A stretch of DNA of 48,893 nt from Desulfovibrionaceae bacterium (lineage in GTDB: Bacteria > Desulfobacterota > Desulfovibrionia > Desulfovibrionales > Desulfovibrionaceae), in contig JAVHLG010000032.1 in NCBI GenBank assembly GCA_031082225.1, forward strand, positions 1 through 48,893, written 5' to 3'. Shown piece after piece: positions 1 through 48,893 of this stretch. The stretch's first letter is position 1. Each line of letters starts with the position of its first letter. A model generated the notes under the pieces. That model worked only from the letters and a program-made list of their open reading frames with translations, did not search any database and had not been told where the DNA came from. The position numbers were made by a program, and so were the translations under genes.

Positions 1-343
1 GCGGCGGCGATTTCTGGGTGGAGTCCACGGTGATGCTCTCGGCGCTGCCCGTCTTGTGCTGGAGATCCTCCATGAACTGGAGTTCCTCGGGCCTAAGCAC
101 CGTGGGCGGCGGGGAGCTTTCCAGGGTGGCCGGGGTCTCGGAGGAGGGCATGATCTGGGCCAGTTCCGGAACGGCCTCCTCGGGCCGGTAGCCCCGGCCC
201 ACCAGGATGCCCAGGATAAACACCCAGCTTATGCCCAACACGAGGACAATGCCCAGGGACACAAGCCCGGACATGGTCAGCTCGAAGCTGAATTTGCGGG
301 GGCCGCCGTCGTTCGACACGTTGAATTTGCTCAAAAGTTTCAT
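1..343 (-). CDS. SPOR-type cell-envelope protein, N-terminal part (runs off window)
   Basis: The visible 114 codons start MKLLSKFNVS, with a cytoplasmic stretch of about 20 residues, one membrane segment (about residues 24-46, ending ILVGRGYRPEEAV) and then a Pro/Ser/Glu-rich periplasmic linker. The ATG at 343-341 has a GAGGAA ribosome site just upstream. This topology downstream of argS is typical of bitopic proteins with a C-terminal SPOR (peptidoglycan-binding) domain in Desulfovibrio-like genomes; the SPOR domain itself would lie beyond base 1 and is not seen, so the family name is inference from context. About 200 bp separate it from argS on the same strand. Confidence 0.6.
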   Translation of the reverse strand, partial: MKLLSKFNVSNDGGPRKFSFELTMSGLVSLGIVLVLGISWVFILGILVGRGYRPEEAVPELAQIMPSSETPATLESSPPPTVLRPEELQFMEDLQHKTGSAESITVDSTQKSPP

Positions 344-367
344 TTCCTCGGTTCCATTGCAGGGCAT

Positions 368-389
368 CATTTCGCTTTTTGGCGAAATG
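368..389 (-). other. small hairpin in the leader of the SPOR-type gene
   Basis: CATTTCGC and GCGAAATG form a perfect 8-bp inverted repeat around a 6-base loop, ending 25 bases before the start codon of the SPOR-type gene. On the coding (minus) strand no T-run follows, so it looks more like a 5' leader hairpin than a terminator of argS. Confidence 0.3.
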
Positions 390-542
390 TCAAGACTCGG
401 GCCGTCGACACGGTCAACGGGCTGCGGACATCACGGACAGGCGTCGGCCTTGCCGCGCCACAACGGCCTGATTTTTTTGCGTTTGCGTCGCCGTCGGCAC
501 GGCCGTCGGCGTTTAACCCCGGTGTGGGGAACGGGGCCTTGG

Positions 543-2216
543 TCATGGCTCCGAGCGCTCCATCTTCTCAGGCGCGGACACGCCCAAAAGGGCCAGTCCG
601 GCCCGCACTACCCGGGCCACGGCGTCCAGCAGATGCATCCTGGCCCGGGTCAGTTCCTCGTCCCCGGTCGCAAGCACCTGATGCGCCGCGTAATAGGAAT
701 GCAGCCGTCCGGCCAGGTCGCGCAGATAGTAGCTGATCACATGCGGCGAAAACGTGGCCGCCGCCGTGGCCACCACATCCGGGAACTGCTCGATCTGGCG
801 CAGAAGGCCCAGGTCTTCCGGGGTGACGAGCCGGGACAGCAGGGCCGCGTCCGGCGTCCCGGCCGCAATCCCGCGCTCGGTCGCCTTGGCGAAAAGCGAT
901 TTCACCCGGGCGTGGGCGTACTGCACGTAATAGACCGGGTTGTCCATGGTCTGGCGCTTGACCAGATCCAGGTCGAAATCCAGGTGGCTGTCGCTTTTTC
1001 GCGACAAGAACATGAACCGGGCCGCGTCCGCGCCCACCTCGGCCACCACGTCGGCCAGGGTCTCGAACTTGCCCGCCCGGGTGGACATGGCGACCTGTTC
1101 CCCGCCCCGCAACAGGTTCACCAGCTGCACCAGGATGACCCGCAGGCTGTCCGGGGACTTCCCCAGGGCCTGCACGGCGGCGGCCATGCGCGGCACGTAG
1201 CCGTGATGGTCCGCGCCCCAGATGTCCACCACCACCTCGAAGCCCCGGGCGAACTTGTCGGCATGGTAGCAGATGTCCGAGGCGAAATAGGTGAGCTCTC
1301 CCGATGATTTGCGCAGCACCCGGTCCTTGTCGTCGCCCAGGTTCTGGGAGGCGAACCACAGGGCCCCGTCTTTTTCATAGGCCAGCCCCCGGGACTTCAG
1401 GTCGGACAGGGTGGTCTCCACCCGGCCGCCGGACACCAGGGTCTTTTCCGAAAACCACACCTCGTGGGACACCCGAAAATCCGCCAAGTCCTTCTTGATC
1501 CCGGCCATGATGCTGTCCACGCCGTAGGTCTGGCAGATGGCCGTGGCCTTCTCCTCGGGCATGGAAAAAAGGTCCGCGCCGTGGAGGTCCGAAAGCTCCC
1601 GGGCCAGGTCGATGATGTATTCGCCCTTGTACCAGTCCTCGGGCCAGACCACGTCCCTGCCGTGCAGCTCGCGGTAGCGCAGCCAGATGGAGTCGCCTAA
1701 AAGGCGCATCTGCCGCCCGGCGTCGTTGATGTAGTATTCGGTGGACACGTCGTATCCGGCGGCGCGCAGGATGCGGGCCAGGGTGTCGCCCAGGGCCGCG
1801 CCCCGGCCGTGGCCGATGTGCAGGGGGCCGGTGGGGTTGGCCGAGACGTATTCCACCTGGATCTTTTTGCCGCCCCCCAGGTCCGAGCGGCCGTAGCCGC
1901 CGCCTGCGTCCTTTTCCAGCACGTCGGCGATGGTGGCCTGCCAGAAGGCGGGCGGGAAGGTCACGTTCAGAAATCCCGGCCCGGCCACCTCGGCGGTCAG
2001 GCCCGGATCGGCGGCCATGATGGACTGGCGCAGGGCCTCGGCCAGATCGCGGGGCTTTTTCCCGGCGGCCTTGGCGGCCATCATGGCCACGTTGGTGGCC
2101 AGATCGCCGAAGGTGGCGTCCCGGGGCGGCTCGATGGTGGTCTTTTCCGGCCAGGGGATGCCCATGCCCGCCAGGGCCTCTGAGAGCAGGGAACGCAGAT
2201 GAGTTATGGCGCGCAT
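543..2216 (-). CDS. argS: arginyl-tRNA synthetase (ArgRS)
   Basis: Class I aminoacyl-tRNA synthetase that charges tRNA-Arg in the cytoplasm. The 557-residue protein has the ArgRS N-terminal additional domain, the HIGH signature in [13 protein letters not shown], the active-site region with YYINDAGRQ, and a C-terminal DALR anticodon-binding domain. The second class I signature is degenerate (AMSTRAGKF), as is usual in ArgRS. I chose the ATG at 2216 ([11 protein letters not shown]) because AAGGAT lies 7 bases upstream; an in-frame ATG six codons earlier has no ribosome site. It follows fabD on the same strand with a 136-bp gap that holds a dispersed repeat copy. Confidence 0.97.
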
Positions 2217-2294
2217 GGCGTATATCCTTAACAAATATGGTGCTCATGGCCTCGGCGTCGCTTTCTGGCGACAGGCCGGGCCTCTTCCCGTTGC

Positions 2295-2340
2295 GGGAAT
2301 CCAAAGGGCGACAGCCCCTTGGCCGCCGGGGGCATCCCCC
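2295..2340 (+). repeat. dispersed intergenic element, copy A
   Basis: Begins GGGAATCCAAAGGG, has a short loop, then CCCCTTGG and GCCGCCGGGGGC. CCAAAGGG pairs with CCCCTTGG with one mismatch. The same pattern recurs at 20504-20550 and 22561-22616. This copy lies between fabD and argS, with its consensus strand opposite to those genes, so it is not simply their terminator. Confidence 0.6.
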
Positions 2341-2352
2341 CGGCCCGGCGCC

Positions 2353-3294
2353 CTAAATCGCCGCAGCAGCGTCCGGATCGGCCACGCCCAGGATCTGGGC
2401 CTCCGCGTCGGCGGCGTCGGCGGGCAGGCAGGCCTTGGCCAGCTTGGCCAAAACGCCCTTGGGCCCAAGCTCCACGAAGGAGCGCACCCCCGCCCGCCAC
2501 ATGGCGTCCATGGTCTGGAGCCAGCGCACCTGGGAGGTCATCTGGCGCTCCATGAGCCCCTTGATGGTTCCCGGGTCGGTCTCGGCCCCGCCTGTGACGT
2601 TCATATAGACCGGAAAGGCCGGGGCCCGCCAGGACATCCCCTGCATGGCCCGCACCAGTTTTTTTGCCGGGGCGTCCATCATGGGGCTGTGGAAGGCCCC
2701 GGACACGGCCAGGGGGACGGCCCGGCCCTTCATGTCCCTGGCCAGGGCGGCGGCGGCCTCCACGGCCTTGGCGTGGCCGCTTACCACGAACTGCCCGGGG
2801 GAATTGTAGTTGGCCACCAAAAGGATCTCGCCGGTTGCGGCGGCGGCCTGGGCCACAATGTCCTCGACCTGATCCAGGGTGAGCTTGAGCATGGCCGCCA
2901 TTTTGCCGTCCGGGCCGCCCTCTTCGGCCATGAGCCGTCCGCGCAGGCTGACCAGGGACAGGGCCTCGCCGGGCTCAAGCACGCCTGCGGCGGCCAGGGC
3001 CGCGTATTCGCCCAGGCTGTGTCCGGCGGCGGCGGCCGGAGAGAGCCTTTTTTTCAGATGATACCACAACCCCAGGTTCACGGCGACCATGGCCGGCTGG
3101 AGATTTTTCGTATCGGCCATGGCGGCGTCGTCGCCGTCCCAGTAGATTTCCCGAAGCGGCAGGCCGCTGTGCTTCTCGGCCAGGGCCCACAGTTCCATGC
3201 CCTCGGAGGACATCTCGGCCAGGGCCCGGCCCATGCCTTTTTCCTGGGAGCCCTGTCCCGGGAACAGGACCGCACGGTGTGTAGGGGTTGCCAT
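2353..3294 (-). CDS. fabD: malonyl-CoA:ACP transacylase
   Basis: Moves malonyl groups from CoA to acyl carrier protein for fatty acid synthesis. The 313-residue protein has the FPGQGSQ start of the fold, the nucleophile elbow GHSLG (residues 91-95, Ser93), the malonate-binding arginine in SLRGRLM (about Arg118) and the catalytic histidine in SGAFHSPMM (about His202). Length matches the family. The ATG at 3294 is preferred: AAGGAG lies 11 bases upstream, whereas the in-frame GTG at 3306 lies too close to it. It is divergent from the ABC-F gene and upstream of argS. Confidence 0.97.
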
Positions 3295-3410
3295 CGCGTC
3301 GCACACTCCTTACAGGTCGTTGTCGTTTCCCATGATGGGTTCGGCGCGATTGGTAGTTGATGAAGCCCCGTTGTGCAAGCCCTATCGAACCCCCGTATCC
3401 GGATCGGTCC

Positions 3411-5378
3411 ATGCCCAAGATTTCCATTTTGTCCCTGGCCAAGGCCTATGGCGGCCGCGACGTGCTGCGCGATTTCTGCCTGGAGATCGACGCCGGAACG
3501 CGCCTGGCCGTGGTGGGCCGCAACGGCGCCGGAAAATCCACCCTGTTGCGGCTTCTGGCCGGACAGGACGAGCCCGACGCCGGGCGCGTGGCCTATCCCC
3601 CCGGGGCCCGGGTGGGATACGTGGCCCAGGAACTGGACGAGACGGATCTGCAGACGCCGCTTCTGTCATTCGTCATGGCCGCCCTGCCTTCCTGGGGATC
3701 GTTTTGGCGGGACTGGGACCAGGCCGCGAAAAACGGCGACGAAAACGCCATAAAAGAGCTGGCCGCGCGCCAGACGAGGCTGGAGCACGAGCTGGGCTAC
3801 AACCCCGAGCACCGGGCCAAGGCCATCCTCTCGGGCCTGGGGTTCGACGACCGGCAGTGGGGCCGCGAGCTTGCGGCCCTAAGCGGCGGCTGGCGGGAGC
3901 GGGCCAAGCTGGCCCGGGTTCTGGCCGCCGGGGCGGACATCCTGCTTTTGGACGAGCCCACCAACCACCTGGACCTGGAGGCCGTGGAATGGCTGGAGAA
4001 CTACCTCCTGGCCTATGAGGGGGTGCTGGTCTTCGTGGCCCACGACCGGGTGTTTTTGGACCGGGTGGCCACCAAGACCCTTTTTCTGGGCGACGCCAAA
4101 CCCGTGGTGCGGCCCGGATCGTTTTCCGACTTTCTGGCCTGGCGTGGGGAACTGGACTCCCGGCTGGGCAAGCAGGCCCAGCACATCGACGACAAGATCA
4201 AGCGCCAGATGGCCAACATCGACCGCTTCCGCTTCAAGTCCTCCAAGGCCCGCCAGGCCCAGAGCAAGCTCAAAAGCGTGACCCGCCTGGAAAAGGAGCT
4301 GGAAGAGCTGCGCGACGCCCGGCCCGAGTCCGGCGGCCCCACCCTGTCCTTCACCCTCCCTGAACCCGAACGCGGGGACAAGACCGTGGTCTCGGCGGCG
4401 GACGTGACCTTCAGCTTCCCCGGCCGGGCCCCCCTGTGGGAGGCGCTCACCTTCCACATCTACAGGGGCCAGAAGATCGCCCTGGCCGGGCCCAACGGCT
4501 CGGGCAAGACCACGCTCTTAAAGCTGGTCACCGGAAACCTGTCCCCCCATTCCGGCCGGGTGCGGGTGGGGTCGGGCGTCAGGATCGGGTATTACAGCCA
4601 GCATCAGACCGAGCTGCTCAACCCGGATCAGACCGTCATTTCCGAAATGAAGCGGATGGCCGGGCCCAAGGCCTCGCACCAGGAGGTCTGCGGCATCCTG
4701 GGGCTTTTCCTCCTGGGCGAGGGCTATTTCGAGCGGCCCGTGGCGCAGCTTAGCGGCGGCGAGAAAAGCCGTCTGCTCCTGGCCGGGCTGTTTGCGGCCC
4801 GGGCCAACTTCCTGGTGCTCGACGAGCCCACCAACCACCTGGACCTGGAAAGCCGCGAGGCCCTGACCCGGGCGCTTATCGACTATTCCGGGACCATTCT
4901 TCTGGTGGCCCACGACCGGCGGCTTCTGGCCGAGGTGGCGGACGAGGTGTGGTCCGTGGGGCACGGCGGCATTACCGTGCACCTGGGCGGCTTCGAGGAA
5001 TACGACCGGATGCTTCGCGAGACGGCCAAGGCGGCCTCCATCCAGGCCCAGGAGGGCAAGACCGGCCGCAAGGACGACAAGGAACGCAGGCGTCGTCTGG
5101 CCGAGGAGCGAAACGCCGTCTACCGGGAGCTCAAACCAAAAAAAGAGGCCTACGCGGCCCTGGAGACCGAGCTTGAGGCGGTGCTTGACGAACAGCACCG
5201 GGTGGAGACCGCCATGGCCGATCCGGCCACCTATGAGGATCGCGGACTGTTTTCGGAACTGTCCAAAAAATATCACGAACTTTCCGAAACGGCGGAAAAT
5301 CTCTTGACCCGCATGGGGAAACTGGAGGAAGAAATTGAGTCTCTCGAAGCCCGCCGGGCCGTCATCGCCGAGCAATAG
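3411..5378 (+). CDS. ABC-F family ATPase (ribosome-associated type)
   Basis: A 655-residue soluble protein with two ABC domains in one chain and no membrane segments. Domain 1 has Walker A GRNGAGKS (residues 36-43), signature LSGGWRE and Walker B ILLLDEPTNHLDLE; domain 2 has GPNGSGKT, LSGGEKSR and LVLDEPTNHLDLE. A charged linker joins them, and a C-terminal region of about 100 residues rich in Lys/Glu is predicted coiled coil, as in Uup/YheS-like members. ABC-F proteins act on the ribosome and relieve stalling; the exact subfamily cannot be assigned here. The start MPKISIL is chosen by alignment to the family; the ribosome site is weak. The Nudix gene follows 9 bp later. Confidence 0.93.
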   Translation: MPKISILSLAKAYGGRDVLRDFCLEIDAGTRLAVVGRNGAGKSTLLRLLAGQDEPDAGRVAYPPGARVGYVAQELDETDLQTPLLSFVMAALPSWGSFWRDWDQAAKNGDENAIKELAARQTRLEHELGYNPEHRAKAILSGLGFDDRQWGRELAALSGGWRERAKLARVLAAGADILLLDEPTNHLDLEAVEWLENYLLAYEGVLVFVAHDRVFLDRVATKTLFLGDAKPVVRPGSFSDFLAWRGELDSRLGKQAQHIDDKIKRQMANIDRFRFKSSKARQAQSKLKSVTRLEKELEELRDARPESGGPTLSFTLPEPERGDKTVVSAADVTFSFPGRAPLWEALTFHIYRGQKIALAGPNGSGKTTLLKLVTGNLSPHSGRVRVGSGVRIGYYSQHQTELLNPDQTVISEMKRMAGPKASHQEVCGILGLFLLGEGYFERPVAQLSGGEKSRLLLAGLFAARANFLVLDEPTNHLDLESREALTRALIDYSGTILLVAHDRRLLAEVADEVWSVGHGGITVHLGGFEEYDRMLRETAKAASIQAQEGKTGRKDDKERRRRLAEERNAVYRELKPKKEAYAALETELEAVLDEQHRVETAMADPATYEDRGLFSELSKKYHELSETAENLLTRMGKLEEEIESLEARRAVIAEQ

Positions 5379-5387
5379 GGCCGTGTC

Positions 5388-5807
5388 GTGAAAAATGCCC
5401 CCCCCGGTCTCGACGTCGTGGCGGCCATCCTGTGGCGCGGGGACCGGTTTTTGGCCGTGCGCCGCCCGCCGGGCAAGCCCATGGCCGGGATGTGGGAATT
5501 TCCCGGGGGCAAGCTTGAGCCGGGCGAGACCCCGGCGGACGCGCTGGTGCGGGAGATTCGCGAGGAGCTCGGGGTGATCCCCCGGTCCCCGGTTTTTTGG
5601 AAGGAAACGACCCACGCCTATCCGGACCTGCTTGTGAGGCTCGTGTTTTTCCATGTTCGGGAGTTCGTCGGCGACCCCGCACCCCTGGAAGGCCAGGAGA
5701 TGGCCTGGCTGACCCCGGTCGAGGCCCTGGCCTATCCCTTTCTTGAGGCCGACACGGATATCGTGCGCCAACTCCCGCGCGACGGTTCGGCGCTCCCCGG
5801 TTCCTGA
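5388..5807 (+). CDS. Nudix hydrolase, MutT-like
   Basis: A 139-residue protein starting at GTG with an AGGG just upstream. The Nudix box is intact: G-x5-E-x7-REIREELG in the segment [20 protein letters not shown] and following residues, preceded by MWEFPGG. The short length and WEFPGGK pattern fit MutT-type (deoxy)nucleoside triphosphate pyrophosphatases that remove oxidised dGTP, but the substrate is not proven. It sits 9 bp after the ABC-F gene. The window also encodes MutY, which acts on the same lesion. Confidence 0.9.
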
Positions 5808-5867
5808 CCGGCACGCCGGTGCAGGTGCGCGCAGCGGTGTCCATGACCCCATGATACAAGGAAGAGT

Positions 5868-6773
5868 ATGAAGATTATTGATCTGATCCAAAACGGAAAG
5901 CCGTTCGTCTCCCTCGAATTCTTCCCCCCCAAGGAAAAAAGCGCCTGGCCGGGTTTTTTCGATGTGGTCAACTGGCTTGCGCCCGTCAAGCCGCTGTTCG
6001 TGTCCGTGACCTATGGGGCCGGGGGCGGCACCCAGGCCAACACCCTGGAGATCGTCTCCCGCATGAAAAAGGAGTACGGCCTGGAGCCCATGGCCCACCT
6101 GACCTGCGTGGGGGCCAGCGAGAAAACCATCCGGGCCTTCCTGGACTCCCTGGTGGACAGCGGCGTGGAGAACGTGCTGGCGCTTCGCGGCGACCCGCCC
6201 CGGGGGCAGGCCGATTTCGTGCCCGACTCGGACCAGTTCCGGCACGCCTCGGATCTGGTGGCGTTTATCCGGGCCGAATATCCCTCGCTGTGCATCGGCG
6301 TGGCCGCCTATCCCGAGGTGCATCCCCAGGCCGAGTCCCCGGAGAAGGATCTGGAATACCTGAAGCGCAAGGTGGACGCAGGCGGCGATTTCATCGTCAC
6401 CCAGCTTTTTTTCGACAACCGCCTGTATTTCGACTTCGTGGCCAGGGCCCGGTCCGCAGGCGTCGCCGTGCCCATGCTGCCCGGCGTCCTGCCGGTCGTC
6501 AGTCTGGCCGGGGCCAAGCGCATGCTGACCTTTTGCGGGGCGTCCATGCCCCCGGACTACCTGCGCTCCCTGGAAGAGGCCGACGCCTCGGGGGACGGCG
6601 CGGCCGTGGCCGAACGGGGTATCGCCTACGCCACGGCCCAGGCCCGGGGACTTTTGGCGGGCGGCGCGCCAGGGGTGCATCTGTATACCTTGAACAAGGC
6701 CGAGGCCTGCCTGAAGATCATCGGCGGACTCGATCTGGAAACGTACCGGTGTTCCCCGCGCTCGCAGGGATGA
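5868..6773 (+). CDS. metF: 5,10-methylenetetrahydrofolate reductase with altered C-terminus
   Basis: Flavoprotein that reduces methylene-THF to methyl-THF for methionine synthesis and C1 metabolism. The 301-residue TIM-barrel protein has the catalytic Glu in SLEFFPPKE near the N-terminus, VTYGAGGGT, ALRGDPPRG and TQLFFDNRLYF. The ATG follows a strong AAGGAAG site. The 3' end is odd: after CLKIIGGLDL the frame continues with ETYRCSPRSQG, and the last residues and the TGA lie in a CRISPR-like repeat at 6749. A second copy of the IIGGLDL coding sequence at 6832-6853, followed at once by TAA, looks like the original gene end. The core enzyme appears intact. Confidence 0.96.
   Translation: MKIIDLIQNGKPFVSLEFFPPKEKSAWPGFFDVVNWLAPVKPLFVSVTYGAGGGTQANTLEIVSRMKKEYGLEPMAHLTCVGASEKTIRAFLDSLVDSGVENVLALRGDPPRGQADFVPDSDQFRHASDLVAFIRAEYPSLCIGVAAYPEVHPQAESPEKDLEYLKRKVDAGGDFIVTQLFFDNRLYFDFVARARSAGVAVPMLPGVLPVVSLAGAKRMLTFCGASMPPDYLRSLEEADASGDGAAVAERGIAYATAQARGLLAGGAPGVHLYTLNKAEACLKIIGGLDLETYRCSPRSQG
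6716..6737 (+). repeat. metF tail, first copy (in-gene)
   Basis: 22 bases, GATCATCGG ... CTCGATCTG, encoding the end of KIIGGLDL. They are identical to 6832-6853, 116 bp downstream. Similarity extends on both sides (GCCTG before, AAACG after, three mismatches in 34 bases). Confidence 0.9.
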
Positions 6774-6820
6774 TCCGGTCAGGCAGGCCATGTGTTCCCC
6801 GCGCTCGCGGGGATGATCCG
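6749..6820 (+). CRISPR. pair of type I-E-like CRISPR repeats with a 14-nt spacer
   Basis: Two 29-nt copies at 6749-6777 and 6792-6820 begin GTGTTCCCCGCGCTCGC and end GGGATGATCCG, differing only at position 18 (A then G). CCCCGC and GCGGGG form the stem expected of a type I-E repeat. Translating across them gives VFPALAGMIR and CVPRARGDDP, which I recall as typical spurious peptides of such arrays. Only 14 bases separate the copies, against about 32 in a working array, and there is no leader or cas gene in the window. It is an orphan or degenerate unit, not a functional array. Confidence 0.6.
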
Positions 6821-6831
6821 CTTTGCCTGTC

Positions 6832-6853
6832 GATCATCGGCGGACTCGATCTG
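6832..6853 (+). repeat. metF tail, second copy (downstream of the CRISPR-like pair)
   Basis: 22 bases identical to the in-gene copy at 6716-6737. Followed directly by TAA (6854-6856), so in the metF frame this copy would end the protein at IIGGLDL. It marks the right border of the inserted segment. Confidence 0.9.
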
Positions 6854-6929
6854 TAAACGGTCAACCGGTTGTCACCACGGCGTCACGCACGTCGTGTTCA
6901 TCGTTAACCCCGTCGTGATGGAGGATGGT

Positions 6930-7952
6930 ATGGGAAGGGGCGATCTGGTCGTGGCCGTGTGCGGCGCCACAGGGGCAGTGGGCAGGGAGATGCTCAGGAC
7001 GCTTGAGCAACGCGATTTTCCGGCGACGACCGTGCGGGCCTTCGCCTCGGCCCGGTCGGCAGGGAGCACCGTGCCCTTCAAAGGCGGCGAACTGGTGGTC
7101 GAGGAACTGACCGAGGACTCTTTTACCGGCATCCATCTGGCCCTTTTTTCCGCCGGCGGCGCGACCTCGAAAAAATTCGCCCCCCACGCGGCCAAGGCCG
7201 GATGCGTGGTGGTGGACAACTCCAGCGCCTGGCGCATGGACCCCGAGGTGCCGCTGGTGGTGCCCGAGGTCAATCCGGACGACGTGGCCTGGCATAAAAA
7301 CATCATCGCCAACCCCAACTGCTCCACCATCCAGATGGTGGTGGTCTTAAAGCCCCTGCACGACGCGGCCAGGATCAAGCGGGTTGTCGTGTCCACGTAT
7401 CAGGCCGTGTCCGGCACCGGGCAAAAGGCCATCACCGAGCTTGAGACCCAGGTGCGCCAGCTTTTCAACATGCAGGAGCCCGAGGCCAAGGTGTATCCGT
7501 ACCAGATCGCCTTCAACTGCCTGCCCCAGATCGATGTCTTCTCCGAGGGCGACTACACCTTCGAGGAGATCAAGATGATCAAGGAGACGGCCAAGATCAT
7601 GGGCGATACGTCCATCAAGGTCACGGCCACCACGGTGCGCGTGCCGGTTTTTTACGGACACAGCGAATCCGTGAACATCGAGACGGAAGAAAAGCTGACG
7701 GCGGCCCAGACCCGGGCCATCCTGGCCCAGGCCCCGGGCGTGCGGGTCTACGACAACCCGTCCGAAAAGCTCTATCCCATGCCCATCATGGCCGCCGGGG
7801 AGGACGAGGTGTTCGTGGGGCGCATCCGCGAGGACGACACCATCGATAACGGCCTCAACCTGTGGATCGTGGCCGACAACATCCGCAAAGGCGCGGCCCT
7901 AAACGCCGTGCAGATCGCCGAACTGCTGCTTGAGCGCGGCATGCTCGGCTGA
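6930..7952 (+). CDS. asd: aspartate-semialdehyde dehydrogenase
   Basis: Makes aspartate semialdehyde from aspartyl phosphate with NADPH, feeding lysine/diaminopimelate, threonine and methionine synthesis. The 340-residue protein has the dinucleotide motif VCGATGAVG, the phosphate-binding SAGG, the nucleophile Cys131 in NPNCSTIQM and a conserved histidine in YGHSESVN. The ATG at 6930 has GGAGG five bases upstream; an in-frame ATG at 6918 lacks this. It follows metF on the same strand after the CRISPR-like insertion, which lengthened the gap and may affect read-through. Confidence 0.97.
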   Translation: MGRGDLVVAVCGATGAVGREMLRTLEQRDFPATTVRAFASARSAGSTVPFKGGELVVEELTEDSFTGIHLALFSAGGATSKKFAPHAAKAGCVVVDNSSAWRMDPEVPLVVPEVNPDDVAWHKNIIANPNCSTIQMVVVLKPLHDAARIKRVVVSTYQAVSGTGQKAITELETQVRQLFNMQEPEAKVYPYQIAFNCLPQIDVFSEGDYTFEEIKMIKETAKIMGDTSIKVTATTVRVPVFYGHSESVNIETEEKLTAAQTRAILAQAPGVRVYDNPSEKLYPMPIMAAGEDEVFVGRIREDDTIDNGLNLWIVADNIRKGAALNAVQIAELLLERGMLG

Positions 7953-7998
7953 GAGCGGCCAAGGCAGGCCGCCAAGGGACGAAAACAGGTCATGTGGT

Positions 7999-8027
7999 GC
8001 GGGGCGCGGACGTTCGCGGCGCCCCGC
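7999..8027 (+). terminator. GC-rich hairpin after asd
   Basis: GCGGGGCGC and GCGCCCCGC form a perfect 9-bp stem with an 11-base loop, 46 bp after the asd stop. There is no T-run, so it may be a stability or Rho-assisted element rather than an intrinsic terminator. Confidence 0.4.
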
Positions 8028-8082
8028 GCCGTCGCCCTGCCCAGGGACGAAACGCGACGGAACCGACAAGGAGCGTGTGTCG

Positions 8083-8793
8083 ATGTCCGCGAAAAAAGCC
8101 GTAGGCCTGCTGGTGTTGGCTGACAAAACGGATCTGTACGCCAGGGAGATGAACCGGTTGGAGGTGCCGGTGACCATAGCCGGAAGCGTGTCGGAGTTTT
8201 TGGAGCGGTTGTCCGGGGGCGTATGCCGGGGATTGGTGATGGATATCCAGAAGGTCATGCGTGCCCCGCGGGCCGAGAGGGACCGGCTGTTCCGGGTCAG
8301 CGAGTCCTACCCCATCCTGCGCACCAAGGTGGACCGGTCGGGCAAAAATATCCTGTTCCTGGATGACGTGGATTGCTTCCTGCACAACTGCGGCACGTTC
8401 TGCCCCGAACGCAAGCGCTGCGCCCTGCGCTATCCGGTCAAGCTCAACGCCTTCGTCTCCCGCGAGGACGATCCGGCCATGCTGGCCGCCGTCCGGGCGA
8501 ACATCCTCAATATTTCCCACAGCGGCTGCTTCGTCCTGACCCTGGAGGATTTTTCCGCCTCGCGCTTCGTGCATGTCCGGATTGCGGAGTTGACGGACCC
8601 GACCCCGATTTTCGGGCTGGTGCGCTGGTGGCGGCCCTGGGGGGAACCCGGGATGCTGCCTGGAATCGGGGTGGTGTTCATGGATGTCAAACCCGGCCAT
8701 CTGGCCGAGATCGACGACATGTGCCAGGACGGAACCGGGGTCATGGAACCGGAAGACGATGATGAGGCGGCCTGCCAGCGGCATCCGGCCTGA
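8083..8793 (+). CDS. PilZ-domain protein with a cysteine cluster
   Basis: A 236-residue soluble protein. Residues about 112-205 carry the two c-di-GMP contact motifs of PilZ: RxxxR as RCALR (112-116) and N-x-S-x-x-G as NISHSG (143-148). The N-terminal 95 residues are not recognised. Four cysteines (C98, C103, C107, C113; spacing x4, x3, x5) run straight into the RxxxR motif, so C113 lies inside the ligand site; a metal or redox role is inference. The ATG at 8083 has AAGGAG nine bases upstream. It lies 130 bp after asd and convergent with the Tim44-like gene. Confidence 0.85.
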   Translation: MSAKKAVGLLVLADKTDLYAREMNRLEVPVTIAGSVSEFLERLSGGVCRGLVMDIQKVMRAPRAERDRLFRVSESYPILRTKVDRSGKNILFLDDVDCFLHNCGTFCPERKRCALRYPVKLNAFVSREDDPAMLAAVRANILNISHSGCFVLTLEDFSASRFVHVRIAELTDPTPIFGLVRWWRPWGEPGMLPGIGVVFMDVKPGHLAEIDDMCQDGTGVMEPEDDDEAACQRHPA

Positions 8794-8828
8794 GGCGGCG
8801 TTCCCGGCCCTGGGGACAGGCAAAACGC

Positions 8829-8848
8829 CCGCCTCTCCGGGGAGGCGG
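8829..8848 (-). terminator. terminator of the Tim44-like gene, convergent region
   Basis: CCGCCTC and GAGGCGG form a 7-bp stem with a 6-base loop, directly against the stop codon of the minus-strand gene. On the minus strand it is followed by GGCGTTTTG, a short T-run, so it fits an intrinsic terminator; it can also fold on the plus strand after the PilZ gene. Confidence 0.55.
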
Positions 8849-9772
8849 CTATTCGGCCCGAATCCCGGCTAAAAGCCACATGGCCCCGGGCGTGGCGTCG
8901 TCCCGGACAAAGGTCCAGGTCTCCCGCTCCCGGTCGTCCCCGGACTGGCCCGGCATCCTGGCCAGCACCTCGAAAAGCGTGTCGACCCGGGTGGCGTTTC
9001 CTTCCTTCGCCCGCGCCGCGATCCCGGCCTCGATCAAAAGCAGTTGCGACGTCCTCCCGCCCGTTTGCGCGGCCCGCGCCGTGGCCATCCGGGCCAGCTC
9101 AGCCATGAATTCCGGGGCCACGAACGGGGCCGTCCCGGACACGTCGCCCTTCTCCAGGGCCTCACGGACCCGGGCGTAGACCGCCTTGGCCCCGGCCACA
9201 AACTCCTCGTCCTCGCTGTGGAAGGCCGGTTGCGCTCCGGCCGGGGCCGGTTTTTGTGCCGACGGCGTGGAACGCAGGCCGCCCCAGGCCGCCTCGGCCG
9301 CCTGATAGGCGCGCTCCAGGCCCGGTTCCCGGCTGCCCGGGGCAGGGCCCTGGGAGGTTCCCGGACCGTAGCCCTGCGTTGGAGGGGCCGACGGCTGCGG
9401 GTTGGACGAGGCGGGATCAGCGCCTTTGGACGAAGGACCGGAGGGCGTCCGCCCCTCGGCGGGAGGCGGCGCGGGCCGCGCGGCCTTGTCCGGCCCTGTG
9501 GACGGCGCGCGTCTGCCTGCCAGAAAACGGAACAGCATAAAGACCACAAGCCCGATGACCACGATGTCGGCCAGGCGGGGGCCGGTGAAGGGTTCTCCGA
9601 GAAACAGGGCGTTGATGAGCCCGCCGGCGAACATTCCCGGGGCCTCTTCCGGGGGCAGGCCGTCTGTGCCCTGTCTGGAGGCCTGGGCCATGGCGGGCAG
9701 GGCCAGGAGATGACACAGGGTCACGGCCAGGGGGCGGAGGCGGACGCGGGGGCCGGGCGCGGCGTGGGGCAT
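8849..9772 (-). CDS. Tim44-like domain membrane protein
   Basis: A 307-residue protein. The N-terminus has a hydrophobic stretch ending LPAMAQA that could be a signal peptide, followed by a second membrane segment (LADIVVIGLVVFMLFRFLAGRR, about residues 67-88). A Pro/Ala/Ser-rich linker follows, and residues about 195-307 resemble the Tim44-like domain found in bacterial inner-membrane proteins (FVAGAKAVYARVREALEKGD ... FVAPEF ... IEAGIAARAKEGNATRVDTLFEVLA ... ETWTFVRD). Function in bacteria is poorly defined. AAAGGAT precedes the ATG, and a good sigma70 promoter lies 27-54 bases upstream of it. Confidence 0.8.
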   Translation of the reverse strand: MPHAAPGPRVRLRPLAVTLCHLLALPAMAQASRQGTDGLPPEEAPGMFAGGLINALFLGEPFTGPRLADIVVIGLVVFMLFRFLAGRRAPSTGPDKAARPAPPPAEGRTPSGPSSKGADPASSNPQPSAPPTQGYGPGTSQGPAPGSREPGLERAYQAAEAAWGGLRSTPSAQKPAPAGAQPAFHSEDEEFVAGAKAVYARVREALEKGDVSGTAPFVAPEFMAELARMATARAAQTGGRTSQLLLIEAGIAARAKEGNATRVDTLFEVLARMPGQSGDDRERETWTFVRDDATPGAMWLLAGIRAE

Positions 9773-9798
9773 GGGAGATCCTTTGTTCGTTTTTTTTC

Positions 9799-9826
9799 AG
9801 TGTATCCGTGGTCGTGGGTCTGTCAA
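9799..9826 (-). promoter_or_regulatory. sigma70 promoter of the Tim44-like gene
   Basis: On the minus strand, TTGACA (9826-9821) and TACACT (9804-9799) are 16 bases apart, just upstream of an AAAGGAT ribosome site. The -35 box ends four bases from an array of 11-bp tandem repeats. Confidence 0.6.
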
Positions 9827-9829
9827 CCC

Positions 9830-9917
9830 GCCTGTCGGGAGCCTGTCGGGAGTCTGCTGGGAGTCTGCTGGGAGTCTGCCGGGAGCCTGCCGGGAGCCTG
9901 CCGGGAGCCTGTCGGCA
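9830..9917. repeat. eight 11-bp tandem repeats upstream of a promoter
   Basis: Eight consecutive units of the form G(C/T)CTG(C/T)(C/T)GGGA, in register with no gaps: units 1-2 GCCTGTCGGGA, 3-4 GTCTGCTGGGA, 5 GTCTGCCGGGA, 6-7 GCCTGCCGGGA, 8 GCCTGTCGGCA. The unit length is near one DNA helical turn, so every copy presents the same face. Confidence 0.95.
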
Positions 9918-10130
9918 GCACATGATCTGACCGATGCCGCAGGGCCTGGGGAAGAGGATCAGGTGGGACCGGTGGGACGGAAGACCTCGGGCAGGCCGGG
10001 CCGGGGCGGCGTCTCCCGGGCGATGTCAGGAAAAATGAATTGTGAGCTATTGTGTGAAGTTATATGGGGATGGTGTAGGGTATATGGAATCCGGCCCGCC
10101 ACAGGCGCGGCCCACGCCGGGAGAAGGCGC
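9918..10130. other. rest of the divergent gap upstream of the universal stress gene
   Basis: The whole 358-bp gap between the Tim44-like gene and the stress-protein gene holds the promoter, the 11-bp array and, at about 10030-10090, an AT-richer patch (ATTGTGAGCTATTGTGTGAA and following) that is the likeliest promoter region for the stress-protein gene. I cannot assign boxes there with confidence. Confidence 0.35.
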
Positions 10131-11015
10131 ATGGACAAGCATTTCTTGGTGACCATAGGGGATGATCCGGGAATCTTTTACGGCGTCGGTTTCATCAGCC
10201 ATTTTTTCGACGCCAAGGACAGGGTGCGGGTGACGCTATTCCACATCGCCCCCCAGCCCCCGGCGGTGTGGCCCGAGGAACTGTCCTACGAGACCAAAAA
10301 GGCCCTGGAGGACAGCGCCGGGCGTCTGGAGGACAAGGGCCGAAACGCCCTGGCCGCCGCCCGGGAGAGCCTGCTTGGCAAGGGCTTCACCCCGCGCAGG
10401 ATCGAGGAGAAATTCATCTTCGGGGCCTTTCCCCGGGCCGGGCATCTGATCATGGAGGGCGAATACGGCGACTATGACGCCGTGGTCCTCGGGCAACGCG
10501 GTTTTGCGGGCCTAAGCGCCTTCCTGGATCGCGGGGTGGGGGTCGAGATCATGCGCGAATCCTTCGACTTTCCCCTGTGGGTCTGCCGCTTCCCGGACTA
10601 TGCGCGATCCGGGGTTTTAGTCTGCGTGGACGGCTCCAACGCCGCGCTGCGGGCCGTGGACCATGTGGGGGCCATGCTTGCGGGCGAAAAACGCCACGCC
10701 CTGACCCTTTTTCATGTCTCGGGGCAGGCTTTGCCGGACGCTGCCGACGCCGTATTCGCCCGGGCCCGGGAGGTGCTTGCCGCCAGGGGCGTTTCGCCCG
10801 AGCGCGTGGCCGCCCGGCAGGTGGCGTCGGACCATGTGGCCAGGGCCGTGCTTGCCGAAGCCGAATCCGGACGGTATGCCGTGGTGGCCGCCGGGCGCAC
10901 GGGCGCGGGCCGGGGGAAGTCGCCGCTTGGCGGTCTGTCCCGGGCCTTTTTCGGATCAGCCAGCGATGTGCTGTTCCACGAGTTGGCCGGGGCGGTCCTG
11001 TGGGTGTGCCGCTGA
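10131..11015 (+). CDS. tandem universal stress protein (two USP domains)
   Basis: 294 residues with two UspA-like folds: residues 1-155 (MDKHFLVTIGDD ... VVLGQRGFAGLSAFLDRGVG) and about 160-294 (SGVLVCVDGSNAALRAVDHVGAM ... VAAGRTGAGRGK ... FFGSASDVLF). The second domain keeps a glycine-rich ATP-loop pattern; the first is more divergent. Tandem USPs are cytoplasmic stress or signalling proteins of varied role. GGAGAAGG precedes the ATG. It lies 37 bp upstream of a histidine kinase and is probably co-transcribed with the signalling genes that follow. Confidence 0.9.
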   Translation: MDKHFLVTIGDDPGIFYGVGFISHFFDAKDRVRVTLFHIAPQPPAVWPEELSYETKKALEDSAGRLEDKGRNALAAARESLLGKGFTPRRIEEKFIFGAFPRAGHLIMEGEYGDYDAVVLGQRGFAGLSAFLDRGVGVEIMRESFDFPLWVCRFPDYARSGVLVCVDGSNAALRAVDHVGAMLAGEKRHALTLFHVSGQALPDAADAVFARAREVLAARGVSPERVAARQVASDHVARAVLAEAESGRYAVVAAGRTGAGRGKSPLGGLSRAFFGSASDVLFHELAGAVLWVCR

Positions 11016-11052
11016 CGGCGCATCCACGACATGGCAATGCAGCAACGTACGG

Positions 11053-12636
11053 ATGAAGGTCATGACCATTCCAGACAGCCACGGCCAGACCGACTTTTGT
11101 TTGTGGGACACCTCCGACCGGGAATTCCAGGTGGGCATCATCGGCGCCGGGCCCGGATTCATCTCCATCCTGGATATCCTGGGCAACGAGCAGTACCAGG
11201 ATTTCCTGCCCGGCCTGAAACTGACGGCCGTGTCCGACCCCGGGCCCCAGCCCTCCAGCCGGGCCCTTGTGGAGAAGCTCGGGGTGCCGATCTACAACAC
11301 CTTTGAGGACATGCTGGCGGCACACCCCGGCATTGACCTGGTGGTGGAGCTGATCGGCTCCCGGGCCAAGCTGCGGGCCATCCGCTCGGCCTTGCCGGAC
11401 ACGGTTTCGCTGATCGACCACAATGCGGCCTTTTTCCTGTGCGGCCTGCACAACATGCTCCAGGTCAGCACCCATTGCCAGGTCAACCTGGACCGGCACA
11501 AGGAACTTTTAAACGCCATCATCGACGAGGTGCGCGACGACATCATCCTTCTGGACAAGGAGGGCCGCGTGGCGGACCTCAACAAGAACGTCTACCAGCG
11601 CCTGGGCAAGGCCAAGGCCGAGCTTATGGGGCTGCCCTGCTGGCAGGTGCAGACCCTCGACGACGGACGTCCCTTTTGCTGCGGCCCGGACAAGGACTGC
11701 CCCTTTTTCTCCACACTTTCCACCGGACGCGAGGCCGAGGCCATGTTCACCCGCCTCGATGCCGACGGTCGGCTCTTGTATTTCCGCATCTATTCCTATC
11801 CCATCTTCAATCCCATGGGACACATGACCCATATCATGGTCATGCGCCGGGACATCACGCGGCGCACCTACCAGGAGCGCCACCAGCAGCAGGCCGAAAA
11901 ACTGGCCATCATCGGCGAGATGTCCATGTACCTGGCCCATGAGATCAGAAATCCGCTTTTCGCCATCTCCGGCTTCACCAAGTCGCTTCTGGATTCGGCG
12001 AACCTGACGGAGAAGGAACGGGAAAAACTGCGCATCATCGCCGAGGAGGCCAAGCGCCTGGACCGCATGTTGTCGAGCATCTTAAGTTTCTCGCGCCAGA
12101 CCCAGACCGTGTCCGGGCCGGTGGACCTCAATCGCGTCAGCGAGGAGGCCGTGGAACTCATGCGCATCGGCTATGCCGACAAGGGCTACCGCTTCGTGCT
12201 CAATGCCGATCCCAACATCCCGCGCGGCCGGGCCGAGGCCGAGACCATCAAGCAATGCCTGGTCAACCTGATGATGAATTCCATGGAGGCCATGCCCAGG
12301 GGCGGCGAGATACGGGTGCGCACCGGTATGGATGCAGACAGTCCGGTGGTCGAGGTGGCGGATCGCGGCCGGGGCATGAGCCAGACCGAGATGGACAAGG
12401 TGTTCAGCCCCTTCCACACCACCAAGGGCCAGGGCTACGGCCTGGGGCTGGCCATGATCAAGAAGATGATCGAGGAGTTCGGCGGCCGGGTGACCTTGTC
12501 CAGCCGGGAAGGACGCGGCACGGCCGTGACCTTGCACTTCGCCCCCATCCTGGCGGGGGAGGAGGAGCGCCAGGCCGTGGACGACCTCACGATCCAGGAG
12601 GCGGCGTCTCGGGCGTCTGCGAAGCCGACATCGTAG
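11053..12636 (+). CDS. soluble histidine kinase with N-terminal Rossmann-like and PAS domains
   Basis: 527 residues with no membrane segment. Residues about 26-145 look like a dinucleotide-binding fold (VGIIGAGPGF at 27-36, then LKLTAVSDPGP and IDLVVELIGSRAKLRAI, as in dehydrogenase-type NAD(P) domains). Residues about 155-268 form a PAS domain with cysteines C196, C209, C210 and C216. Next come HisKA with His296 in LAHEIRNPL and an HATPase (NLMMNSMEAM, DRGRGM, GYGLGLAM). Kinase activity looks intact. The start is uncertain between ATG 11053 and 11062; neither has a strong ribosome site. It is followed 84 bp later by a second kinase, and the likely partner is the NtrC-type regulator. Confidence 0.88.
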   Translation: MKVMTIPDSHGQTDFCLWDTSDREFQVGIIGAGPGFISILDILGNEQYQDFLPGLKLTAVSDPGPQPSSRALVEKLGVPIYNTFEDMLAAHPGIDLVVELIGSRAKLRAIRSALPDTVSLIDHNAAFFLCGLHNMLQVSTHCQVNLDRHKELLNAIIDEVRDDIILLDKEGRVADLNKNVYQRLGKAKAELMGLPCWQVQTLDDGRPFCCGPDKDCPFFSTLSTGREAEAMFTRLDADGRLLYFRIYSYPIFNPMGHMTHIMVMRRDITRRTYQERHQQQAEKLAIIGEMSMYLAHEIRNPLFAISGFTKSLLDSANLTEKEREKLRIIAEEAKRLDRMLSSILSFSRQTQTVSGPVDLNRVSEEAVELMRIGYADKGYRFVLNADPNIPRGRAEAETIKQCLVNLMMNSMEAMPRGGEIRVRTGMDADSPVVEVADRGRGMSQTEMDKVFSPFHTTKGQGYGLGLAMIKKMIEEFGGRVTLSSREGRGTAVTLHFAPILAGEEERQAVDDLTIQEAASRASAKPTS

Positions 12637-12720
12637 CATCACACCCCGCTGGAAAATTGCAACAGACAGGGTTTCCTTAATAAATACGGCTATGTTTTTC
12701 TAAGGACGCGATACGAGGCC

Positions 12721-14217
12721 ATGTTCATCCATAAAGGCTCGCCCGATTCCCCCCGTTCCCGGTTTTTGAGCCTGCGGTCCCAGTTGGTCCTGGCCCTGGG
12801 GGCGCTTTTGGCCATAAGCCTCGGGGGCGCGGTCCTGTCCCTGTGGTACGGGCACATGGCCCGCAATCTGTATCTCTCCACCCTTGAGGGCGACGTGGTC
12901 GGCCTGGCTGCGGCCCAGGAACTGGAAAACGCCCTGTTGGCCCTGTATGCCGAGGCGGCCGGGGGCCGGGGGGCCATGGACGCCGCCGAGGGGCTTGCGG
13001 TCGGACGGCGGCGGGTGGAGGAGTGGCTGCGCAAGGCCCGCGACGCGGCAGGCGGCGAGGCGGCCCGGCAGGCCCTGTCCCATCTGGACGCATCGTGGTT
13101 CGAGGTCCAGGAGGCCATGGACACGGCCTTTGACCGGTCGTCGTCCCCCGAAGCCGGGCTTACGCTTTTGTCCCGGCGTTTCCACGAGGCGTTTTCCCGG
13201 GCCGAGGCCTATAAGAATCTCTTTCGGGAGGGCATTGCGGCCCGCCGGGCCGATTATCAGGCGCGCACCGACGCCCTGGTGGTCATGGTCTGGATCGCCC
13301 TGCCCCTTATCGCCCTTCTGGGGCTGGCCCTGACGCATCTGGCGTTTCGGCGCATCCTCAATCCCATCCGCCATCTGGCCCGCACCGGACCCGGGGCGGA
13401 AAAAGAGTTGTGCGACGGCAACGAGGTCAAGACCCTGGCCCGGCGCTTCGGCAACCTTCTTGTGGCCGTGGACCGGGCCCAGTCCGACCTGGAGGTCAGC
13501 CGGGACCACCTCATGCAGTCGGAAAAGCTGGCCCTGGTGGGCAAGCTGGCCGCCGGGGTGGCCCACACCATCCGCAACCCCCTGACATCGGTCAAGATGC
13601 GGCTTTTTTCCCTGGAGCGCGTCCTGCGCCTGGAACCGGCCCAGAGGGAGGACTTCGAGGTCATTTCGGAAGAGATCCGGCACATCGACACCATCGTGCG
13701 CAATTTTCTGGAATTTTCCCGGCCGCCCAAGCTGGTGGCCCGGGCCACCAGCCTGTCCGACGTGGTGGACACCACCTTAAACCTCCTCAAGCACCGCCTG
13801 GAGTCCTACGGGGTGACGGTGGAGGTCCTGCGGGTCAAGCGCCTGACCCCCATCAGCGCCGACCCCGATCAGCTCAAGGAGGCCCTGGTCAACCTGGTGC
13901 TCAATGCCTGCGAGGCCATGGTCGAGGGCGGCCGCATCGTCATCCGCGAGGAGGAGGGGGTCATGGAGCCGGCCGGACGGGTGGTGGTGGTGCGCATCAG
14001 CGACACCGGCCCGGGGGTTCCCGAAATGATCCGCGACCGGGTGTTTCAGCCCTTTTTCACCACCAAGGGCGAGGGCTCGGGGCTTGGGCTGCCCATCGCC
14101 CAGCGCATCGTGGAGGAGCACGGCGGCTGGATCAACCTGCATTCCCCCGAGGGCCGGGGGGCCACCTTCGCCCTGATCTTTCCCCACGCCGAGGAGCGCA
14201 CGTGGCACAGATACTGA
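12721..14217 (+). CDS. membrane histidine kinase, partner of the sigma54 activator
   Basis: 498 residues: membrane segment about 22-43, periplasmic four-helix-like sensor about 44-184, second membrane segment about 185-207, a linker, HisKA with His282, then HATPase (NLVLNACEAM, DTGPGVPE, GSGLGLPI). The residue after the phospho-histidine is Thr (AHTIRNPL) instead of the usual Glu or Asp. The 3' end overlaps the regulator gene by 16 bases, so the two are translationally linked and very probably a cognate pair. A GAGG lies close to the ATG; an AAGGA lies farther upstream. Confidence 0.93.
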   Translation: MFIHKGSPDSPRSRFLSLRSQLVLALGALLAISLGGAVLSLWYGHMARNLYLSTLEGDVVGLAAAQELENALLALYAEAAGGRGAMDAAEGLAVGRRRVEEWLRKARDAAGGEAARQALSHLDASWFEVQEAMDTAFDRSSSPEAGLTLLSRRFHEAFSRAEAYKNLFREGIAARRADYQARTDALVVMVWIALPLIALLGLALTHLAFRRILNPIRHLARTGPGAEKELCDGNEVKTLARRFGNLLVAVDRAQSDLEVSRDHLMQSEKLALVGKLAAGVAHTIRNPLTSVKMRLFSLERVLRLEPAQREDFEVISEEIRHIDTIVRNFLEFSRPPKLVARATSLSDVVDTTLNLLKHRLESYGVTVEVLRVKRLTPISADPDQLKEALVNLVLNACEAMVEGGRIVIREEEGVMEPAGRVVVVRISDTGPGVPEMIRDRVFQPFFTTKGEGSGLGLPIAQRIVEEHGGWINLHSPEGRGATFALIFPHAEERTWHRY

Positions 14218-15695
14218 TCGTGGACGACGACCACCAGTTGCGCCAGAGTTTCGAGCGCCTGCTTTCCGCCGAAGGCTATGCCGTGCGCACGGCCTCGACC
14301 GGCGAGGCCGGGGTGGAGATGGTCCGCGAGAGCCTGCCGGATCTGGTGGTCATGGACGTGCGCATGCCGGGCATAAGCGGCCTGGAGGCCTATGCGGCCA
14401 TGCGCGAGATCGAACCCAGGCTGCCGGTGATCATCATGACCGCCCACGGCACCACGGAGACCGCCATTGAGGCCACCCGCATGGGGGCCTTCGACTACGT
14501 GCTCAAGCCCTTCGACATCCCCGACATCTTGAAGCTCATCGAAAAGGGCTTGAGCGCCGGGCGGTTCATGCGCTCCAAGGTGGAGATGGACGCCCCGGCC
14601 GAGGGCGGCGAGGGCGAGGCCATCGTGGGCGGCGGCCCGGCCATGCAGGAGATCTACAAGGCCATCGGCCGCGCCGCGCCCACGGACGCCACGGTGCTCA
14701 TCCGGGGCGAATCCGGTACGGGCAAGGAGCTCGTGGCCCGGGCCGTCTACCAATACAGCGCCCGGGCCGGAAAGCCCTTTCTGGTCATCAACTGCGTGGC
14801 CATTCCGGAGACGCTTCTGGAATCGGAACTCTTCGGCTACGAGCGCGGGGCCTTCACCGGGGCCTCGGGCCGCAAGGTGGGCAAGATCGAACAGGCCAAC
14901 CGGGGCACGGTGTTCCTCGACGAGATCGGGGACATGCCGGTCTCCATCCAGGCCAAGCTTTTGCGGCTGTTGCAGGAAAAACACGTGGAGCGCCTGGGCG
15001 GGGCCGGGCCCATCCCGGTGGACGTGCGCATCATCGCCGCCACCAACCGGGATCTGGAACAGGCCGTGGCCAAGGGGGCCTTTCGCGAGGACCTGTATTA
15101 CCGCCTCAAGGTGGTGACCATGAGCCTGCCCCCCCTGCGGGAGCGGCGCGAGGACATCCCGCTTCTGGCCAGACATTTTCTGTGCCGCTTTTCCCGGGAG
15201 GCCGGTGCCCCGGACCCGGGGCTGACCCCGCAGGCCATGGCCTTTCTCACCGGGCACGACTGGCCGGGAAACGTGCGCGAGCTGGCCAACGTCCTGCAAA
15301 AGACCCTGATTTTCAGCCGGGGCGGTCCCATTGCCGCCGAGGATCTGCAAAAGGCCGCCGGAACAACGCCGTCGGCCGCCATGGCCGGGCCGACGGGGAC
15401 CGCCGGGGCCGGAGGCGATGGGACCGCCCTGGAGTTCCTGCGCCGGTTCGTGCGCCAGGAACTGGTGGCGGCCCGGGACGACGAGGGGGCCTTCGAGTCG
15501 CTCATGGACCGCTTCGGGGCGGTGGTCATCGCCGAGGCCCTGGCCATGACCGGCGGCAACCGCACCCGGGCGGCCAGGCTTCTGGGGCTGTCGCGGCCCA
15601 CGCTTTTAGCCCGCATCGAAAAGTACGGACTCAAGATCGAGACCTCGGTGACCGCACCGTTCGGGGCGGCCGAATCGGGCGGCCCAGGGCGCTGA
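14202..15695 (+). CDS. NtrC-family sigma54-dependent response regulator
   Basis: 497 residues starting at GTG with GAGGAG five bases upstream. Receiver domain 1-115 has the DDD acidic cluster at 8-10, Asp52 in VVMDVRMPG and the Lys-Pro in YVLKPFD. The AAA+ domain (about 140-370) has Walker A GESGTGKE, the sigma54-contact loop GAFTGA, Walker B FLDEIGDMP and the arginine-finger region. A Fis-type helix-turn-helix ends the protein (GNRTRAARLLGLSRPTLLARIEKYGL). It activates sigma54 promoters; I found no convincing -24/-12 promoter in the window. Overlaps the kinase gene. Confidence 0.96.
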   Translation: MAQILIVDDDHQLRQSFERLLSAEGYAVRTASTGEAGVEMVRESLPDLVVMDVRMPGISGLEAYAAMREIEPRLPVIIMTAHGTTETAIEATRMGAFDYVLKPFDIPDILKLIEKGLSAGRFMRSKVEMDAPAEGGEGEAIVGGGPAMQEIYKAIGRAAPTDATVLIRGESGTGKELVARAVYQYSARAGKPFLVINCVAIPETLLESELFGYERGAFTGASGRKVGKIEQANRGTVFLDEIGDMPVSIQAKLLRLLQEKHVERLGGAGPIPVDVRIIAATNRDLEQAVAKGAFREDLYYRLKVVTMSLPPLRERREDIPLLARHFLCRFSREAGAPDPGLTPQAMAFLTGHDWPGNVRELANVLQKTLIFSRGGPIAAEDLQKAAGTTPSAAMAGPTGTAGAGGDGTALEFLRRFVRQELVAARDDEGAFESLMDRFGAVVIAEALAMTGGNRTRAARLLGLSRPTLLARIEKYGLKIETSVTAPFGAAESGGPGR

Positions 15696-15792
15696 GCATG
15701 GCCGTGAGGCGGCGTTCCCGTTGGCCGGGGATGCCGGATTGCTTCCAGGGGCCATGGCCCGGATGTCCGGCCTGGGCGTCGAAACGCGCAAC

Positions 15793-15818
15793 GCCCGTCC
15801 GGGGGATGCCGGACGGGC
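15793..15818. terminator. bidirectional GC hairpin between convergent genes
   Basis: GCCCGTCCGG and CCGGACGGGC form a perfect 10-bp stem with a 6-base loop (GGGATG), between the regulator and the Smr gene. T-runs are weak on both strands. Confidence 0.5.
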
Positions 15819-15842
15819 GCCGTGCCGGGAAGCGGCGCGGAC

Positions 15843-16553
15843 CTATCCCAGGTCGTCCCAGAAATTTTCCCAGCGCACCTTGCCCTTGGTCTTTTTGAAC
15901 TTGCGCAAGAGCACGTACAGGGCCCCTGCGCCGCCGTGCCGGGGCAGGGCCGTGGCGAAGGCCAGGACCACCCGCTTCAAGGGGTCGCGGGTGAGCCAGG
16001 TCTTGAGCTCCTCCTTGAGCACGGGGAGCCCGCCCGGGGAGTTGGCCCCGCGCCCGGGGATGATGAGCAGGCAGCGTTTCCCGGCCAGGTAGTTCTCGCG
16101 AACGAAGTGCAGAAGCGCCAGTTGGGCCTGGGCGGCGTTTTGCCCGTGCATGTCCAGATGGGCCTCGGGGGAGAACTGCCCGGCGCGCAACTGGCGGAAG
16201 ACCTTCTGGTCCATGTCCCGCACGAATCCCTGCATGTATTCGTCGGTAAACGACAACTCGAACTCCACCCGCCCGGCCACCAGGTCCAGCAGGGCGTTTG
16301 CGCCGTCCGGATCGGACTCGGACGCCTTGCGCAAGGATGACTCGGCAGGCTTGGGAACCACGGCCCGGCCACGAAGGACGCCGTCCATGGTCTGCACGCC
16401 GGACATGGCCCGGGCGAAGAGGGTTTCCTCGTCCTCGGCCGGGACGTCCGGGTCCGGGGACGGCTTTGCCGGGATCTTGATCGGTTCCGGTTTTTTCTTC
16501 TGAATTTTTATCGACTTGAGGGCGTCAAGGCCCGAACGTTTTTGCGCTGCCAT
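15843..16553 (-). CDS. Smr-domain protein
   Basis: 236 residues. The N-terminal 70 are basic and Pro-rich (IKIQKKKPEPIKIPAK). The Smr (small MutS-related) domain, about residues 145-236, has LDMHGQNAAQAQ and the glycine loop IPGRGANSPGG that mark the family, which includes nucleases acting on nucleic acid or collided ribosomes. No MutS portion is attached. The upstream stretch of the open frame is not conserved in style, so the start is placed at MAAQKRSGL; no clear ribosome site precedes it. Convergent with the sigma54 activator gene. Confidence 0.85.
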   Translation of the reverse strand: MAAQKRSGLDALKSIKIQKKKPEPIKIPAKPSPDPDVPAEDEETLFARAMSGVQTMDGVLRGRAVVPKPAESSLRKASESDPDGANALLDLVAGRVEFELSFTDEYMQGFVRDMDQKVFRQLRAGQFSPEAHLDMHGQNAAQAQLALLHFVRENYLAGKRCLLIIPGRGANSPGGLPVLKEELKTWLTRDPLKRVVLAFATALPRHGGAGALYVLLRKFKKTKGKVRWENFWDDLG

Positions 16554-16952
16554 GCCCGGAAGGCTACAGGGAAGCCGCTTTTTTTGCAATGGACGGCACG
16601 TAGCAGGGGGCGGGGGGGCATGGGGTCGGCCGCTCCAGGCTGTGGCGGGCGGGCCGTGGGGGTGTGGCGAAATGTGGTGCTTGTTGACGATTTTGTGAAA
16701 ATTATCGCGGCCAGATGGCTGTTTTTTGTTGTCGATCAGTCGGGGACGTTTTACAAGTCCCTTCATGCGTGGCGGGACGGGGACGGGTCCTGTGCCGGAC
16801 CGACCCGTCCGGGAGCGGCGGGCATGCGCCATGCGCCACGGCATCGCCACGGTCCTGGCCGGTGGCGGACATGCCCGGAGGCGGCTGGTTTTTTCCCGGC
16901 GCGCGAACCGCCGTGCGACCTTTTCAAAACGTCAATGATGGAGGCCAAAGGC
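16554..16952. other. 400-bp divergent gap before the dipeptide transport operon
   Basis: No gene seen. An AT-rich patch at about 16680-16760 contains TTGACG (16684-16689) and a small perfect hairpin ATTTT-GTG-AAAAT (16690-16702). It is the likeliest promoter region for the downstream operon, but no well-spaced -35/-10 pair is evident. Confidence 0.35.
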
Positions 16953-18494
16953 ATGCGTATCTGGTCACTTGTGTGTTGCCTCGTCCTGGTTCTGACCGTG
17001 TCCGTGGCCCACGCCGCAGACAAGGACACCCTGGTGGTGTCCGTGCCCTCGGACATCCATACCCTGGACCCCGGCGTGTCCAGCGACAACTACGATTGGC
17101 GTCAGATCTATCCCTGCTACGACCGGCTGGTGAAATACAAGGTCGAAAACGGCAAGGGCTCAACCGAGGTCGAACCCATGGCCGCCGAGTCCTGGACCGT
17201 CTCCCCCGACGGTCTGGTGTGGACCTTCAAGATCAAGAAGGGCATCGCCTTCGACGACGGCACGCCGCTGGACGCCGAGGCCGTGCGCTATTCCCTGGAC
17301 CGCACCCTGGCCATCGGCAAGGGCCCGGCGGACAACATCGGGGCCATCGCCTCCATGAAGGTCGTCGATCCCCAGACCCTGGAAGTCACCCTGAAAAACC
17401 CCTACGGCCCGTTTTTGCAGACCCTGGCCACGGACGGGGCCTCCATCGTCAATCCCAAGACGGCGGCCAAGGCCGTGGGCGACGACAAGGCCCAGGCCTG
17501 GCTGGCCGAAAACGTGGACGGCAGCGGCCCCTTCAAGGTCACGGAGTGGACCCGGGGCCAGCGTTGCGTGCTTGAGGCCAAGCCCAACTACTGGGGCGGC
17601 GCGCCCACGATCAAAAAGGTCATCATCCGCTTCATGCCCGAGTCCGCCGACCGGCGCATGGCCCTGGAAAAGGGCGACGTGGACATCGCCGAAAACATCC
17701 TCATCGACCAGCTTCCGGCCCTGGAGAAAAACCCCGACATCGTGGTGCACCGTTTCCCGGCCCAGATGACGGAATACGTCTACGTCAACTGCCAGAACAA
17801 GAAATTGGCCGATCCCCGGGTGCGTCAGGCCCTGTCCTACGCCGTGGACTACAAGGGCATCATCGACCAGGTGCTCCAGGGCAACGGCATGCAGATGCGC
17901 GGCCCCATTCCCCAGGGCATGTGGGGACACCGCGAGGACGTGTTCCAGTACAGCCAGGACGCGGCCAAGGCCAAAGAGCTTCTGAAGGCCGCCGGGGCCG
18001 AGAACCTGGAACTGACGCTGATCTATTCCGAGCGCCGGGCCACCTGGGAGCAGATCGCCCAGGTCATGCAGGCCAATCTGGCCGACATTGGCGTGAAACT
18101 CAAGCTTGAGCTCATGTCCAACCCGACGCTTCGCGACAAGATCGACAAGGGCGACTTCGAGCTGTGCCTGGGGGCCTGGAGCCCGGACTTCGCCGATCCC
18201 TACATGTTCATGAACTTCTGGTTCGACTCCAAAAACGCGGGCCTGCCCGGCAACCGCAGCTTCTACAAAAACGACAAGGTGGACGAACTGGTGCGCAAGG
18301 CCGCCGGCCTCTCGGACGTGGCCGAGCGCAAGAAGCTGTATAGCGAGGCCCAGGACATCATCATGCAGGATGCCCCCTACATCTTCCTGTATCAGATCCA
18401 GACCATCGTGCCCATGCGCAAGGACGTGAAGGGGTACGTCTTCAACCCCATGCTGGAATCCATGTACAACTTCGAGACCATCTCGAAGAACTAA
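16953..18494 (+). CDS. periplasmic dipeptide/oligopeptide-binding protein
   Basis: 513 residues, family 5 solute-binding protein. A signal peptide (MRIWSLVCCLVLVLTVSVAHA) gives mature ADKDTLVV. Family features include SDIHTLDPGVSSDNYDW, the EPMAAESWTVSPDGLVWTF block, NVDGSGPFKVTEW, PNYWGGAPTIKKV and FPAQMTEYVYVN. The ATG at 16953 has GGAGG eight bases upstream; two upstream in-frame ATGs are less well placed. It is the substrate receptor for the DppBCDF proteins encoded downstream, the counterpart of E. coli DppA. A strong hairpin follows the gene, a common way to give the receptor more transcript than the membrane parts. Confidence 0.95.
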   Translation: MRIWSLVCCLVLVLTVSVAHAADKDTLVVSVPSDIHTLDPGVSSDNYDWRQIYPCYDRLVKYKVENGKGSTEVEPMAAESWTVSPDGLVWTFKIKKGIAFDDGTPLDAEAVRYSLDRTLAIGKGPADNIGAIASMKVVDPQTLEVTLKNPYGPFLQTLATDGASIVNPKTAAKAVGDDKAQAWLAENVDGSGPFKVTEWTRGQRCVLEAKPNYWGGAPTIKKVIIRFMPESADRRMALEKGDVDIAENILIDQLPALEKNPDIVVHRFPAQMTEYVYVNCQNKKLADPRVRQALSYAVDYKGIIDQVLQGNGMQMRGPIPQGMWGHREDVFQYSQDAAKAKELLKAAGAENLELTLIYSERRATWEQIAQVMQANLADIGVKLKLELMSNPTLRDKIDKGDFELCLGAWSPDFADPYMFMNFWFDSKNAGLPGNRSFYKNDKVDELVRKAAGLSDVAERKKLYSEAQDIIMQDAPYIFLYQIQTIVPMRKDVKGYVFNPMLESMYNFETISKN

Positions 18495-18511
18495 CCCTGC
18501 GGATACCAAAA

Positions 18512-18543
18512 CCCCGGCCGGACGGTTCGCCTTCCGGCCGGGG
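18512..18543 (+). terminator. intra-operon hairpin/attenuator after the binding-protein gene
   Basis: CCCCGGCCGGA and TCCGGCCGGGG form a perfect 11-bp stem with a 10-base loop, followed by ACGTTTT. It lies between the binding protein and dppB, so it would act as a partial terminator or a 3' stabiliser of the receptor message. Confidence 0.65.
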
Positions 18544-18554
18544 ACGTTTTCCCC

Positions 18555-19565
18555 ATGCGCATCCTGGCCTATACCTTCCGACGCCTGCTGGCCGCCATCC
18601 CCGTCCTTTTGGGGGTGAGCGTCCTGGCCTTTCTCATCTCCCACGCCATCCCCGGCGATCCGGCAAGGCTCATCGTGGGGCCCAAGGCCAGCAAGGAGGC
18701 CGTGGAGGCCATCCGCAAGGAGCACGGCCTGGACCGGCCGCTTCCCGTGCAATACCTGCATTTTCTGGGCGGCCTCCTGACCGGCGACCTGGGCCGGTCC
18801 ATCCGCAACCATCGGCCGGTGACCGAGGATCTGGCCGACTATTTTCCGGCCACCCTGGAACTGACCCTGGCCAGCCTGGTGTTGTGCCTGAGCGTGGGCA
18901 TCCCCCTGGGCATCCTGGCCGCGGTGCGGCGCAACAGATTCGCCGATCACGCCGCCCGGGTGGTGTCGGTGGTCGGCGTGTCCACCCCGGTTTTCTGGCT
19001 GGGGCTTATGCTGCTGCTCCTTTTCTATCGCCATTTGAGCTGGCTGCCGGGCTCGGGGCGGCTCGACGTGACCAGCGCGCCGCCCGCCGGGGTGACCGGC
19101 CTGTACGTGGTGGACGCGGTTTTGGCCGGAAACTGGCCTCTTTTGCGCGAGGCCGTAAGCCACCTGATCCTTCCGGCCTTCTGTCTGTCCTACGTCTATC
19201 TGGCCATAATCACCCGCATCGTGCGCTCCTCCATGATCGCCGTGCTGGGGCAGGACTACATCACCACGGCCCGGGCCAACGGCCTGTCCGCCGGGCGCGT
19301 GGTCTTCAAGCACGCCTTCAAGAATTCGCTCATCCCCACGGTGACCATCGTCGGCCTGTCCCTGGGGGAGCTATTGGGCGGGGCCATCCTCACCGAGACC
19401 ATCTTCGCCTGGCCGGGCATGGGCAAATACGTGGTGGATTCGGTCAATGCCCTGGATTTTCCGGCCATCATGGGATTCACCCTGGTGGCCAGCACGGCCT
19501 ATGTGGCCATCAACCTGGGGGTGGACGTGCTGTATGCGTTCCTCAATCCCCGCATCCGGTATTAG
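18555..19565 (+). CDS. dppB: dipeptide ABC transporter permease DppB
   Basis: 336-residue inner-membrane protein with the DppB/OppB topology: MRILAYTFRRLLAAIPVLLGVSVLAF start, an N-terminal periplasmic domain (LIVGPKASKEAVEAIRKEHGLDRPLP), a TPVFWLG membrane block, and the EAA cytoplasmic loop (TTARANGLSAGRVVFKHAFKNSL) that docks onto the ATPases. Ends FLNPRIRY. No clear ribosome site; the start lies just after the intra-operon hairpin. It forms the pore with DppC. Confidence 0.96.
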   Translation: MRILAYTFRRLLAAIPVLLGVSVLAFLISHAIPGDPARLIVGPKASKEAVEAIRKEHGLDRPLPVQYLHFLGGLLTGDLGRSIRNHRPVTEDLADYFPATLELTLASLVLCLSVGIPLGILAAVRRNRFADHAARVVSVVGVSTPVFWLGLMLLLLFYRHLSWLPGSGRLDVTSAPPAGVTGLYVVDAVLAGNWPLLREAVSHLILPAFCLSYVYLAIITRIVRSSMIAVLGQDYITTARANGLSAGRVVFKHAFKNSLIPTVTIVGLSLGELLGGAILTETIFAWPGMGKYVVDSVNALDFPAIMGFTLVASTAYVAINLGVDVLYAFLNPRIRY

Positions 19566-19577
19566 GGGCCGCCGCCC

Positions 19578-20444
19578 GTGCCTCCCCGCACCCTGCATCC
19601 CGCCCTGCGCGAACTGGCCCTGACCGTGCGCATCCTGTCGCGCAACCCGTCAGCGGTCATGGGCGGGACGATCATCGCGGCCATGGTCTTTCTGGCGCTT
19701 TTTGCGCCGCTTCTGGCCCCGTACGATCCCGTGAGGCTGTCGCTGCCGGATCGGCTGCTGCCCCCGGGCGGGGGCCACTTCTTCGGCACCGACGAGCTTG
19801 GCCGGGACATCTTCACCCGGGTGCTTTACGGGGCCCGCATCTCGCTTTCCATCGGGCTTTTGGTCATCAGCGTGGCCGGGGGCATCGGCGCGCTCATCGG
19901 GGCCACGTCGGGCTATTTCGGGGGGAAGATCGACAGCGTGGTCATGCGCGTCATGGACGTGATCCTGTCCTTTCCGTCCCTGGTCCTGGCCCTGGCCCTG
20001 GCCGCCGCCCTGGGCCCAAGCCTCGTCAACGCCATCTTCGCCACGGCCTTCGTCATGATCCCCAAGTTCGCCCGCATGGTGCGCGGCGAGGCCCTGGCCG
20101 TGCGCGAGATGCCGTTCGTGGCCGCCAGCCGGGTGGCCGGGGCCGGGCACGGCTTCATCATCCGCCGCCACATCCTGCCCAACTGCCTGAATTCGGCCAT
20201 CGTCCTGGCCACCCTGACCCTTGGCGACGCCATCCTCATCGCCGCGTCCCTGTCGTTCATCGGTCTGGGGGCCCAGCCGCCCACGCCCGAGTGGGGGGCC
20301 ATGATCGCCTCGGGACGCAAGTTTCTCATGGACCAGTGGTGGTATGCGACCTTTCCCGGGCTTTTCATCCTGGCGACGGTCATCGGCTTCAACATTTTCG
20401 GCGATGCGCTGCGCGACGTGCTGGACCCGCGCATCCGGCGCTAG
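19578..20444 (+). CDS. dppC: dipeptide ABC transporter permease DppC
   Basis: 288-residue inner-membrane permease starting at GTG, 12 bp after dppB. Typical features are the APYDP segment after the first membrane helix, FGTDELGRDIFTRVLYGARISL, the EAA loop (VREMPFVAASRVAGAGHGFIIRRH) and the C-terminal DVLDPRIRR. Partner of DppB. The next gene is 149 bp away, across a dispersed repeat copy. Confidence 0.96.
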   Translation: MPPRTLHPALRELALTVRILSRNPSAVMGGTIIAAMVFLALFAPLLAPYDPVRLSLPDRLLPPGGGHFFGTDELGRDIFTRVLYGARISLSIGLLVISVAGGIGALIGATSGYFGGKIDSVVMRVMDVILSFPSLVLALALAAALGPSLVNAIFATAFVMIPKFARMVRGEALAVREMPFVAASRVAGAGHGFIIRRHILPNCLNSAIVLATLTLGDAILIAASLSFIGLGAQPPTPEWGAMIASGRKFLMDQWWYATFPGLFILATVIGFNIFGDALRDVLDPRIRR

Positions 20445-20503
20445 TCCGTCCGTGCGACACAGGCAGGAGAGACGATGATCCAGAGTATCGCGACGCCGTT
20501 ACG

Positions 20504-20550
20504 GGATTCCAAAGGGCTTCACCCTGTGGCCGCCGGAGGCATCTCCCCCT
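20504..20550 (+). repeat. dispersed intergenic element, copy B
   Basis: GGGATTCCAAAGGG-CTTCA-CCCTGTGG followed by CCGCCGGAGGC and CTCCCCC. CCAAAGGG pairs with CCCTGTGG with one mismatch. It lies between dppC and dppD, inside the operon and in the sense direction. Confidence 0.65.
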
Positions 20551-20593
20551 GCCGCATGGCGGCGCACCCCGCCAGGTAAGGACGACCTCCACC

Positions 20594-21574
20594 ATGCCCA
20601 CGCCGCTTCTCCACGTTCGCGACCTCTCGGTCAGCTTCGCCACCTACCAGGGGCGGGCCATGGTCCTGGACCGGGCCAGCCTGTCCGTGAACCGGGGGGA
20701 GATCATGGGGCTGGTGGGCGAGACCGGGTGCGGCAAGTCCGTGCTCTCCCGGGCCGTGTTGCGCATCATCCCGTCGCCGCCGGGGCGCATCGACGGCGGG
20801 GAGATCGTCTTCGAGGGCCGCGACCTGCTCACCCTGCCCAAAAAGGCCATGCGCGCCCTGCGGGGGGACCGCATCTCCATGATCTTTCAGGAGCCCATGA
20901 GCAGCCTGAATCCGGTTTATACCGTGGGCAACCAGATGCGCGAGGTCATCCGGGCCCACCGCGAGGTGAGCCGGGCCGAGGCCCAGGCCGTGTGTCTGGA
21001 GATGCTCGAGGCCGTGCGCCTGCCCGAACCCGGGACGGTTTTGGCGGCCTATCCCCACGAACTGTCCGGGGGCATGCGGCAGCGGGTGATGATCGCCATG
21101 GAGCTGTCCTGCCGTCCGGCCCTGCTTTTGGCAGACGAGCCCACAACGGCGCTGGACGTCACGGTCCAGGGCCAGATCCTGGCCATTTTGGCCGAACTGT
21201 CGGCCCGCGAGGGCCTGTCCATCCTTTTGGTCACCCACGACATGGGCGTGGTGGCCCAGATATGCAGCCGGGTGGCGGTGATGTACGCCGGGCAGGTGGT
21301 GGAGGTGGCCGACGTGGAGAGCCTGTTCGCCCGTCCGGCCCACCCCTACACCCGGGGGCTCATCGCCTCCATCCCCGGCCGGGCCGGGGAGGGTGATCTC
21401 TACGCCATCCCGGGCAGCGTCCCCAGCCCCATCGACCCGCCGCCGGGCTGCCGCTTCCATTCACGCTGCACCCAGTCCGGGCCGGACTGCCGCCGGGCCG
21501 TGCCCGAGATGGTCCTTGTGGCCCCGGACCATGCCGTGGCCTGCCACCAATGTCCCGGAGGAGGGCGGCCGTGA
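20594..21574 (+). CDS. dppD: dipeptide ABC transporter ATPase DppD
   Basis: 326-residue cytoplasmic ATPase with Walker A GETGCGKS (42-49), the Q-loop [10 protein letters not shown], signature LSGGMRQR, Walker [14 protein letters not shown] and the switch histidine in VTHDMG. The C-terminal oligopeptide/dipeptide extension has [15 protein letters not shown], including the Cys residues common in DppD proteins. AAGGA lies 11 bases before the ATG. The stop overlaps the start of the next ATPase gene. Confidence 0.96.
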
Positions 21575-22545
21575 GCGAACCGCTGCTGCTGGTTGCGAAC
21601 CTGTGCAAGGCCTTTCCCCTGGGCGGCGGGTTTTTCGGCGGCGGCAAACGCCTCCTCAAGGCCGTGGACGGGGTGGACCTGTCGCTTTCGCGCGGCGAGA
21701 CGTTGGGGCTGGTGGGCGAGTCGGGCAGCGGCAAGTCCACGGTGGGCAACTGCATCCTGCGCCTGCTCGACCCTGATTCGGGCTCCATCGCCTTTGACGG
21801 CGTGGAGCTTGCGGAACTTACCGGCCAGGCCCTGATAAAGGCCCGGGCCCGGATGCAGGTGGTCTTCCAGGATCCCCAGAGCTCCCTTGACCCGCGCATG
21901 ACCGTGGGGGGCATCGTCTCCCTGCCGCTTCGGGTGCAGGGACGGGCCAGGGGGCGGGAGCTTCGCGAAAGGGCGGCGGCGGCGCTTTCCGAGGTGGGGC
22001 TCGGGCCGGAATGCCTGGATCGTTATCCCCATGAATTTTCCGGCGGCCAGCGGCAGCGCATCGGCCTGGCCCGGGCCTTGGTGGCCGATCCGGCCTTCGT
22101 GGTCATGGACGAGCCCACAAGCGCCCTGGACGTGTCGGTCCAGGCCCAGATTTTGAACCTCATGGCCGGGCTCCAGCAAAGGCGCGGCCACGCCTATCTG
22201 TTCATTTCCCACGACCTGACCGTGGTGCGCCACGTCAGCCGCCGCATCGCGGTCATGTACCTGGGGGCGATCATTGAGACCGCGCCCACGGACGCGCTGT
22301 TCACGCATCCGGCCCATCCCTACACCCGGGCGCTTCTAGCCTCGGTGCCCCTGCCTGACCCCCGCAAACGCCGGAATCTGGCCCGGCTGACCGGAGACGT
22401 GCCAAGCCCCGTGGACCTGCCGCCGGGCTGCCGGTTCCACCCCCGCTGTCCCGAGGCCATGGCGGTGTGCGCCTGCGAAGCGCCCCCGAAGGTTTCCCTG
22501 GCGGCGGGACATGACGTCGTCTGCCATTTGCACAGTTCAGGCTAA
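21571..22545 (+). CDS. dppF: dipeptide ABC transporter ATPase DppF
   Basis: 324-residue ATPase with Walker A GESGSGKS (49-56), FQDPQSSLDPRM, signature FSGGQRQR, Walker [13 protein letters not shown] and ISHDL. The C-terminal extension has CRFHPRCPEAM. The GTG at 21571 shares GTGA with the dppD stop and has GGAGGA eight bases upstream, so translation is coupled. It pairs with DppD under the DppBC channel. Confidence 0.96.
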   Translation: MSEPLLLVANLCKAFPLGGGFFGGGKRLLKAVDGVDLSLSRGETLGLVGESGSGKSTVGNCILRLLDPDSGSIAFDGVELAELTGQALIKARARMQVVFQDPQSSLDPRMTVGGIVSLPLRVQGRARGRELRERAAAALSEVGLGPECLDRYPHEFSGGQRQRIGLARALVADPAFVVMDEPTSALDVSVQAQILNLMAGLQQRRGHAYLFISHDLTVVRHVSRRIAVMYLGAIIETAPTDALFTHPAHPYTRALLASVPLPDPRKRRNLARLTGDVPSPVDLPPGCRFHPRCPEAMAVCACEAPPKVSLAAGHDVVCHLHSSG

Positions 22546-22560
22546 TGCCTTAAAAAGAAA

Positions 22561-22616
22561 GGGATTCCAAAGGGGCCGTGCACCATCGGGCACTGGGGCC
22601 GCCGGAGGCTTCCCCA
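22561..22616 (+). repeat. dispersed intergenic element, copy C
   Basis: Starts GGGATTCCAAAGGGG and ends GCCGCCGGAGGC then TTCCCC, as in copy B, but the middle is replaced by a longer segment with its own GTGC/GCAC pairing. It lies between dppF and the M55 aminopeptidase gene. Confidence 0.6.
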
Positions 22617-22672
22617 CGACAGCATGTGCTTCCCCATTCCATACCGCAACACCATCAAAGGATAGAACCGCC

Positions 22673-23497
22673 ATGAAAGTCTTCATCAGCGCCGACATTG
22701 AGGGCGTGGGGGCCGTGGCCCGCCACGAGCACTCCCGGGTGGACGGCCGGGAATACGCCGCGGCCCGCTCCCGCATGACCGGCGAGGTCAACGCCGCCAT
22801 CGCCGGGGCCTTCGACGGCGGGGCCACGGCCGTGACCGTGGCCGACGCCCATAACGTGGGCCTAAACCTCATCCCCGAAGACCTGGACGAGCGGGCCACC
22901 CTGGTCATGGGCTCGCCCCGGCCCCTGTCCATGGTGCACGGCCTCGACGCCACCTATGACGCGCTTTTTTGCGTGGGCTACCACGCCATGGCCGCCACCC
23001 GCGACGCCAGCATCGTGCATACCTTCACCGGCCGCATCCAGGAGGTGCATCTGGGAGGGGTCAAGATCGGGGAGATCGGCCTAAACGCCGCCCTGGCCGG
23101 GTCGTTCGGGGTGCCGCTGACCTTTCTGGCCGGGGACGGCGCGGCCTGCCGCGAGGCCCAGGCGCTCATTCCCGGGCTGCGCACCGTGGCCGTGAAGGAA
23201 GGCATCGGTTCCTACGCCGCCGTGGGCCCGCATCCGGCCCGCTGCCGCCAGGCCATCCATGCCGCCGCCAGGGAGGCTGCGGCCAATCCCCCGCAGGTCG
23301 CACCCCTGGTGCTGTCCGGGCCGGTCGAACTGAGGGTGCGCTGCACCACGGCCTCGGGCGCGGACCGGGCGGGCATGATTCCCCGGACCAAGCGTCTGGA
23401 CGATCTGACGGTGAGCTATGTGGGCGACGACGTGGTGGAGGCGTTTATGGCGTTTAACGCCATGACCTGCCTGGTGGAGCTGGTGCCCTTCATCTGA
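22673..23497 (+). CDS. M55 family D-aminopeptidase (B. subtilis DppA type)
   Basis: 274-residue zinc peptidase. The residues expected to bind metal in this family are all present: Asp8 and Glu10 in SADIEGVGAV, His60 in VADAHNVG, His104 in GYHAM, Glu134 in KIGE; His116 in IVHTF is a further conserved candidate. B. subtilis DppA cleaves D-Ala-containing peptides and is encoded with a dipeptide transporter, as here. I infer that this operon imports and cleaves D-amino-acid dipeptides, possibly from peptidoglycan turnover. AAAGGAT precedes the ATG by 9 bases. It is 127 bp after dppF, across repeat copy C. Confidence 0.93.
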   Translation: MKVFISADIEGVGAVARHEHSRVDGREYAAARSRMTGEVNAAIAGAFDGGATAVTVADAHNVGLNLIPEDLDERATLVMGSPRPLSMVHGLDATYDALFCVGYHAMAATRDASIVHTFTGRIQEVHLGGVKIGEIGLNAALAGSFGVPLTFLAGDGAACREAQALIPGLRTVAVKEGIGSYAAVGPHPARCRQAIHAAAREAAANPPQVAPLVLSGPVELRVRCTTASGADRAGMIPRTKRLDDLTVSYVGDDVVEAFMAFNAMTCLVELVPFI

Positions 23498-23780
23498 TCC
23501 CTGCGCCTGTGCGCATCCGGCGGCCTTGCGCCGCCGTGGACGTCGAGCGCCAGGAGGCGGCCCGTTTTCGGTCGGCTCCTGGCGTGTTCTTTTTCAGGCC
23601 ATGGCCCTGGGGTGCGCGTCTGGCGTCTTCCCGGACACGCGCCCGGGCATGGTCATTCGGAAGCGGAATTGTATCAAACGAGCCGCTTCACCATCCGGAT
23701 GCCCGGATTGCGACGCCAGGGCAGGCAAGACCGGCATGCCGGAGCCTCGGGGGGCTGCGGCCCGGGTCTCCCGCCTGGGC
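23498..23780. other. convergent gap with one hairpin
   Basis: Between the M55 peptidase (plus) and the SGNH gene (minus). A 7-bp stem CGGCGGC/GCCGCCG with a 5-base loop lies at 23518-23536 and may terminate the dipeptide operon; it lacks a T-run. Nothing else was recognised. Confidence 0.35.
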
Positions 23781-24896
23781 CTATTCCGGGACGCGGCAGG
23801 CGTCGGCCATCTCGGCTAGGATGGCGGCCGCCGTGTTTTTGATCTTTTCGTAGCCCCGGGTGTTGGGATGGCCGTCGTAATCGGAAAAATCACGCGGTTC
23901 GAGGAGCAGGGAACGGATTTGCGCGGCTGAGGTCAGGGAGGCGAGTTCCTCCACGAGGCGTTGCGTTTTTTCTTCGAAGGCGTGCCGTTCGGCCTCGGGT
24001 CTGGAGCTTATGGACAAAAAAACCGCATTCTCCTTGCCAACCTCGGACACGATCCGTCGGATGGCCGCCATGTTTTTTTCAACGGCCTCTTTGTATGCCG
24101 ACTGGGTCATATATCCTTTTGCATCGGTGATGGATTTCATGGTCGCTCGGATGTAGCGATACGAATAGAGCCATCTTCTCAGGAATCCATCCAGCAAGGT
24201 CATGGTTGAATTTCCATGCCGCTGTCGCTCCCGTGACTTCGTCATGGAAAGGATTTCCTCCTGGCTGGCAGAAAGATCGATACCATACCAGTAGTCGTCC
24301 GTACACATTCCTTTGTCGATGCAATGCATCTGATGCTCATTCCAAGTGAATATACTGCGTTCAAAGTCGTTTTGGATGAAAAGAATGAGGACTTTCCCGA
24401 TGGGGTACTCCTTGTTGATGTCCGTGAACAACCGTTCCCAGTGCTGGGGTCCGGTCCCCATCAGGCCCATGTTCACCAACTGGCAATCCCGGGTCTTTTT
24501 TTGAAAATCGTCCTCTAGGGAGTAGAACCACGGATCACAGGGCTGGCCTTCGGTGAAGGAGTCGCCGAGCAAGGCGATGGTTTTCTGGTCCTTCTCCAGG
24601 TCGGTTCGCTGCACCAGCCCAAGATTGTTTGTTTCCAGGGTGACGTCGCCCTCCAGAATTGGCGGGGAAGCCGGGTAGCTGTACATGGTGACCGATCTGA
24701 CATGCGTGTTCGGCGTATATGTCCAGTAGGCGTCGTCTATGTTTCGCAGGGCGTTTCGAGAGAAATACAGATAGCGGTAATCGAATTCATAGAAGGATTT
24801 CGGGAGAACGTGACACAGGACTTCGAGCAGGGCCAGGCAAAAGACAACGACCAGAAACAGACCAAGCGTTGTCTTTATGTTCTTCCCCACGGGCAT
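23781..24896 (-). CDS. membrane-anchored SGNH/GDSL hydrolase-like protein
   Basis: 371 residues with one N-terminal membrane helix (about 8-30) and a periplasmic domain. The SGNH fold is suggested by block I GDSFTEG (Ser113), by a GTGP-containing segment (NMGLMGTGPQHWERL), and by the C-terminal D-x-x-H in YDGHPNTRGYEKI. Such proteins act on polysaccharide acyl groups or lipids; the substrate is unknown. The ATG at 24896 is chosen because GGAG lies six bases upstream; in-frame ATGs at 24908 and 24929 are less well placed. Base composition is clearly lower in GC than its neighbours (a sampled 60-base line is 53 percent GC against 78 percent in the next gene), suggesting later acquisition. Confidence 0.75.
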   Translation of the reverse strand: MPVGKNIKTTLGLFLVVVFCLALLEVLCHVLPKSFYEFDYRYLYFSRNALRNIDDAYWTYTPNTHVRSVTMYSYPASPPILEGDVTLETNNLGLVQRTDLEKDQKTIALLGDSFTEGQPCDPWFYSLEDDFQKKTRDCQLVNMGLMGTGPQHWERLFTDINKEYPIGKVLILFIQNDFERSIFTWNEHQMHCIDKGMCTDDYWYGIDLSASQEEILSMTKSRERQRHGNSTMTLLDGFLRRWLYSYRYIRATMKSITDAKGYMTQSAYKEAVEKNMAAIRRIVSEVGKENAVFLSISSRPEAERHAFEEKTQRLVEELASLTSAAQIRSLLLEPRDFSDYDGHPNTRGYEKIKNTAAAILAEMADACRVPE

Positions 24897-25214
24897 GCTG
24901 AACTCCATTCGGCGCTTTTTTCCGGGCATCCCATACCGTACGTGCCCGGAGAAAGAGGAAGTCCCAGGACATCTCCCCGGTCACGAGAGCCCGCCAACGG
25001 CCCGGGGAACCTACACGGTATGGACTCGGCACGGAACCCCCCTTTTGCCCGGAATAAAAAATTGGGAGGGCCTTGTCCTCGTGTCGCGTCCCGCACGAAA
25101 GACGCCGGTATTGTGAAGAAAAAACAAGCTGTACACATGTTTTTGCAGGATTCGGATACCTTAATGCCAAAGACGCCATGCGAGATCCCGAGGTCGCTCT
25201 TGCTGGCGTTGCGC
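24897..25214. other. 318-bp gap with AT-rich patch
   Basis: No convincing gene. An AT-rich stretch at about 25110-25160 contains AAAAACA and TGTTTTT as a 7-bp inverted repeat (25120-25126 and 25138-25144). It could hold the SGNH promoter or a weak 3' end for the exporter operon; neither is clear. Confidence 0.3.
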
Positions 25215-26822
25215 TCAGGCGGCCGGTCCGTTAGCGACAGGGGGAGGGTTCCCGTGTCGCCGTTGCGCCTCCGGGCCAGGGACCGTTTCCGGCCCGCCTC
25301 CGGAGGCCGCCTTCCAGCCGCCGCCCAGGGCCTTGTAGAGGGAAACGAGGCTGACCCGCAGGGCCGCCTCGGACTGGCTGAGTTCCGTCTGGGCTGCATA
25401 GAGCGCGGCGTCGATGACCAGGACGTCGAGAAAGGTGGTCAGGCCCTTGCCGTAGCGGATCTCCGCCAGTCGTCGGGCCTGCTCATAGGCGGCCACGGAC
25501 GCGGCCAGACGCCTGCGCCGCTCGGATTCGGCGTAATAGGAGGCCAGGGCGTTCTCCACGTCCTCCAGGGCCGTATGGAAGGCCTGGCGGTAGGCGGCCA
25601 GGGTCTCGTCGAACAGGGCTTTTTTCTTGTCCACCCCGGCCCGGGCCGTGCCCATGTCGAAAAGCGGCCAGGACACCCCCGGGATCACCGACCAGTACCA
25701 GGTGGAGAACCCGGCCACGCTTGAGGGGCTGACGCCCTGCAGGCCAAGACCGGCCGTAAGGTCGAATGTGGGATACAGTTCCGCCACGGCCGCCCCGATC
25801 TCGGCCGAGGCCGCCGCCAACTGGCGTTCCGCCCGGCGCAGGTCGGGACGCCGGGCCAGGAGGTCGGCGGGCAGCCCTGCGTCGGCCACGACTCCGGCCA
25901 GGGAAGGCTGGGGCCGGGAGGGGCCCAGCAGGGCGAGGAGGTTCTCCGGGGGCTGGCCGGTCAGGACGCCGAGCCGGTGGATGGACTGGGACACCGTGGC
26001 CGCAAGGCGCGGCGGGTCCGCCGCCGTGGACGCGGCCTGGCCCTCGGCCTGGGCCACGTCAAGCTGGCTGGTCAGTCCCAGCCGGAACCGTTCCCGGGTG
26101 ACCGCCACGGTCTCTTCCTGGCTTTTCAGATTGCGCCGGGCGATGTCCAGTTGTTCCTGGGCGGCGCGCAGTTCCATGTAGTTCCCGGCCACCTCGGCCA
26201 GAAGCGTCAGGCGCGTGGCCTCCAGATCCCAGATGTCGGCCTCGAGCGTGGCCCTTGCCGCCTCCCGTTCCCGGCGTCTGCCGCCGAAGATGTCGATCTC
26301 CCAGGCGGCGTCGAATCCGGCCGTAAAAAGCGTGGTGGTGGTCGTCGTGGTCGAGGCGTTGTCCGTGCCGACCGCCGTGGACCCTGTCCCGGCCGATCCG
26401 CTGCCGCCGGAGCCGCCCGTGCCGCTTCCTGCAAGGGAGGTTCCCGTGCCTGCGTCGAGCAGGCCGTTGGCCGAGGTGGTGGAACTTCCGGTGACGTCCA
26501 CCGCAGGAAAGAGGGCGGCCCTGGCGATGCGCATGTCGGCCCGGGCCTGGCCCACCCGGGCCCGGGCCTGGGCCAGATCCAGGTTGGCGGCCAGGGCCCG
26601 GGCGACGAGTTCGTCCAGAATGGGGTCGTCGAAGGACCGCCACCAGGCCGCTGCCGCAAGCCCCCGGGCCGCGTCCTCCTGGTCCGCCGCCTGCCCCTGT
26701 GCCTGGGCGAACTGCGACGGGGCGTCAAACGAGGGCGGATGGTAGTCGGGGCCCACAGCCAGGCATCCCCCGAGGATCACGGCCGGACACAGGGCCAGGA
26801 CAAGGGCGAGGACGGGACGCAT
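25215..26822 (-). CDS. NodT-family outer membrane efflux lipoprotein
   Basis: 535-residue TolC-like exit duct. The lipobox LGGC places the lipidated Cys at residue 20, followed by LAVGPDYHPP, typical of the RND/NodT outer membrane factors; two outer-membrane-efflux repeats follow. A Gly/Ser/Thr-rich insert (about residues 115-165, ending in a run of seven Thr) precedes FTAGFDAAWEIDIFG and probably lengthens a surface loop. The ATG at 26822 has GGGAG six bases upstream; the ATG at 26828 overlaps the previous stop (ATGA) and is the alternative start. It is the last gene of the four-gene exporter operon. Confidence 0.93.
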   Translation of the reverse strand: MRPVLALVLALCPAVILGGCLAVGPDYHPPSFDAPSQFAQAQGQAADQEDAARGLAAAAWWRSFDDPILDELVARALAANLDLAQARARVGQARADMRIARAALFPAVDVTGSSTTSANGLLDAGTGTSLAGSGTGGSGGSGSAGTGSTAVGTDNASTTTTTTTLFTAGFDAAWEIDIFGGRRREREAARATLEADIWDLEATRLTLLAEVAGNYMELRAAQEQLDIARRNLKSQEETVAVTRERFRLGLTSQLDVAQAEGQAASTAADPPRLAATVSQSIHRLGVLTGQPPENLLALLGPSRPQPSLAGVVADAGLPADLLARRPDLRRAERQLAAASAEIGAAVAELYPTFDLTAGLGLQGVSPSSVAGFSTWYWSVIPGVSWPLFDMGTARAGVDKKKALFDETLAAYRQAFHTALEDVENALASYYAESERRRRLAASVAAYEQARRLAEIRYGKGLTTFLDVLVIDAALYAAQTELSQSEAALRVSLVSLYKALGGGWKAASGGGPETVPGPEAQRRHGNPPPVANGPAA

Positions 26823-26824
26823 GG

Positions 26825-27931
26825 TCATCTCCCGGCGTCCTGGGCCGGGGCGTCTGCCGCCTGGACCCGGGCGAGGGCGAAAAGCCCTTGGCCAAGCCCG
26901 GCCACAGGCGGCGCGTCGTCGGATTCGGAGATGTCCCGGGCCGGGGGCGTTGCGGCGGGACCGGCGGGGGCGGGACCGGAGGGGGCGGGGACGGACTCGG
27001 GTGTTGTCTCGATGAACACATCCATCTGCTGGCCCACGTAGACCGGCAGGGCTGCGGGGTCCAGGTCGAAAAGCACCTGAAGCACCCGGGTGTCCACGCG
27101 TTCGGTGCTGGTCCCGGCCAACTGGGTCTTGGACACCACATACGGCTCCACGCGCTCGAAGCGCATGTCGGCGCGCAAGTCCCGGTTGCCGCGGATGTAG
27201 GCCACGGCGCGGCTTCCCGGGGTGAAACGCCAGGCGTCGTTTTCATCGATGTCCGTGCGCACGTGCAGCCGCGACACGTCGCCCAGGCGCAGGAGCGGGG
27301 TGTCCACGGCCCCGGCCACGGCATATTCGCCGGGATGGATGTTGACCTGGAGCACCGTGCCGTCCGCAGGGGCGCGCACGGTCAGGCGGCTAAGGTCCGT
27401 GGCGGCGGCGTCCCGTCCGGCCCTGGCCGACTCCACGGCGGCCAGGGCGCTCTCGAGTTTGGCCTTGGCCAGAAGCTCGGCATTTTTGCGCTGCTCCACG
27501 TCGTCTTTACTCACCGCCCGGTGGTCGGCCACGTTGCGCACCAGGGCGTACTGCGCCGTGGCGTCGCGCAGGGAGGCCCGGGCCTCATCAACGGCGGCCA
27601 TGGCCACGGCCAGATCCGCGGTTTTGACGGCCATCTCCGCCCTGGCCGCGCGGTCGTCCACCAGGAAAAGGGGATCGCCCGCCCGCACCTGGTCGCCTAC
27701 GGAGACGAACACCGTATGGACCACCCCGGCCAGGGACGACCCGATCCCGATGATTTCCGAGCGCGGCTCGACGATGCCGCCGCCGCCGATATAGGTTTCG
27801 AAGGGGGCCTTGGCGGGCAGGGCCACGGGCTCGGGGGTGGGAGGGGTGGGATTGGAGTAGACCCCCACGACCACGGCCAGGGCCAGACCGGCCAGGGAGA
27901 CGGCCATGATCAGTTTGTTGGTCAAGCGCAT
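26825..27931 (-). CDS. periplasmic adaptor (HlyD/DevB-like) of an ABC exporter
   Basis: 368 residues with one N-terminal membrane helix (LIMAVSLAGLALAVVVGVY), a lipoyl half-motif (GIVEPRSEIIGIGSSLAGVV), an alpha-helical hairpin (about 110-185) and the second lipoyl/beta-barrel part (LTVRAPADGTVLQVNIHPGE). It links the inner-membrane transporter to the outer-membrane duct. The C-terminal tail is Pro/Ala-rich. The start overlaps the ATPase gene by 10 bases and its stop overlaps the possible start of the duct gene. Confidence 0.92.
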   Translation of the reverse strand: MRLTNKLIMAVSLAGLALAVVVGVYSNPTPPTPEPVALPAKAPFETYIGGGGIVEPRSEIIGIGSSLAGVVHTVFVSVGDQVRAGDPLFLVDDRAARAEMAVKTADLAVAMAAVDEARASLRDATAQYALVRNVADHRAVSKDDVEQRKNAELLAKAKLESALAAVESARAGRDAAATDLSRLTVRAPADGTVLQVNIHPGEYAVAGAVDTPLLRLGDVSRLHVRTDIDENDAWRFTPGSRAVAYIRGNRDLRADMRFERVEPYVVSKTQLAGTSTERVDTRVLQVLFDLDPAALPVYVGQQMDVFIETTPESVPAPSGPAPAGPAATPPARDISESDDAPPVAGLGQGLFALARVQAADAPAQDAGR

Positions 27932-28650
27932 GAGCGGGCGTCCGTTTCGGGTTTGAGGCTGGTTTCCAGGATGATGCCGTCGTCCATGTGGGCGATGCGG
28001 TCGGCATAGGGGAAGATGCGGGAGTCGTGGGTCACGATGACCATGGCCCGGTTGTCCCTCACGGCCAGGGACTTGAGGGTGTCCAAGACCCGGGCGCCGG
28101 TGGCGTGGTCCAGGGCGCTGGTGGGTTCGTCGCAGACCACAAGCCCTGGGTCGTGGGCCAGGGCCCGGGCGATGGCCACCCGCTGCTGCTGGCCGCCGGA
28201 GAGCTGGCCCGGGGTTGTGCCCAGGCGGTCGCCGAGGCCCACCTGATCCAGGTGGCGCGCCGCCCGGCGCAGGGCCTCGTTGCGCTTCACGCCGTTTATG
28301 AGCAGGGGCACGGCGATGTTTTCCAGGCAGGTCAGGCACGGCACCAGATTGAAGGCCTGGAACACGAAGCCGATGTGTCGGCCGCGAAAAAGGACCCGTT
28401 CGCGCGGCGACAGCAGGGCGAGATCCTGTCCGAACAGGGTGCAGGAGCCCCGGTCCTGGTTGAGGATCCCGGCGATGACCGAGATGAGCGTGGTCTTGCC
28501 GCACCCCGAGGGCCCGACCAGCATGAGCAGTTCCCCGGGCTGCACGTCCAGATCCACGCCGCGCAGGGCCCTGGTGGCGGTGTCGCCGACGCCGTAGGTC
28601 TTGGTCAGGCCCCGGCAGACGACCACGGGAGAGGTGGCGGAGGTTTCCAT
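27922..28650 (-). CDS. ABC exporter ATPase (DevA/MacB type)
   Basis: 242-residue ATPase with Walker A GPSGCGKT, the Q-loop in VFQAFNLVP, signature LSGGQQQR, Walker [12 protein letters not shown] and VTHD. This is the LolD/MacB-like group that powers mechanotransmission exporters with FtsX-fold permeases. The METSATSP start is set by its ATG overlapping the permease stop (TGATG), which indicates coupled translation. The longer open frame upstream lies inside the permease gene and is rejected. Confidence 0.94.
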
Positions 28651-29813
28651 CAGCTTTTGAACACCTCGGCCGGTTCCAGCCGAAGCACCTTGCGGGCGCT
28701 GAAAAAGGCCGCCGCCAAAACGATCAAAAGGACGGCCAGACCGCTGGCGCATAAAAGCGGCAGTCCGACCTCAAGCTTCATCTCGTTGCCCTTCCAGGTG
28801 GAGGCGGCAAAGGCGGCGGTGACCCCGGACCCGATGCCGAAGCCCATGAGCCCGGCCAGAAGGGCCTGGAGCAGGATCATGCCAAGCAGCATGCGATCCG
28901 TGGCCCCCATGGCCTTGAACACCCCGAAGTAGCGCAGGTTGTCCAGGGTGAAGTTGTAAAATATCTGTCCGGTGACCGCTGTGCCCACCACGAACCCCAC
29001 CAGGACCACGAAGCCGAAATTCATGAGCATGGCCGAATTGTGCAGCATGTAGTCCAGGGACCGGCGCTTGAATTCGTCGGCGGTGTAGGCCGCCAGATCC
29101 GTGTCCTGTGCGATGCGCCGGGCCACGGCCTCGGGGTCGAGCCCCGGTTTGGCCCTGGCCAGGATGAAGGACAAAAGCTTGCGCTCGCTTGAGGCGTAGT
29201 TTTTGGCCCGGCTGTAGGTGGTGTACAGGATGGGCTGGGACTGGAAGGTGGGCGTGGCCTTGGCGATGCCCACCACCGTGGCCCGCTTTTCGTTGATTTC
29301 CAGGGTATCCCCCACCCGCAGCGGGATGCCGGGCTCACCGGGGCGTCCCGTCTGCCGGGCCAGCCGTCCCCTGGCCCCGGCCTCGTCCACGATGACCGCG
29401 TCGGGCATGCGCAGGTCGGCCAGGCTGCCCTCCACCATGATCCCGGGGCCGCCGATCAGGGTGGCGTCGTCGAGCCCGAGCATGATGGCCCGCTCCAGTT
29501 CGCCGTTTTCCAGGCGCACGGTGAGGCTGCCCTTGTACAGGGGCACGGCCCATTCCACGCCCGCAATGCCGCGTACCCGGTAGAGCTGGGTGTCCAAAAG
29601 GGCTCTCGAGTCCTCGCTGGTGCGGACCTTTTTGTCCATGACCCAGATGTCGGGCAGGCTTATGTCCGTGATCAGGCTGTAGGTGTGCGACAGCATGGTC
29701 AAAAGGATGCTGGGCTGCTGGATGATGATGATGGAGGACATGGCGATGCCGACGATGATGCCCAGGTATTTGCCCCGGTCGCCAAAAAGCATCTGCAAAG
29801 CGATTCGATACAT
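28650..29813 (-). CDS. ABC exporter permease, FtsX fold (DevC-like)
   Basis: 387 residues: an N-terminal membrane helix (about 16-35), a large periplasmic domain, and three C-terminal membrane helices (about 262-287, 314-340 and 350-375) ending RKVLRLEPAEVFKS. This matches DevC/MacB-type permeases. Gene order permease-ATPase-adaptor-NodT makes a complete export path from inner to outer membrane; the cargo is unknown (family members export glycolipids, peptides or drugs). AGGA lies about 12 bases before the ATG. Confidence 0.92.
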   Translation of the reverse strand: MYRIALQMLFGDRGKYLGIIVGIAMSSIIIIQQPSILLTMLSHTYSLITDISLPDIWVMDKKVRTSEDSRALLDTQLYRVRGIAGVEWAVPLYKGSLTVRLENGELERAIMLGLDDATLIGGPGIMVEGSLADLRMPDAVIVDEAGARGRLARQTGRPGEPGIPLRVGDTLEINEKRATVVGIAKATPTFQSQPILYTTYSRAKNYASSERKLLSFILARAKPGLDPEAVARRIAQDTDLAAYTADEFKRRSLDYMLHNSAMLMNFGFVVLVGFVVGTAVTGQIFYNFTLDNLRYFGVFKAMGATDRMLLGMILLQALLAGLMGFGIGSGVTAAFAASTWKGNEMKLEVGLPLLCASGLAVLLIVLAAAFFSARKVLRLEPAEVFKS

Positions 29814-30108
29814 GAACGTGCCGTATCCTGGTTAGCGGGGCGAGGGGGATGGCCCGGGGAGGCGTCCGGATAAAACATGCGGTGCGCCGGACGACTGGCG
29901 TGGCGTCACGGACGGAAGAAGCCGACGGAACATGCCTGGGCCATGGCAAGAACCGTTCCTTTTGCTAACTCGCTGTCATGTTTGAAGGATAGGCAATGGA
30001 AAGGCGGGGTTTTGCACAGGCTTGTGCATGGATGTGCACCCTGTTGTGCAGGGGGTTCGGGGCTGTGCAACCGGTTTTGTCCGGCCCGGCCGGATCGCGC
30101 GGCGGAAT
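29814..30108. other. upstream region of the DevC-type exporter operon
   Basis: Gap of 295 bp between two minus-strand genes. It carries the TGTGCA cluster described separately. No clear promoter boxes or terminator could be assigned. Confidence 0.35.
30013..30069. promoter_or_regulatory. cluster of five TGTGCA words (possible operator)
   Basis: TGCACA at 30013 and TGTGCA at 30023, 30033, 30045 and 30064. The first three are exactly 10 bases apart, so on one face of the helix. The cluster is about 200 bp upstream of the exporter permease start. Confidence 0.4.
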
Positions 30109-30621
30109 CTAATCGCCCCCGTCCGCCCTGTCTGCGCCGCCCGCCCCGTCTGCCGGGATGTCCGCCGGGGTTCCGGCGGTCTGGGCGGCCTTGGTCTTGC
30201 TGCGTCTGCCGCCGGGCAGAAACGTCCGCAGGGTGTCGGCGGCCTTCTCGATCTCCGTGGCCGCAGCCAGAAGGCGCATCTCGCCCTTGGGGGATATCCA
30301 GTGCCATCCGGCTGGCTTGGTCAGAAGCGTGGCCCCATGCTTCTCCAGAAATTCCAGGGCCTGGGAGACGACCGTTTCCTTTTCGATCCCGGCCAGAAGC
30401 GACTCGTGCTCCAGGGCCACCGAGGCGTTGCGGAAGATTTCAAAAGCCCCGTGGACCACGTCGAACAGGGCGAAATCCCCGGCCTTGCGGTTCCCTGTCA
30501 GGATTTTCTCCAGGGTGGACAGGTCCTTTTGCAGCAATTTCAGTTCGCGCAGGGCCAGTTCCCTGGCCTGTCCGCTTCTGTCCCGGAGGGTTTTGGCGAC
30601 GGCGGCGGCCGTGGTCTTCAT
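30109..30621 (-). CDS. hypothetical protein, mostly helical
   Basis: 170 residues, family not recognised. Residues 1-105 look helical and charged (MKTTAAAVAKTLRDRSGQAR, LKLLQKDLSTLEKI), then a GWHWISPKGEMRLLAAATEIEKAADTL segment, a basic patch GGRRSKTKAA and an Ala/Gly/Asp-rich tail. No membrane segment or signal peptide. AAGGGG lies 9 bases before the ATG, which supports real translation. It is in front of the exporter operon on the same strand but 295 bp from it, so no functional link is claimed. Confidence 0.65.
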   Translation of the reverse strand: MKTTAAAVAKTLRDRSGQARELALRELKLLQKDLSTLEKILTGNRKAGDFALFDVVHGAFEIFRNASVALEHESLLAGIEKETVVSQALEFLEKHGATLLTKPAGWHWISPKGEMRLLAAATEIEKAADTLRTFLPGGRRSKTKAAQTAGTPADIPADGAGGADRADGGD

Positions 30622-31030
30622 GGGCGTTTCCCCTTTTTTCGGCAGCCATAGCCCAGTCCGGGGGGAAAGGAAACCGACGGGCAAAACTGCTGATGTTTGC
30701 GCCCGGGCCAAAGGGTCGGACGGCGCAAAGCCCTGGATGCAGGCCGCCGGGGGCCGGGACGCACAGGGAACGTCCCGGGAAGGGCGGCACGACCCCGGCC
30801 ATGGACACAACTCCCGGCATCGGCCGGATCCAGCGCCGGATATCGGCCCTCGCCAATGTCTGGCGCGCCGGGAGGGCCCCCGGGCGGTCCCTGGGCGGCG
30901 GGCTGCCGTCTCCCGGCCATCGCCAGGTCTTGCCACGCCGGACGGCCTGGCGACTTGCCAGGAGCGCCCCGGGGCGGGTATGCCCTCAGGCGTCGGCAGC
31001 GCCATGGCCGGGCTCGGACCGGATGGGCGC
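30622..31030. other. 409-bp divergent gap, nothing recognised
   Basis: Very GC-rich. Several frames stay open by composition only; I see no ribosome site, motif or protein-like sequence. An in-frame ATG at 30980 could extend the next gene by 17 codons. Confidence 0.4.
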
Positions 31031-31372
31031 ATGGAGGAAGCCTTGGACATTTTCGGCGTGTGGGATCAGTTGTGTGCGGCGGCGGCCGCTTCCGGCGGGC
31101 CTAACTGGCGGGAGACCTGGCCTTTCGGCCCGGGGTATTCCGAAGGGTTCGTCTCGACCATCCTCAAATTCGGCCTCATCGCGGTCTTTTTTGCGGCCAT
31201 CGCCCTGTTTTTACGCTACCTGTTCGGACCCGGGGGCTGGCTGCGCGACAAGGAATTCGACGCGCCCCCGCCGGGCGATCCGGCCTCCCGGGCAAGCGCC
31301 GACGCCCCGCACGCCCCCTCCGGTCCCGGGCCGGGGGCATCCTGCCGCACCCCGGACGATCCCCATGCTTGA
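31031..31372 (+). CDS. small single-pass membrane protein
   Basis: 113 residues starting MEEALDIFGVWDQLC. One membrane helix (about residues 43-64, ILKFGLIAVFFAAIALFLRYLFG) is followed by a Pro/Ala/Asp-rich tail. Family not recognised. The gene overlaps the HD-domain gene by 8 bases, so they are probably co-translated and may work together. The ribosome site is weak (GGATGGG), and the start at 30980 is an alternative. Confidence 0.6.
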   Translation: MEEALDIFGVWDQLCAAAAASGGPNWRETWPFGPGYSEGFVSTILKFGLIAVFFAAIALFLRYLFGPGGWLRDKEFDAPPPGDPASRASADAPHAPSGPGPGASCRTPDDPHA

Positions 31373-32153
31373 CCGCTGCGTCCACCGTTTTCAGGGCTTC
31401 GTGGATCGCTTCCTCACGGGCGACGCCACGGACGACGCCCGCGTGAACCTCAAGCGCGAACACAGCCTCAAGGTGCTTGGCGAGGCCAGGATGCTGACGC
31501 GCACCCTGGACGTCGATCCCGGACTGGCCGGACTCATCCACCTGGCGGCGCTTTTTCACGATACCGGGCGGTTTCCCCAGTATGCCGCCTTCAAGACCTT
31601 TCGCGACGCCCAAAGCGTGGACCACGGCCGCCTGGGCGTGGCCACCCTGCACCGGGAAAATCTGCTGGCGGACCTGCCGCGCGCATCACGCGCCTTGATT
31701 TGCGGGGCCATTGTCATGCATAACCGATTTGCCCTGCCCGCCGCCGTGGCCGCCAGGCCGGAAAGTCCCCTGACCCTGGCCGCGCATGTGGTGCGCGACG
31801 CGGACAAGCTGGACATCCTGCGGGTCATGGTCGAGCATTTCGAGGCCGGGGGCGGAGGAGACGAGGTGGTGACCATGGCCCTGCCCGACAGGCCGCACGA
31901 CTATTCCCCGGCCCTTGTCGCGCCGCTTTTCGGTGGCCGGGTGGCCCGCTATACGGACATGACCTGCCAAAACGACATGCGGCTGCTCCTGATTTCCTGG
32001 GTGTACGGGGTGCGCTTTGCGGCCACCCGGGACGAGGCCTTTGCCCGCGGCCTCATCGGACGGCTTTTTGCGGGACTTCCCCGCACTCGCGAGATTGAAA
32101 CCGCCAGGGACCATGTCTTTCGCAACGCGTCCGGCGGCAAACACGACGCCTGA
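31365..32153 (+). CDS. HD-domain phosphohydrolase
   Basis: 262 residues with the HD metal site spread as expected: His33 (REHSLKV), His65-Asp66 (ALFHDTGRF) and an Asp in VRDADKLDILR (145-147). HD proteins hydrolyse nucleotides or cyclic dinucleotides; no GYP motif is seen, so it is not an HD-GYP c-di-GMP phosphodiesterase, and the substrate is unknown. Its start overlaps the small membrane protein gene. The REC-TPR gene follows 21 bp later. Confidence 0.88.
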   Translation: MLDRCVHRFQGFVDRFLTGDATDDARVNLKREHSLKVLGEARMLTRTLDVDPGLAGLIHLAALFHDTGRFPQYAAFKTFRDAQSVDHGRLGVATLHRENLLADLPRASRALICGAIVMHNRFALPAAVAARPESPLTLAAHVVRDADKLDILRVMVEHFEAGGGGDEVVTMALPDRPHDYSPALVAPLFGGRVARYTDMTCQNDMRLLLISWVYGVRFAATRDEAFARGLIGRLFAGLPRTREIETARDHVFRNASGGKHDA

Positions 32154-32174
32154 CGGCGCGGGCGCATCTCTTCC

Positions 32175-33266
32175 ATGGAACGCATCTCCACCGTTTTCGA
32201 CACCGTGGTCATCCTGACCAACAGCGAGGAGCACGCCAAAAGGGACCGCTACGCCATGCAGGCCTTCCGGCCGCGCAGCGTGGTGCATTTCTCCAGCGGT
32301 TCCGAGGCCATCGACTATCTGAGCGTCAACCGGGCGGACATGGTGCTCCTGGACTCCAACCTGGACGACATGGACGGGGTGCGCTTTTTGAAGCTCGTGC
32401 GCCACAACATGCAGCTCAAGGACACCCCCGTGGTCATGGTCACCGCCGACAGCACCCGCAACCGGGTGCTCGACGCCATCGCCGCCGGGTGCGCCGGGTA
32501 CATCATTCGTCCCTACTCCCCGGATACCTTCAAAAACCATGTGTTGCGCGCCTCCCAGGTGGAGCGCATGACCGAGATCGAGCAGCAGCAGGTCAAAGAC
32601 GCCCGCGAGATGGTGGACATGGGCAACTTCGACGACGCCATCGAGGCCTTCGAGGAGATCGTCTCCGAGCAGAACCTGGCCCGCAAATACTACGACATGG
32701 GGTGCAAGTACCTGGTCAAGCAGAAGTACGGCCAGGCCATCATCGCCTTCAAGAAGGCCGTCAAGATCAACGACCTGTTCGCCGAGGCCTACAAGGGGCT
32801 GGCCGACGCCTACAAGGGCAGAAACGACATGGAGCAGTACAAAATCTACGTGCAGAAGGCGGCCGAGGTCTATGCCCAGTTCGACCGCATGGAGGAGACC
32901 AAGGAGCTTTTTATCGAGGTGCTCAAATACGACGCCACGGCCCCCAATCCCTTCAACACCCTGGGGGTGCGCCTGCGCAAGAGCGGGGATCTGGCCGGGG
33001 CCCTGCACGCCTACAGGCAGGCCATCGAACTGACCCCTGATGACGAGAACATCTATTTCAACATGTCCAAGGCCCATTATTTCATGGGCAACATCGTCGA
33101 GGCCAAGGTGAGCGTGGACGAGGCCATGCAGCGCAACCCGGCCTTCGCCGAGGGGCGCAAGCTCTACCGCAAGCTGTTCGAAAAGGACTACCCCAGATCC
33201 GACGCCGACCCGGCGGCCGCAACGCGTCCCGTCAGCGTCTACCACGCCTCCATCCGCGACGACTGA
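32175..33266 (+). CDS. receiver-TPR protein
   Basis: 363 residues. The receiver domain (1-125) has Asp60 in MVLLDSNLDD and Thr90 in VMVTAD, but the usual Lys of the Lys-Pro pair is Arg112 (YIIRPYS), and the N-terminal acidic pair is shifted (NSEEH). Residues about 145-345 are five or so TPR-like helical pairs (YYDMGCKYLVKQKYGQAIIAFKKAVKIN, AEAYKGLADAYKGRNDMEQYKIY, PFNTLGVRLRKSGDLAGALHAYRQAIEL). There is no DNA-binding domain, so output is probably protein-protein contact. A similar TPR architecture follows on the other strand. Confidence 0.9.
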   Translation: MERISTVFDTVVILTNSEEHAKRDRYAMQAFRPRSVVHFSSGSEAIDYLSVNRADMVLLDSNLDDMDGVRFLKLVRHNMQLKDTPVVMVTADSTRNRVLDAIAAGCAGYIIRPYSPDTFKNHVLRASQVERMTEIEQQQVKDAREMVDMGNFDDAIEAFEEIVSEQNLARKYYDMGCKYLVKQKYGQAIIAFKKAVKINDLFAEAYKGLADAYKGRNDMEQYKIYVQKAAEVYAQFDRMEETKELFIEVLKYDATAPNPFNTLGVRLRKSGDLAGALHAYRQAIELTPDDENIYFNMSKAHYFMGNIVEAKVSVDEAMQRNPAFAEGRKLYRKLFEKDYPRSDADPAAATRPVSVYHASIRDD

Positions 33267-33354
33267 CCCCGTGTCGCGGTCCGCAAAGAGCCAGGCATGG
33301 GATTGCGGTCGTGGCGCCCGGAGAATGGCTTAAAAAAACTGCTTTCGGCCAGAT

Positions 33355-33371
33355 GAAGCGCATGCTTCTTT
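33355..33371 (+). terminator. possible small terminator
   Basis: GAAGC-GCAT-GCTTC followed by TTT, 88 bases after the REC-TPR stop, in the convergent gap. The stem is short, so confidence is low. Confidence 0.3.
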
Positions 33372-33430
33372 GTGGAACAGCACACGAGCGGCGCTCATTT
33401 TTCATTGCCCGGGCTGCGACGCACGGGGCG

Positions 33431-34273
33431 TCAGGCGTGCGCGCCGAGCTTGAAGAAGAAATGGCGCAGGGCGGGGTCTGCGGCCTGGAATCCTTTTTTC
33501 CGCAAAAAATTGAGGAAGGCCCTGGCCTCCTCCACCTCCCGATTGATCTCGAAGGTCTTTTTGAGGTGCGCGAAGGCCTCTTCCACATCGCCCTTCTCGA
33601 ACAGGGCCCGGGCCATGTTCAGGTAGATGTTCTCGTCGCGCGGCGAGAGTTCGGCGGCCCGGCCGTAATAGCGCATGGCCTCGTCGAAGAGGCGTTTTTT
33701 GCGCAGCGCGATGCCGAATTCATTGAACAGGTGCTTGTGGGCCTCCTCGAAGCTCTCGTCCATGTCCACCAGCCGGGAAAAGACGTAGCGGCCCTTGTCG
33801 AGCTGGTTGAGGGAAAGGTAGGCTAGGCCCAGGCCGAAGTTGGCCCGGATGTTCTCCTCGTCGATGCGCAGCACCATCTGGTATTCGATCTTGGCCTCCA
33901 CGTTCATGTCCTGCTTGCGGTACCAGTCGCCGCGCACGATGCGCTGGGTGACGTAGCGGTATCCCAGGTCCGGCTCCAGGGAATAGTCCGCGAAAAAGGT
34001 CTCCCGGTTGACCAGGGCCTGTTGCCCGGTGGGCAGAAAGTGCGCGTCCAGGCGTTTGAGAATCACCGTGTCCGGGCCGCATTCCGAGGCGAACCAGTAG
34101 ATCTTTCCCGGGTCCACGCCGTCCTCGGAGGGTTCTCCAGGCCCGGCGTCGGCCAAAGGGCCGTCCGGCCCGGTGGCCGGGGGCGGGGCCGGGGAAGAAA
34201 AGAGGCCCTTGATCTTCTGGAGTTGCGTGCCGTCGTCGATGACCGGGGGGCGTGTGGCCGTGTCTTTGGGCAT
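33431..34273 (-). CDS. TPR protein of the motor locus
   Basis: 280 residues. The N-terminal 55 are Pro/Gly-rich and probably disordered, then a beta-rich segment (PGKIYWFASECGPDTVILKRLDAHFLPTG) and, from about residue 115, three or four TPR units (IEYQMVLRIDEENIRANFGLGLAYLSLNQLDKGRY, FNEFGIALRKKRLFDEAMRYYGRAAEL, IYLNMARALFEKGDVEEAFAHLKKTF). No signal peptide. AAGG precedes the ATG. It lies 28 bp after motB on the same strand, suggesting an accessory role for the stator; this is inference. Confidence 0.82.
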   Translation of the reverse strand: MPKDTATRPPVIDDGTQLQKIKGLFSSPAPPPATGPDGPLADAGPGEPSEDGVDPGKIYWFASECGPDTVILKRLDAHFLPTGQQALVNRETFFADYSLEPDLGYRYVTQRIVRGDWYRKQDMNVEAKIEYQMVLRIDEENIRANFGLGLAYLSLNQLDKGRYVFSRLVDMDESFEEAHKHLFNEFGIALRKKRLFDEAMRYYGRAAELSPRDENIYLNMARALFEKGDVEEAFAHLKKTFEINREVEEARAFLNFLRKKGFQAADPALRHFFFKLGAHA

Positions 34274-34301
34274 GGTGCGCCGCGCCTTGTCGCGGACGGG
34301 A

Positions 34302-35066
34302 CTACGGGCTGACTAAAATGACCACGCGGCGGTTTTTGGCCTGGTTGGCGGGGATGGGTTTTCCGTCCGGACCGTCGTTGGGGGCCAGGGGGCGGGTGTC
34401 GGCCAGGCCCATCACCGCCAGGCGCTGCTTGGGAACGCCGTGGTCCGTCATGAACCGGGCCACACGGCTGGCCCGGGCCGAGGACAGTTCCCAGTTTGAG
34501 GGATAGAGCCAGGACTCCATGGGCTTGTTGTCCGTGTGCCCCTCCACGGTGATCCGGACCGGAAGCCCCTTGAGGGAGTCGGCGATGTCCGTCAAAAGGG
34601 GCAGGGACGCGGGGCGGATCTCGGCGCTGGCCAGGTCGAAAAACGCCGCGCCGTCCAGGCTCACGGCCAGGGTCTCGCCGCGCTGGATGATCTCGGCCTG
34701 CCCGGTCTTTCCGGCCAGCTTGGCCTCGATCTCCCGGCGCAGCAGGTCGATGTCCCGCTGTCCGGGCGGGGCGGCGGCGGCCCGCACCTCGGGCGTCGTC
34801 GGGGCCGTGGGCGGCTCCTCCACGGGGGGGCGCTCCTTGGCCAGGGGTTCCGGGACGGCGGGTTTCTCCGCCGGTTTGCCCCGCTCCCGGGTCATGGCCT
34901 TTTCCATGGACCCGGCCACCTTTTCAAAGCGGGTCATGTCCAGGCGGGACACGGAGACCATGAGCACGAAAAAGCACAAAAGCAGGGTCATCATGTCCGC
35001 CAGGGAGAGCTGCCAGTGCTCGTCCCCGTCGTCACGGCGTTTTCTCAGGTCGGAGAGTTTCAGCAT
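34302..35066 (-). CDS. motB: stator protein MotB (OmpA-like peptidoglycan anchor)
   Basis: 254 residues: a basic cytoplasmic start (MLKLSDLRKRRDDGDE), one membrane helix with the proton-carrying Asp24 (LADMMTLLLCFFVLMVSVS), a Pro-rich plug/linker region (about 60-105), and a C-terminal OmpA-like domain (FFDLASAEIRPASLPLL, VEGHTDNKPM, NWELSSARASRVARF). The start MLKLSD is preferred over the longer frame because the membrane helix then sits as in other MotB proteins. It forms the motor stator with MotA, although the genes are 252 bp apart. Confidence 0.93.
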   Translation of the reverse strand: MLKLSDLRKRRDDGDEHWQLSLADMMTLLLCFFVLMVSVSRLDMTRFEKVAGSMEKAMTRERGKPAEKPAVPEPLAKERPPVEEPPTAPTTPEVRAAAAPPGQRDIDLLRREIEAKLAGKTGQAEIIQRGETLAVSLDGAAFFDLASAEIRPASLPLLTDIADSLKGLPVRITVEGHTDNKPMESWLYPSNWELSSARASRVARFMTDHGVPKQRLAVMGLADTRPLAPNDGPDGKPIPANQAKNRRVVILVSP

Positions 35067-35221
35067 GGCGTGTCCGTCCGGTTCCTGTCCGTCTGAGGCT
35101 GCGGGTTGCGTCCCCATGTTTCGACTTCAACGGCGTGAGAGAAAAGGTGCAGCGGTTTTCGCCGCCTGGAAAAACACGGGCGCGTTTGGCGTCCCAGGCG
35201 GCGCGGCCGCCGCGTGTGGCG

Positions 35222-35269
35222 TTCGCAAAAAAACATGCATGTTTCTTTGCGAATAAAAAATTCATACAT
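35222..35269 (-). repeat. hairpin element with ATGTATG head, copy 1 (motA-motB gap)
   Basis: On the minus strand: ATGTATG, two bases, TTTTTT, then a 32-bp inverted repeat (35222-35253) starting TTCGCAAA and ending TTTGCGAA with ACATGCATGT at the centre; 15 of 16 base pairs match. It is related to the element at 40630-40682. Confidence 0.65.
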
Positions 35270-35318
35270 TCAAGGTGGTGCTGCCTGCTCGCGCATCACG
35301 GAAATGCCGAACGCCACG

Positions 35319-36116
35319 CTAGGCCCCTGTTTTGGCCGGGGCCTCGCGTCTGCCGATGGAGGCCCAGCGCCTGGGCGGCAGATAGGCCCGCAGCTTGTCC
35401 AGGACGATGGCCGCCGGGGTCTTGTCCTTGATGAAAAGCGTGCCGTCGCGGATGACGCACATAAGGATCACCCGTTCCTCGATGCGTTTCTCCACCTTGA
35501 TGGCGATGGGCAGAAAAAGAACGTTGGCCAAAAGGATGCCGTAGAGCGTGGTGGTCAGGGCCACGGCCATCTGGAAGCCGATCTGGGACAGGCCCCCGGC
35601 CATGGACTGCATCATGCCGATAAGCCCGATCAATGTGCCGATGATGCCGTAGGCCGGGGACAGCTTGGCCATGGTCCGGTAGATGCCCGCCGAGGAGATC
35701 TCCTGCTGGTAGGTCTGCTCGATGCGGGTGTCCAGAATTTCCTTTATTTCCTCGCGGCTGTAGCCGTCCACGAGCATCTGGATGGCGCTTTTCAAAAACT
35801 CGTTTTCGATGCCCGGCAGGGTCGTTTCCAGGTGGATCTTGCCCCGGGCCGAGGCCTCCCGGGCGATGCGCACGATCTCCTCGATGTAGTTGCCAATCGG
35901 CAGTTCCTCGCGCTTCAGCGCCATGAGGAAGGTGCTGAAGACGCGCATGACCTCCTTCATGGGGAAGCAGATGAAGGTGGAGGCCAGGGTGCCGCCGATG
36001 ACGATGGCCAGGCCGGGGAAGTTGATGAAGACCCCGATGTCATCCGTGGACAAAAAAGTGGCGTAGAACAGGATGCCGATGCCGAAGACGATGCCGATGA
36101 CCGTGGCGATGTTCAC
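35319..36116 (-). CDS. motA: stator protein MotA
   Basis: 265-residue inner-membrane proton channel subunit with four membrane helices: two near the N-terminus (about 4-20 and 30-50, VIGGTLASTFICFP) and two in the second half (LSPAYGIIGTLIGLIGMM and MAVALTTTLYGILLANVLFLPIAIK). The cytoplasmic loop between has the charged segments that contact FliG, and the conserved prolines of helices 3 and 4 are present. The GTG start shares GTGA with the stop of the upstream gene, so translation is coupled to the cyclic-nucleotide-domain/FliG-like protein. Confidence 0.95.
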   Translation of the reverse strand: MNIATVIGIVFGIGILFYATFLSTDDIGVFINFPGLAIVIGGTLASTFICFPMKEVMRVFSTFLMALKREELPIGNYIEEIVRIAREASARGKIHLETTLPGIENEFLKSAIQMLVDGYSREEIKEILDTRIEQTYQQEISSAGIYRTMAKLSPAYGIIGTLIGLIGMMQSMAGGLSQIGFQMAVALTTTLYGILLANVLFLPIAIKVEKRIEERVILMCVIRDGTLFIKDKTPAAIVLDKLRAYLPPRRWASIGRREAPAKTGA

Positions 36117-37330
36117 GAGCCGAGTCCTTTGAGGGATTTGATCCGGTCCATGAGCTCCTGCTCCACGGCGGCGGCCTCGTCATCGTCCAGGCCGCCCATG
36201 TTCTGGGCCTCGTCGTGGACCACCGCAGCGATCTTTTTGGAGAGGTTTTTCATGATTTTGGCCCGGGCCTCGTCGCCGGCCATGGCCGCCAGCACCGCCA
36301 GCTTGTGGAAGCCCAGGGACGGGAAGACCTCCTGCAGGGTGGCGTTGTCCACCGCCGTGATGTCGTCCACGGTCTCCAGATCCTCGACCTTCAGGCGCGG
36401 ACGTTTGGCGCGCTGGAAGAACTCCTTGCCCATACGCTCGATATAGGCCAGGGCCGAGGGTTTGTGAAAGAAAAAAAGGGCGGCGGGAATCTCCCTGTAG
36501 GCCATCTTGCGATAGATCATCTCCGGTGCGGCCTCGGCCTCCCGGGCGAAATCGGACAGGTCCATGAATTCCAGGTCGCAGGAGAAGTCCGACGGGGTGC
36601 GCAATTCCTTGGACAGGTTCTTGGCCACCTGCAGGAATTTCTCCTGGTCCGGGATGCGCAGGCTGCGGTCCATGACGAATTCCGCGCCCTTTTTCCTGGT
36701 GTCCAGCAGGGGGTCGGCGCGGTAGAAGGCCGATTTGATCTCGGTCAGTTCGATGACCGCCATCTTGGCCAGCTTTTCCACGATCTCGTCGATCTCGACC
36801 TGGGATATGAGCAGGATGTCCTTGATGCTCCGGCAGACCTCGGCGTAGCTGATTTCGAACTGTCCGGGCCTGGGAGCGGACGCGGCGGCCGCCTTGTAGT
36901 GCAGGGCCAGGACGCGGCACACGGAATAAAACATGTTGCCCGAGGGGCGGTCGGTGATCCGGGCGCTTAGGGTCTTCACCCGGTCCACCAGAAAGCCGGT
37001 GATGATCTGCACCGGACGGGGGCTTTTGACCAGCATGGTGCGCAGAAGCGGCCGGTCCAGGATGATGACCTCGGTAAAATCCAGGGCCTCGGCGTTGGCC
37101 GTGCGCTTTTCGCCGCTGATGATGCCCATTTCCCCGAATACCTGGCCGGGGCCGCGTTCCCCGAGGTTCACGCGCTTGTTGCCGATGATGCGATGCACGG
37201 CCACGCGGCCCTGCTTGATGAGATAGGCCGCCTTGCTGTCCTGGCCCTCCTTGTAGATCAGGGCGCCTTTATGGAAGGTCTTGGTCTTGGCGCCGTTTTC
37301 TTCGGCCAAAAGATCCGAGTCGTGCCGCAT
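36113..37330 (-). CDS. cyclic-nucleotide-binding domain protein with FliG-like C-terminus
   Basis: 405 residues. Residues about 15-120 form a cNMP-binding beta-roll with the phosphate cassette FGEMGIISGEKRTA (65-78). Residues 130-215 resemble the helical part that follows in Crp-type proteins. Residues about 262-400 look like FliG middle/C-terminal modules: IPAALFFFHKPSALAYIERMG, then DDITAVDNATLQEVFPSLG and FHKLAVLAAMAGDEARAKIMKNLSKK, close in pattern to the FliG segment with 'DDRSIQ...LALKGA...KILSNMSKRAA'. The link to the motor is strengthened by the 4-base overlap with motA. Regulation of the stator or switch by a nucleotide is inference. AGGGGAG lies 5 bases before the ATG. Confidence 0.8.
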   Translation of the reverse strand: MRHDSDLLAEENGAKTKTFHKGALIYKEGQDSKAAYLIKQGRVAVHRIIGNKRVNLGERGPGQVFGEMGIISGEKRTANAEALDFTEVIILDRPLLRTMLVKSPRPVQIITGFLVDRVKTLSARITDRPSGNMFYSVCRVLALHYKAAAASAPRPGQFEISYAEVCRSIKDILLISQVEIDEIVEKLAKMAVIELTEIKSAFYRADPLLDTRKKGAEFVMDRSLRIPDQEKFLQVAKNLSKELRTPSDFSCDLEFMDLSDFAREAEAAPEMIYRKMAYREIPAALFFFHKPSALAYIERMGKEFFQRAKRPRLKVEDLETVDDITAVDNATLQEVFPSLGFHKLAVLAAMAGDEARAKIMKNLSKKIAAVVHDEAQNMGGLDDDEAAAVEQELMDRIKSLKGLGS

Positions 37331-37659
37331 GCGTCTCCCCTTTCCAGTCGTTTCGCGGGGGCGGATTGTGGGGGCCTGCCCGGCTGACGTCGCGCGTCGC
37401 CGGACTCGACCTTGAGATGTAGCGGCAATCCGTGGCGAATACAAGGCATGCCGCCGTGTTGGGCGTATTTCCCGGGGATTTTGGTCCGGTTTTGCAGCGG
37501 CGGTTCCGGGGATACGCCCCGGCGGGGCTGCGCCGTCCGCCTGCGGCGTCCGCGTGCGTCTTCGCACGTGCCTGGGGCAGGGGATGGGGGGCGTTTTACA
37601 AGCGCCCCGGGCCGGGTTAGAAGTCGCGCCACGAATCATGCACGGCACAGGGAGGGCGT
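37331..37659. other. 329-bp divergent gap between motor and pyr genes
   Basis: It must hold promoters for both directions, but I cannot place boxes reliably. A small perfect hairpin GCCCC-GGC-GGGGC lies at 37516-37528. No gene was recognised. Confidence 0.35.
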
Positions 37660-38496
37660 ATGGCGGACGCAGGCGGATGCCGCGAGGTGGCGGTCCTTTC
37701 CCGGGGGGCGGAGAGCCCCGAGGGGGAGCGGCACGGCCTTTGGCGGCTTGCGGTGGAAAACCCCGGCTGGACAAAGGCCGTGGCCGGACAGTTCGCCATG
37801 CTGCGGCCCCTGCGCTTCGGCCGGGAACTGACCTGGGCCCGGCCCCTGTCGCTTTTCGGAGTCACGCCCGAGCGCGTGGAGTTTTTCATCCAGGTCGCCG
37901 GGCGGGGCACGGCCCATCTGGCGGCCATGAACCCCGGGGACCGGCTGGTCATGTGGGGGCCGCTCGGCCGGGGGTTCGCCGTGGAGCCGGACACGCCCAC
38001 GCTTCTTCTGGCCGGGGGCGTGGGCCTTGCCCCTTTTGCCCCGTACATCGCGGCCCATCCCCGACCGGACAACCTGCGGCTGGTCTTCGGACACCGGCCG
38101 CCGCTTGCCGCCTATCCCTTTGCAAAGATGGCCGCCACGATCCAGGCCGAATCCTTCCATGAAGAAAAGCCCGGCGACCTGGACCGGTTCACGGCCCTTT
38201 TGCGGGAGCGTCTGGCGGACTATGCGAATGGTCTGGTCCTGGCCTGCGGCCCCCGGCCCTTTCTGGCCGCCGTGGCCGACATGGGGCGGGCGGCCGGGGC
38301 CCGGGTCCAGGTGTCCCTGGAAAACCGCATGGCCTGCGGGGTGGGGGCGTGCCTGGGCTGCGTGGAAAAGGACGCGAAGGGGGAGCTGGTGCAAACCTGC
38401 GTGCGCGGGCCGGTCTTTTGGGCCAGGGAGCTTGCGGCCTTCGACGGCGGCCTCGAAACGCCCGGCTCCAGGGAGGGATGCGCATGCGGGAACTAA
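37660..38496 (+). CDS. pyrK: dihydroorotate dehydrogenase electron-transfer subunit
   Basis: 278-residue iron-sulphur flavoprotein that passes electrons between PyrD and NAD. The FAD-binding RPLS motif (ARPLSLFGV), the NAD-pocket LLLAGGVGLAPF and the [2Fe-2S] ligand set C-x4-C-x2-C-x12-C near the C-terminus (MACGVGACLGC ... TC) are all present. GGAGG precedes the ATG by four bases. The 3' end overlaps pyrD by 13 bases. Confidence 0.94.
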   Translation: MADAGGCREVAVLSRGAESPEGERHGLWRLAVENPGWTKAVAGQFAMLRPLRFGRELTWARPLSLFGVTPERVEFFIQVAGRGTAHLAAMNPGDRLVMWGPLGRGFAVEPDTPTLLLAGGVGLAPFAPYIAAHPRPDNLRLVFGHRPPLAAYPFAKMAATIQAESFHEEKPGDLDRFTALLRERLADYANGLVLACGPRPFLAAVADMGRAAGARVQVSLENRMACGVGACLGCVEKDAKGELVQTCVRGPVFWARELAAFDGGLETPGSREGCACGN

Positions 38497-39398
38497 GTGT
38501 GACCCTTGCCGGACTGCACCTCAAAAATCCGGTCATCACGGCCTCGGGAACCTTCGGCTACGGTCTGGAATTCTCCCGCTACGGCGACCTGAAAGCCCTG
38601 GGCGGCATCTGCGTCAAGGGGCTGTCCCTTGCGCCGCGCCAGGGCAACCCCATGCCCCGGGTGGCCGAGACGCCCTGCGGCATGCTCAACGCCATCGGCC
38701 TGCAAAACTGCGGCGTTGAGACCTTTGTGCGCGACAAGCTGCCGTTTCTGCCCTGGCGCGACACGGCCGTCATCGCCAACCTCTATGCCTGCGATGCCGA
38801 GGAATTCGCGGAACTGGCCGGGGTGCTGGCCGCCGAGGAGGGCATTGCGGCCCTTGAGGTCAACATCTCCTGCCCCAACGTCAGGGCCGGGGGCATCCTC
38901 TTCGGCCAGGATCCGGCCATGGCCGCCCGGGTCACCGAGGCGGTGAAAAAGCGGGCCGGAATAAAGCCGGTCATGGTCAAGCTGTCACCCAACGTCACGG
39001 ACATCGCGGCCGTGGCCCGGGCCGTGGAGGCGGCCGGGGCGGACATCCTGTCTTTGGTCAACACGCTTTCGGGCATGAGCGTGGACGTGTCCTCCCGCCG
39101 TCCGAGGCTGGCCAACGTCATTGGCGGGCTGTCGGGACCGGCGATCAAACCCGTGGCGCTTCGCTGCGTGTGGCAGGTGTGCCGGGCGGTGGACATTCCC
39201 GTCATCGGCATGGGGGGCATCGCCTCGGCCGAGGACGCCCTGGAGTTCATCCTGGTCGGGGCGCATGCGGTGCAGGTGGGCACGGCCAATTTCCTGCGTC
39301 CGGATTTCGCCTTCCGGCTTGTGGAGGAACTGCCGCCGCTTCTGGAACGGCTCGGGGTGTCGTCGTGGGAGGAGTTTCGGGGGACGCTTAAGGTGTAG
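38484..39398 (+). CDS. pyrD: dihydroorotate dehydrogenase, class 1B catalytic subunit
   Basis: 304-residue FMN enzyme of pyrimidine synthesis that oxidises dihydroorotate to orotate. The catalytic Cys130 lies in VNISCPN; NAIGLQNCG, VMVKLSPNVTD and IGMGGIASAEDALEF are typical family blocks. The Cys base and the adjacent PyrK mark class 1B. The ATG at 38484 has GGGAGGG six bases upstream; the ATG at 38478 would abut it. The gene ends 5 bp before a convergent permease gene. Confidence 0.96.
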   Translation: MRELSVTLAGLHLKNPVITASGTFGYGLEFSRYGDLKALGGICVKGLSLAPRQGNPMPRVAETPCGMLNAIGLQNCGVETFVRDKLPFLPWRDTAVIANLYACDAEEFAELAGVLAAEEGIAALEVNISCPNVRAGGILFGQDPAMAARVTEAVKKRAGIKPVMVKLSPNVTDIAAVARAVEAAGADILSLVNTLSGMSVDVSSRRPRLANVIGGLSGPAIKPVALRCVWQVCRAVDIPVIGMGGIASAEDALEFILVGAHAVQVGTANFLRPDFAFRLVEELPPLLERLGVSSWEEFRGTLKV

Positions 39399-39403
39399 CG
39401 GGG

Positions 39404-40570
39404 CTACGCCTCCCGCAAGGCCTCCACGATTTTCAGGCGCGAGGCCCGAAGGGCCGGGGGCAGGCCGCCCAAAACCCCCATGAAGACCGAAAATCCCAAA
39501 GACAGCAGGATGATGTCCCCGGTCAGGGCGAACTTGAAGGCCAGTTCCGAAAAGGTCTGGAAGTTGGTGGTGGAGAAGGTGAAGAAGTTGAGGACCGCCG
39601 CCGCGCCAAGCCCCATGGCCCCGCCCAGAAGCGACAGGAACACCGACTCGGCCAGAAACGCGGCCAGGATGCTGCTCCGTCCGAACCCCAGGGCGCGCAT
39701 GGTTCCGATCTCCGGCACCCGGTTGGCCACGGCCGAATACATGGTGATCATGGCCCCGATCATGGCCCCCAGCGAGAAAATGATGGTCAAAGACACCCCG
39801 AGCACCCGCAAAAACTTGGCCATCATCTCCGACTGCTTCTCATAATAGCGCGTTTCCCGGAACGTCTCCGCCGTCAGTCTCGGGTCGCCCTCGATCCCGG
39901 CCCGAAACGCCTCGTACGCCCCATAATCCCGCAGCCCCGCCACCACGATGGAATAGGCGTCGCGGCCGAAGGAGCGCATCACCTGGTCCCCGTCCGCCCA
40001 GATCTCCGAGGAAAAACCGGTGTTCCCGGCGTCAAAGACGCCCACCACCTCCCACTCCCGTTTTCCGAAGCGCAGCCGGTCGCCAATCTGCGTTCCCGTG
40101 AAGCCCTTGGCCACGTTTTTTCCCACCATGACCTCGGTGCTGCCCCGCCGGGGCTCCCGCCCCCTGGCCATCCGCACCTGGGGCCGAAGCGCCAGGGATT
40201 TCAAGTCCGTCCCCCGGATCACGGCGTTGGAGATCTTGCCTGTGGACGCGCGCGGCAACCCGATCAAAACCACCACCTCCCGGGCGGCCATGGCCGTGCC
40301 GTCCGGGGCCACGGCAATCTCCGGCCGGGTGGTCATCACCGAGGCCTGGGAGCGCTCGATGCCGCTTTGCACCTCGGATTCCGACCCCTTGCGCAAAATC
40401 ACCGCGTTCGTGGGCAGGCCCGTGGAGACCAGCGTCTGCCGCAGGCCCTCGGCTAGCATCAAGGTGGCCGCAAAAACAAAGACCACCAGCGACATGCCGC
40501 CGGCCGTGAGGACCGTGGTCATGCGCCGCGTCAGCAGGTTGCGGTAACTGTACGACAAGGGAACCGGCAT
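39404..40570 (-). CDS. ABC exporter permease, FtsX fold (second permease)
   Basis: 388 residues: an N-terminal membrane helix (about 17-40), a periplasmic MacB-core-like domain and three C-terminal membrane helices (about 258-282, 306-338 and 352-374), ending SRLKIVEALREA. Last gene of the second exporter operon. It is separated from the first permease by 114 bp that hold a perfect 18-bp hairpin. AGGG precedes the ATG by four bases. Confidence 0.92.
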   Translation of the reverse strand: MPVPLSYSYRNLLTRRMTTVLTAGGMSLVVFVFAATLMLAEGLRQTLVSTGLPTNAVILRKGSESEVQSGIERSQASVMTTRPEIAVAPDGTAMAAREVVVLIGLPRASTGKISNAVIRGTDLKSLALRPQVRMARGREPRRGSTEVMVGKNVAKGFTGTQIGDRLRFGKREWEVVGVFDAGNTGFSSEIWADGDQVMRSFGRDAYSIVVAGLRDYGAYEAFRAGIEGDPRLTAETFRETRYYEKQSEMMAKFLRVLGVSLTIIFSLGAMIGAMITMYSAVANRVPEIGTMRALGFGRSSILAAFLAESVFLSLLGGAMGLGAAAVLNFFTFSTTNFQTFSELAFKFALTGDIILLSLGFSVFMGVLGGLPPALRASRLKIVEALREA

Positions 40571-40629
40571 CGCGCCCTAACCTTCGCTCCAGGATGGATT
40601 TCTTCTCTGAGACATAGAATACGACGTTG

Positions 40630-40682
40630 ATGTATGTGTTTTTTTCGATCCCGAAAACACGAATGTGTTTTCGGGATCGAAA
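40630..40682 (+). repeat. hairpin element with ATGTATG head, copy 2 (between permease genes)
   Basis: ATGTATG (40630-40636), two bases, a T-run, then a perfect 18-bp stem: left arm 40643-40660, loop GAAT, right arm 40665-40682 (TTTCGATCCCGAAAACAC and its complement). Its head reads in the opposite direction to the flanking genes. No T-run follows the hairpin on either strand, so it is not an ordinary intrinsic terminator. Confidence 0.75.
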
Positions 40683-40684
40683 GG

Positions 40685-41828
40685 TTAGCCGATGCGCCGA
40701 AAACTTTCGGCGATGGGCGTGTTCCATACCCTCCAGGCCGGCAGCGCAGCGGCGGCGAGGCCGACGAAGACTCCGGCGCCAAGCCCGATGAGGATGGTCT
40801 CCCGGGACACGGCGAACACGGGAAAGTATTGCGACAGGGTGCTGCCGAAGGCCTGGGCCAGGGGGTCGGTGAGGGCCAGGGCCGCGGCGGTCCCGGTGAG
40901 GCTTAGGATCATGGATTCGCCAAGGACGAGGCTGGCGATGGCCGGGCCCTTGAATCCCAGGGTCTTCATGACGGCGAATTCGGCGGTGCGTTCGCGCACG
41001 GACATGGCCATGGTGTTGGCGGCCACGGCCAGGATGATCAGGATGACCACGTAGGACACGAGGTTGATGGCCATGAGGATGGCCTCGCTCATGGCCACGA
41101 ACCCGAGCTGGAAGGCCTTTTCGGTCTCGGTGAGGGTCTCGGCCTGGGAGTTCTTGAAGGTGTCGTCCACGGCCCGCGAGACCTCGCCCGCCAGGTCCGG
41201 GTCGGTGATGCCGAGCATGAAGAAGCCCACCTGTCCGGAGCGGGACGGGCTGGTTTTTTTCATGGTCTCGTCCACGTAGTCGAAGTGGAAGAGCAGGGTG
41301 GTGAGGTCCGTGTCCGGCCGCGCCCCGTCGTACACGCCCCGGATGACCATTTCCCACTGCCCGGGATAGATGGTGCCCTTGAGGGTGACGGTGTCGCCCA
41401 CCTTCCAGTTGAAGCGCTCGGCCAGCTTGCGGCCCACGATGGCCCCCTTGCGGTCGCGCAGGAAGTCGTTTTTCTGGGTCGGGTCGATGAGGAATTCCGG
41501 ATACAGGGCCAGGTAGGATTCGGGTTCCACCACGAAGTTGGCGAAGAAGTTTTTTTCGTCGATGTAGATGCCGCCGAACCAGTTGCCGTAGGAGACGTGG
41601 GTGATGCCGGGCACGCCCCGGATGCGTTCCCGGTAGGACAGAGGCAGGGGCACGACGAGGGAGACGGCGTTGCGGGTCACCAGCCGGGTGGCCGAGGAGG
41701 CCTCCACGCCCATATGCCAGGCATCCATGACCGTGCGCAAAAGCCCGAAGGCCAAAAGGGCCACGGTGATGCCGAGGATCGTCAGAAAGGAGCGCAGGGT
41801 GTGGCGAAAGGCGTTTTTGACGATGAGC

Positions 41829-41842
<14 letters not shown>
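40685..41842 (-). CDS. ABC exporter permease, FtsX fold (first permease)
   Basis: 385 residues with an N-terminal membrane helix (about 15-36), a periplasmic domain (GITHVSYGNWFGGIYIDEKN ... RKLAERFNWKVGDTVTLKG) and three C-terminal helices (about 253-275, 297-322 and 340-365). It is related in design to the next permease, so the transporter is probably a heterodimer of the two permeases. The start overlaps the ATPase gene by 14 bases; AAGGG lies 8 bases upstream. The stop codon is three bases from the hairpin element. Confidence 0.92.
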
Positions 41843-42512
<670 letters not shown>

Positions 42513-42519
42513 GCCGCGC

Positions 42520-43728
42520 CTATCCTTCCTGGATGGTGACGGCGTCGCCGGTATTGAGCGCCGCCGGGGGCGACAGCACCACCCGGTCGCCGGGGGATAT
42601 CCCGCCCGTGATCTCCACCATGTCGCCCAGGGGCTCGCCTGGGGTCACGGATATCTCTGCGGCGCGGCCGTTTTCGATGCGAAAGACCACGTCGCGACCG
42701 CCGCGTCTGACGATGGCCCGGGCCGGGACGGCCAGCCGGGGCGTCTCCTCGCCCGGGGCCAGGGGGCGCGACAAAAAGGCCGCCTTGGCGCTCATCTCGG
42801 GCATGACCCGCGGGTCCAGGGTCGCAAAGCGGATCTTGACCATGACCGTGGCCTTGGTGCGGTCCGCCGTGGGCACGATCATGTGCACGTAGCCGGGAAA
42901 GCGTTCGTCGGGGAAGGCGTCCAGGATGATTTCGCAGGGGCCGCCCTGCTTGACCCTGGACAGGTTGGATTCTGACACGTCCACCTCTACCTGGAGCGAG
43001 GACAGATCGGCGATGGCGACCACGGCGGCCTTGGCGTTGGCCGAGGCCCCGAGCGGGGAGATGATGTCGCCCACGTCGGCGTTTTTGGTCAGGATCACCG
43101 CGTCGAAGGGAACCCGGATGAGGGTGTATTCCAGGTTGGCCCGGGCCTCGGCCACGGCCGCCTCCTGGGCCGCCAACGCGGCCTGGGCCTGGGCCAGGGC
43201 GGCTTGGGCCTTGTCCCTGCGGGCCGTGGCCGAGTCGTGTTCGGAACGGGCGACGTGATCGTTTTTCACCAGCCGGGACATGCGGCCGTGATGCAGTCCG
43301 GCGTCGGTCAGTTCGGCCTTGGCCTCGCTGATGCGGTGCCGGGCGGTTTCGAGCTGGGCCTCGGCCCGTTCCAGGGCGGCGGCTACGTCTTCGTTTTCCA
43401 GTCTGGCCACGATGTCGCCCTGTTTGGCCCGACTTCCTTCCTCCACCCCGATCCACACCAGCCGGGCCGTGGCCTTGGTGGCCAGGGAGGCCTTGCGGTC
43501 GGCCACCACGTAGCCGCTGGCCGAAAGCACCGTGAGCGCCCGGGAGGGGAAGGTCATGGCCGTCTTACCCGCCTCCACCGTGTGCGACGAGGGGAAGAAG
43601 AGATATCCGCCGACGAGCGCCACGACCACCAGCCCGACGGCGACCAGGCGGCCGATCCGTCGTTTTTTGCCGACCGCCGTGGCGCTGCCGCCTTTGTCGA
43701 TGCGCAGTTTGCTCAAATCCGATGTCAT
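42520..43728 (-). CDS. periplasmic adaptor (MacA/HlyD-like)
   Basis: 402 residues: a basic N-terminus, one membrane helix (about 27-46), a lipoyl domain (ADRKASLATKATARLVWIGVEEG), a long Ala-rich helical hairpin (about 110-200), the second lipoyl part (TLIRVPFDAVILTKNADVGDII) and beta-barrel domains (LQVEVDVSESNLSRVKQG). First gene of the second exporter operon. This operon has no outer-membrane duct gene and may borrow a TolC/NodT protein such as the one at 25-27 kb. An inverted-repeat operator lies 29-44 bases before the start. Confidence 0.93.
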   Translation of the reverse strand: MTSDLSKLRIDKGGSATAVGKKRRIGRLVAVGLVVVALVGGYLFFPSSHTVEAGKTAMTFPSRALTVLSASGYVVADRKASLATKATARLVWIGVEEGSRAKQGDIVARLENEDVAAALERAEAQLETARHRISEAKAELTDAGLHHGRMSRLVKNDHVARSEHDSATARRDKAQAALAQAQAALAAQEAAVAEARANLEYTLIRVPFDAVILTKNADVGDIISPLGASANAKAAVVAIADLSSLQVEVDVSESNLSRVKQGGPCEIILDAFPDERFPGYVHMIVPTADRTKATVMVKIRFATLDPRVMPEMSAKAAFLSRPLAPGEETPRLAVPARAIVRRGGRDVVFRIENGRAAEISVTPGEPLGDMVEITGGISPGDRVVLSPPAALNTGDAVTIQEG

Positions 43729-43756
43729 GGGACGCTCTCAGGGTGTCATGCCAATG

Positions 43757-43772
43757 TAAGACAAACGTCTTA
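43757..43772. promoter_or_regulatory. putative operator of the second exporter operon
   Basis: TAAGAC-AAAC-GTCTTA is a perfect 6+4+6 palindrome, and a third half-site (GTCTT) follows at 43776-43780. On the minus strand a TACATT that could be a -10 box overlaps the downstream edge. The position suits a repressor or activator site; no regulator gene is adjacent. Confidence 0.5.
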
Positions 43773-43874
43773 AACGTCTTGGGCTGCCGGGTCAAGGGGC
43801 GTCGGGACCGGGTGGCGGTTCGGAAATCCGGGCCCGGGCCGGATGGGGCCGTGTGCTGAAAATCGCCATCTCCC

Positions 43875-45527
43875 TTATGATGCGGCCACGTTGTGTCCAG
43901 GCTGGGAACCTGATGCGGCGACCGAAAGGGTGAAGGTGCTGCCCTGGCCGGGCGTGCTTTGCACCGTGACCTGGCCGCCGTGGGCCCGGGCCACGGCCCG
44001 GGCGATGGCCAGCCCCAGGCCCGTGCCGCCGGGCTTGTCGGTCAGGTGGTCGCCGAGTTGGCGAAAGGTTTCGAAGATGGCCTTCTGATCGTCCGGGGCG
44101 ATGCCCCGCCCGGTGTCGGTCACGTCCACGGCCGCTCCGGTTTCCGTGCGTCGCACCCGGCAGGTCACGCCTCCCTGGCTGGTGAAGGCCACGGCGTTGT
44201 CCAGGAGATGTTTCAGGGCCGACGCCAGACGCCGGGCGTCGCCGGTCACGGGACAGGATCCGTCCATGGCCTCAAGGGTCAAGGACAGCCCCTTGGCTGC
44301 GGCGGCCGGGCGCACGGCCTCCACGGCCTGATGTGCCGCCTGTTCCATATCCATGGGGGCCATGTCGAAGGAGGCGCTGCCCGATTCCAGGTCGGACAGG
44401 TCGATGACCTTGTCCACGAGACCAGACAGCCGTTCGGCCTCCTGGACCATGACCGGCAGGTTGGCGGCGATCTGGGCCGCCGAGCGGGCGAAGTCGTCAG
44501 AGCGGCCCGAGGCCTGGGGCAGGACGTCGCGGCGGAAGCGCCGGGCGATGAGCCTGGCGAAACCCAGGACCGAGGTCAGGGGGGTCTTGAATTCGTGGGA
44601 CACGGTGGACAAAAACACGGTCTTCAGGCGCTCGCGTTCGCGCAGCCTGCGGTTGGCCTCTTCCAGTTCGGCGGCCTGTCGGGCCAGATCCCGGGTGCGC
44701 TGCTCCACTTGCGCCTCAAGGCCGCGATTGAGGTCGGCCAGCCTGCCTTCGGCCCGCTTCCGCCCGGCCACCAAGGCGTTTAAGTGGTGGCACAGCCGGG
44801 ACAGTTCGTCGCTGCCGCCCACGTCGAAGCGAATCTCCAGATTTCCGGCCGTGACCTCCCCGGTCTTGCGGGTAATGGTCGCCACCCGGGTGATGAAGGC
44901 CCGGTGGATGTAGGCCAAAACGGCGGCCAAAAGGGCCGTGAGGCCCAGGAGCAGGAAGATCGTTCTCTCAAGATGGAACTGTTTGAGCCGCGTATGCTGT
45001 TCGCTGACGTTTTGCAGCATGACCACGGCCCCAAGGATGGGGCGGGACGATCCGTGGCAGTGGTGGCAGGAGGGGGCGTTGGCGACGGTTTTGATCTCGG
45101 CGAAATAGGGTTCCCCGCCGATGTGCAGGAGGTCGCTGCGGCCCTGGGGGCTGGCCAGGCTCTGCCGGAGCATGTCGGCGAAGGCCCCGTCGGGGATCAC
45201 CTCGGCGATGTGTCGGCGCAGGGCCTCCTTCCGGTTGGAATAGGTGATTTCCCCTTTGTGGTCGGTCATATACAGGGAGACATGGCCGTAAGGGGCCAGG
45301 GACTCGAACTGCCGCCGGGTGGCTGCGTCGTCCCCCTTGCGCATGGGTTCCTCCACGGCCATCTGCAAAAGCTCCGCGCTGAAATCCGAGGCGCTTTTCA
45401 GTTCCACGAGCAGGTTGTCGCGAAACCAGTTGACGTCCACGGCCACGATTCCGGCATAAACCAGGATGGCGGACACGAAGACGCTCGTGGCGATCTTGAC
45501 GCCTAGGGAATGGCGGAAGGGGTTCAT
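43875..45527 (-). CDS. membrane histidine kinase with a c-type haem site in its sensor
   Basis: 550 residues: a membrane helix (about 12-31), a periplasmic sensor (32-185) with CHHCH at 154-158, the covalent haem c motif, then a second membrane helix (about 189-208), HAMP, a coiled coil (about 255-302), HisKA with His311 in VSHEFKTPL, and HATPase (LKHLLDNAVAFT, DTGRGIAPDD, GGTGLGLAI). The sensor resembles Tll0287-like (DUF3365) haem sensors that read redox state or gas ligands. No response regulator is adjacent. The second exporter operon starts 146 bp downstream and is a possible target, by inference only. Confidence 0.92.
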   Translation of the reverse strand: MNPFRHSLGVKIATSVFVSAILVYAGIVAVDVNWFRDNLLVELKSASDFSAELLQMAVEEPMRKGDDAATRRQFESLAPYGHVSLYMTDHKGEITYSNRKEALRRHIAEVIPDGAFADMLRQSLASPQGRSDLLHIGGEPYFAEIKTVANAPSCHHCHGSSRPILGAVVMLQNVSEQHTRLKQFHLERTIFLLLGLTALLAAVLAYIHRAFITRVATITRKTGEVTAGNLEIRFDVGGSDELSRLCHHLNALVAGRKRAEGRLADLNRGLEAQVEQRTRDLARQAAELEEANRRLRERERLKTVFLSTVSHEFKTPLTSVLGFARLIARRFRRDVLPQASGRSDDFARSAAQIAANLPVMVQEAERLSGLVDKVIDLSDLESGSASFDMAPMDMEQAAHQAVEAVRPAAAAKGLSLTLEAMDGSCPVTGDARRLASALKHLLDNAVAFTSQGGVTCRVRRTETGAAVDVTDTGRGIAPDDQKAIFETFRQLGDHLTDKPGGTGLGLAIARAVARAHGGQVTVQSTPGQGSTFTLSVAASGSQPGHNVAAS

Positions 45528-45600
45528 GGCCTTAAGCCCTCGCAGGGGGGCGGAAAGAAACCGGGAACACGCCCTTGATGTGGGGCTTCACATCATGGAA

Positions 45601-46686
45601 TCAGAAAAAGCGCAAATCCGTGCGCATGGAATCGATCAGCTTGCGGTGCCCGGCGGGAAAGGCCAGGCCGTCCAGGTCGGCCAGGCTGGTCCAGCGCGAT
45701 TCCACGGCGGCGGTCAGGGACGGTTCGGGCCGTCCGGGCAGGCCGGGATCGGTCGGGGTGAGCAGGTAGCAGTAAAGCGTCACCCGGTAGGTGGTGTAGC
45801 CGTGCCGGATCACCCCCAGGGGGGCTTCGATGCGGGCCGTAAAGCCCGTTTCCTCGAAAAGCTCCCGCACGGCTGCGTCTTCTGGGGCCTCGCCCGGCTC
45901 CACCCGGCCGCCGGGGAATTCCCACAGGTTGCCCCAGGCCCCGCCGGGTCGCCTGCGCTGGATGAAAAAGAGGCCCTGATGGCGAAAGACCGCCGTGGCC
46001 ACGGTGATGGGGGTGATGGTCTTGCCCTTGGTCCGCACCGGGCGTTCGGCCACGATGTCCAGATGCCTGGCCTGGCACAGGTCGGCCACGGGACATAGGC
46101 CGCAGTCCGGGTTTTTGGGGCGGCAGACCACCTCGCCAAGCTCCATGAGGCCCTGGAAGAAGTCTCCGGCCCGACCGGGCGGGAGCAGGGCGGCGGCCAG
46201 TTCCCGGACCCGTTCCCGTCCCTGGCGCTCCTTGATGGGCACGTCGATGTCGTGGGTGCGCGACAGCACCCGCTCCACGTTGGCGTCCACGGCCGGATGG
46301 TCCAGCCCCAGGGCCAGGGCGGCCACGGCCCCGGCGGTGTAGGGCCCCACCCCTGGCAGGGCGGCGATGGCCTCATAGGTGCAAGGGAAAGCGCCGTCCT
46401 CCCGGGCGGCCACGATTTTGGCCGTCGCGTGCAGGTTTCTGGCCCGGGAATAATACCCCAGACCCTCCCAGAGCTTGAGCACCTCGTCCGGGTGGGCTTC
46501 GGCCAGGGACGGGAAATCCGGAAACCGGTCCACGAAGCGCTGGAAATAGACGGCGGCCCGGGGGGCCTGGGTCTGTTGCAGCATGACCTCGGAGACCAGC
46601 ACCCGGTAGGGGGTGGGGTTCTCCCTCCAGGGCAGGGGGCGGCGGTTGGCCTCGTACCAGGACACAAGGCGCGAGGTGAAGCTCAC
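45601..46686 (-). CDS. mutY: A/G-specific adenine DNA glycosylase
   Basis: 361-residue repair enzyme that removes adenine mispaired with 8-oxoguanine. Catalytic Glu33 (VSEVMLQQTQ), the helix-hairpin-helix LPGVGPYTAGAV, catalytic Asp134 (VDANVERVLSR) and the [4Fe-4S] ligands C188, C195, C198, C204 (C-x6-C-x2-C-x5-C) are present, as is the C-terminal Nudix-like 8-oxoG recognition domain (WEFPGGRVEPGEAPEDAAVRELFEETG). The GTG start shares GTGA with the ftsH stop. Confidence 0.97.
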   Translation of the reverse strand: MSFTSRLVSWYEANRRPLPWRENPTPYRVLVSEVMLQQTQAPRAAVYFQRFVDRFPDFPSLAEAHPDEVLKLWEGLGYYSRARNLHATAKIVAAREDGAFPCTYEAIAALPGVGPYTAGAVAALALGLDHPAVDANVERVLSRTHDIDVPIKERQGRERVRELAAALLPPGRAGDFFQGLMELGEVVCRPKNPDCGLCPVADLCQARHLDIVAERPVRTKGKTITPITVATAVFRHQGLFFIQRRRPGGAWGNLWEFPGGRVEPGEAPEDAAVRELFEETGFTARIEAPLGVIRHGYTTYRVTLYCYLLTPTDPGLPGRPEPSLTAAVESRWTSLADLDGLAFPAGHRKLIDSMRTDLRFF

Positions 46687-48509
46687 GCGGCAGATCCGGG
46701 GTCTGGGGCCGTATCCAGCAGGGCCTCGAACTGGACGTCATCGAGAACCTCCTGGTCCAGGAGCCTGCGGGCCACGCGCTCCAGGGCCGGGCGTCGGGCG
46801 GCCAAAAGCTCCGAAACATGGTCCATGCGGTCCATGAGGATGCCCTTGACCTCTTCGTCCAGGCGGGCGGCCGTGACCTCGCTGTACTCCCGCCCGGCCA
46901 GGGGGGCCTGCTCCGGGGACAGGAACATGGGCCGGTTCTGGCGCGGGAAGGTGGCCGGGCCCAGGGTCGTGCCCATGCCGTATTCGCTGACCATGGCCCG
47001 GGCGATGTCCGTGGCCCGCTGCAGGTCGTTGTGGGCCCCGGTGGACACGTCCCCGAAGACCAGGGCCTCGGCCGCCCGGCCGCCCAGGAGCACGTCGATG
47101 CGGCCCAATAGCTCGGAGCGGGTCATGAGGTAGCGGTCCTCGGTGGGCAGTTGCTGGGTGTAGCCCAGGGCCCCGATGCCCCGGGGCACGATGGAGATCT
47201 TGTGCACCTTGTCCGCCCCCGGGGTGAAGCGGGCCACCAGGGCGTGGCCGGTCTCGTGAAAGGCCACGATCTCTTTTTCCTTGGGGTTGATGACCCGGTT
47301 TTTCTTCTCCAGGCCAGCCACGATGCGGTCCACGGCCTCGTCCAGGTCGGCCATCTCCACGGCCTGCTTGCCGCGACGGGCGGCCAGAAGGGCGGCCTCG
47401 TTGATGGCGTTGGCCAGGTCCGCGCCGGAAAACCCCGGGGTCTTTTTGGCGATGACGCCCAGATCCGCGTCCGGGCCGAGCCTGACGTTTTTGGCGTGGA
47501 CCTGGAGGACGGCCAGACGTCCGGCCACGTCGGGCTTGTCCACCAGCACCTGGCGGTCGAAGCGCCCAGCCCGCAAAAGGGCCGGGTCCAGGGTCTCGGG
47601 CCGGTTGGTGGCGGCCATGATGATCACGCCCACCCGGGGATCGAAGCCGTCCATCTCCACCAGGAGTTGGTTCAAGGTCTGCTCGCGCTCGTCGTGGCCG
47701 CCCATTACGGCCATGCCCCGGGCCTTGCCGATGGCGTCGAGTTCATCGATAAAGATGATGCACGGAGCCTTCTCCTTGGCCTGGGTGAAAAGTTCGCGCA
47801 CCCTGGCCGCGCCCACGCCCACGAACATCTCCACGAACTCCGACCCGGAGATGGAGAAAAACGGAACCTCGGCCTCTCCGGCCACGGCCCGGGCGAGCAA
47901 GGTCTTGCCCGTGCCCGGAGGGCCTATCAGGAGCACGCCCTTGGGCATGCGGCCGCCCAGGTTTTGGAATCGCTCGGGCTGCTTCAGGTAGTCGATGATC
48001 TCTTGCAGTTCTTCCTTGGCCTCGTCGCATCCGGCCACGTCGGTAAAGCGGGTGTCGATGTCTTTTTCGGCAAAGACCTTGGCCTTGTTGCGGCCGAAGG
48101 CCATGACCCCGCCGCCGGGGTTCATGCGCTGCATCATGAAATACCAGATGCCGAAAAAGAGCAGGATGGGCAGCACCCAGGACATGAGGTCGCGCAGAAA
48201 CGTGCTCTCGGGCTGGGCCCGGAAGGTCACGTTGTGCTTGGCCAGTTCGTCGGACAGGGCCGGGTCCACCCGGCGGGTGACGAACCGGATCTCATGGGCG
48301 TCGCCTTGATCCATGGTGCGCATGGCGCCGGAGATGACGTCCCCGGTGATGGCCACGTCCACGATCTCTCCATTGCGCAAGGCCGTGAGGAAGTCGCTGT
48401 AGGGGAGGTTTTTGGGACCGTAGGAGGAGACGATGAGGCTATTGAGCAAAAAAACGCCCCATATGGCGATGATGACGTACCAGATGGAGAATTTGTGGTG
48501 TTTTTCCAT
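46683..48509 (-). CDS. ftsH: ATP-dependent zinc metalloprotease FtsH
   Basis: 608-residue membrane AAA+ protease. Two membrane helices (about 9-28 and 108-126) flank a short periplasmic domain. The AAA module has Walker A GPPGTGKT (196-203), the pore loop MFVG (228-231), Walker [10 protein letters not shown] and the second region of homology [20 protein letters not shown]. The zinc site HETGH lies at 418-422. It degrades unfolded membrane proteins and selected regulators. The ATG at 48509 is preferred; GTG at 48518 is an alternative. A sigma70-type promoter lies 72-99 bases upstream. Confidence 0.97.
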
Positions 48510-48580
48510 GTGTTTCACAGGCTGCTCAAGGGATTGGGGTTGGCGGCGGCGCGGCACCGGGCAAGATGGGCCAAGCAGTT

Positions 48581-48608
48581 ATGATACAACCGAAATCAGA
48601 AATGGCAA
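48581..48608 (-). promoter_or_regulatory. sigma70-like promoter of ftsH
   Basis: On the minus strand TTGCCA (48608-48603) and TATCAT (48586-48581) are 16 bases apart, giving a leader of about 65 bases before the ftsH ATG. Confidence 0.55.
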
Positions 48609-48784
48609 GGACCGTATGGAGTGGACGGCGGTTTCGGGCAATGCCCGGCGGTCGGCCGGGACCGGGGCAAAGGAGAAAATGTCCGGAAGTCGAAAAAAAT
48701 GCTTCCCATCCAGGGGGATTTCGTCTAGGTATCCCCTCTTGCCGCCTGTGGGAGCAGGGCGGCCACGGAAAGGCGAACAAAATA

Positions 48785-48813
48785 TTGACAAAAGCCCGAC
48801 CATGCGCTAACAG
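48785..48813 (+). promoter_or_regulatory. promoter of tRNA-Thr
   Basis: A consensus -35 TTGACA (48785-48790) and a weak -10 TAACAG (48808-48813), 17 bases apart, end 15 bases before the tRNA. The short leader is usual for stable RNA genes. Confidence 0.5.
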
Positions 48814-48828
48814 GCTTTCTCTTGGGCC

Positions 48829-48893
48829 GCTGGCGTAGCTCAATTGGCAGAGCAGCTGATTTGTAATCAGCAGGTTGCGGGTTCAAGTCCCAT
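48829..48893 (+). tRNA. tRNA-Thr (anticodon UGU), 5' 65 bases
   Basis: The acceptor strand GCTGGCG, D arm GCTCAATTGGCAGAGC, anticodon stem-loop GCTGATTTGTAATCAGC with anticodon TGT, and T arm GGGTTCAAGTCCC are all visible. The 3' acceptor strand lies beyond the window end. Confidence 0.95.

Follow-up and report, generated by a model that had tools for sequence, protein, structure and literature searches.

A pair of type I-E CRISPR repeats lies between metF and asd in the window (the whole stretch of DNA analysed, 48,893 nt), and the 3' end of metF is duplicated on either side of the pair. We tentatively interpret this arrangement, with a confidence slightly short of even, as the result of a single aberrant insertion of array-type repeats at the metF 3' end with target duplication, related to adaptation, to repair or to both. 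Regulatory guides and RNA anti-CRISPRs (Racr) derive from ectopic repeats, and a nearly intact case could show how repeats leave arrays. The flanking duplication and the recognisable empty site in relatives make this pair informative on mechanism.

Two type I-E repeats lie within a duplication of the metF end

Both repeats are 29 nt long and are separated by a gap of 14 nt. They lie on the strand of metF and asd, that is, in the sense direction. The order along the locus is metF, first copy of the metF end (D1), 5 nt, first repeat (R1), 14 nt, second repeat (R2), 11 nt, second copy of the metF end (D2) and asd, with the following features:

5868-6773, + strand: metF (TIGR00676), with a frame running via D1 and 5 filler nt into R1 and ending at TGA 6771-6773
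6714-6716, + strand: AAG, like the E. coli I-E PAM, read directly from the sequence
6716-6743, + strand: D1, 28-nt core of the first copy of the metF end, 27/28 identical to D2
6744-6748, + strand: filler TACCG, 5 nt
6749-6777, + strand: R1, one mismatch, which breaks one stem pair
6770-6812, + strand: predicted RNA of 43 nt (8-nt handle, 14-nt guide, 21-nt hairpin), if Cas6e cuts after base 21 of both repeats
6778-6791, + strand: gap, 14 nt, with an 11-nt stretch of metF in inverted orientation (motif common in the genome)
6792-6820, + strand: R2, identical to the array repeat
6821-6831, + strand: filler CTTTGCCTGTC, 11 nt, with TGCCTG in common with the sequence before D1
6832-6859, + strand: D2, 28-nt core of the second copy, with TAA in register
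6930-7952, + strand: asd (TIGR01296), the downstream gene

The original prediction, made from the letters of the window, had described the pair with its coordinates, 29-nt length, single mismatch and 14-nt spacing, all of which proved exact. Its placement of the pair in a metF-asd setting agrees with profile searches, in which both genes score above the TIGR cut-offs, and its statement that no further repeat is present holds for the window, where we found no third copy at up to three mismatches. At this threshold the repeat pattern has two occurrences in the window, compared with none in 100 shuffles. Absent from that description were the entry of the metF frame into R1, where it terminates at an internal TGA, the stem pair of R1 broken by its A and the flanking duplication.

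The mismatch of R1 to the array repeat is a G to A change within the stem. R2 folded alone forms a normal, intact hairpin, and when both repeats are folded jointly (79 nt) the best structure pairs R1 with R2, with 8 of 200 shuffles folding equally well. Both repeats are whole, and neither is attached to a spacer of the genome's own arrays. No promoter-like or terminator-like sites were found within 6600-7000.

The core of the duplication, GATCATCGGCGGACTCGATCTGKAAACG, is identical at 27 of 28 positions between D1 and D2, and these are its only places in the genome at up to three mismatches. By comparison, random segment pairs of the window reached at most 22/28 identity in 400 trials. With mismatches allowed, the duplication measures 36 nt (33/36 identical), and the similarity passes the 28-nt core: the TGCCTG in the 11-nt filler is in register with the sequence before D1, as found for a fraction of 0.0022 of 20,000 random 11-mers. 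The two copies are 88 nt apart (6744-6831), and D2 has an in-register TAA where D1 reads GAA. The same duplication test, run on nine other cases (the cas-locus pair described below, two mini-arrays of the same-genus genome G002 and their combination, four genome pairs, two of them doubtful as pairs, and one viral pair), gave 6-9 nt only; a flanking duplication is thus absent around the other ectopic pairs tested. D1 also has a weak likeness to the repeat (15/28, equalled by about 0.03-0.045 of random 28-mers), and on account of this weakness we rejected the idea of a hot spot based on repeat-like sequence at the metF end. The distance between the G of the AAG and the start of R1 is 33 nt, a coincidence of about 1 in 64 by chance that was noticed post hoc.

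In G001 and G002, two genomes of the same genus, metF and asd are joined and the insert is absent; the pair is therefore present in one of three genomes of the genus, its own included. An asd-like motif follows metF in 21 of 30 metF loci (a set that includes the present locus and one locus that could not be parsed), within 432 nt in 20 of these 21. The locus matched 35 of the 199 family genomes searched, and among the matches listed the only junction-spanning one is that of its own genome, the others covering the repeats or the metF end. Each junction string occurs once in the genome.

The pair has the repeat of the resident type I-E arrays

The assignment to type I-E in the original prediction is borne out by the genome itself, in which the repeat matches resident I-E arrays and the cas locus is complete. 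This locus (cas3, cse1, cse2, cas7, cas5, cas6e, cas1e and cas2) is found on C99, a contig other than that of the window. A search of the genome and its relatives and a comparison with the main array, both proposed in that prediction, were equally favourable: at up to three mismatches the genome has 38 copies of the repeat, R2 being identical to the array repeat and R1 differing by one change, and 207 copies were found in G002, together with a Cse1 that is 41% identical. G001 gave no match for the repeat or for Cse1. The array repeats have a period of 61 nt (25 on C99 and 10 on C126), and all 33 own spacers that were read are 32 nt long. The array contigs end inside the array, which is broken between C99 and C126 in this draft genome of 150 contigs.

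Because a complete I-E cas locus is accompanied by 35 repeats of the same sequence in arrays of 61-nt period, we consider the pair to be array-type repeat DNA. With matching arrays and a cas locus in the host, the repeats are genuine, and the resident Cas6e could plausibly use them. The findings that the original prediction had named as speaking against it, namely the lack of any such array or the membership of the copies in an ordinary palindrome family, were not made. A dispersed REP-like palindrome family was rejected, since 35 of the 38 copies are in arrays, one lies between cas3 and cse1 and the other two form this pair.

The lone copy at the cas locus (C99:8076) belongs to a separate element. 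On the minus strand of G000:C99 (locus L009), the repeat at 8104-8076 is followed by 28 nt resembling a guide, and a second, degenerate hairpin repeat is also present. This guide matches a site at about 8012, 63 nt further on, at 19 of 24 positions (mismatches at 6, 9, 12, 21 and 24; 0 of 401 shuffles as good); this site is next to AAG and upstream of cse1 (start 7622). CreR is the name of the cas-regulating kind of ectopic-repeat guide, and judged by its sequence the element looks like a CreR-type self-repressor of the I-E cas operon. G002 has a degenerate hairpin repeat pair around a guide upstream of its cse1 (L079, G002:C1:3383500-3401500, about 3370-3460). This guide matches a site upstream of cse1 at 16/24 positions, next to GAG (mismatches at 6, 12, 16-18 and 21-23), a match statistically weaker than that of L009, with 17 of 500 shuffles equalling it.

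Possible origin of the pair

In E. coli, type I-E arrays have 29-bp repeats and take up protospacers of 33 bp, and the AAG PAM supplies the final base of the new repeat (PMC10011333). We infer from this that the duplicated part should amount to 28 bp. The 28-nt core is of the size expected for I-E integration, and the similarity continues to 36 nt. In the reading that we tentatively prefer, ectopic DNA of the host I-E array-repeat kind would have been inserted once, in this lineage, at the metF 3' end, and 28-36 bp of the metF end would have been duplicated during the event. The 28-nt core, the exact borders of the repeats and the AAG one protospacer length from R1 suggest that Cas1-Cas2 made the breaks; repair would have added the extra sequence.

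Off-target integration had been among the suggestions of the original prediction. The 28-nt duplication and the empty site in G001 and G002 favour it, and the spacing of the copies does not: about 33 bp would be expected between them, and since they are 88 nt apart, one 33-nt integration does not fit. The similarity beyond the core (TGCCTG) further means that the length of the core may not mark a cut, and the entry of two whole repeats by integration is not explained by the insertion reading. A more specific version, in which the pair is a relic of a Cas1-Cas2 mishap that put complete array repeats and a repeat-sized target duplication into a housekeeping operon, and with it a birth route for chromosomal ectopic repeats, appears to us somewhat unlikely. 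If it were true, ectopic repeats born in this way would be the material from which CreA, CreR or Racr elements arise, and a metabolic mRNA would here have been placed within reach of Cas6e.

The pair may instead be what remains of a mini-array carried by a phage or another element; in that case the metF duplication would be an attachment-site pair or the scar of a crossover, and the other parts of the element would have been lost along with most of the spacer. We regard this as unlikely. Mini-arrays built from two copies of the same repeat are known from G002, where two of them lie close to a gene for a phage-type integrase, and from a viral contig that has one and also carries a Mu-type transposase, and they lend a precedent to the degraded mini-array of the original prediction; another viral contig has two I-E repeats only 7 nt apart. 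The known same-repeat mini-arrays, however, have spacers of 31-32 nt, and those of G002 are without a flanking duplication. Moreover, no viral contig contains the junction strings or the metF core, phage records gave no match to the locus, seven plasmid records match it weakly and mostly over the repeats, and the 88-nt insert is free of integrase genes and other genes of an element.

Recombination between metF and the array through a metF-derived spacer would make D1 plus TACCG that 32-nt spacer, with AAG before it and the repeats carried over. The interval from AAG to R1 is indeed 32 nt, exactly the length of the 33 own spacers read, but none of these 33, which come from an array interrupted between C99 and C126, carries the metF end; the final 5 nt mismatch the metF downstream sequence and the 14-nt gap is left unexplained. 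We consider this route improbable. An assembly artefact could be suspected in a draft genome of 150 contigs whose array contigs end within the array. We consider it extremely improbable, as the junction strings occur once each, the repeat is just 29 nt long, no array spacer is attached and a chimera gives no reason to expect a flanking duplication.

The gap between the repeats was compared with several possible sources. It contains 11 nt of inverted metF sequence, and 23 of 9,906 random 14-mers match equally well. A 13-mer of this motif is found at 103 genome places at up to one mismatch, the pair included (7 for the reversed control), and this commonness weakens the inverted match as a sign of local template switching. 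The gap also agrees with the end of one own spacer at 11 of 14 positions, which random sequences equal in 4 of 300 cases in register and in 53 of 300 in any register, and it has no match beyond chance among 109 spacers of G002 (107 from the fetched part of the G002 array and the two mini-array spacers). The gap may be the remnant of a shortened spacer; the own-spacer match would favour a degraded piece of array.

Possible function of the pair

In E. coli, Cas6e cuts after base 21 of the repeat. The repeats would be transcribed together with metF in the presumed metF-asd transcript, where Cas6e could cut R2 and, less well, R1. Cas6e cutting of the metF-asd mRNA is a reasonable prediction, although it is weakened by the broken stem pair of R1 and by the joint fold that the folding model predicts for R1 and R2; it would appear as a Cas6e-dependent cut between the two genes.

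For the 14-nt guide, no AAG-flanked site at up to one mismatch was found in the genome. At two mismatches there are 34 places, one of them the pair itself (3 for the reversed control). With positions 6 and 12 free there are 11 places, the pair included, and none of the 11 has AAG; an ATG-flanked one and a GAG-flanked one fall in open frames of 361 and 309 codons, respectively. The best match within the window (13/14 at 5700-5713) is preceded by GGG. As none of these sites is convincing, we rejected the pair as a guide for another genomic target.

A functional element, kept either as a site at which Cas6e processes the metF-asd mRNA or as a short guide for repression by Cascade, is accordingly something to which we give little probability. 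In its favour are the sense orientation of the repeats, the intact hairpin of R2 and the other ectopic pair of the same genome, which seems to be used as a guide at the cas operon. In addition, passages of PMC10989794 describe short guides that repress without cutting in a type I-B system, a precedent for such a mode. Against it stand the guide searches at up to one mismatch and with free positions, the broken stem pair of R1, the best joint fold, which joins R1 with R2, and the presence of the pair in only one of the three genomes. The regulatory reading of the original prediction thus found no support for this pair, whose guide appears from sequence matching to be without a convincing target. 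With an RNA of 43 nt at most and such a guide, the insertion is probably a tolerated passenger, and the pair probably has no function, or none beyond the cutting of mRNA by Cas6e.

Relation to known ectopic repeats

Off-target ('neo-CRISPR') spacer integration by Cas1-Cas2 was reportedly described by Nivala, Shipman and Church in 2018. The present locus resembles it in having an insertion outside the array, in a genome with a matching I-E system, and a 28-nt duplication core. It differs in that the copies are 88 nt apart instead of about 33 and that the insert holds two whole array repeats. With a type I-E array the pair shares the repeat sequence and the hairpin, with one stem pair broken in R1, but array spacers are about 32 nt long (33/33 in this genome), compared with 14 nt here. 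We conclude that the pair is not an array, because of the 14-nt gap and because it has no leader beside it, its flanks being metF and asd in place of a leader and cas1-cas2.

Nor is the pair a demonstrated CreA or CreR, because it has no target. In the passages available of PMC8501985 and PMC9458426 on CreA ectopic-repeat guides, two ectopic repeats likewise surround a short guide-like stretch without a leader. Those repeats are degenerated, whereas the present ones are nearly perfect (0 and 1 change), and the pair is not beside a cas or toxin gene. A regulatory guide of the CreA/CreR type would match a promoter next to a PAM; for the guide of the pair, no AAG-adjacent target was found at up to one mismatch. 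The Racr elements and solitary repeat units described in passages of PMC10651486 are similarly repeat mimics outside an array that Cas6 could bind. Racr elements are encoded by viruses, plasmids or prophages; here, in contrast, two repeats lie in a chromosomal operon, between metF and asd, where nothing points to a mobile element, and their junctions were seen in none of the viral contigs. The pair is therefore not a Racr, no viral context having been found. Virus-borne mini-CRISPR arrays (PMC6858448) also have two repeats of the host type, but the window pair is without a full-length spacer and without viral context. The listings and passages of the open-licence literature that were searched do not describe a comparable pair within a metabolic operon.

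Similar repeat pairs in other genomes

A species-genome collection (84,980 genomes by its description) was scanned for two repeats 3 to 26 nt apart, with both repeat edges fixed, so that degenerate pairs are missed. This gave 14 stretches, of which 7 are in arrays (3 with N in the gap); among the 7 others, only the one in L054 has both copies passing three mismatches. In viral contigs the same scan gave two stretches, including one true pair. This pair (L065, IMGVR_UViG_3300035130_000021, 1271-1335) has two I-E repeats 7 nt apart directly after an IS605 OrfB/TnpB-type gene (38-1231) and is the nearest look-alike of the pair in the window.

The G002 mini-arrays (L066, G002:C1:938000-954000) are two-repeat units at 7239-7327 and 7650-7739, with spacers of 31 and 32 nt. 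Both have the same orientation, some 350 nt separate them, and a gene for a phage-type integrase (5615-6877) lies nearby. On the minus strand of the viral contig L080 (IMGVR_UViG_3300048579_000273), copies of the same repeat at 9550-9578 and 9611-9639 enclose a 32-nt spacer; this contig also encodes a Mu-type transposase and a Cas1-family protein (PF01867, 1.2e-21; gene noted at 13401-14417). Finally, repeat pairs with 21-nt gaps occur outside regular arrays in Bordetella ansorpii (L050, about 5973) and, on the reverse strand, in Pluralibacter gergoviae (L054, about 2784), and these may be CreR-like guides.
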